From: Aliarcobacter skirrowii CCUG 10374
GTDB lineage: Bacteria > Campylobacterota > Campylobacteria > Campylobacterales > Arcobacteraceae
Direction: 5' to 3'
DNA length: 64,000 nt
NCBI RefSeq assembly: GCF_003544835.1
Contig: NZ_CP032099.1
Location: 1,612,001 to 1,676,000, forward strand
Made by a program: the position numbers and the translations under genes. Of the stretch, positions 1-64,000 are shown one piece after another. Within the stretch, counting starts at the first letter, position 1; every line of letters begins with the position of its first letter. The notes beneath the pieces are model-generated. The model was not told the origin of the DNA. It saw nothing but the letters and a program-made list of their open reading frames with translations, and searched no databases.

Positions 1-62
1 TTTGAGTATATTGGTTACCATAAGAATCTGTTGTACTATTTACTGTCATACCATCTGCCATT
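1..62 (-). CDS. Start of an unidentified protein, cut by the window edge (possibly FlgD)
   Basis: Only about 20 codons are visible, beginning with an ATG at position 62 and reading MADGMTVNSTTDSYGNQYTQ before the window ends. A purine-rich GGAGCTTAAA lies just upstream of the ATG, a fair ribosome binding site. The gene follows fliN by about 11 bases, so it is probably the next gene of the flagellar operon. The Ser/Thr/Asn-rich start would suit a hook-cap protein such as FlgD or a hook-length protein, but this is inference from position; the visible residues do not identify a family. Confidence 0.6.
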
Positions 63-73
63 TTAAGCTCCTT

Positions 74-361
74 TTATATCATATGCTCTTCGAAGAAATA
101 TCTTACAACATTATCTGAATCCATTGCATCTTGAACTCTAACTGCAAGCTTCTCATCCATAACGATTATATCACCTGTACCAATAATTCTTGAGTTTACA
201 TAGATCTCACCACCGCTTCCAGCTGGTTTGTGAAGTGAGATAATATCACCTTCAGTCAACTTTAAAAATTCACCAATAGAGATATTTGTGTATCCTAGCA
301 TAACATCTACAACTATCTCTGTATCAACTAGTAAATCATAAACTCTTTCACTTATTTCCAT
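74..361 (-). CDS. fliN: Flagellar motor switch protein FliN
   Basis: This 95-residue protein is the C-ring component that sits at the cytoplasmic base of the flagellar motor with FliG and FliM and helps set rotation direction and dock export chaperones. Almost the whole protein is the SpoA/FliN domain: a run of conserved hydrophobic strands, the SIGEFLKLTEGDIISL segment (about residues 28-43) and the VNSRIIGTGDIIVMDEKLAVRV segment typical of the family. The length is that of a minimal FliN, without the long N-terminal extension seen in FliY. It is downstream of fliH in the same operon, 50 bases apart. Confidence 0.9.
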   Translation of the reverse strand: MEISERVYDLLVDTEIVVDVMLGYTNISIGEFLKLTEGDIISLHKPAGSGGEIYVNSRIIGTGDIIVMDEKLAVRVQDAMDSDNVVRYFFEEHMI

Positions 362-411
362 TTTTATAATCTTTTTTTAAATTTGATAAATATTATATCA
401 CAAAAACTTTT

Positions 412-1137
412 TTATATTATTAAATCAAGTGATTCCAACATTGAAGATATTTTAGCTTCAATATTTCCATCAAAATTTCCAATATTACTAGCAATTACAA
501 CACCACCAGCAACAACATTTATATCTTCAACTAACTCTATATAATTTTCAAGTTCAAGCTCTTTTTTCAAAACAATATAATCTTTTGGATTTAAATGAAT
601 TCTTACTTTTGTAGCACCCTTAACTTTTTCTAAAAGTTGAGATATTGTCTGTTTTGCAATTTTTTCCGAATTTTGACTAAGTTCAATTCCAATAATTTTC
701 TTTGCAATTGTAAGTGATGTTTTTAGCATCTTATTTTCAACTTGAGTTGCTGTTTTTTCAAAGAAAATTGCTTGTTCTTTTAAATCTTTTATTGCTTTTA
801 CAACTTGAGAATCTAACTCTTTATTTTTAGATACAATATCTCCCTCAATTCCTAATATTTTTTGAGAAATTGCCTCTATTTTTTGAGCTAAAGATGAGAA
901 TTCTGCAAAAATTGGTTCAATTTTATTCAAAACTTCACTATTGTCTATTATTGCTGGAACCTCTTTTACTAATTCTACTTTAAGATCTTTTTCTAAATCC
1001 TCTTTTTCATTTAAATTACTATCCAAATCTTTCTCATCTAAAGATTTACTTTTTTTAGAGAAACTATTTAGCTCAAATTTTTTTATATTATCGCTATTAC
1101 TTACTATTTTTGCACTTGCAAAGATACTATCTGCCAT
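412..1137 (-). CDS. fliH: Flagellar assembly protein FliH
   Basis: FliH binds the export ATPase FliI and brings it to the flagellar type III export gate in the cytoplasm. The protein is 241 residues. The N-terminal 60 residues are charged and low in complexity, the middle (about 70-130) is a predicted coiled coil, and the end (about 135-241) carries the FliH/SctL-like domain with KVRIHLNPKDYIVL and INVVAGGVVIASNIGNFDGN. The start codon overlaps the last base of fliG, so the two are probably translationally coupled. N-terminal sequence is weakly conserved in this family, and the call rests on the C-terminal domain and on position between fliG and fliN. Confidence 0.85.
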   Translation of the reverse strand: MADSIFASAKIVSNSDNIKKFELNSFSKKSKSLDEKDLDSNLNEKEDLEKDLKVELVKEVPAIIDNSEVLNKIEPIFAEFSSLAQKIEAISQKILGIEGDIVSKNKELDSQVVKAIKDLKEQAIFFEKTATQVENKMLKTSLTIAKKIIGIELSQNSEKIAKQTISQLLEKVKGATKVRIHLNPKDYIVLKKELELENYIELVEDINVVAGGVVIASNIGNFDGNIEAKISSMLESLDLII

Positions 1138-2147
1138 TATGTACTCTCTCTTTCTATTACACCATCTTCAATCATTTTTTGTGCAACTGCCAACATTCTT
1201 CTTTGCGCTGCTTCAATATCTTTAATTTTAACTTTCGTAAGCATTTCACTCTCTTCATTAAATCTATCTCTAACCCTTTGAGACATTGCACTTGTAACTT
1301 TTCTAATCTGCTCTTCTGTAGCATTTTTCATAGCAACTACAACATCAGCTGATTCAACACCTTGAATAATTTTCATAATGTACTCTGTATCTAAATTTAA
1401 TAAATCTTCAAATACAAACATATTATCTTTAATTCTATTTGCTAAAGATGTATCAATACCATTAATATTTTTAAGAATATCAATAGCTTTTGGTCCCATT
1501 TTATTCAACATATCAGCAACAACCTTAACTCCACCAACATCTACAATTGATGATAATAAAGATTCTAATTTTCTCTCTAGAACTGCTGAAATAGTTCTTA
1601 CAACATCTGGAGAAACATCTTTAATAGTAGCTATTTGAATACTTACTTTTACTCTTGTTTCTTCATCTAATTCCATTAAAACATCAGCTGATTTTGATGG
1701 ATCCATATGAGATAGAATAACTGCAATTGTATGAGGTGATTCATCTTTAATAAAATCGCTTAACTGTTTTGGATTAACTCCATCAAGATATGAAAATGCT
1801 TGATTTGCTAATTTCATTCTAGAAAGTTTTTCTAAAACTTCATCTGCTGCTTCCTGCCCGATAGATTTATATAAAATTTCTTTTGCAAAATCGTAACCAC
1901 CTGAACTTATAAAGCCTTTTGTTCTTGTGTATAAATGGAACTCTTCAAGAATTGCTAAAGAGACCTCTTTATTTATTGATTGAATTTGAGTAATTGCTGT
2001 TGAAATTTGTTCTACATACTCTTTATCTAAAAATTGAAAGATTTTTACAGTTGATTCTTCTCCAATAAGAACAAAAAACCTAGCAACCTTTTCAATCATT
2101 GATAGACCTTTTAAGACATCAATTTCGCCGTATGGATTAATTGCCAT
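1137..2147 (-). CDS. fliG: Flagellar motor switch protein FliG
   Basis: FliG is the rotor protein that interacts with the stator MotA and mounts the C-ring on the FliF ring. The 336 residues match the usual family length. The middle domain includes ESPHTIAVILSHMDPSKSA, close to the EHPQTIALILSHL-type motif of the family. The C-terminal torque domain contains SADVVVAMKNATEEQIRKV followed by MSQRVRDRF and ending in IEAAQRRMLAVAQKMIEDG, all classic FliG signatures with charged torque-helix residues. It lies 9 bases downstream of fliF and abuts fliH. Confidence 0.96.
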   Translation of the reverse strand: MAINPYGEIDVLKGLSMIEKVARFFVLIGEESTVKIFQFLDKEYVEQISTAITQIQSINKEVSLAILEEFHLYTRTKGFISSGGYDFAKEILYKSIGQEAADEVLEKLSRMKLANQAFSYLDGVNPKQLSDFIKDESPHTIAVILSHMDPSKSADVLMELDEETRVKVSIQIATIKDVSPDVVRTISAVLERKLESLLSSIVDVGGVKVVADMLNKMGPKAIDILKNINGIDTSLANRIKDNMFVFEDLLNLDTEYIMKIIQGVESADVVVAMKNATEEQIRKVTSAMSQRVRDRFNEESEMLTKVKIKDIEAAQRRMLAVAQKMIEDGVIEREST

Positions 2148-2156
2148 TTATTATCC

Positions 2157-3872
2157 TTATTTAAAATTTACATTACCTTCGCTTAATAGCAACTCTATCA
2201 TTCTTGCTATATCAGCTGGGTTATTGTTTATCTCTCTATCTAGCTCTTCAATAAACACCTCATATTTTGCTGCAGACTCTTCATCAAGTCCATCAATATT
2301 ATTTAAGATTTGACTTTTTACTTTTGATTTTAATCTTCCTTGAGCTGTATTTTGATCAAGTTCATCATCAAGTCCAGCAAGCATATCTTTTACTAAATCT
2401 TCATCATCAATACTTAGTTCCTCTTTTTTACCTTCACCTAAAATTACTAATTCACTATTTGATACAAATCTTCTATAAAATATAAATAGTATTATTCCTA
2501 TTATTAAATATTGAATGTAATCTTTATACTCATCCAATATTGTCTTTATTGTAGATGCATCAAAATACTCATTTTGACCACCTATTACATTTCCAAATTC
2601 ATCAATAGCTTGACCATTTGCATCATAAGATTTAAGAGTTAAAAACTTAAAATCTTTTACAGATACTTTATCTCCTCTATTTTTATCAAATCCAATTGCA
2701 TCTTCGACTAAAGATTGAAGATTAGCCAAGAAAACATCTTTTTGAGGATGATTTTCTAATACAGTTGAATCAAAAGTAACAGATGCTGTAACTCTTCTTA
2801 TATTTGAAAAATTTGAATCTTTTTGAGATATTATTTTTCTAGATATCTCATAATTTGTAACTGTATTTGAGCTTTCGCTACTAGAAGAGAGTTTGTTTCC
2901 ATCACTTGCAATTTGTGGTGGTTGAATATTATTATCAACTCCAACAACTTGCATATCATTTGGCAAACCAGTCGAATCACTTGTACTTTCAATTACTTGT
3001 TGAGATCTAATAGTTCCTTCTGGACTATAAATCTCCTCTTCAATATCTTTTTTTACAAAATCTAAAACAACATTAACTTTAGCAACAACTCTTCCAAATC
3101 CAACAACAGGCTCAAGTAAAGATATAATCTTTTTCTCATAATCCTCTTCAACTTTATCTTTAAACTTTGTTTGAACAGTTGATTGTTGTCTATTTATATC
3201 TTCAGTGCTAAGCTCGAGTAAATTACCCTCACTATCAATTAATTGTATATTTTCATTTTTTAATTCAGGAACAGCTGAAGCTATAAAGTTTTTAATACCA
3301 TCAATTTGTTTTTGTGTTAAAAATAGACCTTGCTTTAAAGTAATAACAGCCGAAGCAGTTGTTTGTGCTCTTTTTTCAGTAAATATTGTCTCTTTTGGAA
3401 TTGCAATTTTTACATCAGCTTTTAAAACACTTGAAAGTGACTCTAAACTACGGCTTAGTTCTCCCTCTAATGCTCTTAAATATTTAACTTTATTCTCAAA
3501 ATTAGTAGTTCCAATAGTTGATTTCTCAAAAATCTCCCAACCAACATGTTTATTTGAAGATGCTTCACTAGTTACTAATTTTATTTTTGCAATATTTACA
3601 AACTGTTGGGTTGTTCTTAAAGTTAAATCACTTCCAGAACCTGTTACTATAAAATCAATTCCAGCACCCTCAAGCTCCTCAGTTGCTCTCATAACATCTG
3701 CTTGAGTAAGGTTTGAAGCTATAATATAGTTGTATTGTTTCTCTTTACTTTTTACAGTTGTAAATATTAAAAAACCTATAATCAAAAGTGCCAACAAACC
3801 TATTCCACCAAAAATGGCCATTTTTTGAGCTTTATTAAAGTTATTTATAAATTTTATCAGTTGATCTAGCAA
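2157..3872 (-). CDS. fliF: Flagellar MS-ring protein FliF
   Basis: FliF builds the MS ring in the inner membrane, the foundation of the flagellar basal body. The 571-residue protein has a first membrane segment at about 18-40 (IFGGIGLLALLIIGFLIFTT), periplasmic ring-building motifs, a Ser-rich spacer near residues 330-345, a second membrane segment around 450-470 (YLIIGIILFIFYRRFV), and an acidic cytoplasmic tail that in this family binds FliG. The start codon is a TTG, with AGGATAGATA just upstream as ribosome binding site. The ATG-started flgB ends 12 bases upstream. Confidence 0.96.
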   Translation of the reverse strand: MLDQLIKFINNFNKAQKMAIFGGIGLLALLIIGFLIFTTVKSKEKQYNYIIASNLTQADVMRATEELEGAGIDFIVTGSGSDLTLRTTQQFVNIAKIKLVTSEASSNKHVGWEIFEKSTIGTTNFENKVKYLRALEGELSRSLESLSSVLKADVKIAIPKETIFTEKRAQTTASAVITLKQGLFLTQKQIDGIKNFIASAVPELKNENIQLIDSEGNLLELSTEDINRQQSTVQTKFKDKVEEDYEKKIISLLEPVVGFGRVVAKVNVVLDFVKKDIEEEIYSPEGTIRSQQVIESTSDSTGLPNDMQVVGVDNNIQPPQIASDGNKLSSSSESSNTVTNYEISRKIISQKDSNFSNIRRVTASVTFDSTVLENHPQKDVFLANLQSLVEDAIGFDKNRGDKVSVKDFKFLTLKSYDANGQAIDEFGNVIGGQNEYFDASTIKTILDEYKDYIQYLIIGIILFIFYRRFVSNSELVILGEGKKEELSIDDEDLVKDMLAGLDDELDQNTAQGRLKSKVKSQILNNIDGLDEESAAKYEVFIEELDREINNNPADIARMIELLLSEGNVNFK

Positions 3873-3884
3873 TATCTATCCTAA

Positions 3885-4280
3885 TTAATTTTTACCAGAT
3901 GAATCAATCACTGATCTAAATAGTTTTGAATCTCGTTTTATAGATGTCTGTATAGCATCAAAAATTATCTTATTTTTTGATTGTTCACTAATTTGACTAT
4001 CAAGATTTACATTATTTCCATCGTTTTGTTCTATTAAGTCAGGAACTTGTATCAATCTTGGATTTGAATTTGGTTTATAATCAATATTTTGCATATGCAT
4101 AGATGAAGTTCTTGTCATTTGAATAAGTTGCTGTTGTTTTAACTCATCTTCAAAAACCAAATCTTTAGTTTTATAGTTTGGTGTATTAATATTTGCAATA
4201 TTACTTGATATTACCTTCTGTCTCTCACCTCTAAAGTTTAACTGCTCAAAAAGTTTTGCTGATACATTACTTGCGTGCAT
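3885..4280 (-). CDS. flgB: Flagellar proximal rod protein FlgB
   Basis: FlgB is a proximal rod subunit exported through the flagellar type III system. The 131-residue protein shows the rod-family start: RQKVISSNIANINTPNYKTK at about residues 20-39, matching the consensus in which SSNIANxxTPGYK is typical. The rod protein C-terminal helix (IIFDAIQTSIKRDSKLFRSVI) is also visible. The stop codon of the upstream flgF touches its start. FlgC and FliE, which normally follow FlgB, are not in this window; fliF comes next instead. Confidence 0.9.
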   Translation of the reverse strand: MHASNVSAKLFEQLNFRGERQKVISSNIANINTPNYKTKDLVFEDELKQQQLIQMTRTSSMHMQNIDYKPNSNPRLIQVPDLIEQNDGNNVNLDSQISEQSKNKIIFDAIQTSIKRDSKLFRSVIDSSGKN

Positions 4281-4999
4281 TATCTAGTATTCCCTCCAAC
4301 TTTTTCTATTAATCCAGCATTTAATTCATCAATTGTCTTAATAGCTTTTTGTGATTGTTCAAATCTTCTATGCGCATCAATTAACTCTACCATTGTAGAG
4401 ACTCTATTTACATTTGATTGCTCAACAGATCCTTTTATAATTCTGTTATCATTATTCTCTAAATCTTCAACTTCATCTAAATTTATAGCCGTATAGTTAT
4501 TATTTCCAACTTTTTCTAAATTTTTAAATGAAGTTTGTGCAACTCCTATTTGAAATTCAAATCCTTCTTCTATTACAATTGCCTCATTATCAGCATTTAA
4601 AACATTGTTTCCATTTCCATCAACTAAAAAACCATCTAAATTCTTAAATGCTCCATTTCTTGTATATAAAATATCACCATTTTGATCTTGTATTTTAAAA
4701 AAAGTATCATAAGAGTTTAAAGCAAAATCTAACTCATTTCCAGTAGTTCTAATTGCTCCCATATGAGGATCTGTATATCTTGTATCAATTTTTGGAATAT
4801 TATTTATAGTAATAGACTCTACAAACTTTTTATTACTACTATTTTCCATTCTCTTTAAGTACCAATTAAAAGTTGTTTCAGCAGTTCCCTCTTGTTTAAA
4901 TCCTATTGTATCAGCATTTGCTAAGTTATTACTTATCTGATCCAACCTATTTACTTGATTTATCATAGATGCTGCTAATGGGTACATTCCTTGATTCAT
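4280..4999 (-). CDS. flgF: Flagellar rod protein of the FlgF/FlgG family, probably FlgF
   Basis: This 239-residue protein has the hook-basal body family layout. The N-terminal motif LDQISNNLANADTIGFKQEG is followed by a middle domain with FFKIQDQNGDILYTRNGAFK and LDGFLVDGNGNNVLN. The C-terminal helix VNRVSTMVELIDAHRRFEQ is shared by FlgE, FlgF and FlgG. FlgG proper is encoded elsewhere in this window at 6452-7240, and this paralogue is shorter and starts with MNQGMYPLAASM, so FlgF is the better name. It sits 14 bases after the CheZ-like gene. Confidence 0.85.
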   Translation of the reverse strand: MNQGMYPLAASMINQVNRLDQISNNLANADTIGFKQEGTAETTFNWYLKRMENSSNKKFVESITINNIPKIDTRYTDPHMGAIRTTGNELDFALNSYDTFFKIQDQNGDILYTRNGAFKNLDGFLVDGNGNNVLNADNEAIVIEEGFEFQIGVAQTSFKNLEKVGNNNYTAINLDEVEDLENNDNRIIKGSVEQSNVNRVSTMVELIDAHRRFEQSQKAIKTIDELNAGLIEKVGGNTR

Positions 5000-5013
5000 T
5001 TTAAAGTTTCCTT

Positions 5014-5901
5014 CTATTTATTGAATTCAGCAATTAGTTTATCTAAATCATCACCAACTAAATCTTCAGTATCTGTATCGCCATGAATATGTTTTGCCAT
5101 TGGTATATCTTTTGGAGCATCTTCTTCAAAAAGATTGTTCAAATATAGTGATAATTTTCTAATAACTGACATAACTCTCTCTATTTTTTGTCTATTTATA
5201 TCATTAAATTGCATTAATTCCATACCTTGGAATATATGAACATCTTCATTGTCTAAAAGAGTTTTCAAATCTTTTAAATCTAACTGCAATTGATTTATTT
5301 TCTCTAACTGTTCATTAAATTGCGAAACATTTGGAAATTTATCACATAAAAGATTCAAAAATGCCATTTGAGAAACTGCAATCTCTTCAAAACCTTTTAT
5401 TTTTTTTCTAATGTCATTATTATTATCTAAAGCTAGACTTAATACATCAAAAATTTGTGAAACTTTTTCTTCAGAATCATTAGCAACTTGACTTAATTGG
5501 CTTACTACTTTTGTATCATTTTCAGCTGGAAAAGGAAAAACTCCCTCATTTATTTTTGAAGATGACCACTCTTTGACAATCTCATCTTTATCTATACTCT
5601 TATTTTCAGGTTCATCTTTTTTTGAACTATTTTGCTCTTTATTGTCTTCTTTAATAGAGCTTTCTGGATTTATATTTTCTATTTCGTTAAGTAAAGTGCC
5701 TATCTCTTCAATTTTGCTATCTTTTGAAGAGTTAGTATTAGTTTGTTCACTTTGTATCGTACTATTTAAAATAGCTTCTAGTTCTTCTGTTTTAACATTC
5801 TCATCTAAACTTTCTTCAACTTTAATATCTTCTTTTGGTTCATCAGTTGGAATATCAATTCCACCCATTAAAGCCTCTATATCTTCTTGACTCATTCCCA
5901 T
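5014..5901 (-). CDS. cheZ: CheZ-like CheY-P phosphatase with an added FliM-like N-terminus
   Basis: CheZ removes the phosphate from CheY-P and ends the motor signal. The 295-residue protein has a long acidic low-complexity region (about 15-120), then a helical region. The segment FNDINRQKIERVMSVIRKLS (about 232-251) carries Asp234 and Gln238, spaced four residues apart like the catalytic Asp and Gln of E. coli CheZ. The last 15 residues, LVGDDLDKLIAEFNK, resemble the CheY-docking peptide at the CheZ end. Unusually, residues 3-12 read MSQEDIEALM, like the CheY-binding start of FliM. The first ATG is preferred because AAAGG lies 7 bases upstream. It follows cheY by 18 bases. Confidence 0.88.
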   Translation of the reverse strand: MGMSQEDIEALMGGIDIPTDEPKEDIKVEESLDENVKTEELEAILNSTIQSEQTNTNSSKDSKIEEIGTLLNEIENINPESSIKEDNKEQNSSKKDEPENKSIDKDEIVKEWSSSKINEGVFPFPAENDTKVVSQLSQVANDSEEKVSQIFDVLSLALDNNNDIRKKIKGFEEIAVSQMAFLNLLCDKFPNVSQFNEQLEKINQLQLDLKDLKTLLDNEDVHIFQGMELMQFNDINRQKIERVMSVIRKLSLYLNNLFEEDAPKDIPMAKHIHGDTDTEDLVGDDLDKLIAEFNK

Positions 5902-5919
5902 AAGTAAACCTTTATTTGA

Positions 5920-6291
5920 CTATTTTTTTAATACACCATCTAGTTTTTCTTTTAAAACCTCTGCATTAAAAGGTTTTACAATATAGTTATTTACACCTGC
6001 TTTTAAAGCTGTAATAACCTCACTTTTACCACCTTCAGTAGTAATCATAATAATTGGAGTTTTTTGGTGAGTTCCTTCACTTCTAACTTTTTTAACCAAC
6101 TCCAAACCATTCATATTTGGCATATTCCAGTCTGTTAGGATAATGTCATAATTTCCTTCAGTAAGAAGTTTCCAAGCTTTTAATCCATCTTCAGCTTCAT
6201 CGAAGTTATCCTTACTAAATCCTAGTTGCATTACAACATTTCCAATAATTCTTCTCATTGTTGAGCTATCATCAACTATTAGAATTCTCAT
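5920..6291 (-). CDS. cheY: Chemotaxis response regulator CheY
   Basis: A single receiver domain of 123 residues with nothing attached. The acidic pocket Asp7-Asp8, the phosphorylated Asp54 in IILTDWNMPNMNG, Thr84 in MITTEGG and Lys106 in YIVKPF are all present. Phosphorylated by CheA, it binds the motor switch and changes rotation. It is the first gene of the minus-strand flagellar operon, directly ahead of its own phosphatase gene, and has a TATAAT-type promoter at 6332-6337. Confidence 0.97.
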   Translation of the reverse strand: MRILIVDDSSTMRRIIGNVVMQLGFSKDNFDEAEDGLKAWKLLTEGNYDIILTDWNMPNMNGLELVKKVRSEGTHQKTPIIMITTEGGKSEVITALKAGVNNYIVKPFNAEVLKEKLDGVLKK

Positions 6292-6331
6292 TTTTTGCCT
6301 CTTTATATTAAAGTATTTCTATAAAGTATGC

Positions 6332-6337
6332 ATTATA
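6332..6337 (-). promoter_or_regulatory. Probable -10 box of the cheY operon
   Basis: Read on the minus strand the sequence is TATATAATGCATAC, giving a perfect TATAAT about 40 bases before the cheY start. No GG-N10-GC sigma-54 motif is seen in this stretch. Campylobacterota housekeeping promoters depend mostly on the -10 box, so the lack of a clear -35 is not against it. Confidence 0.6.
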
Positions 6338-6416
6338 TAAAAAATGTTTTAAATTTTTACTTAAAACTAAAACTATTAAATTAAATAGCTTTATCTTAAT
6401 TTAATCCTTCTTTTAG

Positions 6417-6422
6417 TACAAT
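6417..6422 (+). promoter_or_regulatory. Probable -10 box of flgG
   Basis: TACAAT lies 30 bases ahead of the chosen flgG start, in the 150-base divergent region shared with cheY. There is no GG-N10-GC pattern, so a sigma-54 promoter, usual for rod genes in Campylobacter and Helicobacter, is not supported. Confidence 0.45.
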
Positions 6423-6451
6423 CTAAGTTAATTTCAAAAATGGAGAATTCT

Positions 6452-7240
6452 ATGATTAGAGGTCTTTATACAGCTGCAACTGGTATGAATGCTATGCAGC
6501 ATCAAATTGATGTAACATCAAATAACATTGCAAATGTTAATACTACAGGTTTTAAACAAGATAGAGCAGAGTTTCAAGATCTAATTTATGAATCTTTAAA
6601 CTATACAGCAGGTCAAACTACTATTGATACTATGAATCCAACAGGTATTGATGTGGGACTTGGAGTAAGACTTTCAAATATTCAAAAAAATTTCACAGAA
6701 GGTGATCTAAAAGGTACTGGTAATCCACTTGATATTGCAATTACTGGAAGAGGTTTTTTTCAAATAGTTCTTCCAAGCGGAGAGATTGCATTTAGTAGAA
6801 ATGGAAATTTTAAATTAGATGCTGATGGTAATGTTGTAAATGGAAATGGTTATTTACTAGAGCCACAAATTGTAGTTCCTGAGAATGTAAAAGATATAAG
6901 TATTGGAAATGATGGATTTGTAACAGCAAAAGATCCTCAAACTGGAGATACTATTGAACTTGGTCAAATTATTTTAGCAGATTTTATAAATCCTTCTGGT
7001 TTAACTCCACTTGGAGACTCTTTATTTTTACAAACTGATGCTAGTGGTGATGTACTAGAAGGTGAACCATTAACTGAACAGTTTGGTGGACTTAGACAAT
7101 CTATGCTTGAAAGTTCAAATGTAAAACTTGTAAATGAGATGGTAGATTTAATTACTGCTCAAAGAGCTTATGAAGCAAACTCAAAAGCAATTACAACTGC
7201 TGATGGTATGTTGGATACTGTAAATAGATTGAAAAATTAA
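6452..7240 (+). CDS. flgG: Flagellar distal rod protein FlgG
   Basis: FlgG forms the distal rod that crosses the periplasm to the hook. The 262-residue protein begins MIRGLYTAATGMNAMQHQID and continues with VTSNNIANVNTTGFKQDRAE, nearly identical to the family consensus. The middle domain has ITGRGFFQIVLPSGEIAFSR, and the end shows NVKLVNEMVDLITAQRAYE plus NSKAITTADGMLDTVNRLKN. An in-frame ATG lies 12 bases upstream at 6440, but GGAGA at 6441-6445 is an ideal ribosome binding site for the ATG at 6452, and family members begin there. Confidence 0.97.
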   Translation: MIRGLYTAATGMNAMQHQIDVTSNNIANVNTTGFKQDRAEFQDLIYESLNYTAGQTTIDTMNPTGIDVGLGVRLSNIQKNFTEGDLKGTGNPLDIAITGRGFFQIVLPSGEIAFSRNGNFKLDADGNVVNGNGYLLEPQIVVPENVKDISIGNDGFVTAKDPQTGDTIELGQIILADFINPSGLTPLGDSLFLQTDASGDVLEGEPLTEQFGGLRQSMLESSNVKLVNEMVDLITAQRAYEANSKAITTADGMLDTVNRLKN

Positions 7241-7255
7241 TAATATTTAATAGTT

Positions 7256-7627
7256 ATGAATTTTGAAGAGCTAAAAAAAAGAAGAGAGAGAAACCTAAGT
7301 AGGCACAAACTAAAAAAAAGAGCCTACTACCTAAAGAGTAAGCTTAATAAAGAGATAGATTACGAAGATGAACTAAAAGATGATGGCTTTTTGCTAAAGA
7401 TGAAATCTATTGCAAAAAGTCAAAAAGAGTATATATTTAGTAGAGAGTCTATAATAAAAAATAAGATAAAAGAGTATCAAGAGAAAAAAAGAGAGTACTA
7501 TGAGCAAAATAAAGAGAAAAGGCTTGAGTATGATAAAGAGTACAGAGAGAGAAAAAAAGAAGAGCTAAAAGAGTATAGAAGAAAATACTATGAAAAAATT
7601 AAAGAATCTAAATTTAAAGAGGATTAA
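7256..7627 (+). CDS. Small, highly charged Lys/Glu/Tyr-repeat protein, unknown function
   Basis: I do not recognise a named family. The 123-residue protein is dominated by Lys, Glu, Arg and Tyr and is strongly basic. From about residue 70 onward it has a loose repeat with Tyr pairs (KREYYEQNKEK, LEYDKEYRERKKE, EYRRKYYEKIKE) expected to form a long helix or coiled coil. There is no signal peptide or membrane segment, so it should be cytoplasmic. It starts 15 bases after flgG and its stop is directly followed by the start of the next gene, so the three are probably one transcript. The repeat is low in complexity and matches to other KEYYEKN-type repeats would not show homology. Confidence 0.7.
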   Translation: MNFEELKKRRERNLSRHKLKKRAYYLKSKLNKEIDYEDELKDDGFLLKMKSIAKSQKEYIFSRESIIKNKIKEYQEKKREYYEQNKEKRLEYDKEYRERKKEELKEYRRKYYEKIKESKFKED

Positions 7628-8641
7628 ATGGCTGAAGATATAAAAAACGAAGAAGCTTCTAATAGTGTTGATGAACAAGATAACAAAGAGAATAAAACTA
7701 ATCATAGTTTAAATAAAGCAAATTTAATAAAAAAAGCTTTAATAGCTGGTATAGCAATCCTTGTTATATTTCTACTTATTATTTTAGTTTTAATACTAAC
7801 TAAAAAGCCAAATAGTGTTGAAGAAACTTCTAGTGCTCAAGTAGCAAGCCAAATTGAACAAAATATAGAAACTGCAGAGAATAAACAACTAAATGAAAAT
7901 CAAACTGTCCAAAATGAAGAGAGTGATTTTAAATTTGACTTTAATAATCTTGAACCAGATAAATTAAATGAGCAGTTAGAGCTATTAACTAATAAAAGCT
8001 TAGAACAAAAAGCTTTAGAAGAGTTATCATTATTGGAAAAAGAAGAAAAAAAATCAAGTAATGCTTCATCTATTTTTGTTGAATCAAATGATTCTAAAAC
8101 AGAAAATATTATAAATAGCACTCAAGAGAGTGTTAATAATGAAGTATTAGTTTTAAATGATGTTGAAGAAAAAAATATTGAAATCAATAGTGAAACAAAA
8201 GAGAGTGAAACTATAGAAAACAGTGATGAACCAATAGAGACTAAAACTATTTTAGAAGATGAAAAAGAAGAGCTTACTAATAATACGAAAAAAGAGATTG
8301 AGATATCAAAAGAGTCAAAATCTTTAATTGTTTTTGAGGATGAATCTAAAAATGAAGATACAAAAGCTTCGGATATTAATAAATATGAATTTTTAAAAAT
8401 AATAAGTGTTGCAAAAATAAAAGGAAATCTAAAAAAATCTTACTATAACAAAATTTATAACATAGATAGTTCTGTTTTGCTTTGTAGAGACTCATTAGGT
8501 AATATTGAGATATATTTTGGACCATTTAAAGATAACACGAAGCAAGAGAATCTTTTAAATAGACTCTTAGAAGCTGGTTTTAGTGAAGCATACAATCTAG
8601 AGATGGAAAAAGAAGAGTTTAATAAAAGATGCAACTACTAA
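7628..8641 (+). CDS. Single-pass membrane protein with acidic linker and SPOR-like C-terminus
   Basis: The 337-residue protein has a charged cytoplasmic start, one membrane segment at about residues 37-58 (ALIAGIAILVIFLLIILVLI), then about 190 acidic, Ser/Asn/Glu-rich residues probably in the periplasm. The final 85 residues appear folded: LLCRDSLGNIEIYFGPFKD and NLLNRLLEAGFSEAYNL fit the strand-helix pattern of SPOR domains (GPF followed by a helix and a Gly-Phe turn), which bind septal peptidoglycan. That resemblance is by eye and only moderate. It directly follows the Tyr-repeat gene with no gap, downstream of flgG, and ends against the convergent rimM. Confidence 0.8.
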   Translation: MAEDIKNEEASNSVDEQDNKENKTNHSLNKANLIKKALIAGIAILVIFLLIILVLILTKKPNSVEETSSAQVASQIEQNIETAENKQLNENQTVQNEESDFKFDFNNLEPDKLNEQLELLTNKSLEQKALEELSLLEKEEKKSSNASSIFVESNDSKTENIINSTQESVNNEVLVLNDVEEKNIEINSETKESETIENSDEPIETKTILEDEKEELTNNTKKEIEISKESKSLIVFEDESKNEDTKASDINKYEFLKIISVAKIKGNLKKSYYNKIYNIDSSVLLCRDSLGNIEIYFGPFKDNTKQENLLNRLLEAGFSEAYNLEMEKEEFNKRCNY

Positions 8642-8645
8642 TTTT

Positions 8646-9176
8646 TTAAGAGTTTTCTAAAATATCAAAAGCATTTATAGCAAATATCTTTTTATTTTCA
8701 ATATCAACTCTTTGAATAAAAGTTTCAAATATATGAGGAATTAAAAAGATTTTTGGAAGACCTTTTTCTACAAGTTGCGAATCTGTTTTAACTTCTAAAT
8801 AATCATTTAATGGAAATCTGTGAACATCACTTACAACACCTAATTTTAAGCTATCTTCATAAACTTCACATGATATTAAATCAAACCAAAAAAACTCGTT
8901 ATCTTTTAATTTACAAAACTCTTTAGTCTGCTCGATTGTAGTGTATAACTCTGTATTTGTAAGTTTTTTAGCACTTTCAATATCACTAAAACCTTCAAAA
9001 GATACAAGATCTCTATCTTTTAGATACTCTAAGATTGTAAGTTGGAAATTTTTATTTGTTAGAAAAGTTGAGCCTTTTTTAAATTGCTCAGGAAAATCAG
9101 AGTCAATAAAAAGTCTTAAATGACCTTTTAATCCTACTGCTTTTCCTAATTTTGCTACATAAACCTTATTATTCAT
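8646..9176 (-). CDS. rimM: Ribosome maturation factor RimM
   Basis: RimM helps mature the 30S head and binds ribosomal protein S19. The 176-residue protein starts VYVAKLGKAVGLKGHLRLF, the family's N-terminal barrel motif (GKIGKxxGLKG in many species), and has the C-terminal PRC-barrel segment with LGVVSDVHRFPLNDYLEVK and IFLIPHIFETFIQRVDIENKKI. It is the last gene of the ffh-rpsP-KH-rimM group; trmD and rplS, which usually follow, are absent and the next gene is convergent. Confidence 0.95.
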   Translation of the reverse strand: MNNKVYVAKLGKAVGLKGHLRLFIDSDFPEQFKKGSTFLTNKNFQLTILEYLKDRDLVSFEGFSDIESAKKLTNTELYTTIEQTKEFCKLKDNEFFWFDLISCEVYEDSLKLGVVSDVHRFPLNDYLEVKTDSQLVEKGLPKIFLIPHIFETFIQRVDIENKKIFAINAFDILENS

Positions 9177-9179
9177 AAA

Positions 9180-9419
9180 CTACTTTGCTACTACTTGGAT
9201 TTTATAAGATACTCCATCTTTAGCCTTGCAACCATTTGCAATTGTTTTTAGAGCATTTATCATATTTCCATTTTTACCAATTAATTTACCAATATCCAAA
9301 CTATTTACACTAAGAGTGATTAAAATAAAGTTCTCATCAACTCTCTCTTGAGAAATCTCAACATCTTCTGGAATTGAAACTATTAGTTTTGCATAGTTTT
9401 CTATAAAGTTTGTAATCAT
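9180..9419 (-). CDS. khpA: KH-domain RNA-binding protein (KhpA type)
   Basis: A 79-residue protein consisting of one KH domain. The GKLIGKNGNMINALKTI segment contains the GxxG RNA-binding loop (GKNG), followed by the helix typical of KhpA/YlqC. This small protein is regularly encoded between rpsP and rimM in bacteria, as it is here, and is thought to bind RNA in the cytoplasm with a partner KH/R3H protein. It is 3 bases from rimM and 6 from rpsP. Confidence 0.92.
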   Translation of the reverse strand: MITNFIENYAKLIVSIPEDVEISQERVDENFILITLSVNSLDIGKLIGKNGNMINALKTIANGCKAKDGVSYKIQVVAK

Positions 9420-9425
9420 TTGATA

Positions 9426-9653
9426 CTATTTTGAAGTTAATTTTTTAACTTTTTCTGATGGTTTAGCACCAACACTTAGCCAATAGTTATATCTCTCTTC
9501 ATCAATTTTGAAAACTTGTGGCTCAACTACTGGATTGTAGTAACCAATTGATTCAATCCATCCTGAATCTCTTCTTTTTCTTGAGTCTGTTACAACTATT
9601 CTATAAAATGGTTTTTTGTTTCTTCCCATTCTTGTTAATCTAATCACTGTCAT
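9426..9653 (-). CDS. rpsP: 30S ribosomal protein S16
   Basis: The 75-residue protein begins [20 protein letters not shown] and contains [20 protein letters not shown] and the PSEKVKKL end, all diagnostic of S16. The reading frame is open for another 66 bases upstream, but the ATG at 9653 is preferred because AAAAAAGGACAAAACA precedes it and because family members begin here. The upstream open stretch runs through the hairpin at 9676-9722. Confidence 0.97.
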
Positions 9654-9675
9654 TGTTTTGTCCTTTTTTAAATTT

Positions 9676-9722
9676 ATAGTGTTGAGCTTTAAACTCCAAA
9701 AAAGTTTATAGCTCAGCACTAT
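9676..9722 (-). promoter_or_regulatory. Long hairpin in the ffh-rpsP intergenic region
   Basis: Positions 9676-9695 and 9703-9722 are inverted copies that pair over 20 base pairs with one G-U pair and one mismatch, around a 7-base loop. No run of T follows on either strand, so it does not look like an intrinsic terminator. It fills most of the gap between the ffh stop and the rpsP ribosome binding site, where it could act as a processing site, an mRNA stabiliser or a leader control element. Confidence 0.7.
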
Positions 9723-9730
9723 TTTTAATT

Positions 9731-11083
9731 CTATCTTGGAATTTTTGGCATTCCATTTGGTCCCATTTGAGACAACATATTTGTAAAACCTTTCATTCCA
9801 CCTTTGTTTGAAAGCTGTTTTGCCATTTTTGAAGCATTTTTAAACTGTTTTAAAATCTTATTTACTTGAACTTCACTTAAACCAGCACCTGCTGAGATTC
9901 TTTTTTTTCTACTAGGATTTAGTAAATCTGGATTAACTCTTTCTTTTTGAGTCATTGAACTAATTAAAGCTTTAATTCTAACTATCTCTTTAGAGTTTTC
10001 AAAATCCATATCTTTTAAAGCTGGCATCATATTTGATAAGCCTGGAATCATTCCCATAATAGATTTTAAACTTCCAAGTTTACTTAACATTTGAAGCTGT
10101 TCTAAAAAGTCATTAAAGTTGAATTCACCTTTTTTTATCTTTCTACTTACCTCTTTTGCTTTTTTCTCATCTATTAAAGTAGCTGTTTTTTCAGCAAGCC
10201 CAGCAATATCCCCAAGTCCTAAAAGTCTTGAAACAACTCTATCTGGAATAAAAACTTCCAAATCTGGCATTTTTTCACCAATACCAATAAATCTTAATGG
10301 AACTTCTACTTGGTGAGCAATACTAAGTGCAACTCCACCTTTTGTATCACCATCATATTTTGATAATATAACTCCATCAATTCCAATTTTCTCTTTAAAT
10401 GTAGTTGCTGTTTTTGTTGCATCATGACCTGTCATAGAGTCTGCAACATAAAAAATCTCACTTGGATTTATAGCATCTTTAACATCTTTAAGCTCACTCA
10501 TAAGCTCATCATCAATAGCAAGTCTTCCAGCTGTATCTATTAAAACAACATCATAATGCTCTTTTTTTGCTTTCTCAACTGCAGCTTGTGCAATTTTTAT
10601 AGGATTTTTCTCATTATCATCAAAATAGATATCAACATCAATTTGTTTTGCAATCTGTTTTAGCTGCTCAACAGCTGCAAGTCTTTGTAAGTCACAAGCA
10701 GCTACTAAAACTTTTTTATTTCTTAGTTTTAAATAGTTTGCTAATTTTCCAGTTGTAGTAGTTTTACCACTTCCTTGAAGACCTGTCATTAAAATTTTTG
10801 TAGGAGGAGTTGAAGAGAATACAAAACCTTGATTTCCATTTGCTGTTAAAACTTTTTCAAGCTCTTCTTTTAGAACTTTTATGAAGTTATCTTGTCCAAT
10901 TCCAATATTTTTTACACCCAACTCAATATTAGCTAATAACTCTTTTGTCGTTTTATGGTGAACATCAGCTTTTAAAAATGCTTTTTTTAGCTCACTAATA
11001 GCACGACTTAATGATGCAACATCATCTTGATGTCTTATCTTATTTACAACACCTCGAATTGAGCTAGTTATTGAATCAAACAA
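9731..11083 (-). CDS. ffh: Signal recognition particle protein Ffh (SRP54)
   Basis: Ffh binds 4.5S RNA and signal sequences of nascent membrane proteins and delivers them to FtsY. The 450-residue protein has the N domain, the GTPase G domain with [15 protein letters not shown] (about 99-113), [15 protein letters not shown] and [12 protein letters not shown], and a methionine-rich M domain with [20 protein letters not shown] and the [15 protein letters not shown]-binding motif. The start codon is TTG, with GGAG 7 bases upstream. Confidence 0.98.
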
Positions 11084-11232
11084 TTTTACACTCCATAATT
11101 TTAATTTTGAGATATTACATCTTTTTTGCTTTATTTTAGATTAAATAAAAGGATTATTTTAAGTAATTTTTTAGATTAGAAAAATAACTAAAGCCCTATT
11201 CTATGGACTTTTTACTTTTTTAAACCTTAAAA

Positions 11233-11985
11233 TTAACTAAAATCATACACCTTGAACTCTTTTGGTTCTTTTGATTCGAAAACATAATCAAATATTTTTG
11301 TAACTTTTGAGTGAAGCAAAACCCTATTTACATTTGAAGCAGTTCTTCCATATAAACTATCTCCAATAATAGGAAATCCTAAAGCTGCTAAATGAACTCT
11401 AATTTGATGAGTTCTTCCACTCTCAATTACCACTTTAACTTTTGATTTATTTCCCTCTACAAGCATTGGAATAAGAGTTGTTTTTGCACTTTTTCCATGT
11501 TTGTCTATTTTTGATTTAGCCATTCCTCTATCTTTTGTAGTTAAAATTGGTTTATCAATTACTAACTCTTCGATAACTTTTCCCTCAACAATAGCAACAT
11601 ACTCTTTATAAACTCTATTTTGCGCAAACTCTTTAATAGCTCTTTTTTGAAACTCTTCATTCTTTGCAAAAAGCATAACTCCACTTGTCTCTTTATCTAG
11701 TCTATTTAAAAGTATTGCATTTTCAAATTTTCTTGATACCTCATCTGCTGTTAAAAAAGCTGGTTTATCAACTGCTAAAATATCTTTATCTTCAAATATA
11801 ACTTTTATTTTTGCAATATCTTTTACACTAAATTTAGTATCAACTCTTATCTCACCTCGTGCTATTAAAAGTTTTTTCCCAGAAACTGTTACTAAACCTT
11901 TATCAATAAGCTCTTTTGCCTTTGCATTTGAAATTCTCTCTTGCATTGCTAGAAGTTTATATGCTTTATCAAACTCTACTGCCAT
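11233..11985 (-). CDS. RluA-family pseudouridine synthase
   Basis: This 250-residue enzyme should isomerise uridine in rRNA or tRNA. An S4-like start (ISNAKAKELIDKGLVTVSGK) precedes the catalytic domain. The active-site stretch is ILLNRLDKETSGVMLFAKN; the catalytic Asp of the RLD motif is present, but Asn replaces the His usual before Arg. GRTHQIRVHLAALGFPIIGDSLYG near the end is the second family signature. It overlaps waaA by 10 bases, as part of a minus-strand run from purE. Which RNA position it modifies cannot be told from sequence. Confidence 0.92.
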   Translation of the reverse strand: MAVEFDKAYKLLAMQERISNAKAKELIDKGLVTVSGKKLLIARGEIRVDTKFSVKDIAKIKVIFEDKDILAVDKPAFLTADEVSRKFENAILLNRLDKETSGVMLFAKNEEFQKRAIKEFAQNRVYKEYVAIVEGKVIEELVIDKPILTTKDRGMAKSKIDKHGKSAKTTLIPMLVEGNKSKVKVVIESGRTHQIRVHLAALGFPIIGDSLYGRTASNVNRVLLHSKVTKIFDYVFESKEPKEFKVYDFS

Positions 11986-13124
11986 TTTTCTATCTCCTTA
12001 ATTATAGGCTCAAACGAACCCTCTTTTGTAAGTTCTGGTTTTAAAAGAGTAGATGCTTTTTCAAGATACTCTTTTAACTCATTTTTTTCTATTAAATAGT
12101 AATTTTTAATGCACTCAAAAAGTGATTTTTGATTAAATATATTTTTACCACTTATTATAATATTTCCAAAATATGCTGGTTCTATTGGATTATGACCACC
12201 TACATTTGCAAATGCCCCACCAAGAATTGTAATATCCCCAATAGAGTAGATATCATTTAGCATTCCCATTTTATCAATTAAGATAATATCACTTGAAAAA
12301 TCCTCTTTTAAACTATATTTATGAAAACTTATCTCTTTGTCTTTTATATAATCTTTAATTAACTCTTCAACTTTTAAAAATCTCTCAGGATGTCTTGGAA
12401 CAACTATTAGTTTTCCATACTCTTTTTTATAAGAGCTCAAAACAAGCTCCTCCTCACCTTCATGTGTACTTGCTGCAACAATTACCTTTGAATTTGGTTT
12501 TTTTAAATCTAGCTTTTTTTGTGGAAGTTGTGCTAATTTTATATTTCCAATAACCTCAACATTTTTAGCCCCAAGCTCTTCTAATCTTTTTTTATCAAGT
12601 TGACTTTGTGCAAAAACTTTATCTATATTTTCAAAAATTTTTTTATAAAAAAACTTAAATCTTAAATATGATTTATAAGATCTATCTGAAATCCTTGCAT
12701 TTATAAGTAAAGTTTTTGCACCTTTTCTTTTTGCGCATAAAAATAACATATACCAAAGTTCAGCCTCCATAACAACCAAAACTTTCTGTTTGCTTATCCA
12801 AAAAGGAAGGAAAATCTCAAAAGGAAGATATCTTACATTTTGGCTTACTGTTTTTGCCTCTTCAAATCCTGTATTTGTAATAACACTAATATTTGCTTTA
12901 GCTTCAAACTCTTCTATTAAAGGTTTTATAGCTTTAACTTCACCCATTGAACATGAGTGAAACCAAATACCACTAAAATCAAACTTTGAATTGTTTTTTA
13001 AAAAAAATTTTGCAGGAATTGCATCTTTATACTTATCTTCTCTTTTTTTATATAGTAAATATGGAGTCAATAATATATATGTAATTATTAAAATTAGATT
13101 ATAAAAAAGGGTAAAGAGGCTCAA
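11976..13124 (-). CDS. waaA: Kdo transferase WaaA (KdtA)
   Basis: WaaA adds Kdo to lipid A precursor at the inner membrane, the first core step of lipopolysaccharide. The 382-residue protein has an N-terminal membrane segment (about 5-23) and then GIWFHSCSMGEVKAIKPLIE, the acceptor-side motif with the conserved catalytic Glu of the family. The donor-side half includes VVAASTHEGEEELVLSSY, VVPRHPER and DITILGGAFANVGGHNPIEP, all strongly conserved. The start is TTG with AGAGG about 9 bases upstream; family members begin with a similar hydrophobic stretch. Confidence 0.96.
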   Translation of the reverse strand: MSLFTLFYNLILIITYILLTPYLLYKKREDKYKDAIPAKFFLKNNSKFDFSGIWFHSCSMGEVKAIKPLIEEFEAKANISVITNTGFEEAKTVSQNVRYLPFEIFLPFWISKQKVLVVMEAELWYMLFLCAKRKGAKTLLINARISDRSYKSYLRFKFFYKKIFENIDKVFAQSQLDKKRLEELGAKNVEVIGNIKLAQLPQKKLDLKKPNSKVIVAASTHEGEEELVLSSYKKEYGKLIVVPRHPERFLKVEELIKDYIKDKEISFHKYSLKEDFSSDIILIDKMGMLNDIYSIGDITILGGAFANVGGHNPIEPAYFGNIIISGKNIFNQKSLFECIKNYYLIEKNELKEYLEKASTLLKPELTKEGSFEPIIKEIEKWQ

Positions 13125-13127
13125 GCT

Positions 13128-13856
13128 TTAAGCCTCTTTTGTAACAGTTTCTTCTTCACCTTTATAAAGAATTCTTCCACAGTGAAGACAGTTTACAATC
13201 TCTTCACCTTTTATAACTTCTGCATAAGTTTTGTCGCTTATTTTCATAAAACATCCAAAACAAGCTTGTTGTTTAACAGGAACTACCGCTGTATCTTTTG
13301 CCCATCTTTTAATTTTTTCATAAAATGTTAAGATTTTTTTATCAAAATTTCCTAAAAGTTCATTTCTTTTTGCATAAACTACATCTCTATCTTTATTTAT
13401 TGCTTCAATCTCTTGGTCAACAACAACTTTAATCTCTTCAATATCACTCTCTTCTGCTTTAAGTTTTGCTTGAAGCTCTTTTAAGCTCTCTTCTTTTGCA
13501 ACTGTTAGTTTATCTAATCTTTCAATCTCTTCATTTGCAAAACTAACCTGCTCTTTTGCAATCTCTTCTTCAAGTTGTAAAGCTTTTAACTCTTTTTCAT
13601 TTGTTACATCTTTATTTTTTTTAGCAATTTGATCTAGTTTTGTTTTTAACTCTGATAGATGAATATTGTTTTTTGTTCTTTTTGATTTTAGTTCATCAAT
13701 CTCAAGATACACACTATTTATAGAAGTTTTTAATGCCTCTGCTGTCTCAACAAAAACTGCTAATTTTGCTTTTTGTTGCTCGATTTTTGGGTCAAATTGA
13801 CTTATGCTTGTATCATATTTTGATAAAGTTACTAAGTCTTGTAAATACTTATTCAA
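13128..13856 (-). CDS. Coiled-coil C4 zinc-ribbon protein (HP0958/Cj0706 type)
   Basis: A long coiled coil (about residues 15-170) is followed by a zinc ribbon with two Cys pairs, ACFGCFMKIS and VNCLHCGRILY. The Helicobacter pylori homologue HP0958 is reported to bind RpoN and flaA mRNA and to be needed for flagella. A frame starting with TTG at 13880 is open, but the TTG at 13856 is a better start: AAAGGAG lies 6 bases upstream (13863-13869), and the protein then begins MNKYLQDLVTLS. It overlaps the NIF3 gene end by 8 bases. Confidence 0.9.
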   Translation of the reverse strand: MNKYLQDLVTLSKYDTSISQFDPKIEQQKAKLAVFVETAEALKTSINSVYLEIDELKSKRTKNNIHLSELKTKLDQIAKKNKDVTNEKELKALQLEEEIAKEQVSFANEEIERLDKLTVAKEESLKELQAKLKAEESDIEEIKVVVDQEIEAINKDRDVVYAKRNELLGNFDKKILTFYEKIKRWAKDTAVVPVKQQACFGCFMKISDKTYAEVIKGEEIVNCLHCGRILYKGEEETVTKEA

Positions 13857-14601
13857 CGGTTTCTCCTTTAAAAAACTCAAATGGATTTTTTGAAGCTGTT
13901 ATTATAGCTTTTAATTTATTTTTTTTCAAATACTGGCTTAACAATTGTTCTAAAAGTATATTAAAACTATTTTCACTCTCATAGTGTCTAATATCTATTA
14001 AGGACAAATCTCTTGCTTTTGCTTCCATTGCATCGTGATATTTAATATCACCTGTTATAAAGCAATCTGCTTTAACCTCATCTATTAAACTCATTGCACT
14101 TCCTGTACAAATTGCAATAGTTTTAATACTCTCTTTTGTTTTAACATATTTTAAATTTTTTAAATTTAATTTTTTTGATAGATAGTTTAATAACTCATCA
14201 AAACTCATATTGATTTCACAATTTGCAATAAACTCATTTTGATTAACTATTTTAAAACCTAAAATCTCTTCAACTACAAATCTATTTAAATGCGTTTTGT
14301 CAATATTTGTGTGCATAGAAATTAGTGCAATATCTTTTTTTATCAACTCTTTTAAAATTTTAGTGCTATAAGTATCGTAATTAACTCTTTTTAATCCACT
14401 AAAAATCAATGGATGATGAGTTATAACTAAAGAGTTTGGCTTTAAATTTTTTACCAAATCTAAATCTAAATCCATACTTAGATATAAACTTTCAAAACTA
14501 TCACTCATATTTCCAACAAGAAGTCCTGAGTTATCCCATTTTTCTTGAAACTCAAAAGGAGAAAGCTCATTTAAGTAGTTATAAATATCTTCTATTTTCA
14601 A
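13849..14601 (-). CDS. NIF3/DUF34 family metal-binding protein
   Basis: A NIF3-like protein of about 250 residues. Conserved stretches are KWDNSGLLVGN, NSLVITHHPLIFSGLK (metal ligands His-His), ISMHTNIDK and CFITGDIKYHDAMEAKARDLSLIDI with the His near the C-terminus. Members bind two metals and have been linked to GTP cyclohydrolase-like or cofactor repair roles, but the reaction is not settled. An ATG is available at 14622, but the TTG at 14601 is preferred: AGGAG lies 7 bases upstream and the resulting start MKIEDIYNYLNEL is the family's normal one. Confidence 0.92.
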   Translation of the reverse strand: MKIEDIYNYLNELSPFEFQEKWDNSGLLVGNMSDSFESLYLSMDLDLDLVKNLKPNSLVITHHPLIFSGLKRVNYDTYSTKILKELIKKDIALISMHTNIDKTHLNRFVVEEILGFKIVNQNEFIANCEINMSFDELLNYLSKKLNLKNLKYVKTKESIKTIAICTGSAMSLIDEVKADCFITGDIKYHDAMEAKARDLSLIDIRHYESENSFNILLEQLLSQYLKKNKLKAIITASKNPFEFFKGETVE

Positions 14602-14636
14602 TAAATTACTCCTATTGTTCATCTCACAACAATCTA

Positions 14637-14717
14637 GCTCATTTCATTCGCTACGATTGATACACTTCGTTAGTTCGCACCAGCCTTTTGTGAAAGTTCT
14701 TAACTTTCTGCAAAAGG
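14637..14717 (-). repeat. Two GCGAA-type direct repeats followed by a hairpin
   Basis: On the minus strand the glyQ-NIF3 gap holds a hairpin and two related 15-16 base units. The hairpin pairs 14684-14698 with 14702-14717 in two 7-bp blocks (CCTTTTG/CAAAAGG and GAAAGTT/AACTTTC) around a small bulge. The units are GCGAACTAACGAAGTG at 14663-14678 and GCGAATGAAATGAGC at 14637-14651. There is no T run after the hairpin, so it is not a standard terminator. It may be a leader element or a remnant of a repeated intergenic sequence. Confidence 0.55.
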
Positions 14718-14735
14718 TAAAAAATACTAAAAGAG

Positions 14736-15617
14736 TTAGCTCCTAACTCTTTCTTGACGCATTTTTTCCTGCTCTTTATACATAACAGCACAAGCTTGTG
14801 CAAGTTCTCTCACCTTTAAAATATAGTTTTGTCTCTCTGTAACACTTATTGCTTTTCTTGCATCTAAAGTATTAAAAGCGTGACTTGCTATCATACATTG
14901 ATCATATGCAGGAAGTGGAAGTTGTGCTTCTAAACAAGATTTGCACTCATTAAATGCCTCTTCAAAATCTCTAAATAGTTTTGTTGTATTTGCTACTTCA
15001 AAATTATATTTAGAGAATTGATACTCTGCTTCTTTGTGAACATCTGCATAAGTTGTAATTCCATGCTTATTTTTATTCCAAACAATATCAAAAACAGAAT
15101 CAACTCCTTGAAGATACATAGCAAGTCTCTCTGTTCCATAAGTAATCTCAACAGCAACAGGATCACAAGGAAGTCCTCCAACTTGTTGAAAATATGTAAA
15201 TTGTGTAACTTCCATACCATCAAGCCAAACTTCCCATCCAAGTCCCCAAGCTCCTAGAGTTGGTGACTCCCAGTTATCTTCTACAAATCTAATATCGTGC
15301 CTGCTTAAATCAAGTCCTAAATACTCTAAAGATTGTAAATATAAATCTTGAATATTTTCTAAACTTGGTTTTATTAATACTTGAAACTGATAGTAACTTC
15401 CTAATCTATTTGGATTCTCTCCATATCTTCCATCTGTTGGTCTTCTTGATGGTGCAACATAAGCAACACTCCAAGGAGTTGAATCAAGACTTCTAAGCAG
15501 TGTTGCTGGATGAAATGTTCCAGCACCTGCAGCAATATCGTAAGGTTGTACAATATTACACCCCTCTTTTGCCCAGAACTCTTGAAGTTTTAATAACATT
15601 TGTGAAAAAGTAAGCAT
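14736..15617 (-). CDS. glyQ: Glycyl-tRNA synthetase alpha subunit
   Basis: GlyQ is the catalytic subunit of the alpha2beta2 glycyl-tRNA synthetase. The 293-residue protein starts with [19 protein letters not shown] and continues with [40 protein letters not shown] and [20 protein letters not shown], nearly invariant in the family. GlyS is not nearby, so the beta subunit must be encoded elsewhere. The glutaredoxin-like gene ends 1 base upstream. Confidence 0.98.
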
Positions 15618-15618
15618 T

Positions 15619-15849
15619 CTATTTTATTCCTAACTCTTTATTTAATTTCTCTTTATCAAAGCCACAAATCCAACTATTTCCAATTAAAAAAACAGGTGCA
15701 CCTTGACATCTTTTTTGACAATCATTTAAAGCTTTTTTATTTTTTGTTAAATCTATATGATTATATTTAAGATTTTTGCTCTTTAAGTATACTATAGCTT
15801 CTTTACACCATTTACAATTTGGAATAGTAAATAGTGCAATAGGTTTCAT
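15619..15849 (-). CDS. Glutaredoxin-like protein
   Basis: A 76-residue thioredoxin-fold protein with [18 protein letters not shown], giving a Cys12-Lys-Trp-Cys15 redox pair, and [20 protein letters not shown], where the cis-Pro and the Gly-Phe of the glutathione site are in place. It is short but complete for a bacterial glutaredoxin. It lies between purE and glyQ with no gaps to speak of. Substrate is unknown; it could serve as a general disulfide reductase. Confidence 0.85.
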
Positions 15850-16344
15850 TTATAAAATTACTTCTATATCTTTTGAATCACTTTCAACTAATTTAGCTTT
15901 TACAACTCTATCTTCTTTTAATTTTGCAGCTAAATCTTTATCATTAATAGCTAAAATTTGCATTGCTAAATAAGCAGCATTAATTGCACCTGCTTTTCCT
16001 AAAGCAACAGTAGCAACTGGCATACCAGCTGGCATTTGAACAGTTGAAAGCATAGCATCCATACCATCCATCGCACCACCTTTCATAGGCACTCCAATAA
16101 TAGGTTTTGTTGTAGTTGCTGCTAATGCACCAGCTAAATGAGCTGCCATTCCAGCTGCAGCAATAAATGCAACTGCACCTTTCTCTTCTGCATCTTTAAC
16201 ATACTCTTTTGTTCTTTCAGGACTTCTATGAGCTGAAGATATAATTAATTCATATTTTACATTAAACTGTTCAAAAGTATCAGCACAATTTTTCATAATA
16301 TCATAATCAGATTTGCTACCCATAATAATCGAAATAAATCTCAT
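15850..16344 (-). CDS. purE: N5-carboxyaminoimidazole ribonucleotide mutase PurE
   Basis: PurE moves the carboxyl group of N5-CAIR to give CAIR in purine synthesis. The 164-residue protein shows IMGSKSDYDIMKNCADT at the start, SSAHRSPERTKEY with the catalytic His, and AAAGMAAHLAGALAATTTKPIIGVP and DAMLSTVQMPAGMPVATVA, all family signatures. The promoter TATAAT at 16378-16383 lies about 35 bases upstream, so purE probably heads the purE-glutaredoxin-glyQ transcript. Confidence 0.98.
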   Translation of the reverse strand: MRFISIIMGSKSDYDIMKNCADTFEQFNVKYELIISSAHRSPERTKEYVKDAEEKGAVAFIAAAGMAAHLAGALAATTTKPIIGVPMKGGAMDGMDAMLSTVQMPAGMPVATVALGKAGAINAAYLAMQILAINDKDLAAKLKEDRVVKAKLVESDSKDIEVIL

Positions 16345-16377
16345 TTTCTTATCCTATTTTTAAAATTTTAGATATAC

Positions 16378-16383
16378 ATTATA
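16378..16383 (-). promoter_or_regulatory. Probable -10 box of purE
   Basis: On the minus strand the sequence TGATATAATGTATATC gives a perfect TATAAT right at the end of the upstream gene. It would start a transcript about 27 bases before the purE ATG. Confidence 0.55.
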
Positions 16384-17640
16384 TCAAAAATTTTCTAAGG
16401 TTTTTATAATATCTTCTATTTTTAGATTTCGCCACTCTTCAAACTTATTTATAGTTAAAGTATCATTTTCATAAATAAACTTTGATAAATTTTTTGAACT
16501 ATCTTTTACATAGATTGTTTTAGTGTAGTTATAATATTTTAAACTCTCTTCATAATCTTTAAAAGTTGCTATACAAAGAGTTGGTATCATAAAAGCATCT
16601 GCTATATGAAGAGCTGAAGTGTATGCTGTTATTATCTTATCCATAGATGAAACAATATAGATAAAATCTTCTATTGTTTTTGAATATGTTGATAAATCTA
16701 TATAATTTTCAGATTTTATTTTTGGATCAATTAAAAGTGTTGTTATAATCACATAATCATCTAATTTATCTATTAAACCTTTTAAAATTTCAATAGCAAA
16801 ATTTTGAGGAATTGATTTATTTATAGTTGCACTATAAGGATGAAAAAGTAATAATTTACCTCTTTTTTTAGCATCAATAATTTTTTGACTTAAACCTTTT
16901 GATAATTCAAAATGTTCACAATTAAGTTCACTATATTTTTTAGAACTTGGAATTTTTTTATAATCTATTCCAAACTTATAAAGCCATGCATCTACTATAT
17001 TTATATCTAATATCTTACTAATATCTACACTATTATCAACAAAATAGTCATACTTACAAATAGTTTTACTATTTATTGCAAGTGGATATACTCCATTTAT
17101 ATATTTTTGAGTTTCATAAATACTTTTATCTCTTTTATAATAACTATTATTTGAAGCTTTTATAAAAATATCAAGTTCAACTTTTGAGTATATATTTTTT
17201 AACTCTTCATAAAAAATTCTAAGTGCTGCCATAGAGCTAATCATATCGCTAATTGTAGAGCCTAAACTTCCAATAAGAGCAACTTTAACAATTGGTTTGT
17301 GAAAACTATTAAGACTATATAAAAGCGAACTAGGTTTTATATCAAAAAAAATATTATCTTTGAACTCTTCTTTTGTTTTATACTCATTTTCAAAGCTAAT
17401 CCCAATTTCAGTTGGAAAATTTGGATTAGTTTTTACACTCTTTTCATTTAAAATCTTAGCAAGATATCTATTTTTATCAACTTTTGAAAAAATATCTTGT
17501 AAATCTTTAAAATCATCATATGTTGTAATATAAACCGTCTCATTTTCTAAACCAACTGGTGCTTTAAATCTATCATATTTTAGTATTGTACCATCTGTTA
17601 TTTTTATATTTATACTATTTGTAACTCTAAAAAAAACCAT
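16384..17640 (-). CDS. Putative glycosyltransferase of the heptosyltransferase (GT9-like) type
   Basis: I cannot name this 418-residue protein with certainty. The middle and end look like a GT-B transferase. VKVALIGSLGSTISDMISSM near residue 117 resembles the N-domain Gly loop of GT9 enzymes. GKLLLFHPYSATINKSIP near 260 occupies the place of the usual hxxGa motif. IYIVSSMDKIITAYTSALHI with ADAFMIPTLCI is close to the D-TSxxHIAxAxxxP donor-site motif. The first 110 residues are not typical of GT9. It lies between a U32 gene and purE. Role in surface glycan or protein glycosylation is inference. Confidence 0.7.
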   Translation of the reverse strand: MVFFRVTNSINIKITDGTILKYDRFKAPVGLENETVYITTYDDFKDLQDIFSKVDKNRYLAKILNEKSVKTNPNFPTEIGISFENEYKTKEEFKDNIFFDIKPSSLLYSLNSFHKPIVKVALIGSLGSTISDMISSMAALRIFYEELKNIYSKVELDIFIKASNNSYYKRDKSIYETQKYINGVYPLAINSKTICKYDYFVDNSVDISKILDINIVDAWLYKFGIDYKKIPSSKKYSELNCEHFELSKGLSQKIIDAKKRGKLLLFHPYSATINKSIPQNFAIEILKGLIDKLDDYVIITTLLIDPKIKSENYIDLSTYSKTIEDFIYIVSSMDKIITAYTSALHIADAFMIPTLCIATFKDYEESLKYYNYTKTIYVKDSSKNLSKFIYENDTLTINKFEEWRNLKIEDIIKTLENF

Positions 17641-17643
17641 ATC

Positions 17644-18933
17644 TTATTCTATATTACTATCAATATTTTCTACTCTAAACATTGTTAAATAGGGTAATTT
17701 GCATGGAAGTTTTATTTTATTTACATTTCCACTATGAACGCTTTCAAGCTCTTTATTATCTTGTGTTAAAATCTTTTTAAAATTTATATAATATAGTCCA
17801 TTCTCTTTTTTAAACACTTTTCCAATCTCATTTTCACACTCATGTAGAACTGTGTTATGTGGAGTGAAAATTTCAATATCTTCATTTGGATAAACTTTAT
17901 ACTTGCAATAAAAATGCTCTTCATCTTCAGATACTAAACCTGTTACTTCAAATGAGCCTTTACTTAAAGCATAATCGTGATTTTGAGAATCTAGTTTTTC
18001 AAATGGCTTATGAATTAAATAAGCATCTGTAAACCCTCTATTTTTAGTTGTATGCAACTCTTTTTGATATTTTGAAGCATCAAATTTATTTTCATAATAG
18101 TCATCAATAGCTTCTCTATAAGCTTTTGCAGTTACTGCTGCATAGTATGGAGATTTTGTTCTTCCCTCTATTTTCAAACTATCCACAGCACCACTATCAA
18201 GTATCTCTTTAATATGAGATGCAAGGTTCATATCTTTTGAGTTAAAAATATATGTTCCAACACCAGGTTCTTCTTCAAGTCTAAACAAGCTTCCATGCTC
18301 ATCATTTCCAGCATAAAGTGTATATTCAAATCTACAATCATTTGCACAACTTCCACGATTTGGAACTCTTCCCATTTGAACAGCACTAATTAAACATCTT
18401 CCACTATATGCAAAACACATAGAACCATGAACAAATATCTCTATCTCCATATCTGGAAGATGTTTTTTAATCTCTATTACATCTTTTAAAGATATCTCTC
18501 TTGCTACAACAATTCTTTTAACTCCCATATCCCAAAAAACTTGAGCATCAAGATAGTTTAAAACATTTGCTTGAGTTGAAAGATGTATATCAATCTGGGG
18601 AGCAATCTCTCTACAAAGTCTTACAACTCCTGGAGCTGCAACTATAAAACCATCTGGTTTCAGTGCAGCCATAGAGGCTATATGTTTTTTTAATAACTCA
18701 ATTTGAGCATTAAAAGGAAAACCATTTATTGTTGCATAAACTTTTTTCCCTCGCTCATGTGCATAATCAATTCCCTCTTTAAATGTCTCAAATGTAAACT
18801 CTTTACTAGCTCTAATTCTTAAACTAAAGTGGCTAACTCCACCATAAACAGCATCAGCACCATAATTTATTGCAATTTTTAATTTTTCTAAATTTCCAGC
18901 AGGTGAGAGCAACTCAACTTTTTGCTTACTCAT
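17644..18933 (-). CDS. Peptidase U32 family protein (TrhP/YegQ/RlhA type)
   Basis: A 429-residue U32 protein. It begins KVELLSPAGNLEKLKIAINYGADAVYGG, has LSTQANVLN, and the Cys signature IFVHGSMCFAYSGRCLISA then NRGSCANDCRFEYTL, the set of Cys residues that in TrhP/RlhA-type proteins is needed for prephenate-dependent hydroxylation of tRNA or rRNA. Despite the family name, most such proteins are not proteases. The C-terminal portion after residue 330 is a beta-rich domain typical of the longer members. The specific RNA target is unknown. Confidence 0.9.
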   Translation of the reverse strand: MSKQKVELLSPAGNLEKLKIAINYGADAVYGGVSHFSLRIRASKEFTFETFKEGIDYAHERGKKVYATINGFPFNAQIELLKKHIASMAALKPDGFIVAAPGVVRLCREIAPQIDIHLSTQANVLNYLDAQVFWDMGVKRIVVAREISLKDVIEIKKHLPDMEIEIFVHGSMCFAYSGRCLISAVQMGRVPNRGSCANDCRFEYTLYAGNDEHGSLFRLEEEPGVGTYIFNSKDMNLASHIKEILDSGAVDSLKIEGRTKSPYYAAVTAKAYREAIDDYYENKFDASKYQKELHTTKNRGFTDAYLIHKPFEKLDSQNHDYALSKGSFEVTGLVSEDEEHFYCKYKVYPNEDIEIFTPHNTVLHECENEIGKVFKKENGLYYINFKKILTQDNKELESVHSGNVNKIKLPCKLPYLTMFRVENIDSNIE

Positions 18934-19031
18934 AAAATTCCTTTGATTTTTTATATAATAAAATATTTAAATTTTTAGGGGATTGTATCTTTTTTTTGAT
19001 AAATCTTAAGTTTTGCGACAAGCAAAGAGCT

Positions 19032-21920
19032 TTAGAAGCTCTCCCACTCATCATCAGATTTTGAAGCTTTAAACTCTTGTTTTGGTTTTTGCTCTAAGAT
19101 TTTTACATCTTTAGCCTTTGTTACTATCTCTTTTGGTTTATTTGTCTCAGGTTTTGTTGTCTCTATATTTGAATTAACTTTTTTAGATATATTATCAATT
19201 TTAACTTGATCAAGTGATTTAAATACTTTAAAAATTGATGTATCAAGTTGTTTTGATAACTCTTTTAATCTACTCTTATCAGAGTTCTTTTTACAATCCT
19301 CATTAATATACTCTTGAACACTTGTATGAACAAGTTCATGATACTCTTTTAAAGTTTTCCAATTTTGATTTTTAGTAAATACTAAACCATTTTTTTCTTG
19401 CTCTATAATCCATTTTCCTAAGTCACACTCTGTTGGTTTTGTTACACTCCAAGCAGTTTTTCCTTGACCAATTTTATCAAAGTTTGTAAGCTTAAATTTT
19501 ACATGGTCATTTTTTAGTTTTGAAACTTTAAATACTAAATCTATATCTTCAATAATATTAGGATCTACTTGTTTAAATTTAGCTCTATCTGCTATTTTTA
19601 ATAGATTGCTTGATAAACTTGATGCTTCACTTGCAAGATTACTTATAACTCTTGAAGAGCTAGCATTTACTTGAGTTACTCTATCAAGAACATTAATAGT
19701 ATCATTTATTTGAAGTATTCCTATCTCTTCCTCTTTTGTACCTCTTGATACATCTTCTATTAAAACAATAGTCTCATCAATTCTTTTATTTAACTCTGTA
19801 TAGCCAATTTTCATACTATTTGCTATCTCTTTACCTTCATTTGCTTTTGAAGTTGCTATTTCAACAATATTTTTAATCTCTCTTGCAGCTTCTGCACTTC
19901 TATTTGCAAGATTTCGCACCTCTTGAGCAACAACAGCAAACCCTTTTCCAGCTTCTCCAGCAGTTGCTGCTTCAACTGCTGCGTTTAGACTTAAGATATT
20001 TGTTTGGAATGCTATTTGATCAATTACCTCAATAGCTTCATTTATTGAACTAACCTCTTTATTAATTTGATCCATCGCGTCATTTGTTTTTGAAGCTAAA
20101 GTCTCACCTTGCTTTGATGATTTTTGAAGCTCTGAAGCCAAAATTGACATTTGAGAAGTCTTTTGAACACTTTGCTTAATAATAGATGTAATCTCTTCAA
20201 TAGCAGCAGCTGTTTGCTCTAAACTTGCAGCTTGTTCTGTTGCTGAAGTTGATAACTCTTTTGCAGATTTTGAAAGAACTGCTGTATCATCATTTAATTT
20301 TGTTCCAGTTGATACTATCATTGATAAAAATTCAGATACAGTATGACCGATTAATTGAGTACTTGTAGCTAAAGAAGACATAATTCCATTTACTTTTGTA
20401 ACATCAATTTGTGAGTTACTATCTGAGAAGTTTGAACTACCATATTCAACCAAAGTATTATTTAAAGTATTAAGATTTTGGTTAGTCTTTTCAATCATCT
20501 CATTTATAGAGTCTCTTAAACTTTGAATTTGAGGATTTGAAGATGTTTTTTCAATTTTATATACATAAAATCCTTGAGATATTTTTTCAATAACCTCATC
20601 AACATTTGCAATTACTTTACCATCTTCTATATATCCATCTTTTAATTTTTGAATATACCCATTAAAACTATCAACAATCTTTCCAATCTCATCATTTGAT
20701 TTTTTCTTAATTCTATCAGTTTGTTCATTTCCACTTGATATATCATTTATTGCTATATCAAGCTCATCAAGTGGTCTTATAATTGCGTGATTTACTAAAT
20801 AGCTATATATTAAATTAGCAATAAGCATAATTAACAAAGAGAACCCAATAATACTATATATTATAGAATTTATTTTGCTATTTGCACTAGCTTGCATTAA
20901 AGCAATCTCTTCTTCTATATCATCAACATAAGCACCTGTTCCAATTATCCAATCCCAAGGTTCAAACCTTTGAACATATGAAAACTTCTCTTTTGGATCA
21001 TTTTTCTTATTTGGTTTATCCCAATAATATTTTACAAGTCCACCCTCTTTTTTCTCATTTGTAATTTTTGACATCTCTACAAATAATTTAGTTCCATAAG
21101 GGTCTGCATATGTGCTTAAATCTGTTCCATTTAGAGCTGGATTTGTTGGGTGGTGAATCATTTTTGGATGAGAATCATTTATCCAAAAATAGTCATTATT
21201 TGCATATCTCATATCAGATATTGTTTTTAAAGCCTCTTCTTGAATTCTAGCTGTAGCATTTTCAACATACTCACCTGTTCCAATAACCCAATTATAAGGA
21301 GCAAATAGTTTAACAAAAGAGACTTTTAATTGTGGTTCAGTAAATCCTGGTTTTGGCCAAACATAATCAATAAATCCCTCTTTATCTTTTTTGGCAATAG
21401 ATGCAAACTCTTTAAAAATCTGCTTTCCTTTTGGATCTTTGTAGTTATACATATCTTTATCATTTAAAGATGGATTTATTGGATGAATTAAAACAACTGC
21501 ATCCAAATCATTAATCCAAAAATATCCAGTAGAACCATATCTAGTAGAGTTTACAATATTTTTTAATCTCTCTTTTAAAGCACTATCTGATATTGTATTT
21601 TTATATTTTTGATACTCACCTTCTAAAATAGTGAACAAAAACATAGTCTGTTTTTTAAGTTCATCTTCTAACTCAAGTTTAACTTTTTCTATATCAGTTC
21701 TTGCATGATATGCTTCAACTGTTTTCATAGCTAAAGATACATAATTTTTAAGCTCTTCCTCTTTTTTTGCATAAGCCTCTTTTTTATAGTTTTCAATTCC
21801 CTCATTTGAATACTCTTTTATAGAGTAAATAGCAACAAATGCAACTGCAAGTGAAATTATAACTATAGTAAGAATTGATAATATTAAAAGTTTAGCTTTT
21901 ATTGATATATTATTTATCAT
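19032..21920 (-). CDS. Methyl-accepting chemotaxis protein with tandem Cache and C-terminal CZB domain
   Basis: This 962-residue chemoreceptor has a membrane segment near residues 8-30 and a periplasmic part with two similar Cache units: GSTGYFWINDLDAVVLIHPI with VIGTGEYV, and NNDYFWINDSHPKMIHHPTN with IIGTGAYV. A second membrane segment near 355-380, HAMP and the kinase-control region with EAGKGFAVVAQEVRNLANRS follow. Near the end DHVKFKLTN, TECDLGKWI and YHELVH provide the His-Cys-His-His set of a CZB zinc-binding domain. The ATG at 21920 is chosen because GGAGAGATAAG precedes it. An upstream in-frame TTG lacks such a site. Confidence 0.95.
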   Translation of the reverse strand: MINNISIKAKLLILSILTIVIISLAVAFVAIYSIKEYSNEGIENYKKEAYAKKEEELKNYVSLAMKTVEAYHARTDIEKVKLELEDELKKQTMFLFTILEGEYQKYKNTISDSALKERLKNIVNSTRYGSTGYFWINDLDAVVLIHPINPSLNDKDMYNYKDPKGKQIFKEFASIAKKDKEGFIDYVWPKPGFTEPQLKVSFVKLFAPYNWVIGTGEYVENATARIQEEALKTISDMRYANNDYFWINDSHPKMIHHPTNPALNGTDLSTYADPYGTKLFVEMSKITNEKKEGGLVKYYWDKPNKKNDPKEKFSYVQRFEPWDWIIGTGAYVDDIEEEIALMQASANSKINSIIYSIIGFSLLIMLIANLIYSYLVNHAIIRPLDELDIAINDISSGNEQTDRIKKKSNDEIGKIVDSFNGYIQKLKDGYIEDGKVIANVDEVIEKISQGFYVYKIEKTSSNPQIQSLRDSINEMIEKTNQNLNTLNNTLVEYGSSNFSDSNSQIDVTKVNGIMSSLATSTQLIGHTVSEFLSMIVSTGTKLNDDTAVLSKSAKELSTSATEQAASLEQTAAAIEEITSIIKQSVQKTSQMSILASELQKSSKQGETLASKTNDAMDQINKEVSSINEAIEVIDQIAFQTNILSLNAAVEAATAGEAGKGFAVVAQEVRNLANRSAEAAREIKNIVEIATSKANEGKEIANSMKIGYTELNKRIDETIVLIEDVSRGTKEEEIGILQINDTINVLDRVTQVNASSSRVISNLASEASSLSSNLLKIADRAKFKQVDPNIIEDIDLVFKVSKLKNDHVKFKLTNFDKIGQGKTAWSVTKPTECDLGKWIIEQEKNGLVFTKNQNWKTLKEYHELVHTSVQEYINEDCKKNSDKSRLKELSKQLDTSIFKVFKSLDQVKIDNISKKVNSNIETTKPETNKPKEIVTKAKDVKILEQKPKQEFKASKSDDEWESF

Positions 21921-21948
21921 CTTATCTCTCCATTTCAACAAATGTTTG

Positions 21949-21954
21949 ATTATA
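21949..21954 (-). promoter_or_regulatory. Probable -10 box of the chemoreceptor gene
   Basis: On the minus strand GGTATAATCAAAC contains a perfect TATAAT about 28 bases before the start codon, in the short gap after recN. It suggests the receptor is transcribed separately from recN. Confidence 0.55.
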
Positions 21955-21981
21955 CCATTTATTATAAAAATTGTATAAAAA

Positions 21982-23514
21982 TTAAGATTTTATTATATTT
22001 TTAGCAAACTCTATTGCTTCATTTGTAACATTTTCACCACTTATCATTCTTGCTATCTCATTTACTCTTTCACTATTATTTAACTCTTTTACAGTTGAAA
22101 CTCCATTGATTTTTTCAACCAAAAAGTGTTGATTTGCACTTGATGCAAGTTGTATTTGATGTGAAATTGCAAATATTTGATAATTTTTACTTAAACTTAT
22201 AAGAACATTTGCTATTGCTTCACTCTCTTTTCCACTTAAATTTGCATCTATTTCGTCTAAAAACAAAATTCCATTTTCACCAATATCAAGTTTTGAAATT
22301 GCACTTAAAAGTGCAAGTCTTAATCTGTTGTATTCACCAGAACTTATTGTTTGCAAAGATACTTGATTTAACTTAAAATCTATGTAATCAACTCCACTAC
22401 TATCAAGCTCTTGATTTTTTAAATCAATTTTTGCACTACTTAAATATAAAAATTCTAAATAATAATTTACATCTTTTTCAAGTCTTATTAATCCCTCTTT
22501 TCTGTAATCACTCATCTTATTTGCTAAATCTAAAACATAAGTTTGCAAAGATTGATATTTTTTCTCTAAATCACTCTTTTCAAAACTAATATTCATATAA
22601 CTATCTAGCTCTTTTTGTTTTTGCTCTTTATACTTAAGAGCATCTTCTATTGAACCAAATTTTTTTATTAGATTTGATATTTTCTCAATTCTATCAAGAG
22701 TTGATTCAATATCAATATCTTCAAGTTCTCCTAAAGTGTCATTAGATTTTTCTAAAATATTATTTAGCTCATTTATAGCTTCATCAAAAAATGCACTATT
22801 TATCTCTAAAATTTCTAAAAGTTCATTAACTCCACTAACATGCTCAAATATTTTTGTAGCTTTTAAACTAGCTTTCTCTATCTTCTCTTTTTTTGCAAGA
22901 GCTTTTTTTAGACTATTTAACTCTTCATACTCATTTAATTTTGGATTTATCTCTTCTATTTTTGATATCTCAAATCTTGCAAACTCTTTTAAATCTTCTA
23001 ACTTTTTCTCATCTTCATTTAATTTATCTAATCTCTTTTTTATCTCAACAAGTTCTTTATAGTTATTTACAAAATCATCTTTAAGTACTTTAAATCCACT
23101 AAAATTTTTACTTGCATACCTATCTAGAAAATCTATTAAAACTTCACTTTTAAAATCACTTGTATCTTTTAAACTTAAATATTTAATTATACTATTTGAT
23201 ATCTCACTTAGTGATTTTTTTGATATGCTTTGATTGTTTAGAAAATATCTTGTTTTATCTTTTTTAATACTTTTGAAAACAATATCCTCTTCAAAGTTTA
23301 TATCAAACTCTTCATTTTTTATTTTTGAATTATTTATATTTAGCTCAGCTAACTCACTTTTTATCTCATTTAATCCAAAAAGTGCTAAAAACTCTTGCAT
23401 TAAGATAGATTTTCCAGCTCCACTTGGACCTGTAAAGATATTTAATCCACTATTAAACTCTAATTCAAGCTCTTTAAAACTTAAACAATTTTTTATATAA
23501 ACTCTTGTAATCAA
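21982..23514 (-). CDS. recN: DNA repair protein RecN
   Basis: RecN is an SMC-like ATPase that helps double-strand-break repair. The 510-residue protein has NIFTGPSGAGKSILMQEFL as Walker A near residue 30, a long coiled-coil centre, LQTISSGEYNRLRLALL as the ABC signature and GILFLDEIDANLSGKES as Walker B. The length is slightly under the 550 usual, consistent with other Campylobacterota. The start is a TTG, 2 bases after nadK's stop, so recN depends on readthrough from nadK. Confidence 0.95.
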   Translation of the reverse strand: MITRVYIKNCLSFKELELEFNSGLNIFTGPSGAGKSILMQEFLALFGLNEIKSELAELNINNSKIKNEEFDINFEEDIVFKSIKKDKTRYFLNNQSISKKSLSEISNSIIKYLSLKDTSDFKSEVLIDFLDRYASKNFSGFKVLKDDFVNNYKELVEIKKRLDKLNEDEKKLEDLKEFARFEISKIEEINPKLNEYEELNSLKKALAKKEKIEKASLKATKIFEHVSGVNELLEILEINSAFFDEAINELNNILEKSNDTLGELEDIDIESTLDRIEKISNLIKKFGSIEDALKYKEQKQKELDSYMNISFEKSDLEKKYQSLQTYVLDLANKMSDYRKEGLIRLEKDVNYYLEFLYLSSAKIDLKNQELDSSGVDYIDFKLNQVSLQTISSGEYNRLRLALLSAISKLDIGENGILFLDEIDANLSGKESEAIANVLISLSKNYQIFAISHQIQLASSANQHFLVEKINGVSTVKELNNSERVNEIARMISGENVTNEAIEFAKNIIKS

Positions 23515-23516
23515 AC

Positions 23517-24389
23517 TTAGTTACCCCATCTTAATTTTTCACTTAAAACTTTAAAAAAGTCTCTTTTTGTTCTATAAAGCATCTTTGCACTCTTTTTTGA
23601 TATTTTAATATTTACAATCTCATTTTGCTTTAAATCGTACAGATCTTGACCATCAACTATAACAGTCGCTTCATCACTTGGTGTTTTAAACTCAATTTCA
23701 AAATCAGCTGGTACAACTATTGGTCGTTGAGTTAGTGAGTGAGCTGCAACTGGAGTTATTATAAATGCATTTGTAAGTGGATAAACAATTGGTCCACCAA
23801 CAGATAAATTATATGCAGTTGAGCCACTTGGAGTTGATACTATTAAACCATCACCATAATATGTATTAAACTCTTTTTTATCAATTTTTGCTTTTATCTC
23901 AAGCATTGAAGATAGATTTTTTCTAGATATTACTATATCGTTAAATGCTATAAATTTTTTATCTCCTATTTGTGCCTCTATCATCATTCTTGGTTCAATT
24001 TTATAATCATTTATTAGCAAATCTTCAATAAAACATGGTAAATCTTCCAGTTTTAAATCTGTTAAAAATCCCAAAGTTCCTAAATTTATTCCTAAAACTG
24101 GAAGATTATATTTAAAAGATTTTCTAACTACTCCAAGAAGTGTTCCATCTCCTCCAATAGAGATTAAAAAATCAGATTTTTGGCACATTAAATCAAAATC
24201 TAATCCATTTTGAGAAATCATTTGTGCACTACTTTTTTCTAAAATCAAATCTATATTTTTGTCCAAAAATAGTTTTTCTACTCTTAAAAAAGCATCTTTT
24301 AATTCTGGACTATTTGGTTTAAGAACTACACCAATATTTTCAATTTTTTTTAAGTGTTCGCAACTTTTTTCTAATCTCAATTCATCCAA
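23517..24389 (-). CDS. nadK: NAD kinase
   Basis: NadK phosphorylates NAD to NADP. The 290-residue protein has FLISIGGDGTLLGVVRKS with the GGDG motif, GINLGTLGFLTDLK, the catalytic loop region TYYGDGLIVSTPSGSTAYNL and AHSLTQRPIVVP. The assigned start is a TTG at 24389 without a clear ribosome binding site; other TTG codons nearby (about residue 4) are possible and the first few residues are uncertain. It heads a nadK-recN pair after the fusA terminator. Confidence 0.95.
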   Translation of the reverse strand: MDELRLEKSCEHLKKIENIGVVLKPNSPELKDAFLRVEKLFLDKNIDLILEKSSAQMISQNGLDFDLMCQKSDFLISIGGDGTLLGVVRKSFKYNLPVLGINLGTLGFLTDLKLEDLPCFIEDLLINDYKIEPRMMIEAQIGDKKFIAFNDIVISRKNLSSMLEIKAKIDKKEFNTYYGDGLIVSTPSGSTAYNLSVGGPIVYPLTNAFIITPVAAHSLTQRPIVVPADFEIEFKTPSDEATVIVDGQDLYDLKQNEIVNIKISKKSAKMLYRTKRDFFKVLSEKLRWGN

Positions 24390-24445
24390 CTTTTTTTAAA
24401 TTTATATGAAAAATCAATTGTATTAAATATCTCATATAAATCTAA

Positions 24446-24480
24446 TAAAAAAAGGGAATATGCAAAAGCACATCCCCTTT
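24446..24480 (-). terminator. Rho-independent terminator of the str operon
   Basis: Read on the minus strand, 24479-24468 and 24463-24452 pair over 12 bases with two G-U pairs and a 4-base loop, followed by a T-rich tract (24453-24446). It comes about 23 bases after the fusA stop codon. Confidence 0.88.
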
Positions 24481-24502
24481 TAGAAAAACTTAATTTTTTA
24501 AA

Positions 24503-26611
24503 TTATCCATTTCTTTTTTTGATAATCTCTTCAGATACATTTCTTGGAACCTCTTGGTATGAATCAAACAACATTGAGTATGTTGCTCTACCTTGAGACA
24601 TAGATCTTAAATCTGTTGAGTAACCAAATAGTTCTGATAATGGAATCATAGCAGTAACAAGTTTGATACCTGCTCTGTCATCCATAGATTGAACTTGTCC
24701 TCTTCTTTTATTACAATCTCCAATAACGTCTCCCATGTACTCTTCTGGAGTCTCAATTTCAACTTTCATCATTGGCTCAAGTAAAACAGCACCTGCAGCT
24801 GCACTTCTACAACCTTGTTTGAATCCCATTGAAGCAGCTAATTTAAACGCCATTTCAGATGAGTCAACTTCGTGGTAACTTCCATCATAAAGTGTAACTT
24901 CAATATCAACCATTGGGTAACCAGCTAAGATACCACCTTGCATTGCTTCAAATGCACCTTTTTCAACAGCTGGAACATACTCTTTTGGTACAACCCCACC
25001 TTTAATTTCATTATTGAATTTAAATGTTGGTTCACTTCCAGCAGGAAGAGGTTTAATCTCTAAGTAAACATGTCCATATTGACCTTTACCTCCAGATTGT
25101 TTTGCATATTTGTACTCTTGTTTAACAGCATTTCTAATAGTCTCTCTATATGCAACTTGTGGAGCACCAACTTCAGCTTCAACCTTAAACTCTCTTTTCA
25201 TTCTATCTACAAGAATTTCAAGGTGTAATTCACCCATTCCAGAAATAATAGTTTGACCTGTTTCTTCATCAGTATTTACTCTAAATGATGGATCTTCTTC
25301 AGCAAGTTTTCCTAAAGCAATACCCATTTTTTCTTGGTCAGCTTTTGTTTTTGGCTCAACAGCAACACTAATAACTGGATCTGGGAAATCCATTCTCTCT
25401 AGAATTACTGGATCTTTTTCGCTTGCTAGTGTATCACCTGTAATTGTATCTTTAAGACCAACAACTGCACCAATTTCTCCAGCATAAAGTTCTTTAACTT
25501 CTTCTCTAGAGTTTGCATGCATTTTAAGTAATCTTCCGATTCTCTCTTTTTTCATTTTTGTAGAGTTTAATACATAAGTTCCAGACTCTAAAATTCCTCT
25601 ATAAACTCTTGTAAATGTTAATTGTCCAACAAATGGGTCAGTCATAATTTTAAATGCTAAAGCTGCAACTTCACCTTTATCAGTTGAAGGAACAATTACA
25701 GCTTCACCATCTTGAGTTTCACCTTTAATATCAGCAACCTCTGTTGGAGCTGGTAAATACATAGCAACAGCATCAAGAAGTGGTTGAATACCTTTGTTTT
25801 TAAATGATGTTCCACAAACCATAGGAGTAATTTCCATAGCTAAACATCTTTTTTTAATTCCAGCTGTGATTTCCTCTTCAGTTAACTCTTCACCACCAAG
25901 GTATTTATCCATTAACTCATCACTTGATTCAGCAGCAGCTTCGATTAGTTTTTCTCTGTATTCAGCAGCTGTATCAACTAAATCAGCAGGAATATCTTCA
26001 ATTTTATACATCTCACCAGCTTGTGCATCAAGAGTATAAGTATAAGCTTTCATTTTTACTAAATCAACCATTCCTCTAAATTGGTCTTCTGCACCAATTG
26101 GAATTTGAAGTGGAACCGGATTTGCTTTTAATCTATCTTTTACTTGATTCATTACACTAAAGAAGTTTGCACCTGTTCTATCCATTTTGTTTACATAGAT
26201 AATTCTAGGAACTCCATACTTATTTGCTTGTCTCCAAACTGTTTCAGATTGTGGTTGAACCCCACCAACTGAACAAAATACTGCAACAGCACCATCAAGA
26301 ACCCTCATTGATCTCTCAACTTCAATAGTAAAGTCAACGTGACCTGGAGTGTCAATGATATTTATTTGTAGTTGCTCATTTGTTTTTGGGTGATTCCAAA
26401 AACAAGTTGTAGCAGCAGAAGTAATTGTAATACCTCTTTCTTGCTCTTGCTCCATCCAGTCCATTGTTGCTGTACCTTCATGAGTCTCACCAATTTTGTG
26501 AGAGATTCCTGTATAAAAAAGAATTCTCTCAGTACTTGTTGTTTTTCCTGCATCAATGTGTGCAGCAATACCAATATTTCTAACTCTATTTAAGGGTACT
26601 TTTCTTGCCAT
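24503..26611 (-). CDS. fusA: Elongation factor G
   Basis: EF-G drives ribosome translocation using GTP. The 702-residue protein has [20 protein letters not shown] (G1), [14 protein letters not shown] (switch I), [15 protein letters not shown] (G3) and [10 protein letters not shown] (G4), followed by domains II-V with [19 protein letters not shown] near the end. It is the last gene of the rpsL-rpsG-fusA operon and begins 10 bases after rpsG. A strong terminator follows. No tuf gene is attached. Confidence 0.99.
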
Positions 26612-26620
26612 ATTTAATTC

Positions 26621-27091
<471 letters not shown>

Positions 27092-27103
27092 CTATCCTTC
27101 TAC

Positions 27104-27484
27104 TTATTTTTTAACTTTTGGTCTTTTTGTACCATATTTAGATCTAGATACAGTTCTGTTATTAACTCCAGCACTATCTAACGCACCTCTTACAATGTGG
27201 TATTTAACCCCAGGTAAATCTTTTACTCTTCCCCCTCTTACTAACACAATTGAGTGCTCTTGAAGGTTATGACCCTCTCCACCGATATATGAAATAACTT
27301 CAATTCCAGTAGTTAATCTAACTTTTGCAACTTTTCTTAAAGCTGAGTTAGGTTTTTTTGGAGTTGTTGTATATACTCTTGTACATACTCCTCTTCTTTG
27401 TGGACATTTTTTTAAAGCTGGTGATTTTGATTTCTCAACCACTTTTTTTCGCTCTTTTCTAATAAGCTGTTGTATAGTAGGCAT
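27104..27484 (-). CDS. rpsL: 30S ribosomal protein S12
   Basis: S12 lies at the decoding site and controls accuracy. The 126-residue protein reads [15 protein letters not shown] at the start and contains [40 protein letters not shown] and [14 protein letters not shown]. The Lys of TPKKPNSA, where streptomycin-resistance substitutions arise, is the wild-type residue. It heads the str operon, with a TATAAT promoter at 27613-27618. Confidence 0.99.
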
Positions 27485-27508
27485 TTCTTTCCTTTATAAT
27501 ATTTGGTT

Positions 27509-27530
27509 TGAGTAGCTATAGCCCTACTCA
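27509..27530 (-). promoter_or_regulatory. Hairpin in the rpsL leader
   Basis: TGAGTAG at one side and CTACTCA at the other (27509-27515, 27524-27530) make a perfect 7-bp stem with an 8-base loop, about 25 bases ahead of the rpsL ATG. There is no T run. It may stabilise the leader or take part in ribosomal-protein control; that is inference. Confidence 0.4.
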
Positions 27531-27612
27531 TGCTTCTCGTAATTTTCAAAATATATTTGAAACGATACTACCATTCTAGGAAACCTTTGAGTGTTTTCTA
27601 AAAAAGTTTTGC

Positions 27613-27618
27613 ATTATA
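27613..27618 (-). promoter_or_regulatory. Probable -10 box of the str operon
   Basis: The minus strand reads TTAGATATAATGCAAAAC, a perfect TATAAT box about 130 bases ahead of rpsL, implying a long untranslated leader. Confidence 0.55.
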
Positions 27619-27684
27619 TCTAATTGCTCTTAAACTTTACTTTATTAAAATATTCAAAACTAGATATTTTTAAAATATTTTAAT

Positions 27685-28305
27685 CTAAAATCTATTTATA
27701 AAACCAGTTTTAGGATAGATTATTATCTCTTTTTCATAATTATTATCTGAAGTAAATTTTATAAAACAAGGTTTTGTTATCTCATATTCATAAGTTTCAT
27801 TATCAACATTTGATAATTTTGAATATACTCTTCCATCTTCACCAAAAGAGATTTGTCCAAGTGATGTTGTACTATTACAAGATATATCTACACTTTTTAC
27901 ATTGTAGTTTCTTAAAAGTGTAAAAGAGCTATATTTATCATCATCTTTACAAAAATTTGAATTTGTAATATATCTATTTGTTAGTGGATCTTTTAAGGCT
28001 TCCTCTTTATTTGTATGCCCTAAAGTATTATTATCAGTATAAATTGAGATATAAACTCCACCACCTTCGTTTTCTCTGCATCTTAAAAATTTCATTGTCC
28101 ATCTTTGTTTATGCCAAATAGAATTTTCTAAATCCGTTTTATCATCAATTAAAGCTTTATATCTTAAAAAATTAAGATATAACTCTATTTTAGAGACAAA
28201 TAGATTAAATTTATAAGTTGAATCTTTTATATAAATAGTTGAATAAATTATTGAAAATATAATTAAAATTATAATAAGTTCTAAAATAAAAAATGACTTC
28301 TTCAT
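27685..28305 (-). CDS. Type IV pilin-like/pseudopilin-like protein
   Basis: The first residues, MKKSFFILELIIILIIFSII, resemble a class III type IV prepilin signal: two positively charged residues, then a hydrophobic helix with Glu at what would be position +5. The residue before the cleavage site would be Ser rather than the usual Gly. The remaining 170 residues are soluble, with four Cys near RCRENEGGG, NFCKDD, ISCNST and TKPCFIK that might form disulfides outside the cytoplasm. It starts inside the end of the membrane-protein gene upstream (4-base overlap). No other pilus gene is in the window. Confidence 0.7.
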   Translation of the reverse strand: MKKSFFILELIIILIIFSIIYSTIYIKDSTYKFNLFVSKIELYLNFLRYKALIDDKTDLENSIWHKQRWTMKFLRCRENEGGGVYISIYTDNNTLGHTNKEEALKDPLTNRYITNSNFCKDDDKYSSFTLLRNYNVKSVDISCNSTTSLGQISFGEDGRVYSKLSNVDNETYEYEITKPCFIKFTSDNNYEKEIIIYPKTGFINRF

Positions 28306-29498
28306 AGTTTTTTAAGGTAAAAAGTCAGCATCTCTTTACCAAAATATGTTATTACAATTTTTTCATCATAATTATAAAATTCATGTGAAGATAAAAAATA
28401 ATCCTCTTTATCACCAATTTTATAAAATCTTAATCTCAAAGCTAAAACTTTATCACTAGTAACAATATTTTCAACTCCTCTTAATTTTAACTCATTTGCC
28501 AACTCTTTTGCAAAATGGTACTCATTTGCAAAGTGTTTTGTTGGTTTATCTAAAATTAGATAAAGTGGTTTATTTACAAAAGTAAACAGAACATTTAGAA
28601 ATAGAAAAAATAGTACAAAATAGGCAAAAATATTGTAATTTCTTCTAAACTCTTTTAATCTAACTCTATATGCGTGAAAAAATATAACCATCATTGAAGG
28701 TACAAAAATTACAACAAATGGAGCAAAATCTTCAATATAAACTTTTTGTCTAAAAGATAATATTATTGACAATACCAATGCTGTAGCACTTATATACCAG
28801 ATTAAATCAACTTTTTTATTTACAGCTGTTCTATATATTGCATATAAAAAGTATAAAAATAGTATTGGAGAAAAGATAGCTGCATATATTCCAAATGTAT
28901 CAAGCAAAAACCCTTTTGGAGTCCCTTCAACTGTGAATTCATAAACAAAAAATGAGATAATTGCTAAAGCCAAAGATATAGACATAAGCTTTTTATCACT
29001 ATCTCTAAATGAGTATAAAAATAGTGCTACAAACAATATAGCAAATGAGTTATCAACTAAGAGTAAAAATGGTAAAAGATAGTATAGATGTTTATTATAA
29101 GTTTTATAATAGTAGATATATAAAAGTGTGAAAAATGTAACAACTATTGCACTATTTACAAGAATAGCTGCACTTAAAAGTCCTGGTAGAAACATAAAAA
29201 TTAAAATTGTAATAAATCTATCTTTTGGTAGCTTAAAGTAATCATCTGTAATTTTATACATTAAAATTACACTTAAAAAATAGAAAATTACAAAAGGAAA
29301 TCTAAGTGCTAAATCATTTTGTCCAAAAAAAGCTGTAGATATTTTTATTAAAAGCGTTAAAACAGAAAAATTTTCAAAGTAGTTTAGAGCCTCTTTATAT
29401 GAGATACTTAATACATCATTTACTTGAATAAACATCATATATAAAATAAAAGCTAGAACAATATAAAAAAGAGTGCTATAGGCTACTTTTGAAAACAT
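28302..29498 (-). CDS. Multi-spanning membrane protein, probable GT-C (ArnT/PMT-like) glycosyltransferase
   Basis: The 398-residue protein has about nine to eleven membrane segments and a short hydrophilic end. After the first segment comes a loop with SYKEALNYFE and FFGQNDLALRFPFVIFYFLS; an FGxxxxALRLP-like stretch of this sort follows the first segment in ArnT/PMT-type GT39 enzymes. The classical DE or DD in the first loop is not obvious. Substrate is unknown. It is 4 bases downstream of the glutamine amidotransferase gene and overlaps the pilin-like gene, so a three-gene operon is likely. Confidence 0.75.
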   Translation of the reverse strand: MFSKVAYSTLFYIVLAFILYMMFIQVNDVLSISYKEALNYFENFSVLTLLIKISTAFFGQNDLALRFPFVIFYFLSVILMYKITDDYFKLPKDRFITILIFMFLPGLLSAAILVNSAIVVTFFTLLYIYYYKTYNKHLYYLLPFLLLVDNSFAILFVALFLYSFRDSDKKLMSISLALAIISFFVYEFTVEGTPKGFLLDTFGIYAAIFSPILFLYFLYAIYRTAVNKKVDLIWYISATALVLSIILSFRQKVYIEDFAPFVVIFVPSMMVIFFHAYRVRLKEFRRNYNIFAYFVLFFLFLNVLFTFVNKPLYLILDKPTKHFANEYHFAKELANELKLRGVENIVTSDKVLALRLRFYKIGDKEDYFLSSHEFYNYDEKIVITYFGKEMLTFYLKKL

Positions 29499-29501
29499 AA
29501 T

Positions 29502-30071
29502 TTAAACCTTTAAAAAATTTTCAAACATCTTATGTCCATATTCGCTTAATATAGATTCAGGATGAAATTGTACTCCAAAAACATTTTTATCTTTAATCTC
29601 TAAAGACATAATCTCATCATCATCCAAACTTTTTGAAGTAACTATTATCTCTTCTGGAAGATTTTGTTTTTCAACTATTAAAGAGTGATATCTTGTTTGT
29701 GTAAACTCATTTGGTAAACCATCAAATATCTTTGTACCTTTTAATACTTTTATTTTTGAAGTTTTTCCATGCATCAAATTTTTTGCACGAACTACTTTTG
29801 CTCCAAAAGCTTGTGCTATTGCTTGATGTCCTAAACATATACCAAAAATTGGTTTTTTGCCACTAAAATATTTTATTACATCTAAACAAACTCCAGCTTC
29901 ATTTGGAGTAGCTGGTCCTGGAGAGATTATAATTTTACTTGGATTTAACTCTATAATCTGCTCTAAAGTTAACTCATCATTTCTTACTATTTTCAAATCA
30001 GCTTTTAGTTCTAAACAGTATTGAACAATATTGTAAGTAAAGCTGTCATAATTATCAATCATTAAAATCAT
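29502..30071 (-). CDS. Anthranilate/aminodeoxychorismate synthase glutamine amidotransferase (TrpG/PabA)
   Basis: This 189-residue class I amidotransferase supplies ammonia to a chorismate-using partner. MIDNYDSFTYNIVQYC starts the protein, ISPGPATPNEAG follows, FGICLGHQAIAQAFGAKVV carries the nucleophile Cys79, and FGVQFHPESILSEYG gives the His and Glu. No trpE or pabB lies next to it, so whether it serves tryptophan or folate synthesis (or both) is open; isolation from trp genes favours PabA. TATAAT at 30101-30106 is its likely promoter. Confidence 0.92.
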   Translation of the reverse strand: MILMIDNYDSFTYNIVQYCLELKADLKIVRNDELTLEQIIELNPSKIIISPGPATPNEAGVCLDVIKYFSGKKPIFGICLGHQAIAQAFGAKVVRAKNLMHGKTSKIKVLKGTKIFDGLPNEFTQTRYHSLIVEKQNLPEEIIVTSKSLDDDEIMSLEIKDKNVFGVQFHPESILSEYGHKMFENFLKV

Positions 30072-30100
30072 AAATTTATTTTCCTATTAAAAAATGTGTT

Positions 30101-30106
30101 ATTATA
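30101..30106 (-). promoter_or_regulatory. Probable -10 box of the amidotransferase operon
   Basis: The minus strand reads TTGGTATAATAACAC, with a perfect TATAAT 30 bases before the ATG at 30071. It faces away from the fbpA promoter in the same 156-base gap. Confidence 0.5.
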
Positions 30107-30138
30107 CCAATTATTTATAAATTTAAATAAAAAATATC

Positions 30139-30187
30139 TGATAATCATTCTTAATACTAAGTTACTTCAAAGCTTTGTTACTATAAT
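30139..30187 (+). promoter_or_regulatory. Fur-box-like site and -10 box of fbpABC
   Basis: TGATAATCATTCTTA at 30139-30153 matches the TGATAAT-N-ATTATCA core of Fur boxes with 12 of 14 non-spacer positions conserved. TATAAT at 30182-30187 follows about 28 bases later and AAAAAAAGGAG precedes the fbpA ATG. This is the layout expected for an iron-repressed promoter. Confidence 0.65.
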
Positions 30188-30227
30188 ATTTCGAAATTTC
30201 AAAATAGATATAAAAAAAGGAGATAAA

Positions 30228-31235
30228 ATGTTTAAGAAAATAGCGCTAATTTCAATATTTTTTTCATCAATACTTTTTGCTTCAAATGAAGTAAATGTAT
30301 ATTCACAAAGACACTATGATTCAGATAAAAAGATATTTAAAGATTTTGAAAATAAAACAGGAATTAAAGTAAATCTTGTAACTGCAAAAGCTGAAGAGCT
30401 TGTTTCAAGACTATCAATTGAGGGTGCAAATAGTCCAGCTGATATTTTAATAACTGCTGATATTGGAAATTTATATTTAGCAAAACAAAGAGGATTAACT
30501 CAAAGTGTTAGCTCAAAAACTTTAAATGAAAATATACCAACTCACTTAAGAGATGAAGATGGTAACTGGTTTGCAATTACAAAAAGAGCTAGAATTTTTG
30601 TTTATAATCCAAAAAATGTAAATAAAGCAGATTTGGGTGACTATTTTAGTATTACAAAACCACAATTTAAAGGAAAAGTAATAACTAGAACATCAACTCA
30701 CGCATACAATAAATCTCTTATGGCTTCAATTATTGCTCATCATGGAGAAGAGAAAGCTTTAGAGTTTGCAAAAGGGCTTTCAGATAATTTTGCAAGAAAT
30801 CCAAAAGGAAGTGATAGAGATCAAATTAGAGCTGTAGCATCTGGTGAAGCTGATATTGCTATTGTAAACTCTTATTATCTTGGAGTTATGGCAAATAGTG
30901 AAGATAAAATAGATGCACAAATTGCAAAAGAGTTAGCCATATTTTTCCCAGCTCAAGAGACAACAGGAACTCATATAAATATCTCAGGAGCTAGTATTAC
31001 AAAATTCTCTCCAAATAAAGATAATGCTATAAAATTAATTGAGTATCTAACAAGTATTGAAGCTCAAGGTGAATTGGCTCAAGGAAATTATGAATATCCT
31101 GTAAATCCAAAGGTAAAACCAGCTGGAACAGTTGCTTCTTGGGGAGAGTTTAAAGAGGATACAATTCCTTTAAATGAAGTTGGAAAATATACGCAAGAGG
31201 CTGTAGAGATAGCTTCTAAAGGAAGATGGAGATAA
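30228..31235 (+). CDS. fbpA: Iron(III) ABC transporter substrate-binding protein
   Basis: The protein captures ferric iron in the periplasm and passes it to FbpB. The 335 residues begin with a signal peptide, MFKKIALISIFFSSILFA, then EVNVYSQRHYDSDKKIFKDF, the N-lobe start usual in this family. IVNSYYLGVMA near residue 225 contains the Tyr-Tyr pair that ligates iron. Open frame continues upstream to about 30096, but AAAAAGGAGATAAA directly before 30228 and the signal peptide fix the start. It heads an operon with fbpB, fbpC and an ArsC-family gene. Confidence 0.95.
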   Translation: MFKKIALISIFFSSILFASNEVNVYSQRHYDSDKKIFKDFENKTGIKVNLVTAKAEELVSRLSIEGANSPADILITADIGNLYLAKQRGLTQSVSSKTLNENIPTHLRDEDGNWFAITKRARIFVYNPKNVNKADLGDYFSITKPQFKGKVITRTSTHAYNKSLMASIIAHHGEEKALEFAKGLSDNFARNPKGSDRDQIRAVASGEADIAIVNSYYLGVMANSEDKIDAQIAKELAIFFPAQETTGTHINISGASITKFSPNKDNAIKLIEYLTSIEAQGELAQGNYEYPVNPKVKPAGTVASWGEFKEDTIPLNEVGKYTQEAVEIASKGRWR

Positions 31236-32797
31236 AAAGTTTTAAAAAATACTTAGCCCCAATTTTGGGCTTAAGTATATCATTTCCCATTCTTATTTTA
31301 ATACTTTACTTCTTTATAAATAGCTCTTTTTCTAAAACTTTTTTAGAAGATGGTTATATTTATGAATATAGTAAAAATAGTACCATATTACTTATTGGTA
31401 CACTTTTTGGTGTACTAATTTTAGGAACAATTACCTCATATTTAAGTGCAAGATTTACATATTTTGGAAGCAAGTTTTTTGCTTTGTGTTTTGTACTTCC
31501 TTTAGCATATCCAGCTTATATTTTAGGTTACACTTATGTTGGATTTTTTGAGTACAGAGGAATATTTTCTCAAATATTTGCAAATCCTGCTTTAAAAGTT
31601 GATATCTTAAATATGTATGGAGCAATTTTTATATTCTCAATTGCAATGTTTCCATATGTTTATATCATGGCAAGAGTATCTTTTGGCTCTATTTCAAAAT
31701 CTATTTTTGAACTTGTATCTTTGCAAAAAATAAGTTCTACAAAAGCCTTTTTCAAAATATATCTCCCACTTGCATATCCAGCACTTTTTGGTGGAGCATT
31801 ACTAGCACTTATGGAAACTTTAAGTGATTATGGAACAGTTTTATATTTTGGAGTTGAGACTTTTAGTGTTGGTATTTTTAAAAGTTGGTTTGGACTTGAT
31901 GATTTAGTTGGAGCTATAAATGTAGCTATTGTTCTTCTTATTTTTGTATTTTCACTTCTTTTAGTAGAGTACAATATTAGAAAAAAACTTCGTTTTTCAA
32001 GCTCAACAAATAGTAGCGAAAAAGTATCAAAAATAGAGCTAAAAGGAAAAGAGAACTTTTTTGCATTTTTAATCTCTTTTATAGTTGCTTTAATTACTCT
32101 TTTTATTCCAACATCTATTTTAATTTATTGGGCATTTTTAGATATTTTTACACTTGATTTTACAGCATTTGAGTATCTATTTAATACTTTAAGTTTAAAT
32201 ATAGCTTCAAGTTTGTTTATAATATCTTTAGCATTTTTAATAGTATATTTTTTAAGATTTTTCCCAACAAAAATATCATACGCAACTCATAAATTATCAA
32301 TGCTAGGTTACTCAATTCCTGGAGCTGTTGTTGCTGTTGGATTGCTTATTATCTCAAATTTTATAGATAGAAGTTTAGGAGTGATGTTTTTTGGTGGCTC
32401 ATTTATAGTGTTGATTTTTGCATACACTACAAGATATTTTGCAGCAAGTGTTGGAAGTGTTGAAAACGGTTTTAGCAAAATTCCATCATCTATTGATGAT
32501 GTATCAAGAATATTTTGTGAAAATGAAGCCAAATCAATATTTAAAATCTATCTTCCAATATTAAAACCATATTTATTAAGTGGATTTTTAATTTTATACA
32601 TAGATATTGCAAAAGAGTTACCAGCAACTTTGATTTTAAGACCATTTAACTTTGATACTTTAGCAGTTAGAATTTATGAATTAGCAAGTAATGAGATGCT
32701 TTATAAAACAGGTTTCCCATCACTTATTTTAGTAACCACTACTGCAATTGCAGTTATATTTTTAGCTTATAAACCAAAAAGAAGAAAAACAAAATGA
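31226..32797 (+). CDS. fbpB: Iron(III) ABC transporter permease
   Basis: This 523-residue inner-membrane protein has about 12 membrane segments in two homologous halves, the fused form usual for FbpB. Each half holds a cytoplasmic coupling-loop sequence: KISSTKAFFKIYLPLAYPAL around residue 170 and EAKSIFKIYLPILKPYLLSG around 440. The start codon overlaps the fbpA stop by 10 bases and the end overlaps fbpC by 4, so translation is probably coupled. Confidence 0.95.
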   Translation: MEIKSFKKYLAPILGLSISFPILILILYFFINSSFSKTFLEDGYIYEYSKNSTILLIGTLFGVLILGTITSYLSARFTYFGSKFFALCFVLPLAYPAYILGYTYVGFFEYRGIFSQIFANPALKVDILNMYGAIFIFSIAMFPYVYIMARVSFGSISKSIFELVSLQKISSTKAFFKIYLPLAYPALFGGALLALMETLSDYGTVLYFGVETFSVGIFKSWFGLDDLVGAINVAIVLLIFVFSLLLVEYNIRKKLRFSSSTNSSEKVSKIELKGKENFFAFLISFIVALITLFIPTSILIYWAFLDIFTLDFTAFEYLFNTLSLNIASSLFIISLAFLIVYFLRFFPTKISYATHKLSMLGYSIPGAVVAVGLLIISNFIDRSLGVMFFGGSFIVLIFAYTTRYFAASVGSVENGFSKIPSSIDDVSRIFCENEAKSIFKIYLPILKPYLLSGFLILYIDIAKELPATLILRPFNFDTLAVRIYELASNEMLYKTGFPSLILVTTTAIAVIFLAYKPKRRKTK

Positions 32798-33726
32798 AAA
32801 AAATAGTTGAAATAAAAAATTTAAGAAAAATATTTTGCAAAGGTGATATTTGTGTTGCAAATAGCATAAATTTTGATTTATATGAGGGTGAAATATTCAC
32901 AATTTTAGGAACAAGTGGAAGCGGAAAAACTACTTTTTTAAGAATGTTAGCAGGACTTGAAAAACCTGATAGTGGAGAGATAAAAATAGATGGTAAAGTT
33001 GTTTTTGATAATAAAACAAATATAGAACCAAACAAAAGAGAAACTGCAATTGTTTTTCAAAATTATGCTCTGCTACCTCACTTAAATGTAGCTTCAAATA
33101 TAGTTTTTGGAAGCAATGCTAGTAAAGATGAATTAAAAGAGATTTTAGAAAAAACAAAACTAAAAGGTCATGAAAATAAATATCCACACGAACTAAGTGG
33201 TGGTCAGCAACAACGAGTTGCACTTGCACGAGCTTTGATAAACAAACCAAAAATTCTTCTTCTTGATGAGCCTTTAAGCAATATTGACACAGAGCTTAGA
33301 AATATTTTAAGAGTTGAGCTAAAAGAGACAATAAAAGAGTTTAACATAACTGCACTATTCATTACTCACGATAAAGAGGATGCCTTTTTCTTATCTGATA
33401 GAATTGCTATTATGAATGGTGGTGATATTTTGCAAACTGGAACTTGCAAAGAGCTTTATAATAGACCAGTTGATCTATATTGTGCAAACTTTTTAGGAAA
33501 AGTTACAAAGATTGATGAGAACTTATATATAAGACCTGAAAATATAAAAATATCAGATGATGGTGATATTGAAGGTGTTATAAAAGAGATAATTTTTTAT
33601 GGAAACTTTTATGAAGTTGTTGTTTTTGCAAATAATCAAGAGTTTTTAATACATAGCTTTGATGATACAATTGAAGTTAATCAAAAAGTAAAACTAAAAC
33701 TTGAAAATAGAGTTATAAGATTTTAG
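32794..33726 (+). CDS. fbpC: Iron(III) ABC transporter ATP-binding protein
   Basis: The ATPase of the FbpABC importer, 310 residues. LGTSGSGKTTFLRMLAGLEK is Walker A (about 33-52), VFQNYALLPHLNVASNI holds the Q loop, ELSGGQQQRVALARALINKP the signature and ILLLDEPLSNID Walker B. The C-terminal 80 residues form a short TOBE-like regulatory domain (LYIRPENIKISDDGD). The ArsC-family gene follows 8 bases later in the same direction. Confidence 0.96.
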   Translation: MKKIVEIKNLRKIFCKGDICVANSINFDLYEGEIFTILGTSGSGKTTFLRMLAGLEKPDSGEIKIDGKVVFDNKTNIEPNKRETAIVFQNYALLPHLNVASNIVFGSNASKDELKEILEKTKLKGHENKYPHELSGGQQQRVALARALINKPKILLLDEPLSNIDTELRNILRVELKETIKEFNITALFITHDKEDAFFLSDRIAIMNGGDILQTGTCKELYNRPVDLYCANFLGKVTKIDENLYIRPENIKISDDGDIEGVIKEIIFYGNFYEVVVFANNQEFLIHSFDDTIEVNQKVKLKLENRVIRF

Positions 33727-33734
33727 GAGTTTAA

Positions 33735-34097
33735 ATGCAAAAATTAGAGTTATGGCACAATATCTCTTGCTCAAAATCAAATAGTGCAAAAGATTTTTTA
33801 GACCAAAATGGTTTTGAAATATCAATAAGAGATTATCTACTAAATCCACCATCAAAAAATGAACTAAAAGAGATTTTAAAAAAATTAAATATCTCCATTT
33901 TTGATTTAGTGCGAACAAGAGAAGAGATTTACAAAGATTTAAAACTAGAAAATATAAAAGATGAAGAGAAGCTAATTGAAATTGTTGTACAAAACCCAAT
34001 CTTAATACAAAGACCAATTTTAGTTGGTAAAAACAAGGCTTTTATAGTACGACCACCACTGAAAATTGAAGATGCATTAAAAGAACTTTGCAAATAA
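33735..34097 (+). CDS. ArsC/Spx-family protein
   Basis: A 120-residue thioredoxin-fold protein with LWHNISCSKSNSAKDFL, where Cys12 occupies the catalytic position of glutaredoxin-dependent arsenate reductases, followed by RDYLLNPPSKNELKEILKKL and NPILIQRPILVGKNKAFIVR, matching the ArsC NPxLIERP-type motif. No other arsenic genes are nearby; the last place in the iron operon suggests a redox or metal stress role instead, but arsenate reduction cannot be excluded. Confidence 0.85.
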   Translation: MQKLELWHNISCSKSNSAKDFLDQNGFEISIRDYLLNPPSKNELKEILKKLNISIFDLVRTREEIYKDLKLENIKDEEKLIEIVVQNPILIQRPILVGKNKAFIVRPPLKIEDALKELCK

Positions 34098-34117
34098 TGC
34101 AAAGTTCTATTTTATCA
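34081..34117. terminator. Bidirectional terminator between convergent genes
   Basis: AGAACTTTGCA (34082-34092) and TGCAAAGTTCT (34098-34108) form a perfect 11-bp stem with a 5-base loop, overlapping the end of the ArsC-family gene and the stop codon of the hydrolase gene. T-rich sequence follows on both strands, so it could end transcription in both directions. Confidence 0.75.
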
Positions 34118-34649
34118 AGTTAGATATCGCTTTAAAGTTTGGATTCTTTGAATCTAAAGTTAGCTCAAATAAAATTGATTCATAAGTAGTTGGAATTGCA
34201 CCTGCTTGAATTAATCTTTTTATTGCCATTTTGTGGTCAAGCTTTGTTCTACTTCCACAACAGTTTGTTACTAAAATAACATTAAATCCATTTTCAAGCA
34301 AATCAATACAAGTTTGAAGAACACAGACATGAGTCTCTATTCCAGCAACAACAATATTTTTTTTACCAGATTTTTTAAAAGCATTTAAAATATCACTATT
34401 TTGACATCCTGAAAAAGTAGTTTTTTCATAGGCTTCATACTCATTTACAAGCTCTTTTAAAGGCTCTATTGTTTCCCCAATTCCTTTTTTATACTGCTCA
34501 TTTACAATAATAGGAACATTCAAAGTTTTCATACCCTTTACAAGTATTGGAAGAGTTCTTAAAAGCTCATCTTTGTTTCCAATATGTGGGAAAAGTTTTT
34601 CTTGAACATCAACTAAACAAAAAAGTGTATCTTCTAAATTTATTCTCAT
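34107..34649 (-). CDS. Isochorismatase-like cysteine hydrolase (YcaC type)
   Basis: A 180-residue hydrolase fold. LVDVQEKLFPHIGN holds the catalytic Asp, and VAGIETHVCVLQTCIDLLEN has the family cis-peptide and nucleophile Cys. FSGCQNSDILNAFKKSG sits where the family's Lys/Ser loop is usual. FNVILVTNCCGSRTKLDHKMA and GAIPTTYESILFELT match YcaC-like members. Substrate is not predictable. The gene has its own upstream inverted repeat at 34664-34690, suggesting a dedicated regulator. Confidence 0.88.
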   Translation of the reverse strand: MRINLEDTLFCLVDVQEKLFPHIGNKDELLRTLPILVKGMKTLNVPIIVNEQYKKGIGETIEPLKELVNEYEAYEKTTFSGCQNSDILNAFKKSGKKNIVVAGIETHVCVLQTCIDLLENGFNVILVTNCCGSRTKLDHKMAIKRLIQAGAIPTTYESILFELTLDSKNPNFKAISNLIK

Positions 34650-34663
34650 ATTTTCTCCTTTTA

Positions 34664-34690
34664 AATGGTTCCCATTTTAAAGGAACCGTT
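34664..34690 (-). promoter_or_regulatory. Operator-like inverted repeat upstream of the hydrolase gene
   Basis: AATGGTTCC (34664-34672) and GGAACCGTT (34682-34690) are inverted arms with a 9-base centre and one G-U type mismatch. The repeat lies directly upstream of the ribosome binding site, where a repressor would block the transcript. No regulator gene is adjacent. Confidence 0.5.
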
Positions 34691-34765
34691 CATTTAATAA
34701 AGTCTTGAAAAAGAAATATATCGTAATTGTATAGCTAGAAACTAGCTTTTAAATCATAGAAATTA

Positions 34766-35704
34766 TTATTTAAAAGCCATAGCTTCAGCTCTTTTTAGAA
34801 GCTCAACTGCACCTTTTTTTATAAACTCATTTGCAAAATCTCTTCCAGCACTCTCAAAAGAGTTTATATCTATAATTTTTTCATCTTTTATATATTCACT
34901 TCCATCAGGAAGTCCAACAATTGCAGATATTTTTACACTTTTTTCATCTAAAATTGTTGCTTTTACACCAATTGGAACTTGACAACCACCTTGAAGAGTA
35001 TCCACAAAACCTCTTTCTATTGTTGACTCAATTTGTGCATTTTTATCATTTAAAACTTTTACTATCTCTATTATTTTTGGATCATTTGTTGTCTCAATTC
35101 CTAAAGTTGCTTGTCCCATAGATGGAATCATAACATCTGTTGAAATTGGAGTAAAATATTTAACCTCATTTTCTAAGTGTAGTTTCTCAATTCCTGTTGC
35201 TGCAAGTATTATTGCATCATACTCACCTGCATTTAGTTTTGCTATTCTTGTATTGATATTCCCTCTTAAATCTTTAAGTTCAATATCAGGTCTTAACATC
35301 TTTATAGCCATTCTTCTTCTTAAACTTGTAGTTCCAACAACAGCACCTTTTGGTAACTCTTCAATTGTTTTGTATTTGTTACTTAAAAGTGCATCTTGTG
35401 GATTAAATCTCTTTGAAACAGCAGCAAGAACTAAACCATCTTCAAACTGTGTTGGTACATCTTTTAGTGAGTGAACAGCTAAATGAGCACTTCCTTCAAG
35501 CATTGCAACTTCAAGCTCTTTTGTAAAAAGCCCTTTCCCACCAATTTTTGCCAAAGGAACATCTAAAATCTTATCCCCTTTTGTAGTAAACTCTTGAAGC
35601 TCTACTTCCATATTTGGATAGTGTTTTAAAAGCTCGGCTTTTATATACTCACTTTGCCAAAGTGCTAATTGACTTCTTCTTGTTGCAATAACTAATTTTT
35701 GCAT
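34766..35704 (-). CDS. hemC: Porphobilinogen deaminase (hydroxymethylbilane synthase)
   Basis: HemC links four porphobilinogen units in haem synthesis. The 312-residue protein begins LVIATRRSQLALWQSEYIKA, has AKIGGKGLFTKELE, HSLKDVPTQF, GTTSLRRRMAIKMLRPD and the dipyrromethane-cofactor Cys241 in LQGGCQVPIG. The start codon overlaps the stop of the upstream Dsb gene (TAATG), so the two are probably coupled. Confidence 0.98.
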   Translation of the reverse strand: MQKLVIATRRSQLALWQSEYIKAELLKHYPNMEVELQEFTTKGDKILDVPLAKIGGKGLFTKELEVAMLEGSAHLAVHSLKDVPTQFEDGLVLAAVSKRFNPQDALLSNKYKTIEELPKGAVVGTTSLRRRMAIKMLRPDIELKDLRGNINTRIAKLNAGEYDAIILAATGIEKLHLENEVKYFTPISTDVMIPSMGQATLGIETTNDPKIIEIVKVLNDKNAQIESTIERGFVDTLQGGCQVPIGVKATILDEKSVKISAIVGLPDGSEYIKDEKIIDINSFESAGRDFANEFIKKGAVELLKRAEAMAFK

Positions 35705-36540
35705 TATTTAACTCCTTTTAACTTTTTATACTCTTCTTTTGTATTATCTTTTTTACCATTTACATAAATAGTTGGCGTTCCATTAATCAATAGTTTTTCA
35801 GCCATTAAAACCTCATCTTCTAAAGCTTTTTGATATTTTTCATCTTCAAGCTCTTTTAATGATATATTAGTTTTTAAAGCCTTATTAAAACTATTTAAGA
35901 TAAGTTTTCTATCTTCACTATTTACATCAAAATATTTTTCCCATCTTATCTCATAAGCTTTTTTTATAATATTTTTATCATCTTGTTTAGCTATTTCTAT
36001 TAGTTTTGATAGATCATTTGATGCTTTATGAATTCTTGTAAGTGGAAAAGCATAGTAGTATAAAGCAATATTCTCTTCATTTTTATTTACAAAATCTATA
36101 AGCTGTGGAATATAGTGTTGACAAAATGGGCATAATGGATCTGAAAAAACAACTAATCTATTTTTTGCGTTACTTTTTCCAGCAATTAATCTTGAATTAT
36201 CATAATAACTCTCATTTATATCAGGTGCAATATTAGAACCAAAAGAGGTACCACTTTTTAAATCAAAAAGTTCAGTGGTAACCACTTGATTATTTGAAAA
36301 CAGAATATCTTTTACTCTCATATTTCCATCTTGTGTATCTAAATCTAAATTTAGTACATATGCACTCCAATCACCTTTTATATCAAGTTTTTTCTTATAA
36401 AAAACCTCTACACTATTTAAAACAATATTTGGATTTTGACTCAATCTTTTTTTCTCAAACTCAATTACTAAGTTATCATTTGCAAAAACTACATTAAAAA
36501 AAATAGCAAAAAAAAGTGCCAATTTAAATATATTTTTCAT
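35704..36540 (-). CDS. Periplasmic thiol:disulfide interchange protein (DsbC/DsbG-like)
   Basis: Residues 1-20 (MKNIFKLALFFAIFFNVVFA) are a signal peptide. An N-terminal domain of about 100 residues precedes a thioredoxin-fold domain with VFSDPLCPFCQHYIPQLIDF; Cys137 and Cys140 form the CPFC redox pair, and LLINGTPTIYVNGK near the end holds the cis-Pro loop. The layout matches DsbC/DsbG and the dimeric Helicobacter protein HP0231. Whether it acts as isomerase or oxidase is not clear from sequence. It overlaps hemC by one base. Confidence 0.88.
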   Translation of the reverse strand: MKNIFKLALFFAIFFNVVFANDNLVIEFEKKRLSQNPNIVLNSVEVFYKKKLDIKGDWSAYVLNLDLDTQDGNMRVKDILFSNNQVVTTELFDLKSGTSFGSNIAPDINESYYDNSRLIAGKSNAKNRLVVFSDPLCPFCQHYIPQLIDFVNKNEENIALYYYAFPLTRIHKASNDLSKLIEIAKQDDKNIIKKAYEIRWEKYFDVNSEDRKLILNSFNKALKTNISLKELEDEKYQKALEDEVLMAEKLLINGTPTIYVNGKKDNTKEEYKKLKGVK

Positions 36541-36551
36541 AATCTCTCCTA

Positions 36552-38255
36552 TTAAATTTTTGGTTTTACTACAATTCTTTTAATATCAAAAAGCTCTTTT
36601 GCTTGATTTATCATCTTTGTATCTAAAAGATCTTTTACCTCAAGCTCTTTTTGATTTAAGCTTTCAACACTACTATCCAAACTACTTGCAACACAACCTG
36701 AACTTGTAGCAAAACTCTCCTCTTCTTTAGGATTTAAAACTTCATTTAGCTCTTTTATTGGCTTTGATGTTTCGTTTATGGTGGCATCATCCTTTTTAAA
36801 ATCTATTTTAGTATTTACTCCAAAAATATCACAAGTAAATGTTTTGATTAGATTAAAATGTTTATATAAAAAGTTTCTATCCTCATCTTTTGCATAAGAT
36901 ACAATGTTTAAAGTCTCATTTTCAAAACCATTATAAATAAAATTTCTCTCAAAACACTCTCCAAGTTCACTACTTCTATCGTAAAGCTTCTCAATTAAGA
37001 TTTGATACTTATCCATAAAAATATCACTCTCTTCTTCAATAGCCTCATAAACAACTTCATCAACATCAGTTGTAACAACTTGTGCTTCTAAACTTTTTTG
37101 AACTACTTGAGGATTTGTTTTTGTTTCTATTTTTAATTCTTTTTTTGATTCAATTATTTGCTCAATTTTTTTATCAGGAATTGGTTTTATAGATTCAACT
37201 TGATTTAAAATCTCATCAATACTTTTTAAATTTGTAGCCTCTATAAGTTTCATAAAAGTTAAAATAAGAACAAAACTATCATCACTATTAAGAGATAAAA
37301 GGTGTTTTGAATCACCAATTATTCTAAAAAATCTCTCATAAAAAAATGTATTAAATCTGCTATCTTTTTCAAGCATTGCAGTTTTTAAATAGTTTGTCAT
37401 CTCATTTAAAATCTGATTTGCTTCATAATTTTGCAACTCTTCTAAAAGTGGATTAAAATCATCTTTATTTAAAACTGTTTTAAATATTTTATCCATCATT
37501 TGTGGATCAATAAGTCCTAACATATCAACAACACTTGCAACATCTATATTTGCTTTTGAAAAAATTATAGCCTGATCAAGAAGTGTTAATGTATCTCTTA
37601 AGCTTCCTTGTCCACTTTTTGCAATAATCTCAAGTGCTTGTTTTTCAAAAGATATCTGCTCTTTATTTAAAATTGATGAAATATGATTTACAACATCACT
37701 TTGAGAAATTTTATTAAATCTAAAGTGCTGTGTTCTACTTAAAATTGTAGCTGGTAATTTTAATGCATCTGTAGTTGCAAGTATAAATTTTACAAATCCT
37801 GGAGGCTCTTCAAGAGTTTTTAAAAGTGCATTAAATGCTTGAGGTGTAAGCATATGAACCTCATCGATTATAAAAACTTTAAATCTAGCACTACTTGGTT
37901 TATACTTTGTATGCTCTATTAAATCTTTTATATCATCAATTCCTCTATTACTAGCAGCATCCATCTCTATAATATCAAGATGTCTTCCACTATTTGCACT
38001 AAGGCAGTGTTCACAAACTTCACAAGGTTTGCTAGTAGGTCCTTTTTCACATAAAAATGATTTTGCCATTATTCTTGCTGTACTTGTTTTTCCACTTCCT
38101 CTTAATCCTGAAAACAAATAAGCATGAGATAATCTATTTGAATCTAAAGCCAAAGATAGTGTTTGAGAAATTGTAGTTTGTCCTACTAAATCTTCAAATC
38201 TTCTTGGTCTATATTTTAGAGCTAAAACTCTATTTTCTACTATATTTTCACTCAT
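36552..38255 (-). CDS. dnaX: DNA polymerase III subunit gamma/tau
   Basis: DnaX is the clamp-loader ATPase of the replicative polymerase. The 567 residues open with ALKYRPRRFEDLVGQTTISQ, then AYLFSGLRGSGKTSTARIMA (Walker A), a four-Cys zinc module in FLCEKGPTSKPCEVCEHC, FIIDEVHMLTPQAFNALLKT (Walker B) and ATTDALKLPATILSRTQHF. The C-terminal 200 residues are poorly conserved, as usual for tau ends. It overlaps murI by 4 bases. Confidence 0.97.
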   Translation of the reverse strand: MSENIVENRVLALKYRPRRFEDLVGQTTISQTLSLALDSNRLSHAYLFSGLRGSGKTSTARIMAKSFLCEKGPTSKPCEVCEHCLSANSGRHLDIIEMDAASNRGIDDIKDLIEHTKYKPSSARFKVFIIDEVHMLTPQAFNALLKTLEEPPGFVKFILATTDALKLPATILSRTQHFRFNKISQSDVVNHISSILNKEQISFEKQALEIIAKSGQGSLRDTLTLLDQAIIFSKANIDVASVVDMLGLIDPQMMDKIFKTVLNKDDFNPLLEELQNYEANQILNEMTNYLKTAMLEKDSRFNTFFYERFFRIIGDSKHLLSLNSDDSFVLILTFMKLIEATNLKSIDEILNQVESIKPIPDKKIEQIIESKKELKIETKTNPQVVQKSLEAQVVTTDVDEVVYEAIEEESDIFMDKYQILIEKLYDRSSELGECFERNFIYNGFENETLNIVSYAKDEDRNFLYKHFNLIKTFTCDIFGVNTKIDFKKDDATINETSKPIKELNEVLNPKEEESFATSSGCVASSLDSSVESLNQKELEVKDLLDTKMINQAKELFDIKRIVVKPKI

Positions 38256-39034
38256 ATTTTACACTCGCTTAGCTCATATTTACTATCTTTTAAAATAAAT
38301 TTTACCTTATCGAAATTTATCTTACTACTATATAAAATAGTGATATTTGAGCTATGTCTTCCATAATCTTTTAATAAACTTAGTTCAAATAATCTTTTTG
38401 CAACTGCATTTGCTGAATCAAAAAGTGTTATATTGTTATTAAAAAATGAGCTTATTTCATCTTTAATTATTGGATAGTGTGTGCAACCTAAAACTAAACT
38501 ATCAATATTTTTATCTTTTAAAGGTTCTAAATATAGTTTTAGCATCTCTTTTGTTTTAGGATTATTTACCTCTCCATCTTCTATCTCTTTTGCTAAACCA
38601 GAACAAGGAATATGGTACAAATTTAACTTTTTACCTTTTGTCAAATTTGCAACTAACTCTTTATATTTTTCACCATTTATTGTAGATGGTGTTCCCATAA
38701 TAGCAATATTTGAATTTTTTGAAAAATTTATAGCAGGCTTGAGTGCTGGTTCAACTCCAATAATTGGTAAATCTTTAAACTTCTCTCTTAAATGTTTTAT
38801 TGCAACAGATGTTGCAGTATTACAAGCAATAACTAAAATATCAATTTTATAATTATCTAATAAGTAGTTTGTAATATCATCACATCTTTTTAAAATAATT
38901 GATTTTTCTTTCTCTCCATAAGGAGTATATAATGTATCTGCAACATAAAAAAACTCTGTGTGATTTACCATTTTTACGATAGAATTTAGTATTGTTAATC
39001 CGCCAATACCTGAGTCAAAAAGTCCTACTCTCAA
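38252..39034 (-). CDS. murI: Glutamate racemase
   Basis: MurI makes D-glutamate for peptidoglycan. The 260-residue protein has VGLFDSGIGGLTILNSI, FYVADTLYTPYGEK, the first catalytic Cys in LVIACNTATSVAIKHLREKF, IIGVEPALKPAI and the second Cys in LVLGCTHYPIIKDEI. The start is a TTG with AAGGA 6 bases upstream. It is the first gene of a murI-dnaX pair. Confidence 0.97.
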   Translation of the reverse strand: MRVGLFDSGIGGLTILNSIVKMVNHTEFFYVADTLYTPYGEKEKSIILKRCDDITNYLLDNYKIDILVIACNTATSVAIKHLREKFKDLPIIGVEPALKPAINFSKNSNIAIMGTPSTINGEKYKELVANLTKGKKLNLYHIPCSGLAKEIEDGEVNNPKTKEMLKLYLEPLKDKNIDSLVLGCTHYPIIKDEISSFFNNNITLFDSANAVAKRLFELSLLKDYGRHSSNITILYSSKINFDKVKFILKDSKYELSECKI

Positions 39035-39101
39035 ACTATTCCTTATTTAATTTTTTCGCAAAATTATAGCTAAAAAACGATAAGAAACAGTCAAGTTTTA
39101 A

Positions 39102-39121
39102 GCAAAAGGAAGGGTTTCCTT
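39102..39121 (-). terminator. Possible weak terminator after gdhA
   Basis: AAGGAA (39106-39111) and TTCCTT (39116-39121) pair with a 4-base loop on the minus strand, then TTTTGC. The stem is short and the T run only four bases, so this is tentative. Confidence 0.35.
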
Positions 39122-39135
39122 AAGCTATATTTTTA

Positions 39136-40503
<1,368 letters not shown>

Positions 40504-40520
40504 TCAAATTTCGGGAAACA

Positions 40521-40526
40521 ATCTTA
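40521..40526 (-). promoter_or_regulatory. Possible -10 box of gdhA
   Basis: TAAGAT on the minus strand within CTGGTAAGATTGTTTCCC is a near-consensus -10 box about 33 bases from the gdhA ATG. Confidence 0.35.
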
Positions 40527-40627
40527 CCAGAGGTTTTATTTGATTTTGCTGAAAAAGATGTAAAATATCTACAAATTTGTAAATATTTTACATTTATATA
40601 CATTTTTAAGAAGATTTTAAGTAACTA

Positions 40628-41950
40628 TTACTCATTCATTGAGGCAAAAAACTCATCATTATTTTTTGTTTTTTGCATTTTTGGATATAAAAATTTAAGA
40701 ACATCAACTTCATCCATCTCTGCCATTGCATTTCTTAATATCCATGTTTTTTGTAAAATATCAGGGCTTAAAAGAAGTTCCTCTTTTCTAGTTCCTGATT
40801 TAACAATATCAATAGCTGGATAAACTCTTTTATTAGCTGCATTTCTACTTAATACAACCTCAGAGTTTCCTGTTCCTTTGAACTCTTCAAAAATAACTTC
40901 ATCCATTTTTGAACCAGTATCAATAAGTGCAGTTGATATAATTGTAAGGCTTCCGCCCTCCTCTATATTTCTTGCAGCTCCAAAAAATCTTTTTGGTTTG
41001 TGTAAAGCATTTGCATCAACTCCACCTGAAAGAACTTTTCCAGATGATGGTGTTACAGTATTATAAGCTCTTGCTAATCTTGTAATAGAGTCAAGTAAAA
41101 TTACAACATCTTTTTTCATCTCTACAACTCTTTTTGCTTTTTCAATAACAATTTCAGCAACTCTAACATGATTGTGTGCTGGTAAGTCAAATGTTGAACT
41201 ATATACTTCACCTTTTACACTTCTTTGCATATCAGTAACCTCTTCAGGTCTTTCATCAATTAATAGAACCATTAAAGTAACTTCTGGATGATTTTTTGAT
41301 ATTGCGTGTGCTAACTCTTTTAAAAGTTCTGTTTTACCAGTTTTTGGAGGTGCCACTATTAAACTTCTTTGTCCTTTCCCCATTGGAGCAAAAAGATCCA
41401 AAACTCTCCCTGTTAATTTTTGTGAATCAAATTCAAACTTAAATTTTGTAGTAGAGTATAAAGGAGTTAAATTATCAAATAGAGGTCTATTTTTAGAATC
41501 TTTTACTGGTAGATAATTTATTGCTTCAATTTTAAGTAGTGCATTATATTTCTCACTATCTTTGTTTGGTGGTCTAACTTGCCCTGTAACAATATCACCT
41601 GTTCTTAATGCAAATTTTCTAATTTGTGTAGCACTAACATATGAGTCATTTGATGTATCAGAAAAATTTCCATCAATTGCTCTTAAAAAACCAAATCCAC
41701 CCTCTTTTATCTCTAAAATACCAGTAAATAATATGAAGCCACCTGCATCAATTTGAGAAGCAAGTATCATAAACATTAAATCTTGTCTTTTTAACTCTTG
41801 AGGATTTTCAACTTCAAGTTCATTTGCAATATCAATTAGAGTCTCAAGAGGAAGTTCTCTTAATTGTTCTATCCTATAACCTTCAACAGGTACATGGGTT
41901 CTTGTTTTTTTTGTAGTTTTCGTTTTTTGTTCTTCTTTAGATTCTTCCAT
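40628..41950 (-). CDS. rho: Transcription termination factor Rho
   Basis: Rho is the RNA-dependent ATPase that ends transcripts. After a charged Lys/Thr-rich start of about 25 residues it has the RNA-binding domain ([40 protein letters not shown]) and the ATPase domain: [20 protein letters not shown] (Walker A), [38 protein letters not shown] (Walker B), [20 protein letters not shown] and [19 protein letters not shown]. The 440-residue length is normal. Confidence 0.98.
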
Positions 41951-42060
41951 AAAAGTTGTTACCTTTGATTTTAGATAGAAATATATCTATTTTTTGTAGT
42001 TTTTTGTAGCTTTGTAATAAAGTAAAGTGAAATTTTAATTAATATTTTATAATTTGTCAA

Positions 42061-42095
42061 GAAAAAAGAAAAAGAGGCAGTTACTGCCTCTTTTG
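42061..42095 (-). terminator. Rho-independent terminator of the peroxiredoxin gene
   Basis: AAAGAGGCAG (42071-42080) and CTGCCTCTTT (42084-42093) form a perfect 10-bp stem with a 3-base loop. On the minus strand it is followed by TTCTTTTTTC. The prx stop codon is about 20 bases upstream. Confidence 0.9.
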
Positions 42096-42112
42096 TAAAG
42101 ATAAATTAAATA

Positions 42113-42709
42113 TTATAATTTTTCTGAATTTTTTCCTAAGTATTCAGCAACACCATCTTTGTCTGCTTTCATACCTTCGTCACCTTTTTGCCATCCAGCT
42201 GGACAAACTTCTCCATGCTCGTTAGTAAATAACATTGCATCTACCATCCTAATCATCTCATCAACATTTCTTCCAAGTGGTAAGTCATTGATTACTGCAT
42301 GTCTAATTGTTCCATCTTTATCAATTAAGAAAGATCCTCTTAATGCAACTGATTCACCAAATAATACATCATAATCTTTTGCAATTTGTTTTGTAATATC
42401 AGCAACCATTGGGAATTTTACTCTTCCAATACCACCATTTGCAACTGGTGTTTCTCTCCATGCAAAGTGTGAGAATTGAGAGTCAATTGAACAACCAATT
42501 ACTTGAATTCCTCTATCTTCAAACTCTTTAATTCTGTTTGAGAATGCAATAATTTCTGATGGACAAACGAAAGTAAAGTCTAAAGGCCAGAAAAATAGTA
42601 CCGCACCTTTTTCTCCAATATTTTTGTATAGATTGAAATCTTCTACTATCATTCCATCTGCTAAAACAGCTGTAGCTGTAAAATCAGGAGCTTTTTTTGT
42701 AACTAACAT
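42113..42709 (-). CDS. 2-Cys peroxiredoxin (AhpC/TSA family)
   Basis: The enzyme reduces hydrogen peroxide and organic peroxides. The 198 residues are typical. FFWPLDFTFVCPSEIIAFSN holds the peroxidatic Cys49; FTNEHGEVCPAGWQKGDEG the resolving Cys169. GGIGRVKFPMVADITKQIAK and RGSFLIDKDGTIRH are also conserved. The gene is divergent from the ferredoxin gene; a palindrome at 42799-42817 in the shared gap could be an operator for a peroxide or iron regulator. In Campylobacter the equivalent gene is called ahpC or tsa. Confidence 0.96.
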   Translation of the reverse strand: MLVTKKAPDFTATAVLADGMIVEDFNLYKNIGEKGAVLFFWPLDFTFVCPSEIIAFSNRIKEFEDRGIQVIGCSIDSQFSHFAWRETPVANGGIGRVKFPMVADITKQIAKDYDVLFGESVALRGSFLIDKDGTIRHAVINDLPLGRNVDEMIRMVDAMLFTNEHGEVCPAGWQKGDEGMKADKDGVAEYLGKNSEKL

Positions 42710-42798
42710 TTTTAATCCTTTTGTAATAAATTTTAAATTGATGGTGGAATTTTAACAAAAAAAATTTAGAAATAGCTTAAATATAAAAAAGTTTTTTA

Positions 42799-42817
42799 AA
42801 AGATAAAAATTATCTTT
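42799..42817. promoter_or_regulatory. Palindrome between peroxiredoxin and ferredoxin genes
   Basis: AAAGATAA (42799-42806), AAA, then TTATCTTT (42810-42817) form a perfect 8-bp inverted repeat with a 3-base centre. The site lies between the two divergent genes, and its GATAA...TTATC arms resemble Fur/PerR-type operators. A chance palindrome in AT-rich DNA is possible. Confidence 0.4.
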
Positions 42818-42875
42818 AATAATATTTTTATTTTTACTTAGCTAAAGTTTCTAAAAAAATTATGGAGATATTAAT

Positions 42876-43148
42876 ATGGCAGTTTTAATTACTGATATTT
42901 GTATAAGCTGTGATGCTTGTTTAGATGAGTGTCCAGTTGGAGCAATTGTTGATAATGATGATAACCCAACAGGTGAAGATATTTATTATGTATATAAAGA
43001 TAAATGTGTAGAGTGCGTTGGACACAATGATGCACCTGCATGTGCTGATGCTTGTCCTACAGAGGGTTGTATAGTTTGGGATGAAGCAGGTTCTAGTAAA
43101 ATTGAGAAAGATGATAGAGGAGCTGCTGGAGAACCAGTAGTTGAATAA
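42876..43148 (+). CDS. 2[4Fe-4S] ferredoxin
   Basis: This 90-residue electron carrier has Cys9, 12, 15 and 19 in ICISCDACLDECPVGAI, and Cys44, 47, 56 and 60 in CVECVGHNDAPACADACPT. The eight residues between the second and third Cys of the second cluster mark the Allochromatium/YfhL type, which has low-potential clusters. GGAGATATTA precedes the ATG. The partner enzyme is not evident from the neighbourhood. Confidence 0.95.
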   Translation: MAVLITDICISCDACLDECPVGAIVDNDDNPTGEDIYYVYKDKCVECVGHNDAPACADACPTEGCIVWDEAGSSKIEKDDRGAAGEPVVE

Positions 43149-43160
43149 TTATTAAAAAAC

Positions 43161-43189
43161 TTGCTTTTTTATAAGATTTCAGATATAAT
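43161..43189 (+). promoter_or_regulatory. Promoter of the ndk-DUF177-rpmF-plsX-fabH genes
   Basis: TTGCTT (43161-43166) and TATAAT (43184-43189) are separated by 17 bases, a textbook sigma-70 arrangement, 33 bases ahead of the ndk ATG. Confidence 0.7.
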
Positions 43190-43221
43190 CCGCGACTTAA
43201 AAAAATAAAGAGGAATTAAAG

Positions 43222-43635
43222 ATGGAAAGAACACTATCAATTATTAAACCAGATGCAGTAGCAAAAAATGTTGTAGGAAAAATCTTAGACAGATTTGAAA
43301 GTGCTGGTTTAAAAATTGCAGCTACTAAAAAAATGCAATTAAGCAAAGCTGATGCTGAAGCTTTTTATGCAGTTCATGCAAGTAGACCTTTTTTCAAAGA
43401 TTTAGTTGAATTTATGATCTCTGGACCAGTTGTAGTTTCAGTTTTAGAAGGTGAAAATGCAATGGCAAAAAATAGAGAGTTAATGGGTGCAACAAATCCA
43501 AAAGAAGCAGCAGCTGGAACAATTAGAGCTGATTTTGCTGAATCAATTGATGCAAATGCAGTTCACGGAAGTGACTCATTAGAAAATGCTGCAATCGAAA
43601 TTGCATTTTTCTTCTCACAAAGAGAGATTTGTTAA
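43222..43635 (+). CDS. ndk: Nucleoside diphosphate kinase
   Basis: Ndk exchanges phosphate between nucleoside di- and triphosphates. The 137-residue protein begins [20 protein letters not shown], has [18 protein letters not shown] and [20 protein letters not shown], and carries the phosphorylated His115 in [26 protein letters not shown] lies before the ATG. It is first in a five-gene run ending with fabH. Confidence 0.98.
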
Positions 43636-43641
43636 TAAACT

Positions 43642-44016
43642 ATGAAAATAGAGTTTAAAAAAGTACCACAAGATAAAAAAGATTTAAAAGTATCTTTTGA
43701 TTCAGTAAATATTGAAGGTACTTTTTGTAGAATTTCACCTAGTTTAGTAAAAATAGAAGCAAAACTTACAGGTGAAGTTTTAGTTGATTGTTCTAGATGT
43801 CCTAAAGATATAGAGTTAAAGTTAAATGAAGATTTAAATCTTCTTATATCAAATGGTATTTTTAAAGGCATAGAGGATGATTTTTTAGTAATTGAAGTTG
43901 ATGAAATTATTGATTTTGATGAAATTATTAAAAGTGAAATAAATAGTATAAAAAGTGATTACTATTTATGTAGTGATTGCAAAAATGACAACACTAATTT
44001 TGAAAAAGAATTTTAA
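43642..44016 (+). CDS. DUF177 (YceD-family) protein
   Basis: A 124-residue protein of the DUF177 family, which regularly precedes rpmF, as here, and is linked to 23S rRNA processing in some bacteria. SPSLVKIEAKLTGEVLVDCS is the usual core, followed by RCPKDIELKLNEDLNLLI. A Cys pair in CSRCP and another in YYLCSDCKND could bind zinc. It starts 6 bases after ndk and its stop is 12 bases before rpmF. Confidence 0.85.
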   Translation: MKIEFKKVPQDKKDLKVSFDSVNIEGTFCRISPSLVKIEAKLTGEVLVDCSRCPKDIELKLNEDLNLLISNGIFKGIEDDFLVIEVDEIIDFDEIIKSEINSIKSDYYLCSDCKNDNTNFEKEF

Positions 44017-44028
44017 AAGGAGAATAAT

Positions 44029-44181
44029 ATGGCAGTACCAAAAAGAAGAGTTTCACACTCAAGAGCGGCTAAAAGAAGAACACATTATAAAATTACACTT
44101 AAAAAACCTGTAAAAGATAGTGATGGTTCTTGGAAAATGCCTCATATGGTTAATCCAAACACTGGTGAATATAAAAACTAA
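44029..44181 (+). CDS. rpmF: 50S ribosomal protein L32
   Basis: The 50-residue protein begins [20 protein letters not shown] and ends [14 protein letters not shown], the standard L32 start and end. AAAAGGAGAATAAT is the ribosome binding site. The zinc-ribbon Cys pairs found in many L32 proteins are missing (no Cys at all), so this is the Cys-free form. The stop codon overlaps the plsX start (TAATG), suggesting coupling. Confidence 0.97.
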
Positions 44182-45212
44182 TGATAAGAATAGCAATAGA
44201 TGCAATGGGCGGGGACTTCGGTCCTGAGCCAATTATAGAAGGGCTTATATTAGCCATTAGAAACAACAATAACTTTACAGCACTTGCTGTTGGTGATAAA
44301 GATATTTTATCAAAACTAATCCCTACTACCTTTTTAAATAGAATTGAAATTATTGATACTAAAGATGTAATTAGTATGAATGATCATGCAACTGATGCAT
44401 TAAAAAGAAAAGAGTCAACAATTTATAAAGCAATTGAATTAGTTCGTGAAGGAAAAGCTGATGCTGTTGTATCTGCTGGACATTCAGGAGCTACTATGTC
44501 TTTGGCTACTTTAAGAATTGGAAGAATCAAAGGTGTAAGTAGACCTGCAATTGCTACACTAATGCCTACAAGTGAAAATCAAAATACTTTAGTACTTGAT
44601 GTTGGAGCAAATGTAGATAGTGATGCTAAAAATTTATTTGAATTTGCAGTTATGGGTCAAGCTTATGCTCAAACTGTATTAAGATTAGATGAACCAATAG
44701 TGGGACTTTTAAGTAATGGTGAAGAGGAGAGCAAGGGTAACGAAGTTACGAAAGAAGCTTATAAACTAATCTCTAAAATTCCAAACTTTGCTGGTAATGT
44801 TGAAGGTAATGATATTTTCAAAGGAACTGTTGATGTTGTTGTTTGTGATGGTTTTGTAGGAAATATTCTATTAAAAACAGCAGAAGGTGTTGCTGATACA
44901 ATTAGTAAAATTATGAAAAAAGATTTAAAGCGTTCTTTAATTGCAATTACTGGTGCAGTTTTAATGAGAAAAGTATTTAAAAATCTAAAAGTAAAGGTTG
45001 ATTATGCTGAATATGGTGGAGCACCATTACTTGGAGTTAAAGCACCTGTTATTATATCTCATGGAAAATCAAATCCAAAAGCTATAAAAAATGCAATATT
45101 TCAATCACTTTTATCTGCTAGTTCAAATCTTGAAGATATTATTGAGAAGAGATTAGCAAAATATTCTGCTAAAGAAGAGAGTAATTGCGAAACAACTGCA
45201 ACTACTTTATAA
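44181..45212 (+). CDS. plsX: Phosphate acyltransferase PlsX
   Basis: PlsX makes acyl phosphate from acyl-ACP for phospholipid synthesis. The 343 residues begin [20 protein letters not shown] and include [15 protein letters not shown]-like [60 protein letters not shown] and [20 protein letters not shown]. It follows rpmF without a gap and precedes fabH by 14 bases. Confidence 0.97.
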
Positions 45213-45226
45213 TGAAGGATTAATTT

Positions 45227-46225
45227 ATGATATATGCAGCTTTTAGATCTATTGGTGCTTACATTCCACCAAAGATTATGACAAATGCAGACTTTGAAAA
45301 AATTATTGATACTACTGATGAGTGGATTACAAGAAGAACAGGTATAAAAGAGAGAAGATTAGCTGAAAAAGAGGAAGCTTCTTCTGATTTAGGAGCAAGA
45401 GCTGCTGAACTTGCTATACAAAGAGCAAATATATCAAAAGATGAGATTGATTTGATTATTTGTGCAACTGTTACTCCTGATTACTTATGTATGCCTTCAA
45501 CTGCTTGTTTGATTGCATCTAAAATTGGTATTACAAATGTTATGGCATTTGATGTTAGTGCTGCTTGTACAGGATTTGTATATATTTTAAATATTGCAAA
45601 AGCATTTATTGAGTCAGGTTTGAAGAAAAATGTTTTGATTATTGGTGCTGAGAAATATAGTTCAATTTTAAACTATGAAGATAGAACGACTTGTTTTATA
45701 TTTGGAGATGGCGCTGGAGCTGCAATTATTAGTGCTACAGATGATAAAAGCGAAGCTATTATTGATGTTAGTTGCTCTAGTGATGGAACTTATGAAGATT
45801 TAATAAAAACAGCTGGTGGAGGGAGTAAACATCCTTGTTCTCAAGAGGTTTTAGATGCAAAAATGGCATGTATCTCTATGAAGGGGAATGAGACTTTTAA
45901 ACTAGCTGTTAAAACTTTAACTTCAGATGTACAAGAGATGATGAAAAGACATAATTTATCAAATGAAGATATAAATCATTTTATTCCTCACCAAGCGAAC
46001 TATAGAATTATAAAAGCAGTTGGAGAAGCTTTGAATTTAACAGATGAACAAACTGTTGTAACTGTTGATAAATATGCAAATACTTCAGCCGCATCAATTC
46101 CTATGGCTATGAATTATGCTTTTGAGCAAGGTAGAATTAAAGCTGGTGATACAGTCTTATTTGATGCCTTTGGTGGTGGTCTTACATGGGGATCAGCTCT
46201 ATTTAAATTCTCACCTAAAAAATAG
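45227..46225 (+). CDS. fabH: 3-oxoacyl-ACP synthase III (FabH)
   Basis: FabH starts fatty acid synthesis by joining acetyl-CoA and malonyl-ACP. The 332-residue enzyme has TTDEWITRRTGIKERRLAEK, the active-site Cys114 in DVSAACTGFVYILNIA, His in INHFIPHQANYRIIKAVGEA and Asn in VDKYANTSAASIPMAMNYA. The C-terminus DAFGGGLTWGSALFKF is typical. The stop codon lies inside a long palindrome that probably ends the operon. Confidence 0.98.
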   Translation: MIYAAFRSIGAYIPPKIMTNADFEKIIDTTDEWITRRTGIKERRLAEKEEASSDLGARAAELAIQRANISKDEIDLIICATVTPDYLCMPSTACLIASKIGITNVMAFDVSAACTGFVYILNIAKAFIESGLKKNVLIIGAEKYSSILNYEDRTTCFIFGDGAGAAIISATDDKSEAIIDVSCSSDGTYEDLIKTAGGGSKHPCSQEVLDAKMACISMKGNETFKLAVKTLTSDVQEMMKRHNLSNEDINHFIPHQANYRIIKAVGEALNLTDEQTVVTVDKYANTSAASIPMAMNYAFEQGRIKAGDTVLFDAFGGGLTWGSALFKFSPKK

Positions 46226-46244
46226 TTTTAAAACTATTTTTTAG
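46215..46244. terminator. Bidirectional terminator covering both convergent stop codons
   Basis: CTAAAAAATAGTTTT (46215-46229) is followed directly by its exact reverse complement (46230-46244), a 30-base perfect palindrome. It contains the fabH stop (46223-46225) and the stop of the opposite gene (46241-46243). Both strands end the stem in a T run, so it can end both convergent transcripts. Confidence 0.75.
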
Positions 46245-46675
46245 TTAAACTTTTTATTATTTGGATTATTTTTAAAAACATCAAAAGAGTTCTTCTTTGA
46301 TTCTTTACTCTCTTTTTCTATAGTTGCACATAAATTTAAAACTAAAATATTTTCATCTACAATTACTTGAAATATCGATTCAAATGGAACTTTTAGCACA
46401 CTTCCAAAATTATCTTGCCCAAATCCAGCTTCAAAAAATAAATCATTTTCATTTGTATGTGCTGATTCAAAAGTATAACCAGCCAGTGAAAATAGTGAGT
46501 ATTCATTTAGATTTTTTGATATCTCTTCTGGTAATTTTGGATCAAAACTAATATTTTTAATATTTGCAACTATTCCAAAATGTATCTGTTCTTCAAGTAA
46601 AAACTCTATAGACTCTTTTACATTTTTTGAAGATATATCTATATATTTTTGATTTCTTAATATATTTTTTAACAT
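46241..46675 (-). CDS. Small unrecognised protein, SspB-like by inspection
   Basis: A 144-residue soluble protein that I cannot assign firmly. The middle (about 30-112) resembles the ClpX adaptor SspB: EEQIHFGIVANIKNISFDPK, then LFFEAGFGQDNFGSVLKVPF and IFQVIVDENILVLNL, echoing the SspB pattern of strands with FSARFGG and IYVPVSAVLAIYARE. The end is charged and unstructured (from about 115), also as in SspB, whose tail docks ClpX. The gene starts directly after the second dynamin-like gene. Alternatives are an unrelated small beta-rich protein. Confidence 0.7.
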   Translation of the reverse strand: MLKNILRNQKYIDISSKNVKESIEFLLEEQIHFGIVANIKNISFDPKLPEEISKNLNEYSLFSLAGYTFESAHTNENDLFFEAGFGQDNFGSVLKVPFESIFQVIVDENILVLNLCATIEKESKESKKNSFDVFKNNPNNKKFN

Positions 46676-48691
46676 TTAAATCTCACTTTTTATCTTTTCT
46701 AAGTCTTTAATTTTTTCTAAATATTGATTCTTTCTATTTTTTACAAACTCTATTCTATCTTGATTTATCTCTAAATATTGCTCTTTAGAGTATTTTATAA
46801 TTTTAAATAGGTAATTTCTTTTTGATGTCAAAAAATCCTCAATTTTTTCAAATGCAAAGTTTGCTTTTAATTTTGCAACTATCTCATCTTCTCTTGGATG
46901 AGAGATTGAAAATCTAGTTGGCTCTTTTTTATATAACTCTTCACTTTCAATAATTTGTTGCTCAAAGTGTGCAATAGTTGCTTGTGTTGTTTGAATATAT
47001 GAATAAGATAAAGCTCCATTAAAATATGCAAATTTCTTTCTTAAAGCTGAAATATTCTCTAATATTGCTTTATGGTACTCTCTTAAAACATTTTCATAAA
47101 CTTTTGCTGCAAAGTGTCTTGTATTTGAAAACTCAGCATCAGATGCAATCTCTCTATTCTTTCTTATAAGTTCATAAGGCTCTTGCCAATTTACAACATC
47201 ATTTCTAATCATTCTATAAACATCTCTAAATGCCTCATCGCTATCTAGTTCAACATTTTTAAGGAGTTTAATTGAACGCTTAAACATCTTATCTATTGTT
47301 TGATCATCATAAAAAAGAGCTTTATAAACTGCATCTGAATCAATCCAGTAAGTTTCATATTCAACTTTTTCTATCTTTTCACCAAAGAAATTTTTAGACT
47401 CATCAAATCTAAAAGCTTTCTTTGTTTTGATATTTTTAAATGTTTCATGAGCTATTTTTTCCATAACTGAAATTAGTGAGTTATATATTGTAAATAGATC
47501 TTTTGAATATTTTGATAATATCTCATCAAAAGCTTTTAAAACTTTCTCTTCTGTGTTAGTTAAAACTTCAACTAAAGCATCATATACTTTTAAAATTGTC
47601 TCATACTCTTTTATTAAAATATCACAAAAACTTCTTAAATCTTTTTTAATTGCAAACTCTTTTGCCTCTTGAGCTTGTGGTCTTATTGAATTATTAATAA
47701 AATCTAAAACCTCTTGAATATTTGACTCTTCAAGAAGTTTTGTATTATCACTTGTATCACTATTTTTTATATTTTTAATGCTGTTTTTATATTCACTTAA
47801 TAAAGAGTCAATTTTGCTCTCATTTGAGTCTTTAAGCTCATTTTTTAAACTATTTATAAAATCTCTATTTTGATCTTCAATTAATATATCTTTATGACTA
47901 GCTCTTCCTTCTAAAGCTTTAATAGCAGATATTGGAACAACTTTTGCAAAATATTTACTAAATTTCTCTTTTACATAGTTTGTTGTTGTCTCAACTTGCT
48001 GTGGAGTTAATTTGTCTTTTTGGTTTAAAACACATAAAGATTTATTTTTAAAATGTTGCATATACTCTTCTAAAACTTGAGCCTCAGATAGCTTTCCAGC
48101 ATTATCAATAAGTGTAAGCCATATAATTCCACCAACATCTTTTAAAACTCTTCTTGTAACATCTGTATCACTTTGAGATTGTGAGTTAAGTCCTGGAGTA
48201 TCAACAAATGAGATATCTTTTAAAATTGGCATTGGAGCATAAAGTGTTAAGTATTTGATATTTTTCATATCATCTTGTCTTTGATCTGTAAAATCAGCAA
48301 TACTCTCAATTGGTGCATACTCTGTTGCTCCTGAGTAGTAAGTTATTTTTAATTTAAACTCATCTCCATAATTTATAAAATTTACTTTTGAAGTAACAGG
48401 TGTAATACCAGTTGGTAAAATATTTCTAGATAAAAGTGCATTTAAAAAAGTCGATTTCCCTGCACTAAATTGTCCAGTAATTGCAACTTCCATAGGATAT
48501 CTAGCACGACGAATCTGTTTATTTAAAATTGTTTTTAATTCACTTGATGGTAAAAACTTCTCATCTAAAAGTTTATCTATCGTTTTTTTAATCTCTCCAA
48601 CTAATCCATCTTCATAAACAATCTCTTTATCACTTAGATTTTGGTTATACTCTTCAATAAAATTTTTTAAGATATTTAAATTTGCACTCAT
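46676..48691 (-). CDS. Dynamin-like GTPase, second of a pair
   Basis: A 671-residue bacterial dynamin-like protein. VAITGQFSAGKSTFLNALLS (about 69-88) is the G1 loop, TPVTS the switch I Thr, FVDTPGLNSQSQSDTD the G3 motif and LNQKDKLT the G4 motif. Long helical stretches follow, with no clear membrane segment apart from weak hydrophobic patches. In Campylobacter jejuni the paired proteins Cj0411/Cj0412 join into a heteromeric membrane-tethering complex. Overlap of the start with the preceding gene's stop (TAATG) suggests equal expression. Confidence 0.93.
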   Translation of the reverse strand: MSANLNILKNFIEEYNQNLSDKEIVYEDGLVGEIKKTIDKLLDEKFLPSSELKTILNKQIRRARYPMEVAITGQFSAGKSTFLNALLSRNILPTGITPVTSKVNFINYGDEFKLKITYYSGATEYAPIESIADFTDQRQDDMKNIKYLTLYAPMPILKDISFVDTPGLNSQSQSDTDVTRRVLKDVGGIIWLTLIDNAGKLSEAQVLEEYMQHFKNKSLCVLNQKDKLTPQQVETTTNYVKEKFSKYFAKVVPISAIKALEGRASHKDILIEDQNRDFINSLKNELKDSNESKIDSLLSEYKNSIKNIKNSDTSDNTKLLEESNIQEVLDFINNSIRPQAQEAKEFAIKKDLRSFCDILIKEYETILKVYDALVEVLTNTEEKVLKAFDEILSKYSKDLFTIYNSLISVMEKIAHETFKNIKTKKAFRFDESKNFFGEKIEKVEYETYWIDSDAVYKALFYDDQTIDKMFKRSIKLLKNVELDSDEAFRDVYRMIRNDVVNWQEPYELIRKNREIASDAEFSNTRHFAAKVYENVLREYHKAILENISALRKKFAYFNGALSYSYIQTTQATIAHFEQQIIESEELYKKEPTRFSISHPREDEIVAKLKANFAFEKIEDFLTSKRNYLFKIIKYSKEQYLEINQDRIEFVKNRKNQYLEKIKDLEKIKSEI

Positions 48692-51030
48692 TAATTTAAT
48701 CCTTTAATATCTGTTAATATTGACTCTAGTTTTTTAATATTTTGATGTATTAAGACTGAATTTTTAGCCCTATTTTCGTCATTTTCTTTGAAGTTTTGTA
48801 GCTCTTTTTCCAAAGTTTCTTCATCATTTTTTATCTTCTGTTCATAAGCAATAACTGGAGTATTTAAAGTTTTAAAGAAGTTATCAATTAAAATTTGACT
48901 TAAAGATTTTGCTTTACTTTGAATATCTTTTACAATTGGTTCAAACTCTGATTTTATAATATCTTGTAAAGCTCTTTCTAGTTCATTTAATTTGGACTCT
49001 TTTGAGTTATTTGTCTCTTTTACAATTAAATTTACCAATACTTCATTGCTTGAAGTTAAAAACCCACTTTTAAAATCATCTTGGAAAAATCCTCTAGCAT
49101 CAAAATTATCATTTTTATGTCCTAAAGTAAATCCTAAATCATGATATTTTTGTTCACACTGCTCACCAATTGTTTGAGATTTTTTTATAAATTTGTATCT
49201 ATAATCTCTAATAATATCAATTATTCCATCTTTAATTGCTGTTTGAACAATAGTTCTTACTCTTTGCTCATCTGCTCTTTTTTTATCTTTTTGAAAACTA
49301 TATCTAGCATCATTTATAACTCTTTGTTTTACAACATTTTGAAGCTCAATTAACTCACTTTGCAAAAATGTATCAAGTGACTCTATGTAGTTTTTTGCAT
49401 CGCTTTTATAAAAGTTTATATCCTCTTTTATGCTAAATAAAACTCTTTGTTTTTTCTCTTTATTTTTTTTAAGCTCAGATAGTTCAGCTTCTAATTCATC
49501 TTTTGATTTTCCAAGAAGTTTTAACTCATAATTAAAAAAGCTTATTTGTTTCTCTAATAGTCTTGAAAGTTGAGTTTTTGTTGATTGAATTACCAAATCA
49601 CCTTTTTGTGAATTTGTACCAAAAAGTGATTCATATAAATACTCTTCAATCTCTAAAATTCCAGTATCTTCGATTTTAAATCCAGCTTTTAAAGCCTCAT
49701 CTTCTCTTCCTGTTCTATGAAGAAGTGCCATGTATCCAGAAATTGGAATAAATTTTATACTTTTTAAAATATGGTCAAGTTGTGAATCTTTATTTTGTGC
49801 TTTTAGTTGTCTTTGAATTGAAGTTTTTGTATAGTTTATAACCTCTTCCAAACTCTTTTTAGAAACAGTATCTGCTCGTGTAATTACAACTAATAGTTTA
49901 GAGATATTTTGATATAAAACAGCATCAATTATAAACTCAACATCTTTTAATGTTGCACTTTGCGACACATTCATAAGATGCAACATCATATCGCACTTAC
50001 TTATATACTCTTTTGTAATCTCCTCTCTTTGAATTACAGGGTCATCAAGTCCAGGTGTATCAACTATTTCAATACCATCACTTAAAAACTTTAAATCAGC
50101 ACCTAACTCTACATATTTTACAAGATTACATTTTTTTCCACTATGATCTGCTGATGTGTAAGATTTTAAATCGTTTATATCAACTTCATCAAATCTTGAA
50201 CTATCTTTTATATAATTTTTTAAATCATCTTTAAATACTCTTTTTGTCTCTTCAACAAACTCTCTCATACTCTCTAAATTTTTTGCACTATTTTCAATCT
50301 TTTCCCACTCTTTTTTATCCCAATAAAAAACTTTTGCATTTGGTGTAGGATTATGTTTTACTATAGTTAAATTTGCTGTTTCAGGAACAACCGCACTTCC
50401 TAAAATCTCTTTTCCCATTAAAGCATTTAACATAGTTGATTTTCCAGCATTCATAACACCTGTTATTCCAATAGAAAATTTTTGATTATTTAAATACTCA
50501 TTTATAGTTGCAAGCTCATTTTTTAATTCACTACTTTTTATATACTCTTGTAAATCTCTTATTAAATTCTCAAAATTGGCTTTTAAATCTTTATATGAAA
50601 TTTTTTCAATCTCTTCTTTCGTATCAATCTTTTCAATATTTAAATTTAACTCTTTATAATCAAATAGTGAAGTAAGTTTTGTATAACTCTCTTGGTTTAT
50701 TATATGTTGATCTTTTAAGTATGAAAGTGAGTTATGAATAGTATCTAAGCTATTTTTTGTACTATTTTTTGCAATATTATCAACAATTTCATATTGAATA
50801 TGATTTAACTCACTTAAACTTGTTGGAGGTTTTATATCTAGCTGTCTACATAAATCTTTAAATGATTCTAAGTTTATAAACTTATTGTAGTTTTTTCGAT
50901 TTGCACAAATTATAAGTGCAAAAATTGTTAAATGATTATCATCTAAATTATCTCTTAAAGGCTCTAAATCTAAACTCTTTTCAAATATTAATCCATGATA
51001 AAGTAAAAAATAGTCACTTGCTAAACTCAT
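48691..51030 (-). CDS. Dynamin-like GTPase, first of a pair
   Basis: A 779-residue dynamin-like protein. The first 180 residues are a helical domain not seen in the partner. IGITGVMNAGKSTMLNALMG (about 187-206) is G1, GSAVVPETANLTIVKHN holds the switch Thr, EIVDTPGLDDPVIQREE the G3 motif and VITRADTVSKK a G4 motif with Arg in place of Lys (TRAD). A long coiled-coil-like region covers residues 500-779. The ATG has AGGAGAGAAG just upstream. The frd operon precedes it, as in C. jejuni. Confidence 0.93.
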   Translation of the reverse strand: MSLASDYFLLYHGLIFEKSLDLEPLRDNLDDNHLTIFALIICANRKNYNKFINLESFKDLCRQLDIKPPTSLSELNHIQYEIVDNIAKNSTKNSLDTIHNSLSYLKDQHIINQESYTKLTSLFDYKELNLNIEKIDTKEEIEKISYKDLKANFENLIRDLQEYIKSSELKNELATINEYLNNQKFSIGITGVMNAGKSTMLNALMGKEILGSAVVPETANLTIVKHNPTPNAKVFYWDKKEWEKIENSAKNLESMREFVEETKRVFKDDLKNYIKDSSRFDEVDINDLKSYTSADHSGKKCNLVKYVELGADLKFLSDGIEIVDTPGLDDPVIQREEITKEYISKCDMMLHLMNVSQSATLKDVEFIIDAVLYQNISKLLVVITRADTVSKKSLEEVINYTKTSIQRQLKAQNKDSQLDHILKSIKFIPISGYMALLHRTGREDEALKAGFKIEDTGILEIEEYLYESLFGTNSQKGDLVIQSTKTQLSRLLEKQISFFNYELKLLGKSKDELEAELSELKKNKEKKQRVLFSIKEDINFYKSDAKNYIESLDTFLQSELIELQNVVKQRVINDARYSFQKDKKRADEQRVRTIVQTAIKDGIIDIIRDYRYKFIKKSQTIGEQCEQKYHDLGFTLGHKNDNFDARGFFQDDFKSGFLTSSNEVLVNLIVKETNNSKESKLNELERALQDIIKSEFEPIVKDIQSKAKSLSQILIDNFFKTLNTPVIAYEQKIKNDEETLEKELQNFKENDENRAKNSVLIHQNIKKLESILTDIKGLN

Positions 51031-51047
51031 CTTCTCTCCTAAAATAA

Positions 51048-51124
51048 AAAAAGTTAAATACCATTTAAATATGATATTTAACTTTTTCTATTATTTAGAT
51101 TTATGAGAGTAAAACTCTCATAAA
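51048..51124 (-). terminator. Hairpins after frdB, probable terminator
   Basis: Two stems lie between frdB and the first dynamin gene. TTTATGAGAGT/ACTCTCATAAA (51100-51124) comes first on the minus strand and has no T run. AAAAAGTTAAATA/TATTTAACTTTTT (51048-51087) follows and its arm runs into TTTTTTTATTTT, the form of an intrinsic terminator. Together they probably end the frdCAB transcript. Confidence 0.65.
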
Positions 51125-51127
51125 TTT

Positions 51128-51859
51128 TTATCTTAGTGCTACTAATTTTCTTCTTAAGTAAGCAATTTTATTTTGTAGTGGTAAATGTTTTGGACAGTGG
51201 TCTTCACAAGCCATTAATGACATACAACCAAATACTCCATCATCATCTCCAACTAACTCATAGAAATCTTCCGCAGTTCTATTATCATGTGGATCTATAT
51301 CAAATCTTGCAATTCTATTTAATCCAACTGGTCCAACAAAGTTTGGTCTCATTAGCATTGTTCCACAAGAAGCAACACAAATACCACACTCAATACATCT
51401 ATCAAGTTCAAATGTATCGTTTGCTAGTTTTGGATCAACTCTTTGCTCCATTTTTGAGATATCAACCTCTTCATTTGAGTGAATCCAAGATTCAACTCTT
51501 TTGCTCATAGCATCCATCCATTTACCTGTGTTTACTGATAAATCTTTGATTAGTTCAAATGCAGGCATAGGCATTAATTGTAATTTTCCAGTTGGATAGT
51601 TTGCAATTAGTGTTCTACAAGCAAGTGCAGGTTTTCCATTTACCATCATTCCACAGCTTCCACAAATTCCAGCTCTACATACGAAGTCAAAAGATAAATC
51701 AGCATCATAATTTTCTCTAATTAAGTTTAATGCAATAAAAAGAGTCATACCTGGAGTCTCTTCTAATTTAAACTCTACAAAGTGAGGTTTTGAAACCTTA
51801 CTTCTAGGATTATATTTAAGAACTGAAATTGTAATTTCTCTACCTTTTTGTGCGCTCAT
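51128..51859 (-). CDS. frdB: Fumarate reductase iron-sulfur subunit
   Basis: FrdB carries electrons from the cytochrome b subunit to FrdA. The 243-residue protein has the 2Fe-2S Cys 61, 66, 69 and 81 ([16 protein letters not shown]). [13 protein letters not shown] (Cys155, 158, 161, 165) and [17 protein letters not shown] (Cys212, 218, 222) supply the 4Fe-4S and 3Fe-4S clusters in the order known from E. coli and Wolinella. It is 1 base from frdA and ends the operon. Confidence 0.97.
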
Positions 51860-53844
51860 TATTTATCTCCTGCTCTTTCGTTTTTCTCTTTGTAGTTCAT
51901 TGGTAAATTAAATGGCATTAATGCATCTTGAATTTCATGTCTATCTTTACCTTCATTTTGCATTTTTTCTGTAATCTCATCAACTTGAGCTTGTCTAACT
52001 GCTGATTGTTCATGCTCAATAATCATACCCTTCGCACCATAACCTCTAAACGCTGGTGGCATCTCCATTTTCATAATATCAAGTGGCTCATAAGATATAG
52101 TTGGTTCCATATCATTTTTATTTGGCCAAGATGTTAAAGTTCTATTTAACCAGTTTTTATCATCTCTCATTAAATAATCTTCTCTATAGTGAGCACCTCT
52201 TGATTCAGTTCTATCTCTTGCACCTTTAGCAACACAAAGTGCAACTTTTAACATTTTTGGAACTCTATATGCCTCTTCAAGTTCTGGATTTCCAGCTTTT
52301 TCTTTTGATTTAACTGTGATTTGTTTAGTTTTAGCTAAAAGTTCTTTTAACTCTTCAACAGCCTCTTTTAGTGGTTCACCACTTCTAAAGATACCAACTT
52401 TCTCATCCATTAACTCTTTCATTCTATTTTTAATTTTGAAGATATCTTCATTTCCATTGTAAGATAAAATCTCATCAATATATGCTTCTTGCTCATCAAC
52501 AAATTTTTGAACAACAGAAGTTGGAATTGTTACATCATTTTCTAAACAGAAATCTGCAAAATAGTTTCCAATAATCATACCAGCAACAACTGTTTCAGAA
52601 ACTGAGTTTCCTCCAAGTCTGTTAAATCCGTGCATATCCCAACAAGCAGCTTCTCCACAAGCAAATAGACCTTTTAGGTTTTGTGACTCACCAGTTGGTT
52701 TTGTTCTAATTCCACCCATTGAGTAGTGTTGCATTGGAAGAACTGGTGCCCAACCTTTTGGACCCTCATCAGCTGGATCAATACCGTTGAAAATTTGACA
52801 AATTTCTTGAACGTCTCTTAAGTTTTTCTCAATATGCTCTCTTCCTAAAATAGAGATATCTAACCATACGTGGTATCCATAAGGAGAAGGAACACCTTTA
52901 CCATTTCTAATATGTTCAATCATTCTTCTTGAAACAACATCTCTTGATGCTAATTCTTTCTTCTCAGGCTCATAATCTGGCATAAATCTGTGACCATCAA
53001 CATCTCTTAGAATTCCACCATCTCCTCTACAACCTTCTGTTAATAAAATTCCAGATGGAACGATTGGTGTTGGGTGAAATTGTACAGCTTCCATATTTCC
53101 TAATGTTGCAATTCCAGTCTCTAAAGCAATAGCAGCACCTGTACCTTCACAAATTACAGCATTTGTAGTTTGTTTAAATACTCTTCCATATCCACCTGTT
53201 GCAATACAAGTTCCTTTTGCAACATAAGCTTCTAATTCACCTGTAATTAAATCTCTAACAACTGCTCCATAACACCTTCCATCTTCATGAATTAAGCTAA
53301 TTGCTTCTTTTCTATCTCTAATATCAACATTATGTTTTAAAGCTTCATTTGCAACACCAAATAACATTGTATGACCTGTTGCATCAGCTGTGTAACATGT
53401 TCTCCATTTTTTAGTACCACCAAAATCTCTTGAAGTGATAAGTCCGTGTCTATCTTCATCTTCTGTTATAGTTGTTTTTTTAGCATTAATAACAGCTTCT
53501 CTAGTACCTTTTTCAACTCTTGACCAAGGAACCCCCCAAGCTGCTAACTCTCTAATAGCTTTTGGTGCAGTGTGTACGAACATTCTAGCAACATCTTGAT
53601 CACATCCCCAGTCACTACCTTTTACAGTATCTGCAAAGTGTAAATCTTCATTATCACCATCACTCATTTTAGAGTTTCCTAAAGATGCTTGCATACCACC
53701 TTGAGCAGCAGCACTATGAGATCTTTTAACTGGAACTAAAGATAATACAATAGTACTTAAACCTTTTTTTTGTGTAGCAACAGCAGCTCTAAGACCTGCA
53801 AGTCCTCCACCAATTACTAATGCATCACAGTAATTAATTTTCAT
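51859..53844 (-). CDS. frdA: Fumarate reductase flavoprotein subunit
   Basis: The catalytic subunit reduces fumarate to succinate. The 661 residues begin with a dinucleotide-binding stretch ([20 protein letters not shown]). His43 in [18 protein letters not shown] is the residue that binds FAD covalently; its number equals that in the Wolinella enzyme. The active-site region includes [20 protein letters not shown] and [10 protein letters not shown], and [17 protein letters not shown] follows. The length matches Wolinella FrdA (656). Confidence 0.98.
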
Positions 53845-54644
53845 TATGCGATTCCTCCAACACTTTTAGTTTTCATTTCATAATTCATAATCTTAGCAGA
53901 TGGCTGGAATGAATCTCTTGGAATATTATTTTTAGAGTTTTCATAACCTATTTTCATATAAGCTGCTAATGAAGCAAATCCTAAAACTAAGAAAAACACT
54001 GTTAAAGCCCATTTAACTTTTTTAAGTGCTTTTCTAGTAGCTTTTGGATTTTCACCATCAAACCATCCCCATTTTACACAAAGTCTATATAGACCAATTG
54101 TTCCGTGGAATTCAACTGCTAATAGTAAAAGAATATATAGTGGCCACATATACTCATCCCAAACTCTAGCACTACTTTCATATGGTCCAATCTGATCTGG
54201 ATGAGTCATAATTACATATAAATGAACTGAACCCAAAAAGAACATTGCAAAACCTGTAAATGCTTGCGTAAACCAAAGTTTTGTATCATCATGACCCATA
54301 CTTTTTGAATGAGCTTTAATTACTTGATACTGTTTAAAATTCCCTGGTAATTTTCTCATACCTAAAGCTGCATGAACTATAAAAATAATAAAAATAATTA
54401 AAGCAGCAATAGATACTAAAAGTGGATTTCCACCTTCAAATATAAAGCTACCCTCCAATAATTTAGTAACTTGGTACATAAAATCATTTGACACTAAAAT
54501 TGATGCAACAAGTAACATATGTGCCCACATAAATAGAGCTAAAAATCCACCTGTAAAACTTTGAATAAAATCAAGTTTTGCAGGAAGTCTGCTCTTTTTA
54601 CCCTCTGTTGTTTTTCCTAAATAACCCTCTACTAGGTCACTCAT
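53844..54644 (-). CDS. frdC: Fumarate reductase dihaem cytochrome b subunit
   Basis: FrdC is the five-helix membrane anchor that accepts electrons from menaquinol. The 266-residue protein has the four haem-ligand candidates His42, His91, His141 and His180, each two residues lower than in Wolinella succinogenes FrdC (44, 93, 143, 182). Glu178 in [10 protein letters not shown] matches Wolinella Glu180 of the proposed E-pathway for protons. It leads frdCAB. The opposite order to the E. coli frdABCD operon marks the Campylobacterota type. Confidence 0.97.
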
Positions 54645-54760
54645 ATCCTATCCTTTCTTCAAGATTTAATTTTTACATAAAATAATATCCAAATATAGAT
54701 TTAATATATATCAAGTAAATGTTATTTTATCGGTTTTATCTGTAAGATTGTAGAAAAGTT

Positions 54761-54787
54761 ACATTTAGCCTATTAAAGGCTAAATGT
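54761..54787 (-). terminator. Probable terminator of the nuo operon
   Basis: ACATTTAGCCT (54761-54771) and AGGCTAAATGT (54777-54787) pair perfectly over 11 bases with a 5-base loop. The hairpin lies 30 bases after the nuoN stop; the following T run on the minus strand is weak (AACTTTTC). Confidence 0.6.
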
Positions 54788-54816
54788 TTATTTAATAAGT
54801 GTGTAAAAATTATACT

Positions 54817-56340
54817 CTATTTTAAAAAAAGAGATTGTACTGCTACTTGTGCAAAATTAATTAATGTATCAATATTTAATACAGGTATAAAGAATACAAT
54901 AGCAGATCCAATTCCTCCAATCAGCGTTAAAATAGCTACAAAAAGTGTTGCATAAGTTGAAACTCTACTATCATCAAACTCTTCACCTTTGCACTCACTA
55001 TTTGCAGGATAAAAATACATAACTGCAATTAATCTTAAGTAGTAGTACATAGATATAATTGTTGCAACTATTGCTAAAACAGCAATAGCAATATATCCAG
55101 CTTTAATTGTTTCAGTAAATACATAAATTTTTCCTATAAAACCAATAGTTCCTGGAATTCCAGCAAGTGATAAAAGAAATATTGTCATCATTGCTGCTAA
55201 AAATGGTCTTTGTTTTGCTAAACCTTTAAAATCATCATAAGTAACTTTTGTATTTGTATCAGAAATTATATGAGATGCTAAACCAAAAGTTCCAAGAGCT
55301 GATAATAAATAAGCAATTAGATAAAACATTATTGAATAAGCAGCATCAATATTTATAATTCTATCATCGGCATATGTTAATGCTAAAAATGCTAGTAGTA
55401 AATATCCTGTATGAACAATTGATGAAGCTGCTAACATTCTTTTTACTATTTGTTGAGTGATTGCTAACCATGTTCCAAAAACTAAAGTCAATATAATAAT
55501 TACTTGTAATATTCCATCCCAAAAATCAACTATTGGAGATATATACTCTAACATTATTCTTAAAAAGAATGAGAAAATTGCAATTTTAAATGTTGATGCC
55601 ATATATGCTGTAATAACTATTGGAGCACCTCTATAGATATCAAGTACCCATGATTGGAATGGAAATGCAGCAATTTTAAATAAAAATGTAAATAAAATTA
55701 GTGTTAATCCTATATAAACTAATGGTAAAGTTTGACTATTTGGATTTATAACATAACTGTATATATCAGCTAAATTTGTACTTACAACTGCTCCATAAAC
55801 TAATACAGTTCCAAGAAGATAGAATGCTCCAATAAAAGCACCTAAAACTAAATATTTAAAAATTGCTTCAACTCTTTTAGAGTCATCTCTATTGTATCCA
55901 ACCATAATATAAACACTAAATGATGCAATTTCTAATGCAATAAATGCAGTTATTAGTTCATTTGCTTGTGCTAAAACCATCATTCCAAATAGAGCAAATA
56001 ATAAAATACTAAAAAACTCACCTTTAAAATATTTTCTATTTTGAATATAGTGTTCACCAATTAAAATTGTAAGAAGTGTTCCTAAAATTAGAAGAATATT
56101 AAAGAAGTTTGAAAAAGTATCAAATGTTAATACATTATTCAAAAATCCTTCATATGGTTGAACTGAATATAGTGTATTTACATTAAAAAGTGTAAATACC
56201 AAAGCAACAACTAAAAAAAGTGATGATACAAATATATGGCTCTTTATAGTAATGTTATCATACATACTCATAAAAAGTAGTGTAATAGCTCCAAACAATA
56301 CCAACAAAGTTGGCATTAAATATATAAATTCACTCATCAT
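54817..56340 (-). CDS. nuoN: NADH-quinone oxidoreductase subunit N
   Basis: An antiporter-like membrane subunit of complex I, 507 residues with about 14 membrane helices. [20 protein letters not shown] and [20 protein letters not shown] with the conserved Lys, [19 protein letters not shown] and [14 protein letters not shown] are family markers. [20 protein letters not shown] holds the second Lys on the discontinuous helix. The start is one of two adjacent ATG codons that overlap the nuoM stop by 4 bases. Last gene of the operon. Confidence 0.97.
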
Positions 56341-57824
56341 TTTGTTGCTCCAATTTGTAAAATATCTTGTAAATAGTGAGTAACTGTTGGTTCAAATTTA
56401 TCAATAAAAATCTCTGGATAAACACCCATTATAAACACTAAAATAACCCATGGAATTAATCCAACAATCTCTTTTATTTTTAAATCTCTCATTTTAAGTT
56501 CTGCTGAACCTTCAGGTCTATCTTGCAATATTGCTCTTTGAAACATCCACAACATATATGAAGCTCCAATAATTACAGATAGTGCTGCAACTGCTCCTAA
56601 ATAAGGATTAAAATTAAATACTCCAAAAATAATTAAAAGTTCAGATACAAATCCATTTGTTCCAGGTAATCCAACATTTGCAAAAAGCATAATTGCAAAA
56701 ATAAATGTAAATATTGGTGCTTTTTTTGCAATTCCACCTAAATCTTTAATTGTTTTAAATCCAGTTTGCTCTTGCATTAAACCAACAAGTAAAAATAGTG
56801 CTCCAGTTGCAATTGCGTGAGCAATTACTAAATATAGTGCTCCATTAATACCATAACTATTTAGTGAAAATATACCAGCAGCAATAAAACTTAAGTGAGA
56901 AGCTGAAGAGTATGCAAACATTCTTTTAATATCGTCTTGCATAAGAGCTGCAACTCCAAAATATACTAAACCAAATAGACCAAGAATTACAAACCAAGTA
57001 GCATATTCAACATAAATATCTGGGAAAATTGGAATTAAGAATCTAACAATTGCATAAACTCCTAGTTTTGCCATTATTGATGATAGTAAAAAAACAGCAC
57101 CTGTTGGAGCATTTTTATATGTCTCCATAATCCAAGTGTGTAGTGGAAAAAGTGGAACTTTAATAGCAAATGCTGCTAGGAATGCCAAAAATAACCAAAC
57201 TCTAGTTGATCTATCAAGCTCTGTTACCATCATTAAATTATCATAAGCAAATGACCAAACTCCAAACTCATTAAAGTAAGCAACTCCAAGATATAAAATA
57301 CCTACAAGCATTAAAAGTGATCCAGCCATTGTATAAACTGTTACTTTAATTGTTGTAAATACTTTATCTCCAAATCCATATTGACCAATCATTAAAAATA
57401 CTGGTAGAAGCATAATTTCCCAGAAGAAATAAAATAGTATTAAATCAAGTGATAATAAAGCTCCTGTAACTCCTGTTTGAACTAAAAGCATATTTATCCA
57501 ATAACCTTTAGTTTTACCTTCCCATAAAAGAAGATATGATGTTGGAATTAAAATTGCAATCATCATAAGAATTGTTAAAGAGAAACCATCTAATCCAATA
57601 TAGTAATTAATACCATAAGTTTCTATCCAAGATACATTTGTAACAAACTGCATACCAGCACTTGGCTCAAACTCTATATAGATTTTTAATACAAGTGCTA
57701 AAATAACAGTTGTTGTTAAAAATGCTATATTTCTAATTGTATTTACATCTTTTGTAGTAATCATTAATCCAATTGCTACAACAGCTGGTAAAAATATAAT
57801 AAATGAAAGAATATCTGCACTCAT
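56337..57824 (-). CDS. nuoM: NADH-quinone oxidoreductase subunit M
   Basis: A proton-pumping membrane subunit of complex I, 495 residues. [18 protein letters not shown] holds the first helix Glu, [20 protein letters not shown] the Lys and HTW motif, [20 protein letters not shown] the TM9-10 region, and [16 protein letters not shown] the later helix Glu. The length fits. NuoL is 1 base upstream. Confidence 0.98.
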
Positions 57825-57825
57825 A

Positions 57826-59715
57826 TTATAACCCTAATGAAATATATAAATAAACAAATATACAAGCCATTCCAATTAGCATAAATGCTGCATAGAATCG
57901 TACATTTGCATTTTGAATTAATGCAACTTTTTTACCAATCTCAACAAAGTTTGTTGAAGACTTCATAATAAAGGCATCAATAATCTTATCGTCAACAACT
58001 TTATCAATAAATCTTGATAGAGCTTTTGTAGATTTTACAAATAGTAAATCATATAACTCATCAACATAAAGTTTTCTTCCAATAAATCCTGTCTCTAACT
58101 CTGGTTTATCTAAATCATAATTTGCATATTTCTTATAAGCAATAAATATACCACTTGCAGCAACTATTACTGAAAGTGCCATTAATATATACTCTGTACT
58201 ATGAGATAAAGTAATTGCTTTTGAGTTAAGAGAGCTTAACCAAGTATCAACTAAATGAGTTCCACCAAATACTGCTGGGAAGTTTAAAAAACCTGCTCCA
58301 ACTGCTCCAATTGCTAAAACTACAAGAGGGAAAGTTATTGTTCTACTTGTATATACATAATCTTTATGACCGCTTTTATTTGGTGCAACAAATACAATAA
58401 AATAGAGTCTAAACATATAAAATGCTGTTAAAAATGCAGTAAATAGTGCTAAACCATAAATTAGATATTGTCCTTCTTGGAATGCTGCTGCTAGAATTGT
58501 ATCTTTTGAGAAAAATCCAGAAAATGGAGGAATACCTGATATTGCAATAACACCAATTAAAAATGTTGCAGATATAATTGGTAATTTTGCTCTATGTTTT
58601 GCAATATTAAATATATTTTGCTCATGGTGAAGTGCAATAATAACTCCTCCAGCTCCCATAAATAACATTGCTTTAAAGAATGCGTGTGTAAATACATGGA
58701 AAAGTCCACTTGCATAGAAACCTAAACCAACAGCTATAAACATATAACCTAATTGACTCATTGTTGAGTAAGCAAGTATCTTTTTAATATCTGTTTGTCT
58801 TGTTGCAATAACTGCAGCAAGAAGAGCTGAAAATGCTCCAATATATGCAATAAAAATTCCAATCTCTTCAATTCCACTATATAAAAAGTGAAATCTTGCA
58901 ACCATATAAACCCCAGCTGTAACCATTGTAGCAGCGTGAATTAGTGCTGAAATTGGAGTTGGACCTGCCATGGCATCTGGAAGCCATGTATATAGTGGAA
59001 TTTGAGCTGATTTACCCATTGCTCCAACAAATAGTAATATACCAATTACTATTAACCAACCATTTGAAACATTTGTTAAATTTTCTTCAATTGAAGAGAA
59101 AGATAAATCAACTTCTCCTAATGCAAAAAATAGTGCTGCAACTCCTAGTAAAAATCCAAAATCACCTACTCTATTAACTATAAATGCTTTATTTGCAGCT
59201 TCAACATTCTCTTTACTTCCATAATAGAACTTAATTAAAAGATATGAACAAACTCCAACACCTTCCCAACCAATAAATAAAATAATTGGGTTATCAGCAA
59301 GAACTAGAATTAACATAGATGCTAAGAATAGATTAAAGTAAGCAAAGAATTTACCAAACCCTTCATCACCTCTCATATAACCAACTGCGTAAATATGAAT
59401 TAACCAACCAACAAATGTAACAAACATTGACATAAAAATTGATAGATTATCACCTAAAAGTGCCATGTCAATGTTTAAATAACCAATATTTAACCAAGTA
59501 AATAGGTATTGATTATAAACTATATTTTCACTTACCATATTTAAAAATAGGCAAAGTGTAATAATAAATGCTATAAATGGTGTAACTGTTCCTATAGCTG
59601 CAAAATAGAGTTCAGAAACTTTTTGTTTTTTAATACTATAAAAGTATAAACCACCATTTAATATTGCACCAATAAGTGGTGCTAAGATTATCCATATTAG
59701 TAAATTTGTACTCAT
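57826..59715 (-). CDS. nuoL: NADH-quinone oxidoreductase subunit L
   Basis: The distal antiporter-like subunit, 629 residues, with about 16 membrane helices and the long lateral helix at the end. ILFIGWEGVGVCSYLLIKFY, GDFGFLLGVAALFFALGEV, AQIPLYTWLPDAMAGPTPIS, ALIHAATMVTAGVYMVARFH and KKILAYSTMSQLGYMFIAVG are the standard motifs. The start overlaps the nuoK stop by 4 bases. Confidence 0.98.
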   Translation of the reverse strand: MSTNLLIWIILAPLIGAILNGGLYFYSIKKQKVSELYFAAIGTVTPFIAFIITLCLFLNMVSENIVYNQYLFTWLNIGYLNIDMALLGDNLSIFMSMFVTFVGWLIHIYAVGYMRGDEGFGKFFAYFNLFLASMLILVLADNPIILFIGWEGVGVCSYLLIKFYYGSKENVEAANKAFIVNRVGDFGFLLGVAALFFALGEVDLSFSSIEENLTNVSNGWLIVIGILLFVGAMGKSAQIPLYTWLPDAMAGPTPISALIHAATMVTAGVYMVARFHFLYSGIEEIGIFIAYIGAFSALLAAVIATRQTDIKKILAYSTMSQLGYMFIAVGLGFYASGLFHVFTHAFFKAMLFMGAGGVIIALHHEQNIFNIAKHRAKLPIISATFLIGVIAISGIPPFSGFFSKDTILAAAFQEGQYLIYGLALFTAFLTAFYMFRLYFIVFVAPNKSGHKDYVYTSRTITFPLVVLAIGAVGAGFLNFPAVFGGTHLVDTWLSSLNSKAITLSHSTEYILMALSVIVAASGIFIAYKKYANYDLDKPELETGFIGRKLYVDELYDLLFVKSTKALSRFIDKVVDDKIIDAFIMKSSTNFVEIGKKVALIQNANVRFYAAFMLIGMACIFVYLYISLGL

Positions 59716-60026
59716 CTTTTTTCTCCTTGAGATAAAGATGTAAAGATATCTGTATCAAGTGATCTTTTAGCTCTAAATAGAAGAATAATTACAGATAAGA
59801 ATATTGCAGCTTCAGCAGCAGCAATTGATATAACCATAATAGTTATAATTTGTGGATCTATATCAAAGTAGTATCTTGCAAAAGTTACTAAAAACAGTGT
59901 AATTGCATTTAACATAAGTTCAATTGACATATAAACAACAAATATATTTCTTCTTGATATTACTCCAATTGCACCAATTGAAAAAAGTATCATTGATATA
60001 AATGCGAATGAATTTAGTGTCATCAT
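59712..60026 (-). CDS. nuoK: NADH-quinone oxidoreductase subunit K
   Basis: A three-helix membrane subunit. FISMILFSIGAIGVISRRNI, FVVYMSIELMLNAITLFLVT (with the conserved Glu) and IITIMVISIAAAEAAIFLSV are the three helices. An ATG at 60035 would add three residues, but AAAGGGGG (60036-60043) touches it, whereas the ATG at 60026 has 9 bases' spacing from that ribosome binding site. The gene overlaps nuoL by 4 bases. Confidence 0.96.
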   Translation of the reverse strand: MMTLNSFAFISMILFSIGAIGVISRRNIFVVYMSIELMLNAITLFLVTFARYYFDIDPQIITIMVISIAAAEAAIFLSVIILLFRAKRSLDTDIFTSLSQGEKR

Positions 60027-60027
60027 C

Positions 60028-60555
60028 TTATTCATCCCCCTTTGAAATTAGTTTTGTATCTCTTTTTTTAGCAAGAACAACAGAACCTACAAGAGCAATT
60101 AGTAGAAGAATTGAGATTAATTCAAATGCTATAATCCACTCATTATAAAGTATCATTCCAACAGGTTTTATATCTCCAAAATCACTATTTTCTATTGGAT
60201 ACAAATCCTTTGATGGAAGATTTGAAACAGCTTTTAAAACTAAGATATTTAATGGAATCATTAAAGCTACACCCAAAGCTATTAATTTATATTTTGCTGG
60301 TTCTTGTGGAAGATCTTCATCTTTAATATTTAAGAACATCAAAATAAATAATAGTAGTGCCATAATAGCTCCTGCATAAACTATTATTTGAACCATAAAA
60401 AGTAGTGTTGCATTTAAAAGTGCGAACATCCCAGCAATACTTAACATTGTAATTAGAAGACCTAATGCACTATACATTGGGCTTTTATATACAAGCATAG
60501 CAATTGCACCTGTAATTGCAAAAAATGCTAAAGCAATAAAAATTATATCAGCCAT
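60028..60555 (-). CDS. nuoJ: NADH-quinone oxidoreductase subunit J
   Basis: A membrane subunit of 175 residues with about five helices. ALFAITGAIAMLV-like FFAITGAIAMLVYKSPMYSA, MQIIVYAGAIMALLLFILMF-like VQIIVYAGAIMALLLFILMF and NEWIIAFELISILLLIALVG with VVLAKK at the end are the standard features. It abuts nuoI and nuoK. Confidence 0.96.
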   Translation of the reverse strand: MADIIFIALAFFAITGAIAMLVYKSPMYSALGLLITMLSIAGMFALLNATLLFMVQIIVYAGAIMALLLFILMFLNIKDEDLPQEPAKYKLIALGVALMIPLNILVLKAVSNLPSKDLYPIENSDFGDIKPVGMILYNEWIIAFELISILLLIALVGSVVLAKKRDTKLISKGDE

Positions 60556-61055
60556 TATTCAAAATCCTTTGATCTCTCATTTTTCATAAGAGCTTTTTTA
60601 TCTAGTACAAACTCTTCTCTTGTAGAAGCTGTAAATGAAAAAATTCCAGTATCCATTCTAATTGCATCACAAGGACAAGCCTCTACACAATATCCACAGA
60701 AAACACACTCTAAAAGGTCAATTTTAAACTCTTTTGGTCTTTTTTCATCAACTCCGTCAAATCTCTCTTCAGCCTCTATAAAAATACACTCAGCTGGACA
60801 AGCAGTTGCACACATAAAACAAGCAACACACTTCTCAGTTCCATCATCATGTTTTGTAAGTCTATGAACCCCTCTATATCTTTCAGTAATATCACTTGGC
60901 TGAACCTCTGGATACTGTAAAGTATTTAAGTTATCAAGATCTTTTAAATTTTTATAGAAGTGCTTGAAAGTTGTCTTCATTCCTCCAGCAATTGCTGGAA
61001 GAAATAACTTATCTTTTAACGATTTTCCATATCTTGGTACTACTTTTACTGCCAT
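60555..61055 (-). CDS. nuoI: NADH-quinone oxidoreductase subunit I
   Basis: NuoI carries two 4Fe-4S clusters from the peripheral arm toward quinone. The 166 residues hold KCVACFMCATACPAECIFIE (Cys76, 79, 82, 86) and ECVFCGYCVEACPCDAIRMD (Cys117, 120, 123, 127). RYRGVHRL before the first motif is the family pattern. Overlaps nuoJ by one base, 1 base after nuoH. Confidence 0.98.
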   Translation of the reverse strand: MAVKVVPRYGKSLKDKLFLPAIAGGMKTTFKHFYKNLKDLDNLNTLQYPEVQPSDITERYRGVHRLTKHDDGTEKCVACFMCATACPAECIFIEAEERFDGVDEKRPKEFKIDLLECVFCGYCVEACPCDAIRMDTGIFSFTASTREEFVLDKKALMKNERSKDFE

Positions 61056-61056
61056 C

Positions 61057-62334
61057 TTAATTTCCTATTACCACAACAAATGTTGCTGTTATTACTATAT
61101 TTAAAAGTGCTAATGGAATTAAAACTTTCCATCCTAACATTTGAAGTTGATCATATCTAACTCTTAATAGTGTCCATCTAACCCAAATATAAACAAATGC
61201 CATTAAGAAGAATTTTGTTAAAAATACTCCAACTTGAATAACTGCTGTTGCAATATTAACTCCATTTTCTCCAAGACCTGTTGTTAAAAATGAAACTAAA
61301 AGTGCCACAACTCCTAAACATAATGTCCAGAAAACAAAAGTTAAAATTTTTGTCTCTTTTTCTCTACTTCTATCATTTCCTACAGCTTTATTATTTTTCT
61401 TCATCCATCTTGTAAATATAAATACTTTAATAGGAAGAAGAATAACTAGTGCCATAATCACATAATCAATATTCTCTTTTATAGAAGCTGTATCCATCCA
61501 AGGGATTTGATATCCACCAAAAAGTAAAGTTACTATTAGTGCACTTGAAGCACTCATAGCAGCATATTCACCAACTTGAAAAAGTCCAAATTTCATACCA
61601 CTATACTCAGTATGATATCCAGCAACAATCTCACTTTCACCTTCTGCTAAGTCAAATGGAGCTCTATTTGTTTCAGCGAATGAACAAACAATAAAAATAA
61701 TTGCAGCAAGTGGTTGAATAAAAATTCCCCACATTGGAATAACTCCAAGATAAGTTCCAGTTTGTGCATTTACCATATCAGTTAGATGAATTGAACCATA
61801 AGAGATAATTATAGAGATCAAAGCTAATCCCATTGCAGCTTCATAAGATATAACTTGTGCTGAAGCTCTAATAGAACCTAAAAGTCCATATTTATTTCCA
61901 GATGAGTAACCACCAAGAATAATTCCATAAACACTAAGCCCTGCAAATGCTAAAAACCACATAATTCCAAGCTCTGTTGGAATTGCTTGCATTGTATGAG
62001 CTTCTCCATCAATAACTAAAACATCAGCATAAGGAATAACCGCAAATGTAAGAAAAGAAGCCATAAAAACAACAACAGGAGCAACTGTAAAAAAGAATTT
62101 ATGTCTTACATGAGCTGGAGTAAAATCCTCTTTAAAAACAAGCTTTAACATATCTGCTAAAGCTTGAATTAGTCCACCTAATCTCATAGGTCCAATATTA
62201 CATCTATTTGGACCACTTCTATCTTGTATAAATCCAGCAATTCTTCTCTCCCACCAAACCCAAACAGGAGTAAGTCCAACTGCAAGAACTACGGCTAAGA
62301 TAATATTTACTAGAATAATAATTGTATTACTCAT
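61057..62334 (-). CDS. nuoH: NADH-quinone oxidoreductase subunit H, enlarged
   Basis: The membrane subunit that forms much of the quinone site. WWERRIAGFIQDRSGPNRCN, GGLIQALADMLKLVFKEDFT, YSSGNKYGLLGSIRASAQVI, EAMGLALISIIIS-like YEAAMGLALISIIISYG and ETNRAPFDLAEGESEIVAGY are all present. The protein is 425 residues, about 90 more than the 325-335 usual. The extra stretch lies at about 300-375 (TRWMKKNNKAVGNDRSREKE then a hydrophobic run), before the normal VYIWVRWTLLRVRYDQLQML end. Confidence 0.96.
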   Translation of the reverse strand: MSNTIIILVNIILAVVLAVGLTPVWVWWERRIAGFIQDRSGPNRCNIGPMRLGGLIQALADMLKLVFKEDFTPAHVRHKFFFTVAPVVVFMASFLTFAVIPYADVLVIDGEAHTMQAIPTELGIMWFLAFAGLSVYGIILGGYSSGNKYGLLGSIRASAQVISYEAAMGLALISIIISYGSIHLTDMVNAQTGTYLGVIPMWGIFIQPLAAIIFIVCSFAETNRAPFDLAEGESEIVAGYHTEYSGMKFGLFQVGEYAAMSASSALIVTLLFGGYQIPWMDTASIKENIDYVIMALVILLPIKVFIFTRWMKKNNKAVGNDRSREKETKILTFVFWTLCLGVVALLVSFLTTGLGENGVNIATAVIQVGVFLTKFFLMAFVYIWVRWTLLRVRYDQLQMLGWKVLIPLALLNIVITATFVVVIGN

Positions 62335-63767
62335 ATAGTTCCCTTCTCAATCATATATTTAATATCTTCTATAATTGTAGTTATAGTTTTCATAGGCTTA
62401 TTTCTATCTATTTTTGAAACAACTTTTTGTCTAATTCCATCACAATTTATATATGTACCGCTTTTTTCATAAAAAGATGCAACACCTAAAGCTATATTTG
62501 ATTTTGCTATTGTTAAACAGTTATGAGAGAATAAAGATATTACTTTTTTATCTTTTAATGCCTCTAAATTATTTTCAAAATAACTATTTTCTATAATAAA
62601 TATAGTTTTTGAGCTATTTAAAGCTGATTCAAAATACTCTTTAGTTTCATCTATATTTAACTCTTTAAATGAGGCTCTATTTGCACTTTTATCTGCTTTT
62701 CTTAAATAATCATCAGCAAAACTCTCATCATAAGTGTTTGGAGAGTAAGCACTTAATTTTATATTCAATTTTTCACACAATTTTTTACAATTTGCCATCT
62801 CTTCGTAAGATAGATTTGGACTTAAAAGCATTAAAATATCTTTTGAAGTAGATAACTCTTTGAAGATATTTGCAATAGTATTTGAAATGTTTGATTCACT
62901 ATTATTTATTAAAGCTGTTTCGAATCTATTATTTGATTCATTATGATAAGACAATCTTCCCTCATCACACATAAACCAACCATTTACTGCCTTATTTACT
63001 CTAGGTCTAAATCTATAAATCATATCATCTTTATATTTCTCTTTTCTATGATCTACATTTATATTACACCCTTTCGAACAACCATTACAAATAGCCTCAA
63101 AACTTTGTAAAAACCAAACTCTTTGTTTAAATCTAAAATCCTTGCTTGTTAATGCTCCAACTGGACATAAATCAACAACATTCATAGCATAAGGATTATT
63201 AAGTGGCTTTCCAGGGAAAGTTCCAATTACAGAGTGATCAGTTCTACTAATTACACCTAACTCACCTGTTTTTGTAATATCTTTACAAAATCTCACACAT
63301 CTAAGACATAAAACACATCTCTCTTGATCTAGCATTACATTTGAACCCAAATCAACTCTTTTGTCTGCGTTATTTTTATAATCAAGATTTACTCTTGAAG
63401 CATAAAATCCAGATTCCATATAGTAATCTTGAAGTTTACACTCTCCTGCTTGGTCACATGTAGGACAGTCAATTGGATGATTTATAAGTTCAAGTTCTAA
63501 TATATCACGTCTAACTTTTTCAATATTTGAACCCTTTGTTCTTACAACCATTCCATCTTTTATTGGTGTATCACATGCAATTTGAGGTCTTTTTTGACCC
63601 TCTATTTCAACCATACACATTCTACAATTTCCATCTTTTCCCAACGCTTGATGATAACAAAAGTGAGGGATATGGATTTTCTCATCCAATAATTTATCAA
63701 TCAACAAGCTACCTTTAGTAGCTTGAAATTGAACTCCATTAATTGTTATACTAACTTGATCAGCCAT
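62331..63767 (-). CDS. nuoG: NADH-quinone oxidoreductase subunit G, shortened
   Basis: NuoG carries Fe-S clusters of the peripheral arm. This one has 478 residues against about 900 in E. coli. Ligand sets visible are 2Fe-2S Cys37, 48, 51, 65; N5 type His97, Cys101, 104, 110; N4 type Cys151, 154, 157, 201; and an N7-like Cys227, 230, 234, 267 (ICNGCSKGCNINVDH and MCDEGRLSYH). The remaining 200 residues are all that stands for the molybdopterin-type domain. No frameshift is evident: the frame stays open and nuoH starts over the stop. Confidence 0.93.
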   Translation of the reverse strand: MADQVSITINGVQFQATKGSLLIDKLLDEKIHIPHFCYHQALGKDGNCRMCMVEIEGQKRPQIACDTPIKDGMVVRTKGSNIEKVRRDILELELINHPIDCPTCDQAGECKLQDYYMESGFYASRVNLDYKNNADKRVDLGSNVMLDQERCVLCLRCVRFCKDITKTGELGVISRTDHSVIGTFPGKPLNNPYAMNVVDLCPVGALTSKDFRFKQRVWFLQSFEAICNGCSKGCNINVDHRKEKYKDDMIYRFRPRVNKAVNGWFMCDEGRLSYHNESNNRFETALINNSESNISNTIANIFKELSTSKDILMLLSPNLSYEEMANCKKLCEKLNIKLSAYSPNTYDESFADDYLRKADKSANRASFKELNIDETKEYFESALNSSKTIFIIENSYFENNLEALKDKKVISLFSHNCLTIAKSNIALGVASFYEKSGTYINCDGIRQKVVSKIDRNKPMKTITTIIEDIKYMIEKGTI

Positions 63768-63788
63768 AAATTCATATCCCCTTATTAT

Positions 63789-64000
63789 TTATTTACCTGT
63801 ATATAATTGTCTTGGTCTAGCAATTTTATGTTTTGGATCTCTTTTGAACTCTGCCCATTGAGCAATCCATCCTGGAGTTCTTCCTATAACAAATATTGGT
63901 GTAAACATCTCTACTGGAATTTTAAGTGCTGTTAATATAACTCCTGAATAAAAATCAATATTTGGATATAGACCTCTTTCTTTAAAGTAATCATCACTTA
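63789..64000 (-). CDS. gltA: C-terminal end of citrate synthase, cut by the window edge
   Basis: The visible 70 codons read [40 protein letters not shown] and [18 protein letters not shown], the classic C-terminus of citrate synthase with the Asp of the active site (PNIDFYSG) and the phosphate-binding Arg (ARPRQLYTG). It condenses acetyl-CoA and oxaloacetate in the TCA cycle. The stop is 21 bases before nuoG on the same strand, so it may be cotranscribed with the nuo genes. Confidence 0.95.

Follow-up and report, generated by a model that had tools for sequence, protein, structure and literature searches.

A conserved hairpin in the ffh-rpsP gap of the Arcobacteraceae very probably serves the control or processing of rpsP mRNA

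The hairpin between ffh and rpsP of Aliarcobacter skirrowii CCUG 10374 is, judged from sequence, very probably a functional RNA element of the ffh-rpsP operon, because its stem is present in 99 of the 100 ffh-rpsP gaps examined in the Arcobacteraceae and because its base pairs show modest covariation. We regard a role in controlling or processing the message for ribosomal protein S16 as very probable, by a mechanism that is predicted only.

The hairpin and its genes in A. skirrowii

The window, that is, the whole stretch of 64,000 nucleotides that was analysed, carries the hairpin and the surrounding genes on the minus strand in the following order:

11233-11985 (-): pseudouridine synthase gene, then a 149-bp gap upstream of ffh
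9731-11083 (-): ffh, signal recognition particle (SRP) protein, with Pfam SRP54 domains; TAG stop at 9733-9731
9676-9722 (-): hairpin of the ffh-rpsP gap, 20 pairs with C·A and A·A mismatches and the loop UUU
9716 (-): C of the C·A mismatch, opposite 9682
9709 (-): 5' base of the central mismatch (opposite 9689), which is A·A here and G·G in most of the aligned relatives
9689 (-): 3' base of the central mismatch, partner of 9709
9661-9665 (-): AAGGA, the Shine-Dalgarno sequence of rpsP, not part of the hairpin
9426-9653 (-): rpsP, ribosomal protein S16 (Pfam PF00886)
9180-9419 (-): khpA-like KH-domain gene, next after rpsP (Pfam PF13083)
8646-9176 (-): rimM, maturation factor of 16S rRNA and final gene of the run (Pfam PF01782 and ORF list)

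The ffh stop codon is followed by 8 nt, the hairpin, a further 22 nt and the rpsP ATG. An earlier note had placed a hairpin between the two genes, and the inverted repeat indeed lies exactly at 9676-9722 and gives 20 pairs in the transcribed RNA, arranged on the minus strand as 6 bp, the C·A mismatch, 6 bp, the A·A mismatch and 8 bp below the loop (9700-9698). The transcribed strand folds with -20.6 kcal/mol, compared with a mean of -6.34 (sd 2.11) for shuffled sequences (z -6.76), and none of 200 shuffles was as stable. The plus-strand copy consists of 13 bp, a U·U mismatch and 6 bp and folds with -23.6 kcal/mol. It is this copy that fits the description in the note of a stem with one G-U pair and one mismatch, whereas in the transcribed RNA the G-U pair turns into C·A. 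Similarly, the reported lack of a T run applies to the transcribed strand but not to the opposite strand, on which TATTTTTAA comes after the hairpin.

An open GTG frame at 9651-9719 (-) crosses the hairpin in frame with rpsP, and gene callers may lengthen rpsP at its start by 22 codons through this frame. Of the 27 hairpins that score at least 15 in 400 kb of this genome, 17 are located within predicted ORFs and 10 in intergenic regions, three of the latter between co-directional genes; the ffh-rpsP hairpin was classed as lying inside an ORF in this count due to the GTG frame running into rpsP. Four hairpins in the window reach the same score, and the ffh-rpsP hairpin ranks top with 18.2. Other strong intergenic hairpins between co-directional genes of this genome are found at window positions 40556-40595 and 51043-51092 and at 174378-174423 of contig C1. 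Rfam 15 yielded no match within the window at the gathering score, and over 13 loci of relatives it returned two tRNAs and nothing else.

Conservation in the Arcobacteraceae

A search of 104 Arcobacteraceae genomes recovered S16 in 102, and all 102 loci were examined. In 100 of these, ffh lies directly upstream of rpsP; the other two (L104 and L110) start at or beside a contig end, so that the gene order is not assessable. The gaps between the two genes are 66-122 nt long, with a single outlier of 253 nt. An ungapped stem score of at least 14 was reached in 99/100 gaps, compared with 2/500 dinucleotide shuffles, and the sole gap below the threshold (L108) holds a shorter hairpin. The length of the helix in the 99 gaps is 20-22 positions in 63, 23-24 in seven and 25-28 in 29, with a mode of 21. 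In the commonest form, 13 positions are followed by a symmetric mismatch of two purines, G·G or, in A. skirrowii, A·A, and then by 7 bp. The hairpin starts at a median of 11 nt past the ffh stop and ends at a median of 23 nt before the ATG (range 17-198). The extreme distance belongs to the outlier gap, L101 from a g7 genome, where other DNA intervenes; between hairpin and rpsP, this gap (bases 447-700 on the rpsP strand) has a long self-complementary stretch.

A common stem could be aligned for 75 of the 100 loci, corresponding to 65 distinct sequences (alignment A1). In this alignment, 97.8% of the cells are paired and 13 of the 20 pairs are invariant, and RNAalifold finds the identical stem with 19 pairs. 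Double-sided changes affect 4/20 pairs and amount to 25 cells, compared with 8.5 in shuffles, none of 500 reaching 25; the number of doubly changed pairs by itself is unexceptional (4 against 3.1 in shuffles, 156/500). The covariation check in Arcobacter relatives that the earlier note had asked for therefore turned out positive but modest, the latter because the stem sequence is so conserved. Of the 65 distinct hairpins, 59 have G·G at the central mismatch and six have A·A, and none has a standard pair there; among these hairpins the 9716/9682 pair is broken in A. skirrowii alone. Wobbles in the aligned stems, read on the transcribed strand, comprise 145 G·U compared with 18 A·C, which places the selection on the transcribed RNA. 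The loops, 3 to 21 nt long, are not conserved in the alignment. In the remaining 25 loci, which belong to eight genera, the helix is retained with different sequences, and a few lack the central mismatch.

We rejected a promoter that overlaps the ffh stop and has the hairpin at the 5' end of its transcript, as no positioned -10 box precedes the hairpin in 95 loci. Mimicry of the pre-16S processing stem was rejected as well, the words shared with the hairpin being unexceptional in all 20 Arcobacteraceae genomes compared; the nearest case is A. skirrowii itself, with 8 nt, which 31/300 shuffles equalled. The best pre-16S processing stem was identified in 29/29 genomes and is weak in some other families. 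In A. skirrowii, it spans 25 positions (L303 flanks) and is A+U-rich, and 11 of the 20 sampled Arcobacteraceae genomes have the same core, ATCTTTATAAAC.

Leaders of rpsP in other families of the order

Across the order, 256 of 258 genomes, a number that includes the Arcobacteraceae (family f1), were S16-positive, and 90 loci from other families were examined. The C-terminal part of ffh lies upstream of rpsP in 78 of the 90, and 69 of these gaps, with lengths of 45-300 nt, were scored. Strong helices are present in 11/11 gaps of family f3, 8/11 of f5, 4/5 of f6, 1/1 of f8, 6/6 of f9, 4/6 of f12, 1/6 of f15, 7/7 of f17 and 2/2 of f21, and are absent from the scored gaps of f2 (0/1), f11 (0/1), f13 (0/1), f14 (0/8) and f19 (0/3). 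In 30 of these 44 hairpins the helix measures 19-22 positions, within a range of 18-28 and with one of 38. By eye, the sequences are mostly unrelated, family f5 being the exception.

In 16 of 19 f5 loci (not in L199, L216 and L225), rpsP is preceded by a hairpin with a G·G mismatch, which we call element X. The mismatch is G·G in 16/16, with about 11-14 positions below it and mostly 6-7 bp above it, and five pairs show double changes among 15 distinct sequences. No ffh is seen upstream in six f5 loci, and X is present in five of them (not in L199), or in four of the five assessable ones if L200, which has too little upstream DNA, is excluded. When the stems of the two families are anchored at the mismatch, 17.96 of 30 positions agree, compared with 11.57 after permutation (10/2000 permutations as high), with the pattern A-G-U..U-G-A...G-U / A-G...U-C-A..A-C-U. 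In addition, when model R1 was used to search the 16 f5 leaders, the sense strand scored best in 15/15 loci matched. Based on this strand preference and the permutation test, the Arcobacteraceae hairpin and element X are probably related. The covariance-model scores were rejected as proof of homology. Run on other families without filters, R1 gave 27 matches with E no higher than 10, of which 26 lie on rpsP leader hairpins and the strongest scores 29 bits (E 1.9e-4), and with default filters it gave a single match over the 90 loci (E 0.99), which is not a leader of this kind. An R1 score by itself proves little, since control hairpins of other families (L234, L219 and L280) reach about 20 bits and the Arcobacteraceae stem L094, which has no central mismatch, scores 27.5 and 27.0 bits on its two strands. 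No relation to the f3 leaders is claimed, as the antisense strand scored better in three of the four loci matched. In four loci of the f5 genus g68 (L212, L217, L220 and L224), a second hairpin with a UCCUC-like loop, seen by eye in the folds, lies behind X, and this loop could pair with AGGA of the Shine-Dalgarno site according to the predicted structures.

Element Y, a leader that is conserved and appears to be structured, lies directly before rpsP and contains CCTCTGTGAT, in many cases together with AAGAGGCA. It was found at L168:3386-3564 and 29 other loci, which comprise 22 Sulfurimonas-like records and loci from f8 (1), f15 (3) and f19 (4), and 14 of the 30 were aligned (alignment A3). 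One example examined had no match in Rfam. On sequence grounds, Y is a candidate S16 leader. Two loci of families other than f5 that have no ffh upstream (L272 and L275) carry Y, and four more (L206, L260, L277 and L278) are without a strong stem (scores 7.7-9.9). In other Sulfurimonas-like records we observed an element Z, in which the hairpin of roughly 20 bp is followed by a second, small hairpin that hardly varies (AAGTTGAAATATGACTT and close variants) beside the Shine-Dalgarno site (L150:3335-3468 and 20 other loci, alignment A4).

Gaps were also compared for an extended -10 motif, using the 100 Arcobacteraceae loci, the 78 loci of other families that have ffh upstream and, of the 52 named records L139-L190, the 46 that showed rpsP; the named records L111-L138, which are chiefly Arcobacteraceae, were excluded, as were loci without ffh, and of gaps longer than 420 nt the last 420 were used. 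These promoter calls are motif matches, and related genomes do not count as independent. The motif occurs in 3/160 hairpin gaps (L040, L266 and L271), in 32/39 gaps with leader X or Y and in 3/25 with neither hairpin nor leader; outside the best stem, the counts are 2/160, 31/39 and 1/25. Among the named, mostly Sulfurimonas-like records, none of 24 hairpin gaps has the motif compared with 19 of 22 leader-Y gaps. The motif is present in 9/11 f5 gaps and in 22/28 element Y loci with ffh upstream or in named records. As it is also rare in gaps with neither hairpin nor leader, its absence is not special to hairpins.

Proposed function and comparison with known systems

We tentatively propose that the hairpin is a processing site in double-stranded RNA, with RNase III as the most likely enzyme, and would separate rpsP from the ffh read-through mRNA. 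Conserved and acting in cis within the ffh-rpsP-khpA-rimM transcript, it would act on an rpsP gene that is apparently transcribed through read-through from ffh: a helix of about 21 positions would form between the two reading frames, where RNase III is the most likely protein to recognise it as double-stranded RNA. The cut would split the ffh message from the rpsP-khpA-rimM message, each with its own lifetime, and in this way S16 and RimM levels could differ from that of the SRP protein. Here, we infer co-transcription, cleavage, the identity of the enzyme and the effect on expression. Processing is favoured because the helix length is conserved with free loops, the Shine-Dalgarno site is accessible and the promoter motif is rare in hairpin gaps. 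Apparent ffh read-through, helix length, free loops and an open start site fit a double-strand processing site, most simply one for RNase III. The Shine-Dalgarno region of the 100 family loci has a mean probability of being unpaired of 0.85 (lowest 0.58) and is wholly unpaired in the minimum-energy fold of 71. RNase III needs about two helical turns, a length reached by the 20-28 positions in the 99 Arcobacteraceae gaps, where the wobbles favour the sense strand.

The A. skirrowii genome has an RNase III gene (C1:488752-489396, TIGR02191 over cut-off). Its presence is uninformative, as such a gene was found in 32 of 33 genomes examined, some of them hairpin-less. Genome G106, which has neither the gene nor the hairpin, was rejected as a natural experiment on RNase III loss, since its sister G331 carries the gene and an assembly gap in G106 is therefore likely. 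Several observations count against processing. The stem sequence in the 75 aligned loci is far more conserved than a bare double strand requires; all eight f14 gaps are hairpin-less; the promoter motif is mostly missing also from gaps with neither hairpin nor leader X or Y; and the f5 hairpin of like geometry, in a family in which most gaps have the promoter motif, is kept with rpsP in loci without ffh. The reading of the hairpin as a pure ffh-rpsP separator is weakened by this last point.

In a second reading, possible but less probable, a protein, most likely S16, binds the helix at the G·G (A·A) mismatch of the transcribed strand and lowers the translation or stability of rpsP-khpA-rimM. 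Such leader control is favoured by the strand-specific sequence conservation and by the probably related f5 hairpin, which has similar geometry, positions like those of the Arcobacteraceae stem and a sense-strand R1 preference and is found even where no ffh is seen upstream. The position before rpsP in nearly every family gap, the conserved structure with its modest covariation, the restricted mismatch type and a published S16 leader candidate from Flavobacteria (PMC7247131) are in line with it as well. On the other hand, no expression platform, be it a hidden Shine-Dalgarno site or an attenuator, was found in the family loci, the site being free and no U-run following, and the distance to the ATG varies from 17 to 198 nt. 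Moreover, some genera of the family swap the stem sequence or drop the mismatch yet keep the helix. In a crude test for mimicry of 16S rRNA, the longest word common to the hairpin and the genome's own 16S rRNA (1518 nt) has 8 nt, and 108/200 shuffles gave one equally long. Leader control by S16 and processing are compatible and not mutually exclusive.

It is rather improbable that the helix is a mere stability barrier, shielding the rpsP 5' end or the ffh 3' end from exonucleases with no specific cleavage. A helix would suffice for this, which fits the sequence turnover between families, and the f5 hairpin would lie a few nucleotides past the start site expected from the promoter motif; however, an A+U-rich stem (median GC 0.26 in the 99 hairpins) with a conserved mismatch is poor for maximal stability. 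An intrinsic terminator, either of ffh or of antisense transcription, is very unlikely. In the sense direction it is largely refuted, none of the 99 hairpins being followed by a U-run. On the opposite strand, at least five T occur among the next 8 nt in 59/99 hairpins compared with a background of 30%, but the sense strand pairs better, as seen from the wobbles, which is the reverse of what an antisense terminator would need. Short stems are common in AT-rich DNA, but a chance inverted repeat or a mobile repeat (REP or MITE) is refuted by the near-universal presence of the stem, so rare in shuffles, and by model R1, which under stricter filters and with matches on both strands found one place per genome in each of the 75 genomes matched among 104.

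For the order as a whole, one might speculate, though we regard it as unlikely, that the ffh-rpsP gap serves one regulatory function through interchangeable RNA devices. The helix of about 21 positions with a symmetric purine mismatch would be old, being shared by the Arcobacteraceae and f5, and either S16 or RNase III would recognise it in competition with pre-rRNA, letting the output of S16 and RimM track ribosome assembly. Where a lineage acquired an rpsP promoter of its own, it would have kept the helix or exchanged it for X and Y, which would be new S16 leaders.

The rpsP-rimM operon encodes one protein for 30S assembly and one for 16S maturation, and a conserved RNA element heading it would show how the levels of S16 and RimM are set apart from that of the SRP protein in a group to which food-borne and gastric pathogens belong. 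The hairpin also provides a clean test case for whether the cell reads a helix alone or a specific mismatch.

Searches of open-licence papers gave no description of this hairpin. E. coli RNase III sites are long imperfect helices, and the rnc leader is among them. Sites at pnp, metY and aceE (PMC5371410) resemble the hairpin in their intergenic or leader mRNA location, but were inferred from RNA-seq of an rnc mutant, whereas our prediction comes from sequence alone; rpsP and ffh are absent from the main text of that paper. An alphaproteobacterial ffh motif is likewise a single bulged, covarying hairpin tied to ffh, but it lies before ffh instead of between ffh and rpsP and belongs to another class (PMC2704228). 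In Flavobacteria, which are of another phylum, the S16 leader candidate is a structured RNA immediately before rpsP, in most cases together with rimM, and is likened here by position (PMC7247131). A parallel in gene order is B. subtilis, in which the ffh-rpsP gap contains an RNase Y cleavage site and the promoter P2 (PMC10100781). At this same gene junction, cleavage and an internal promoter yield rpsP messages apart from ffh; there, however, the enzyme is RNase Y and the accessible part of the paper mentions no long helix, whereas in the Arcobacteraceae a helix of about 21 positions is conserved.
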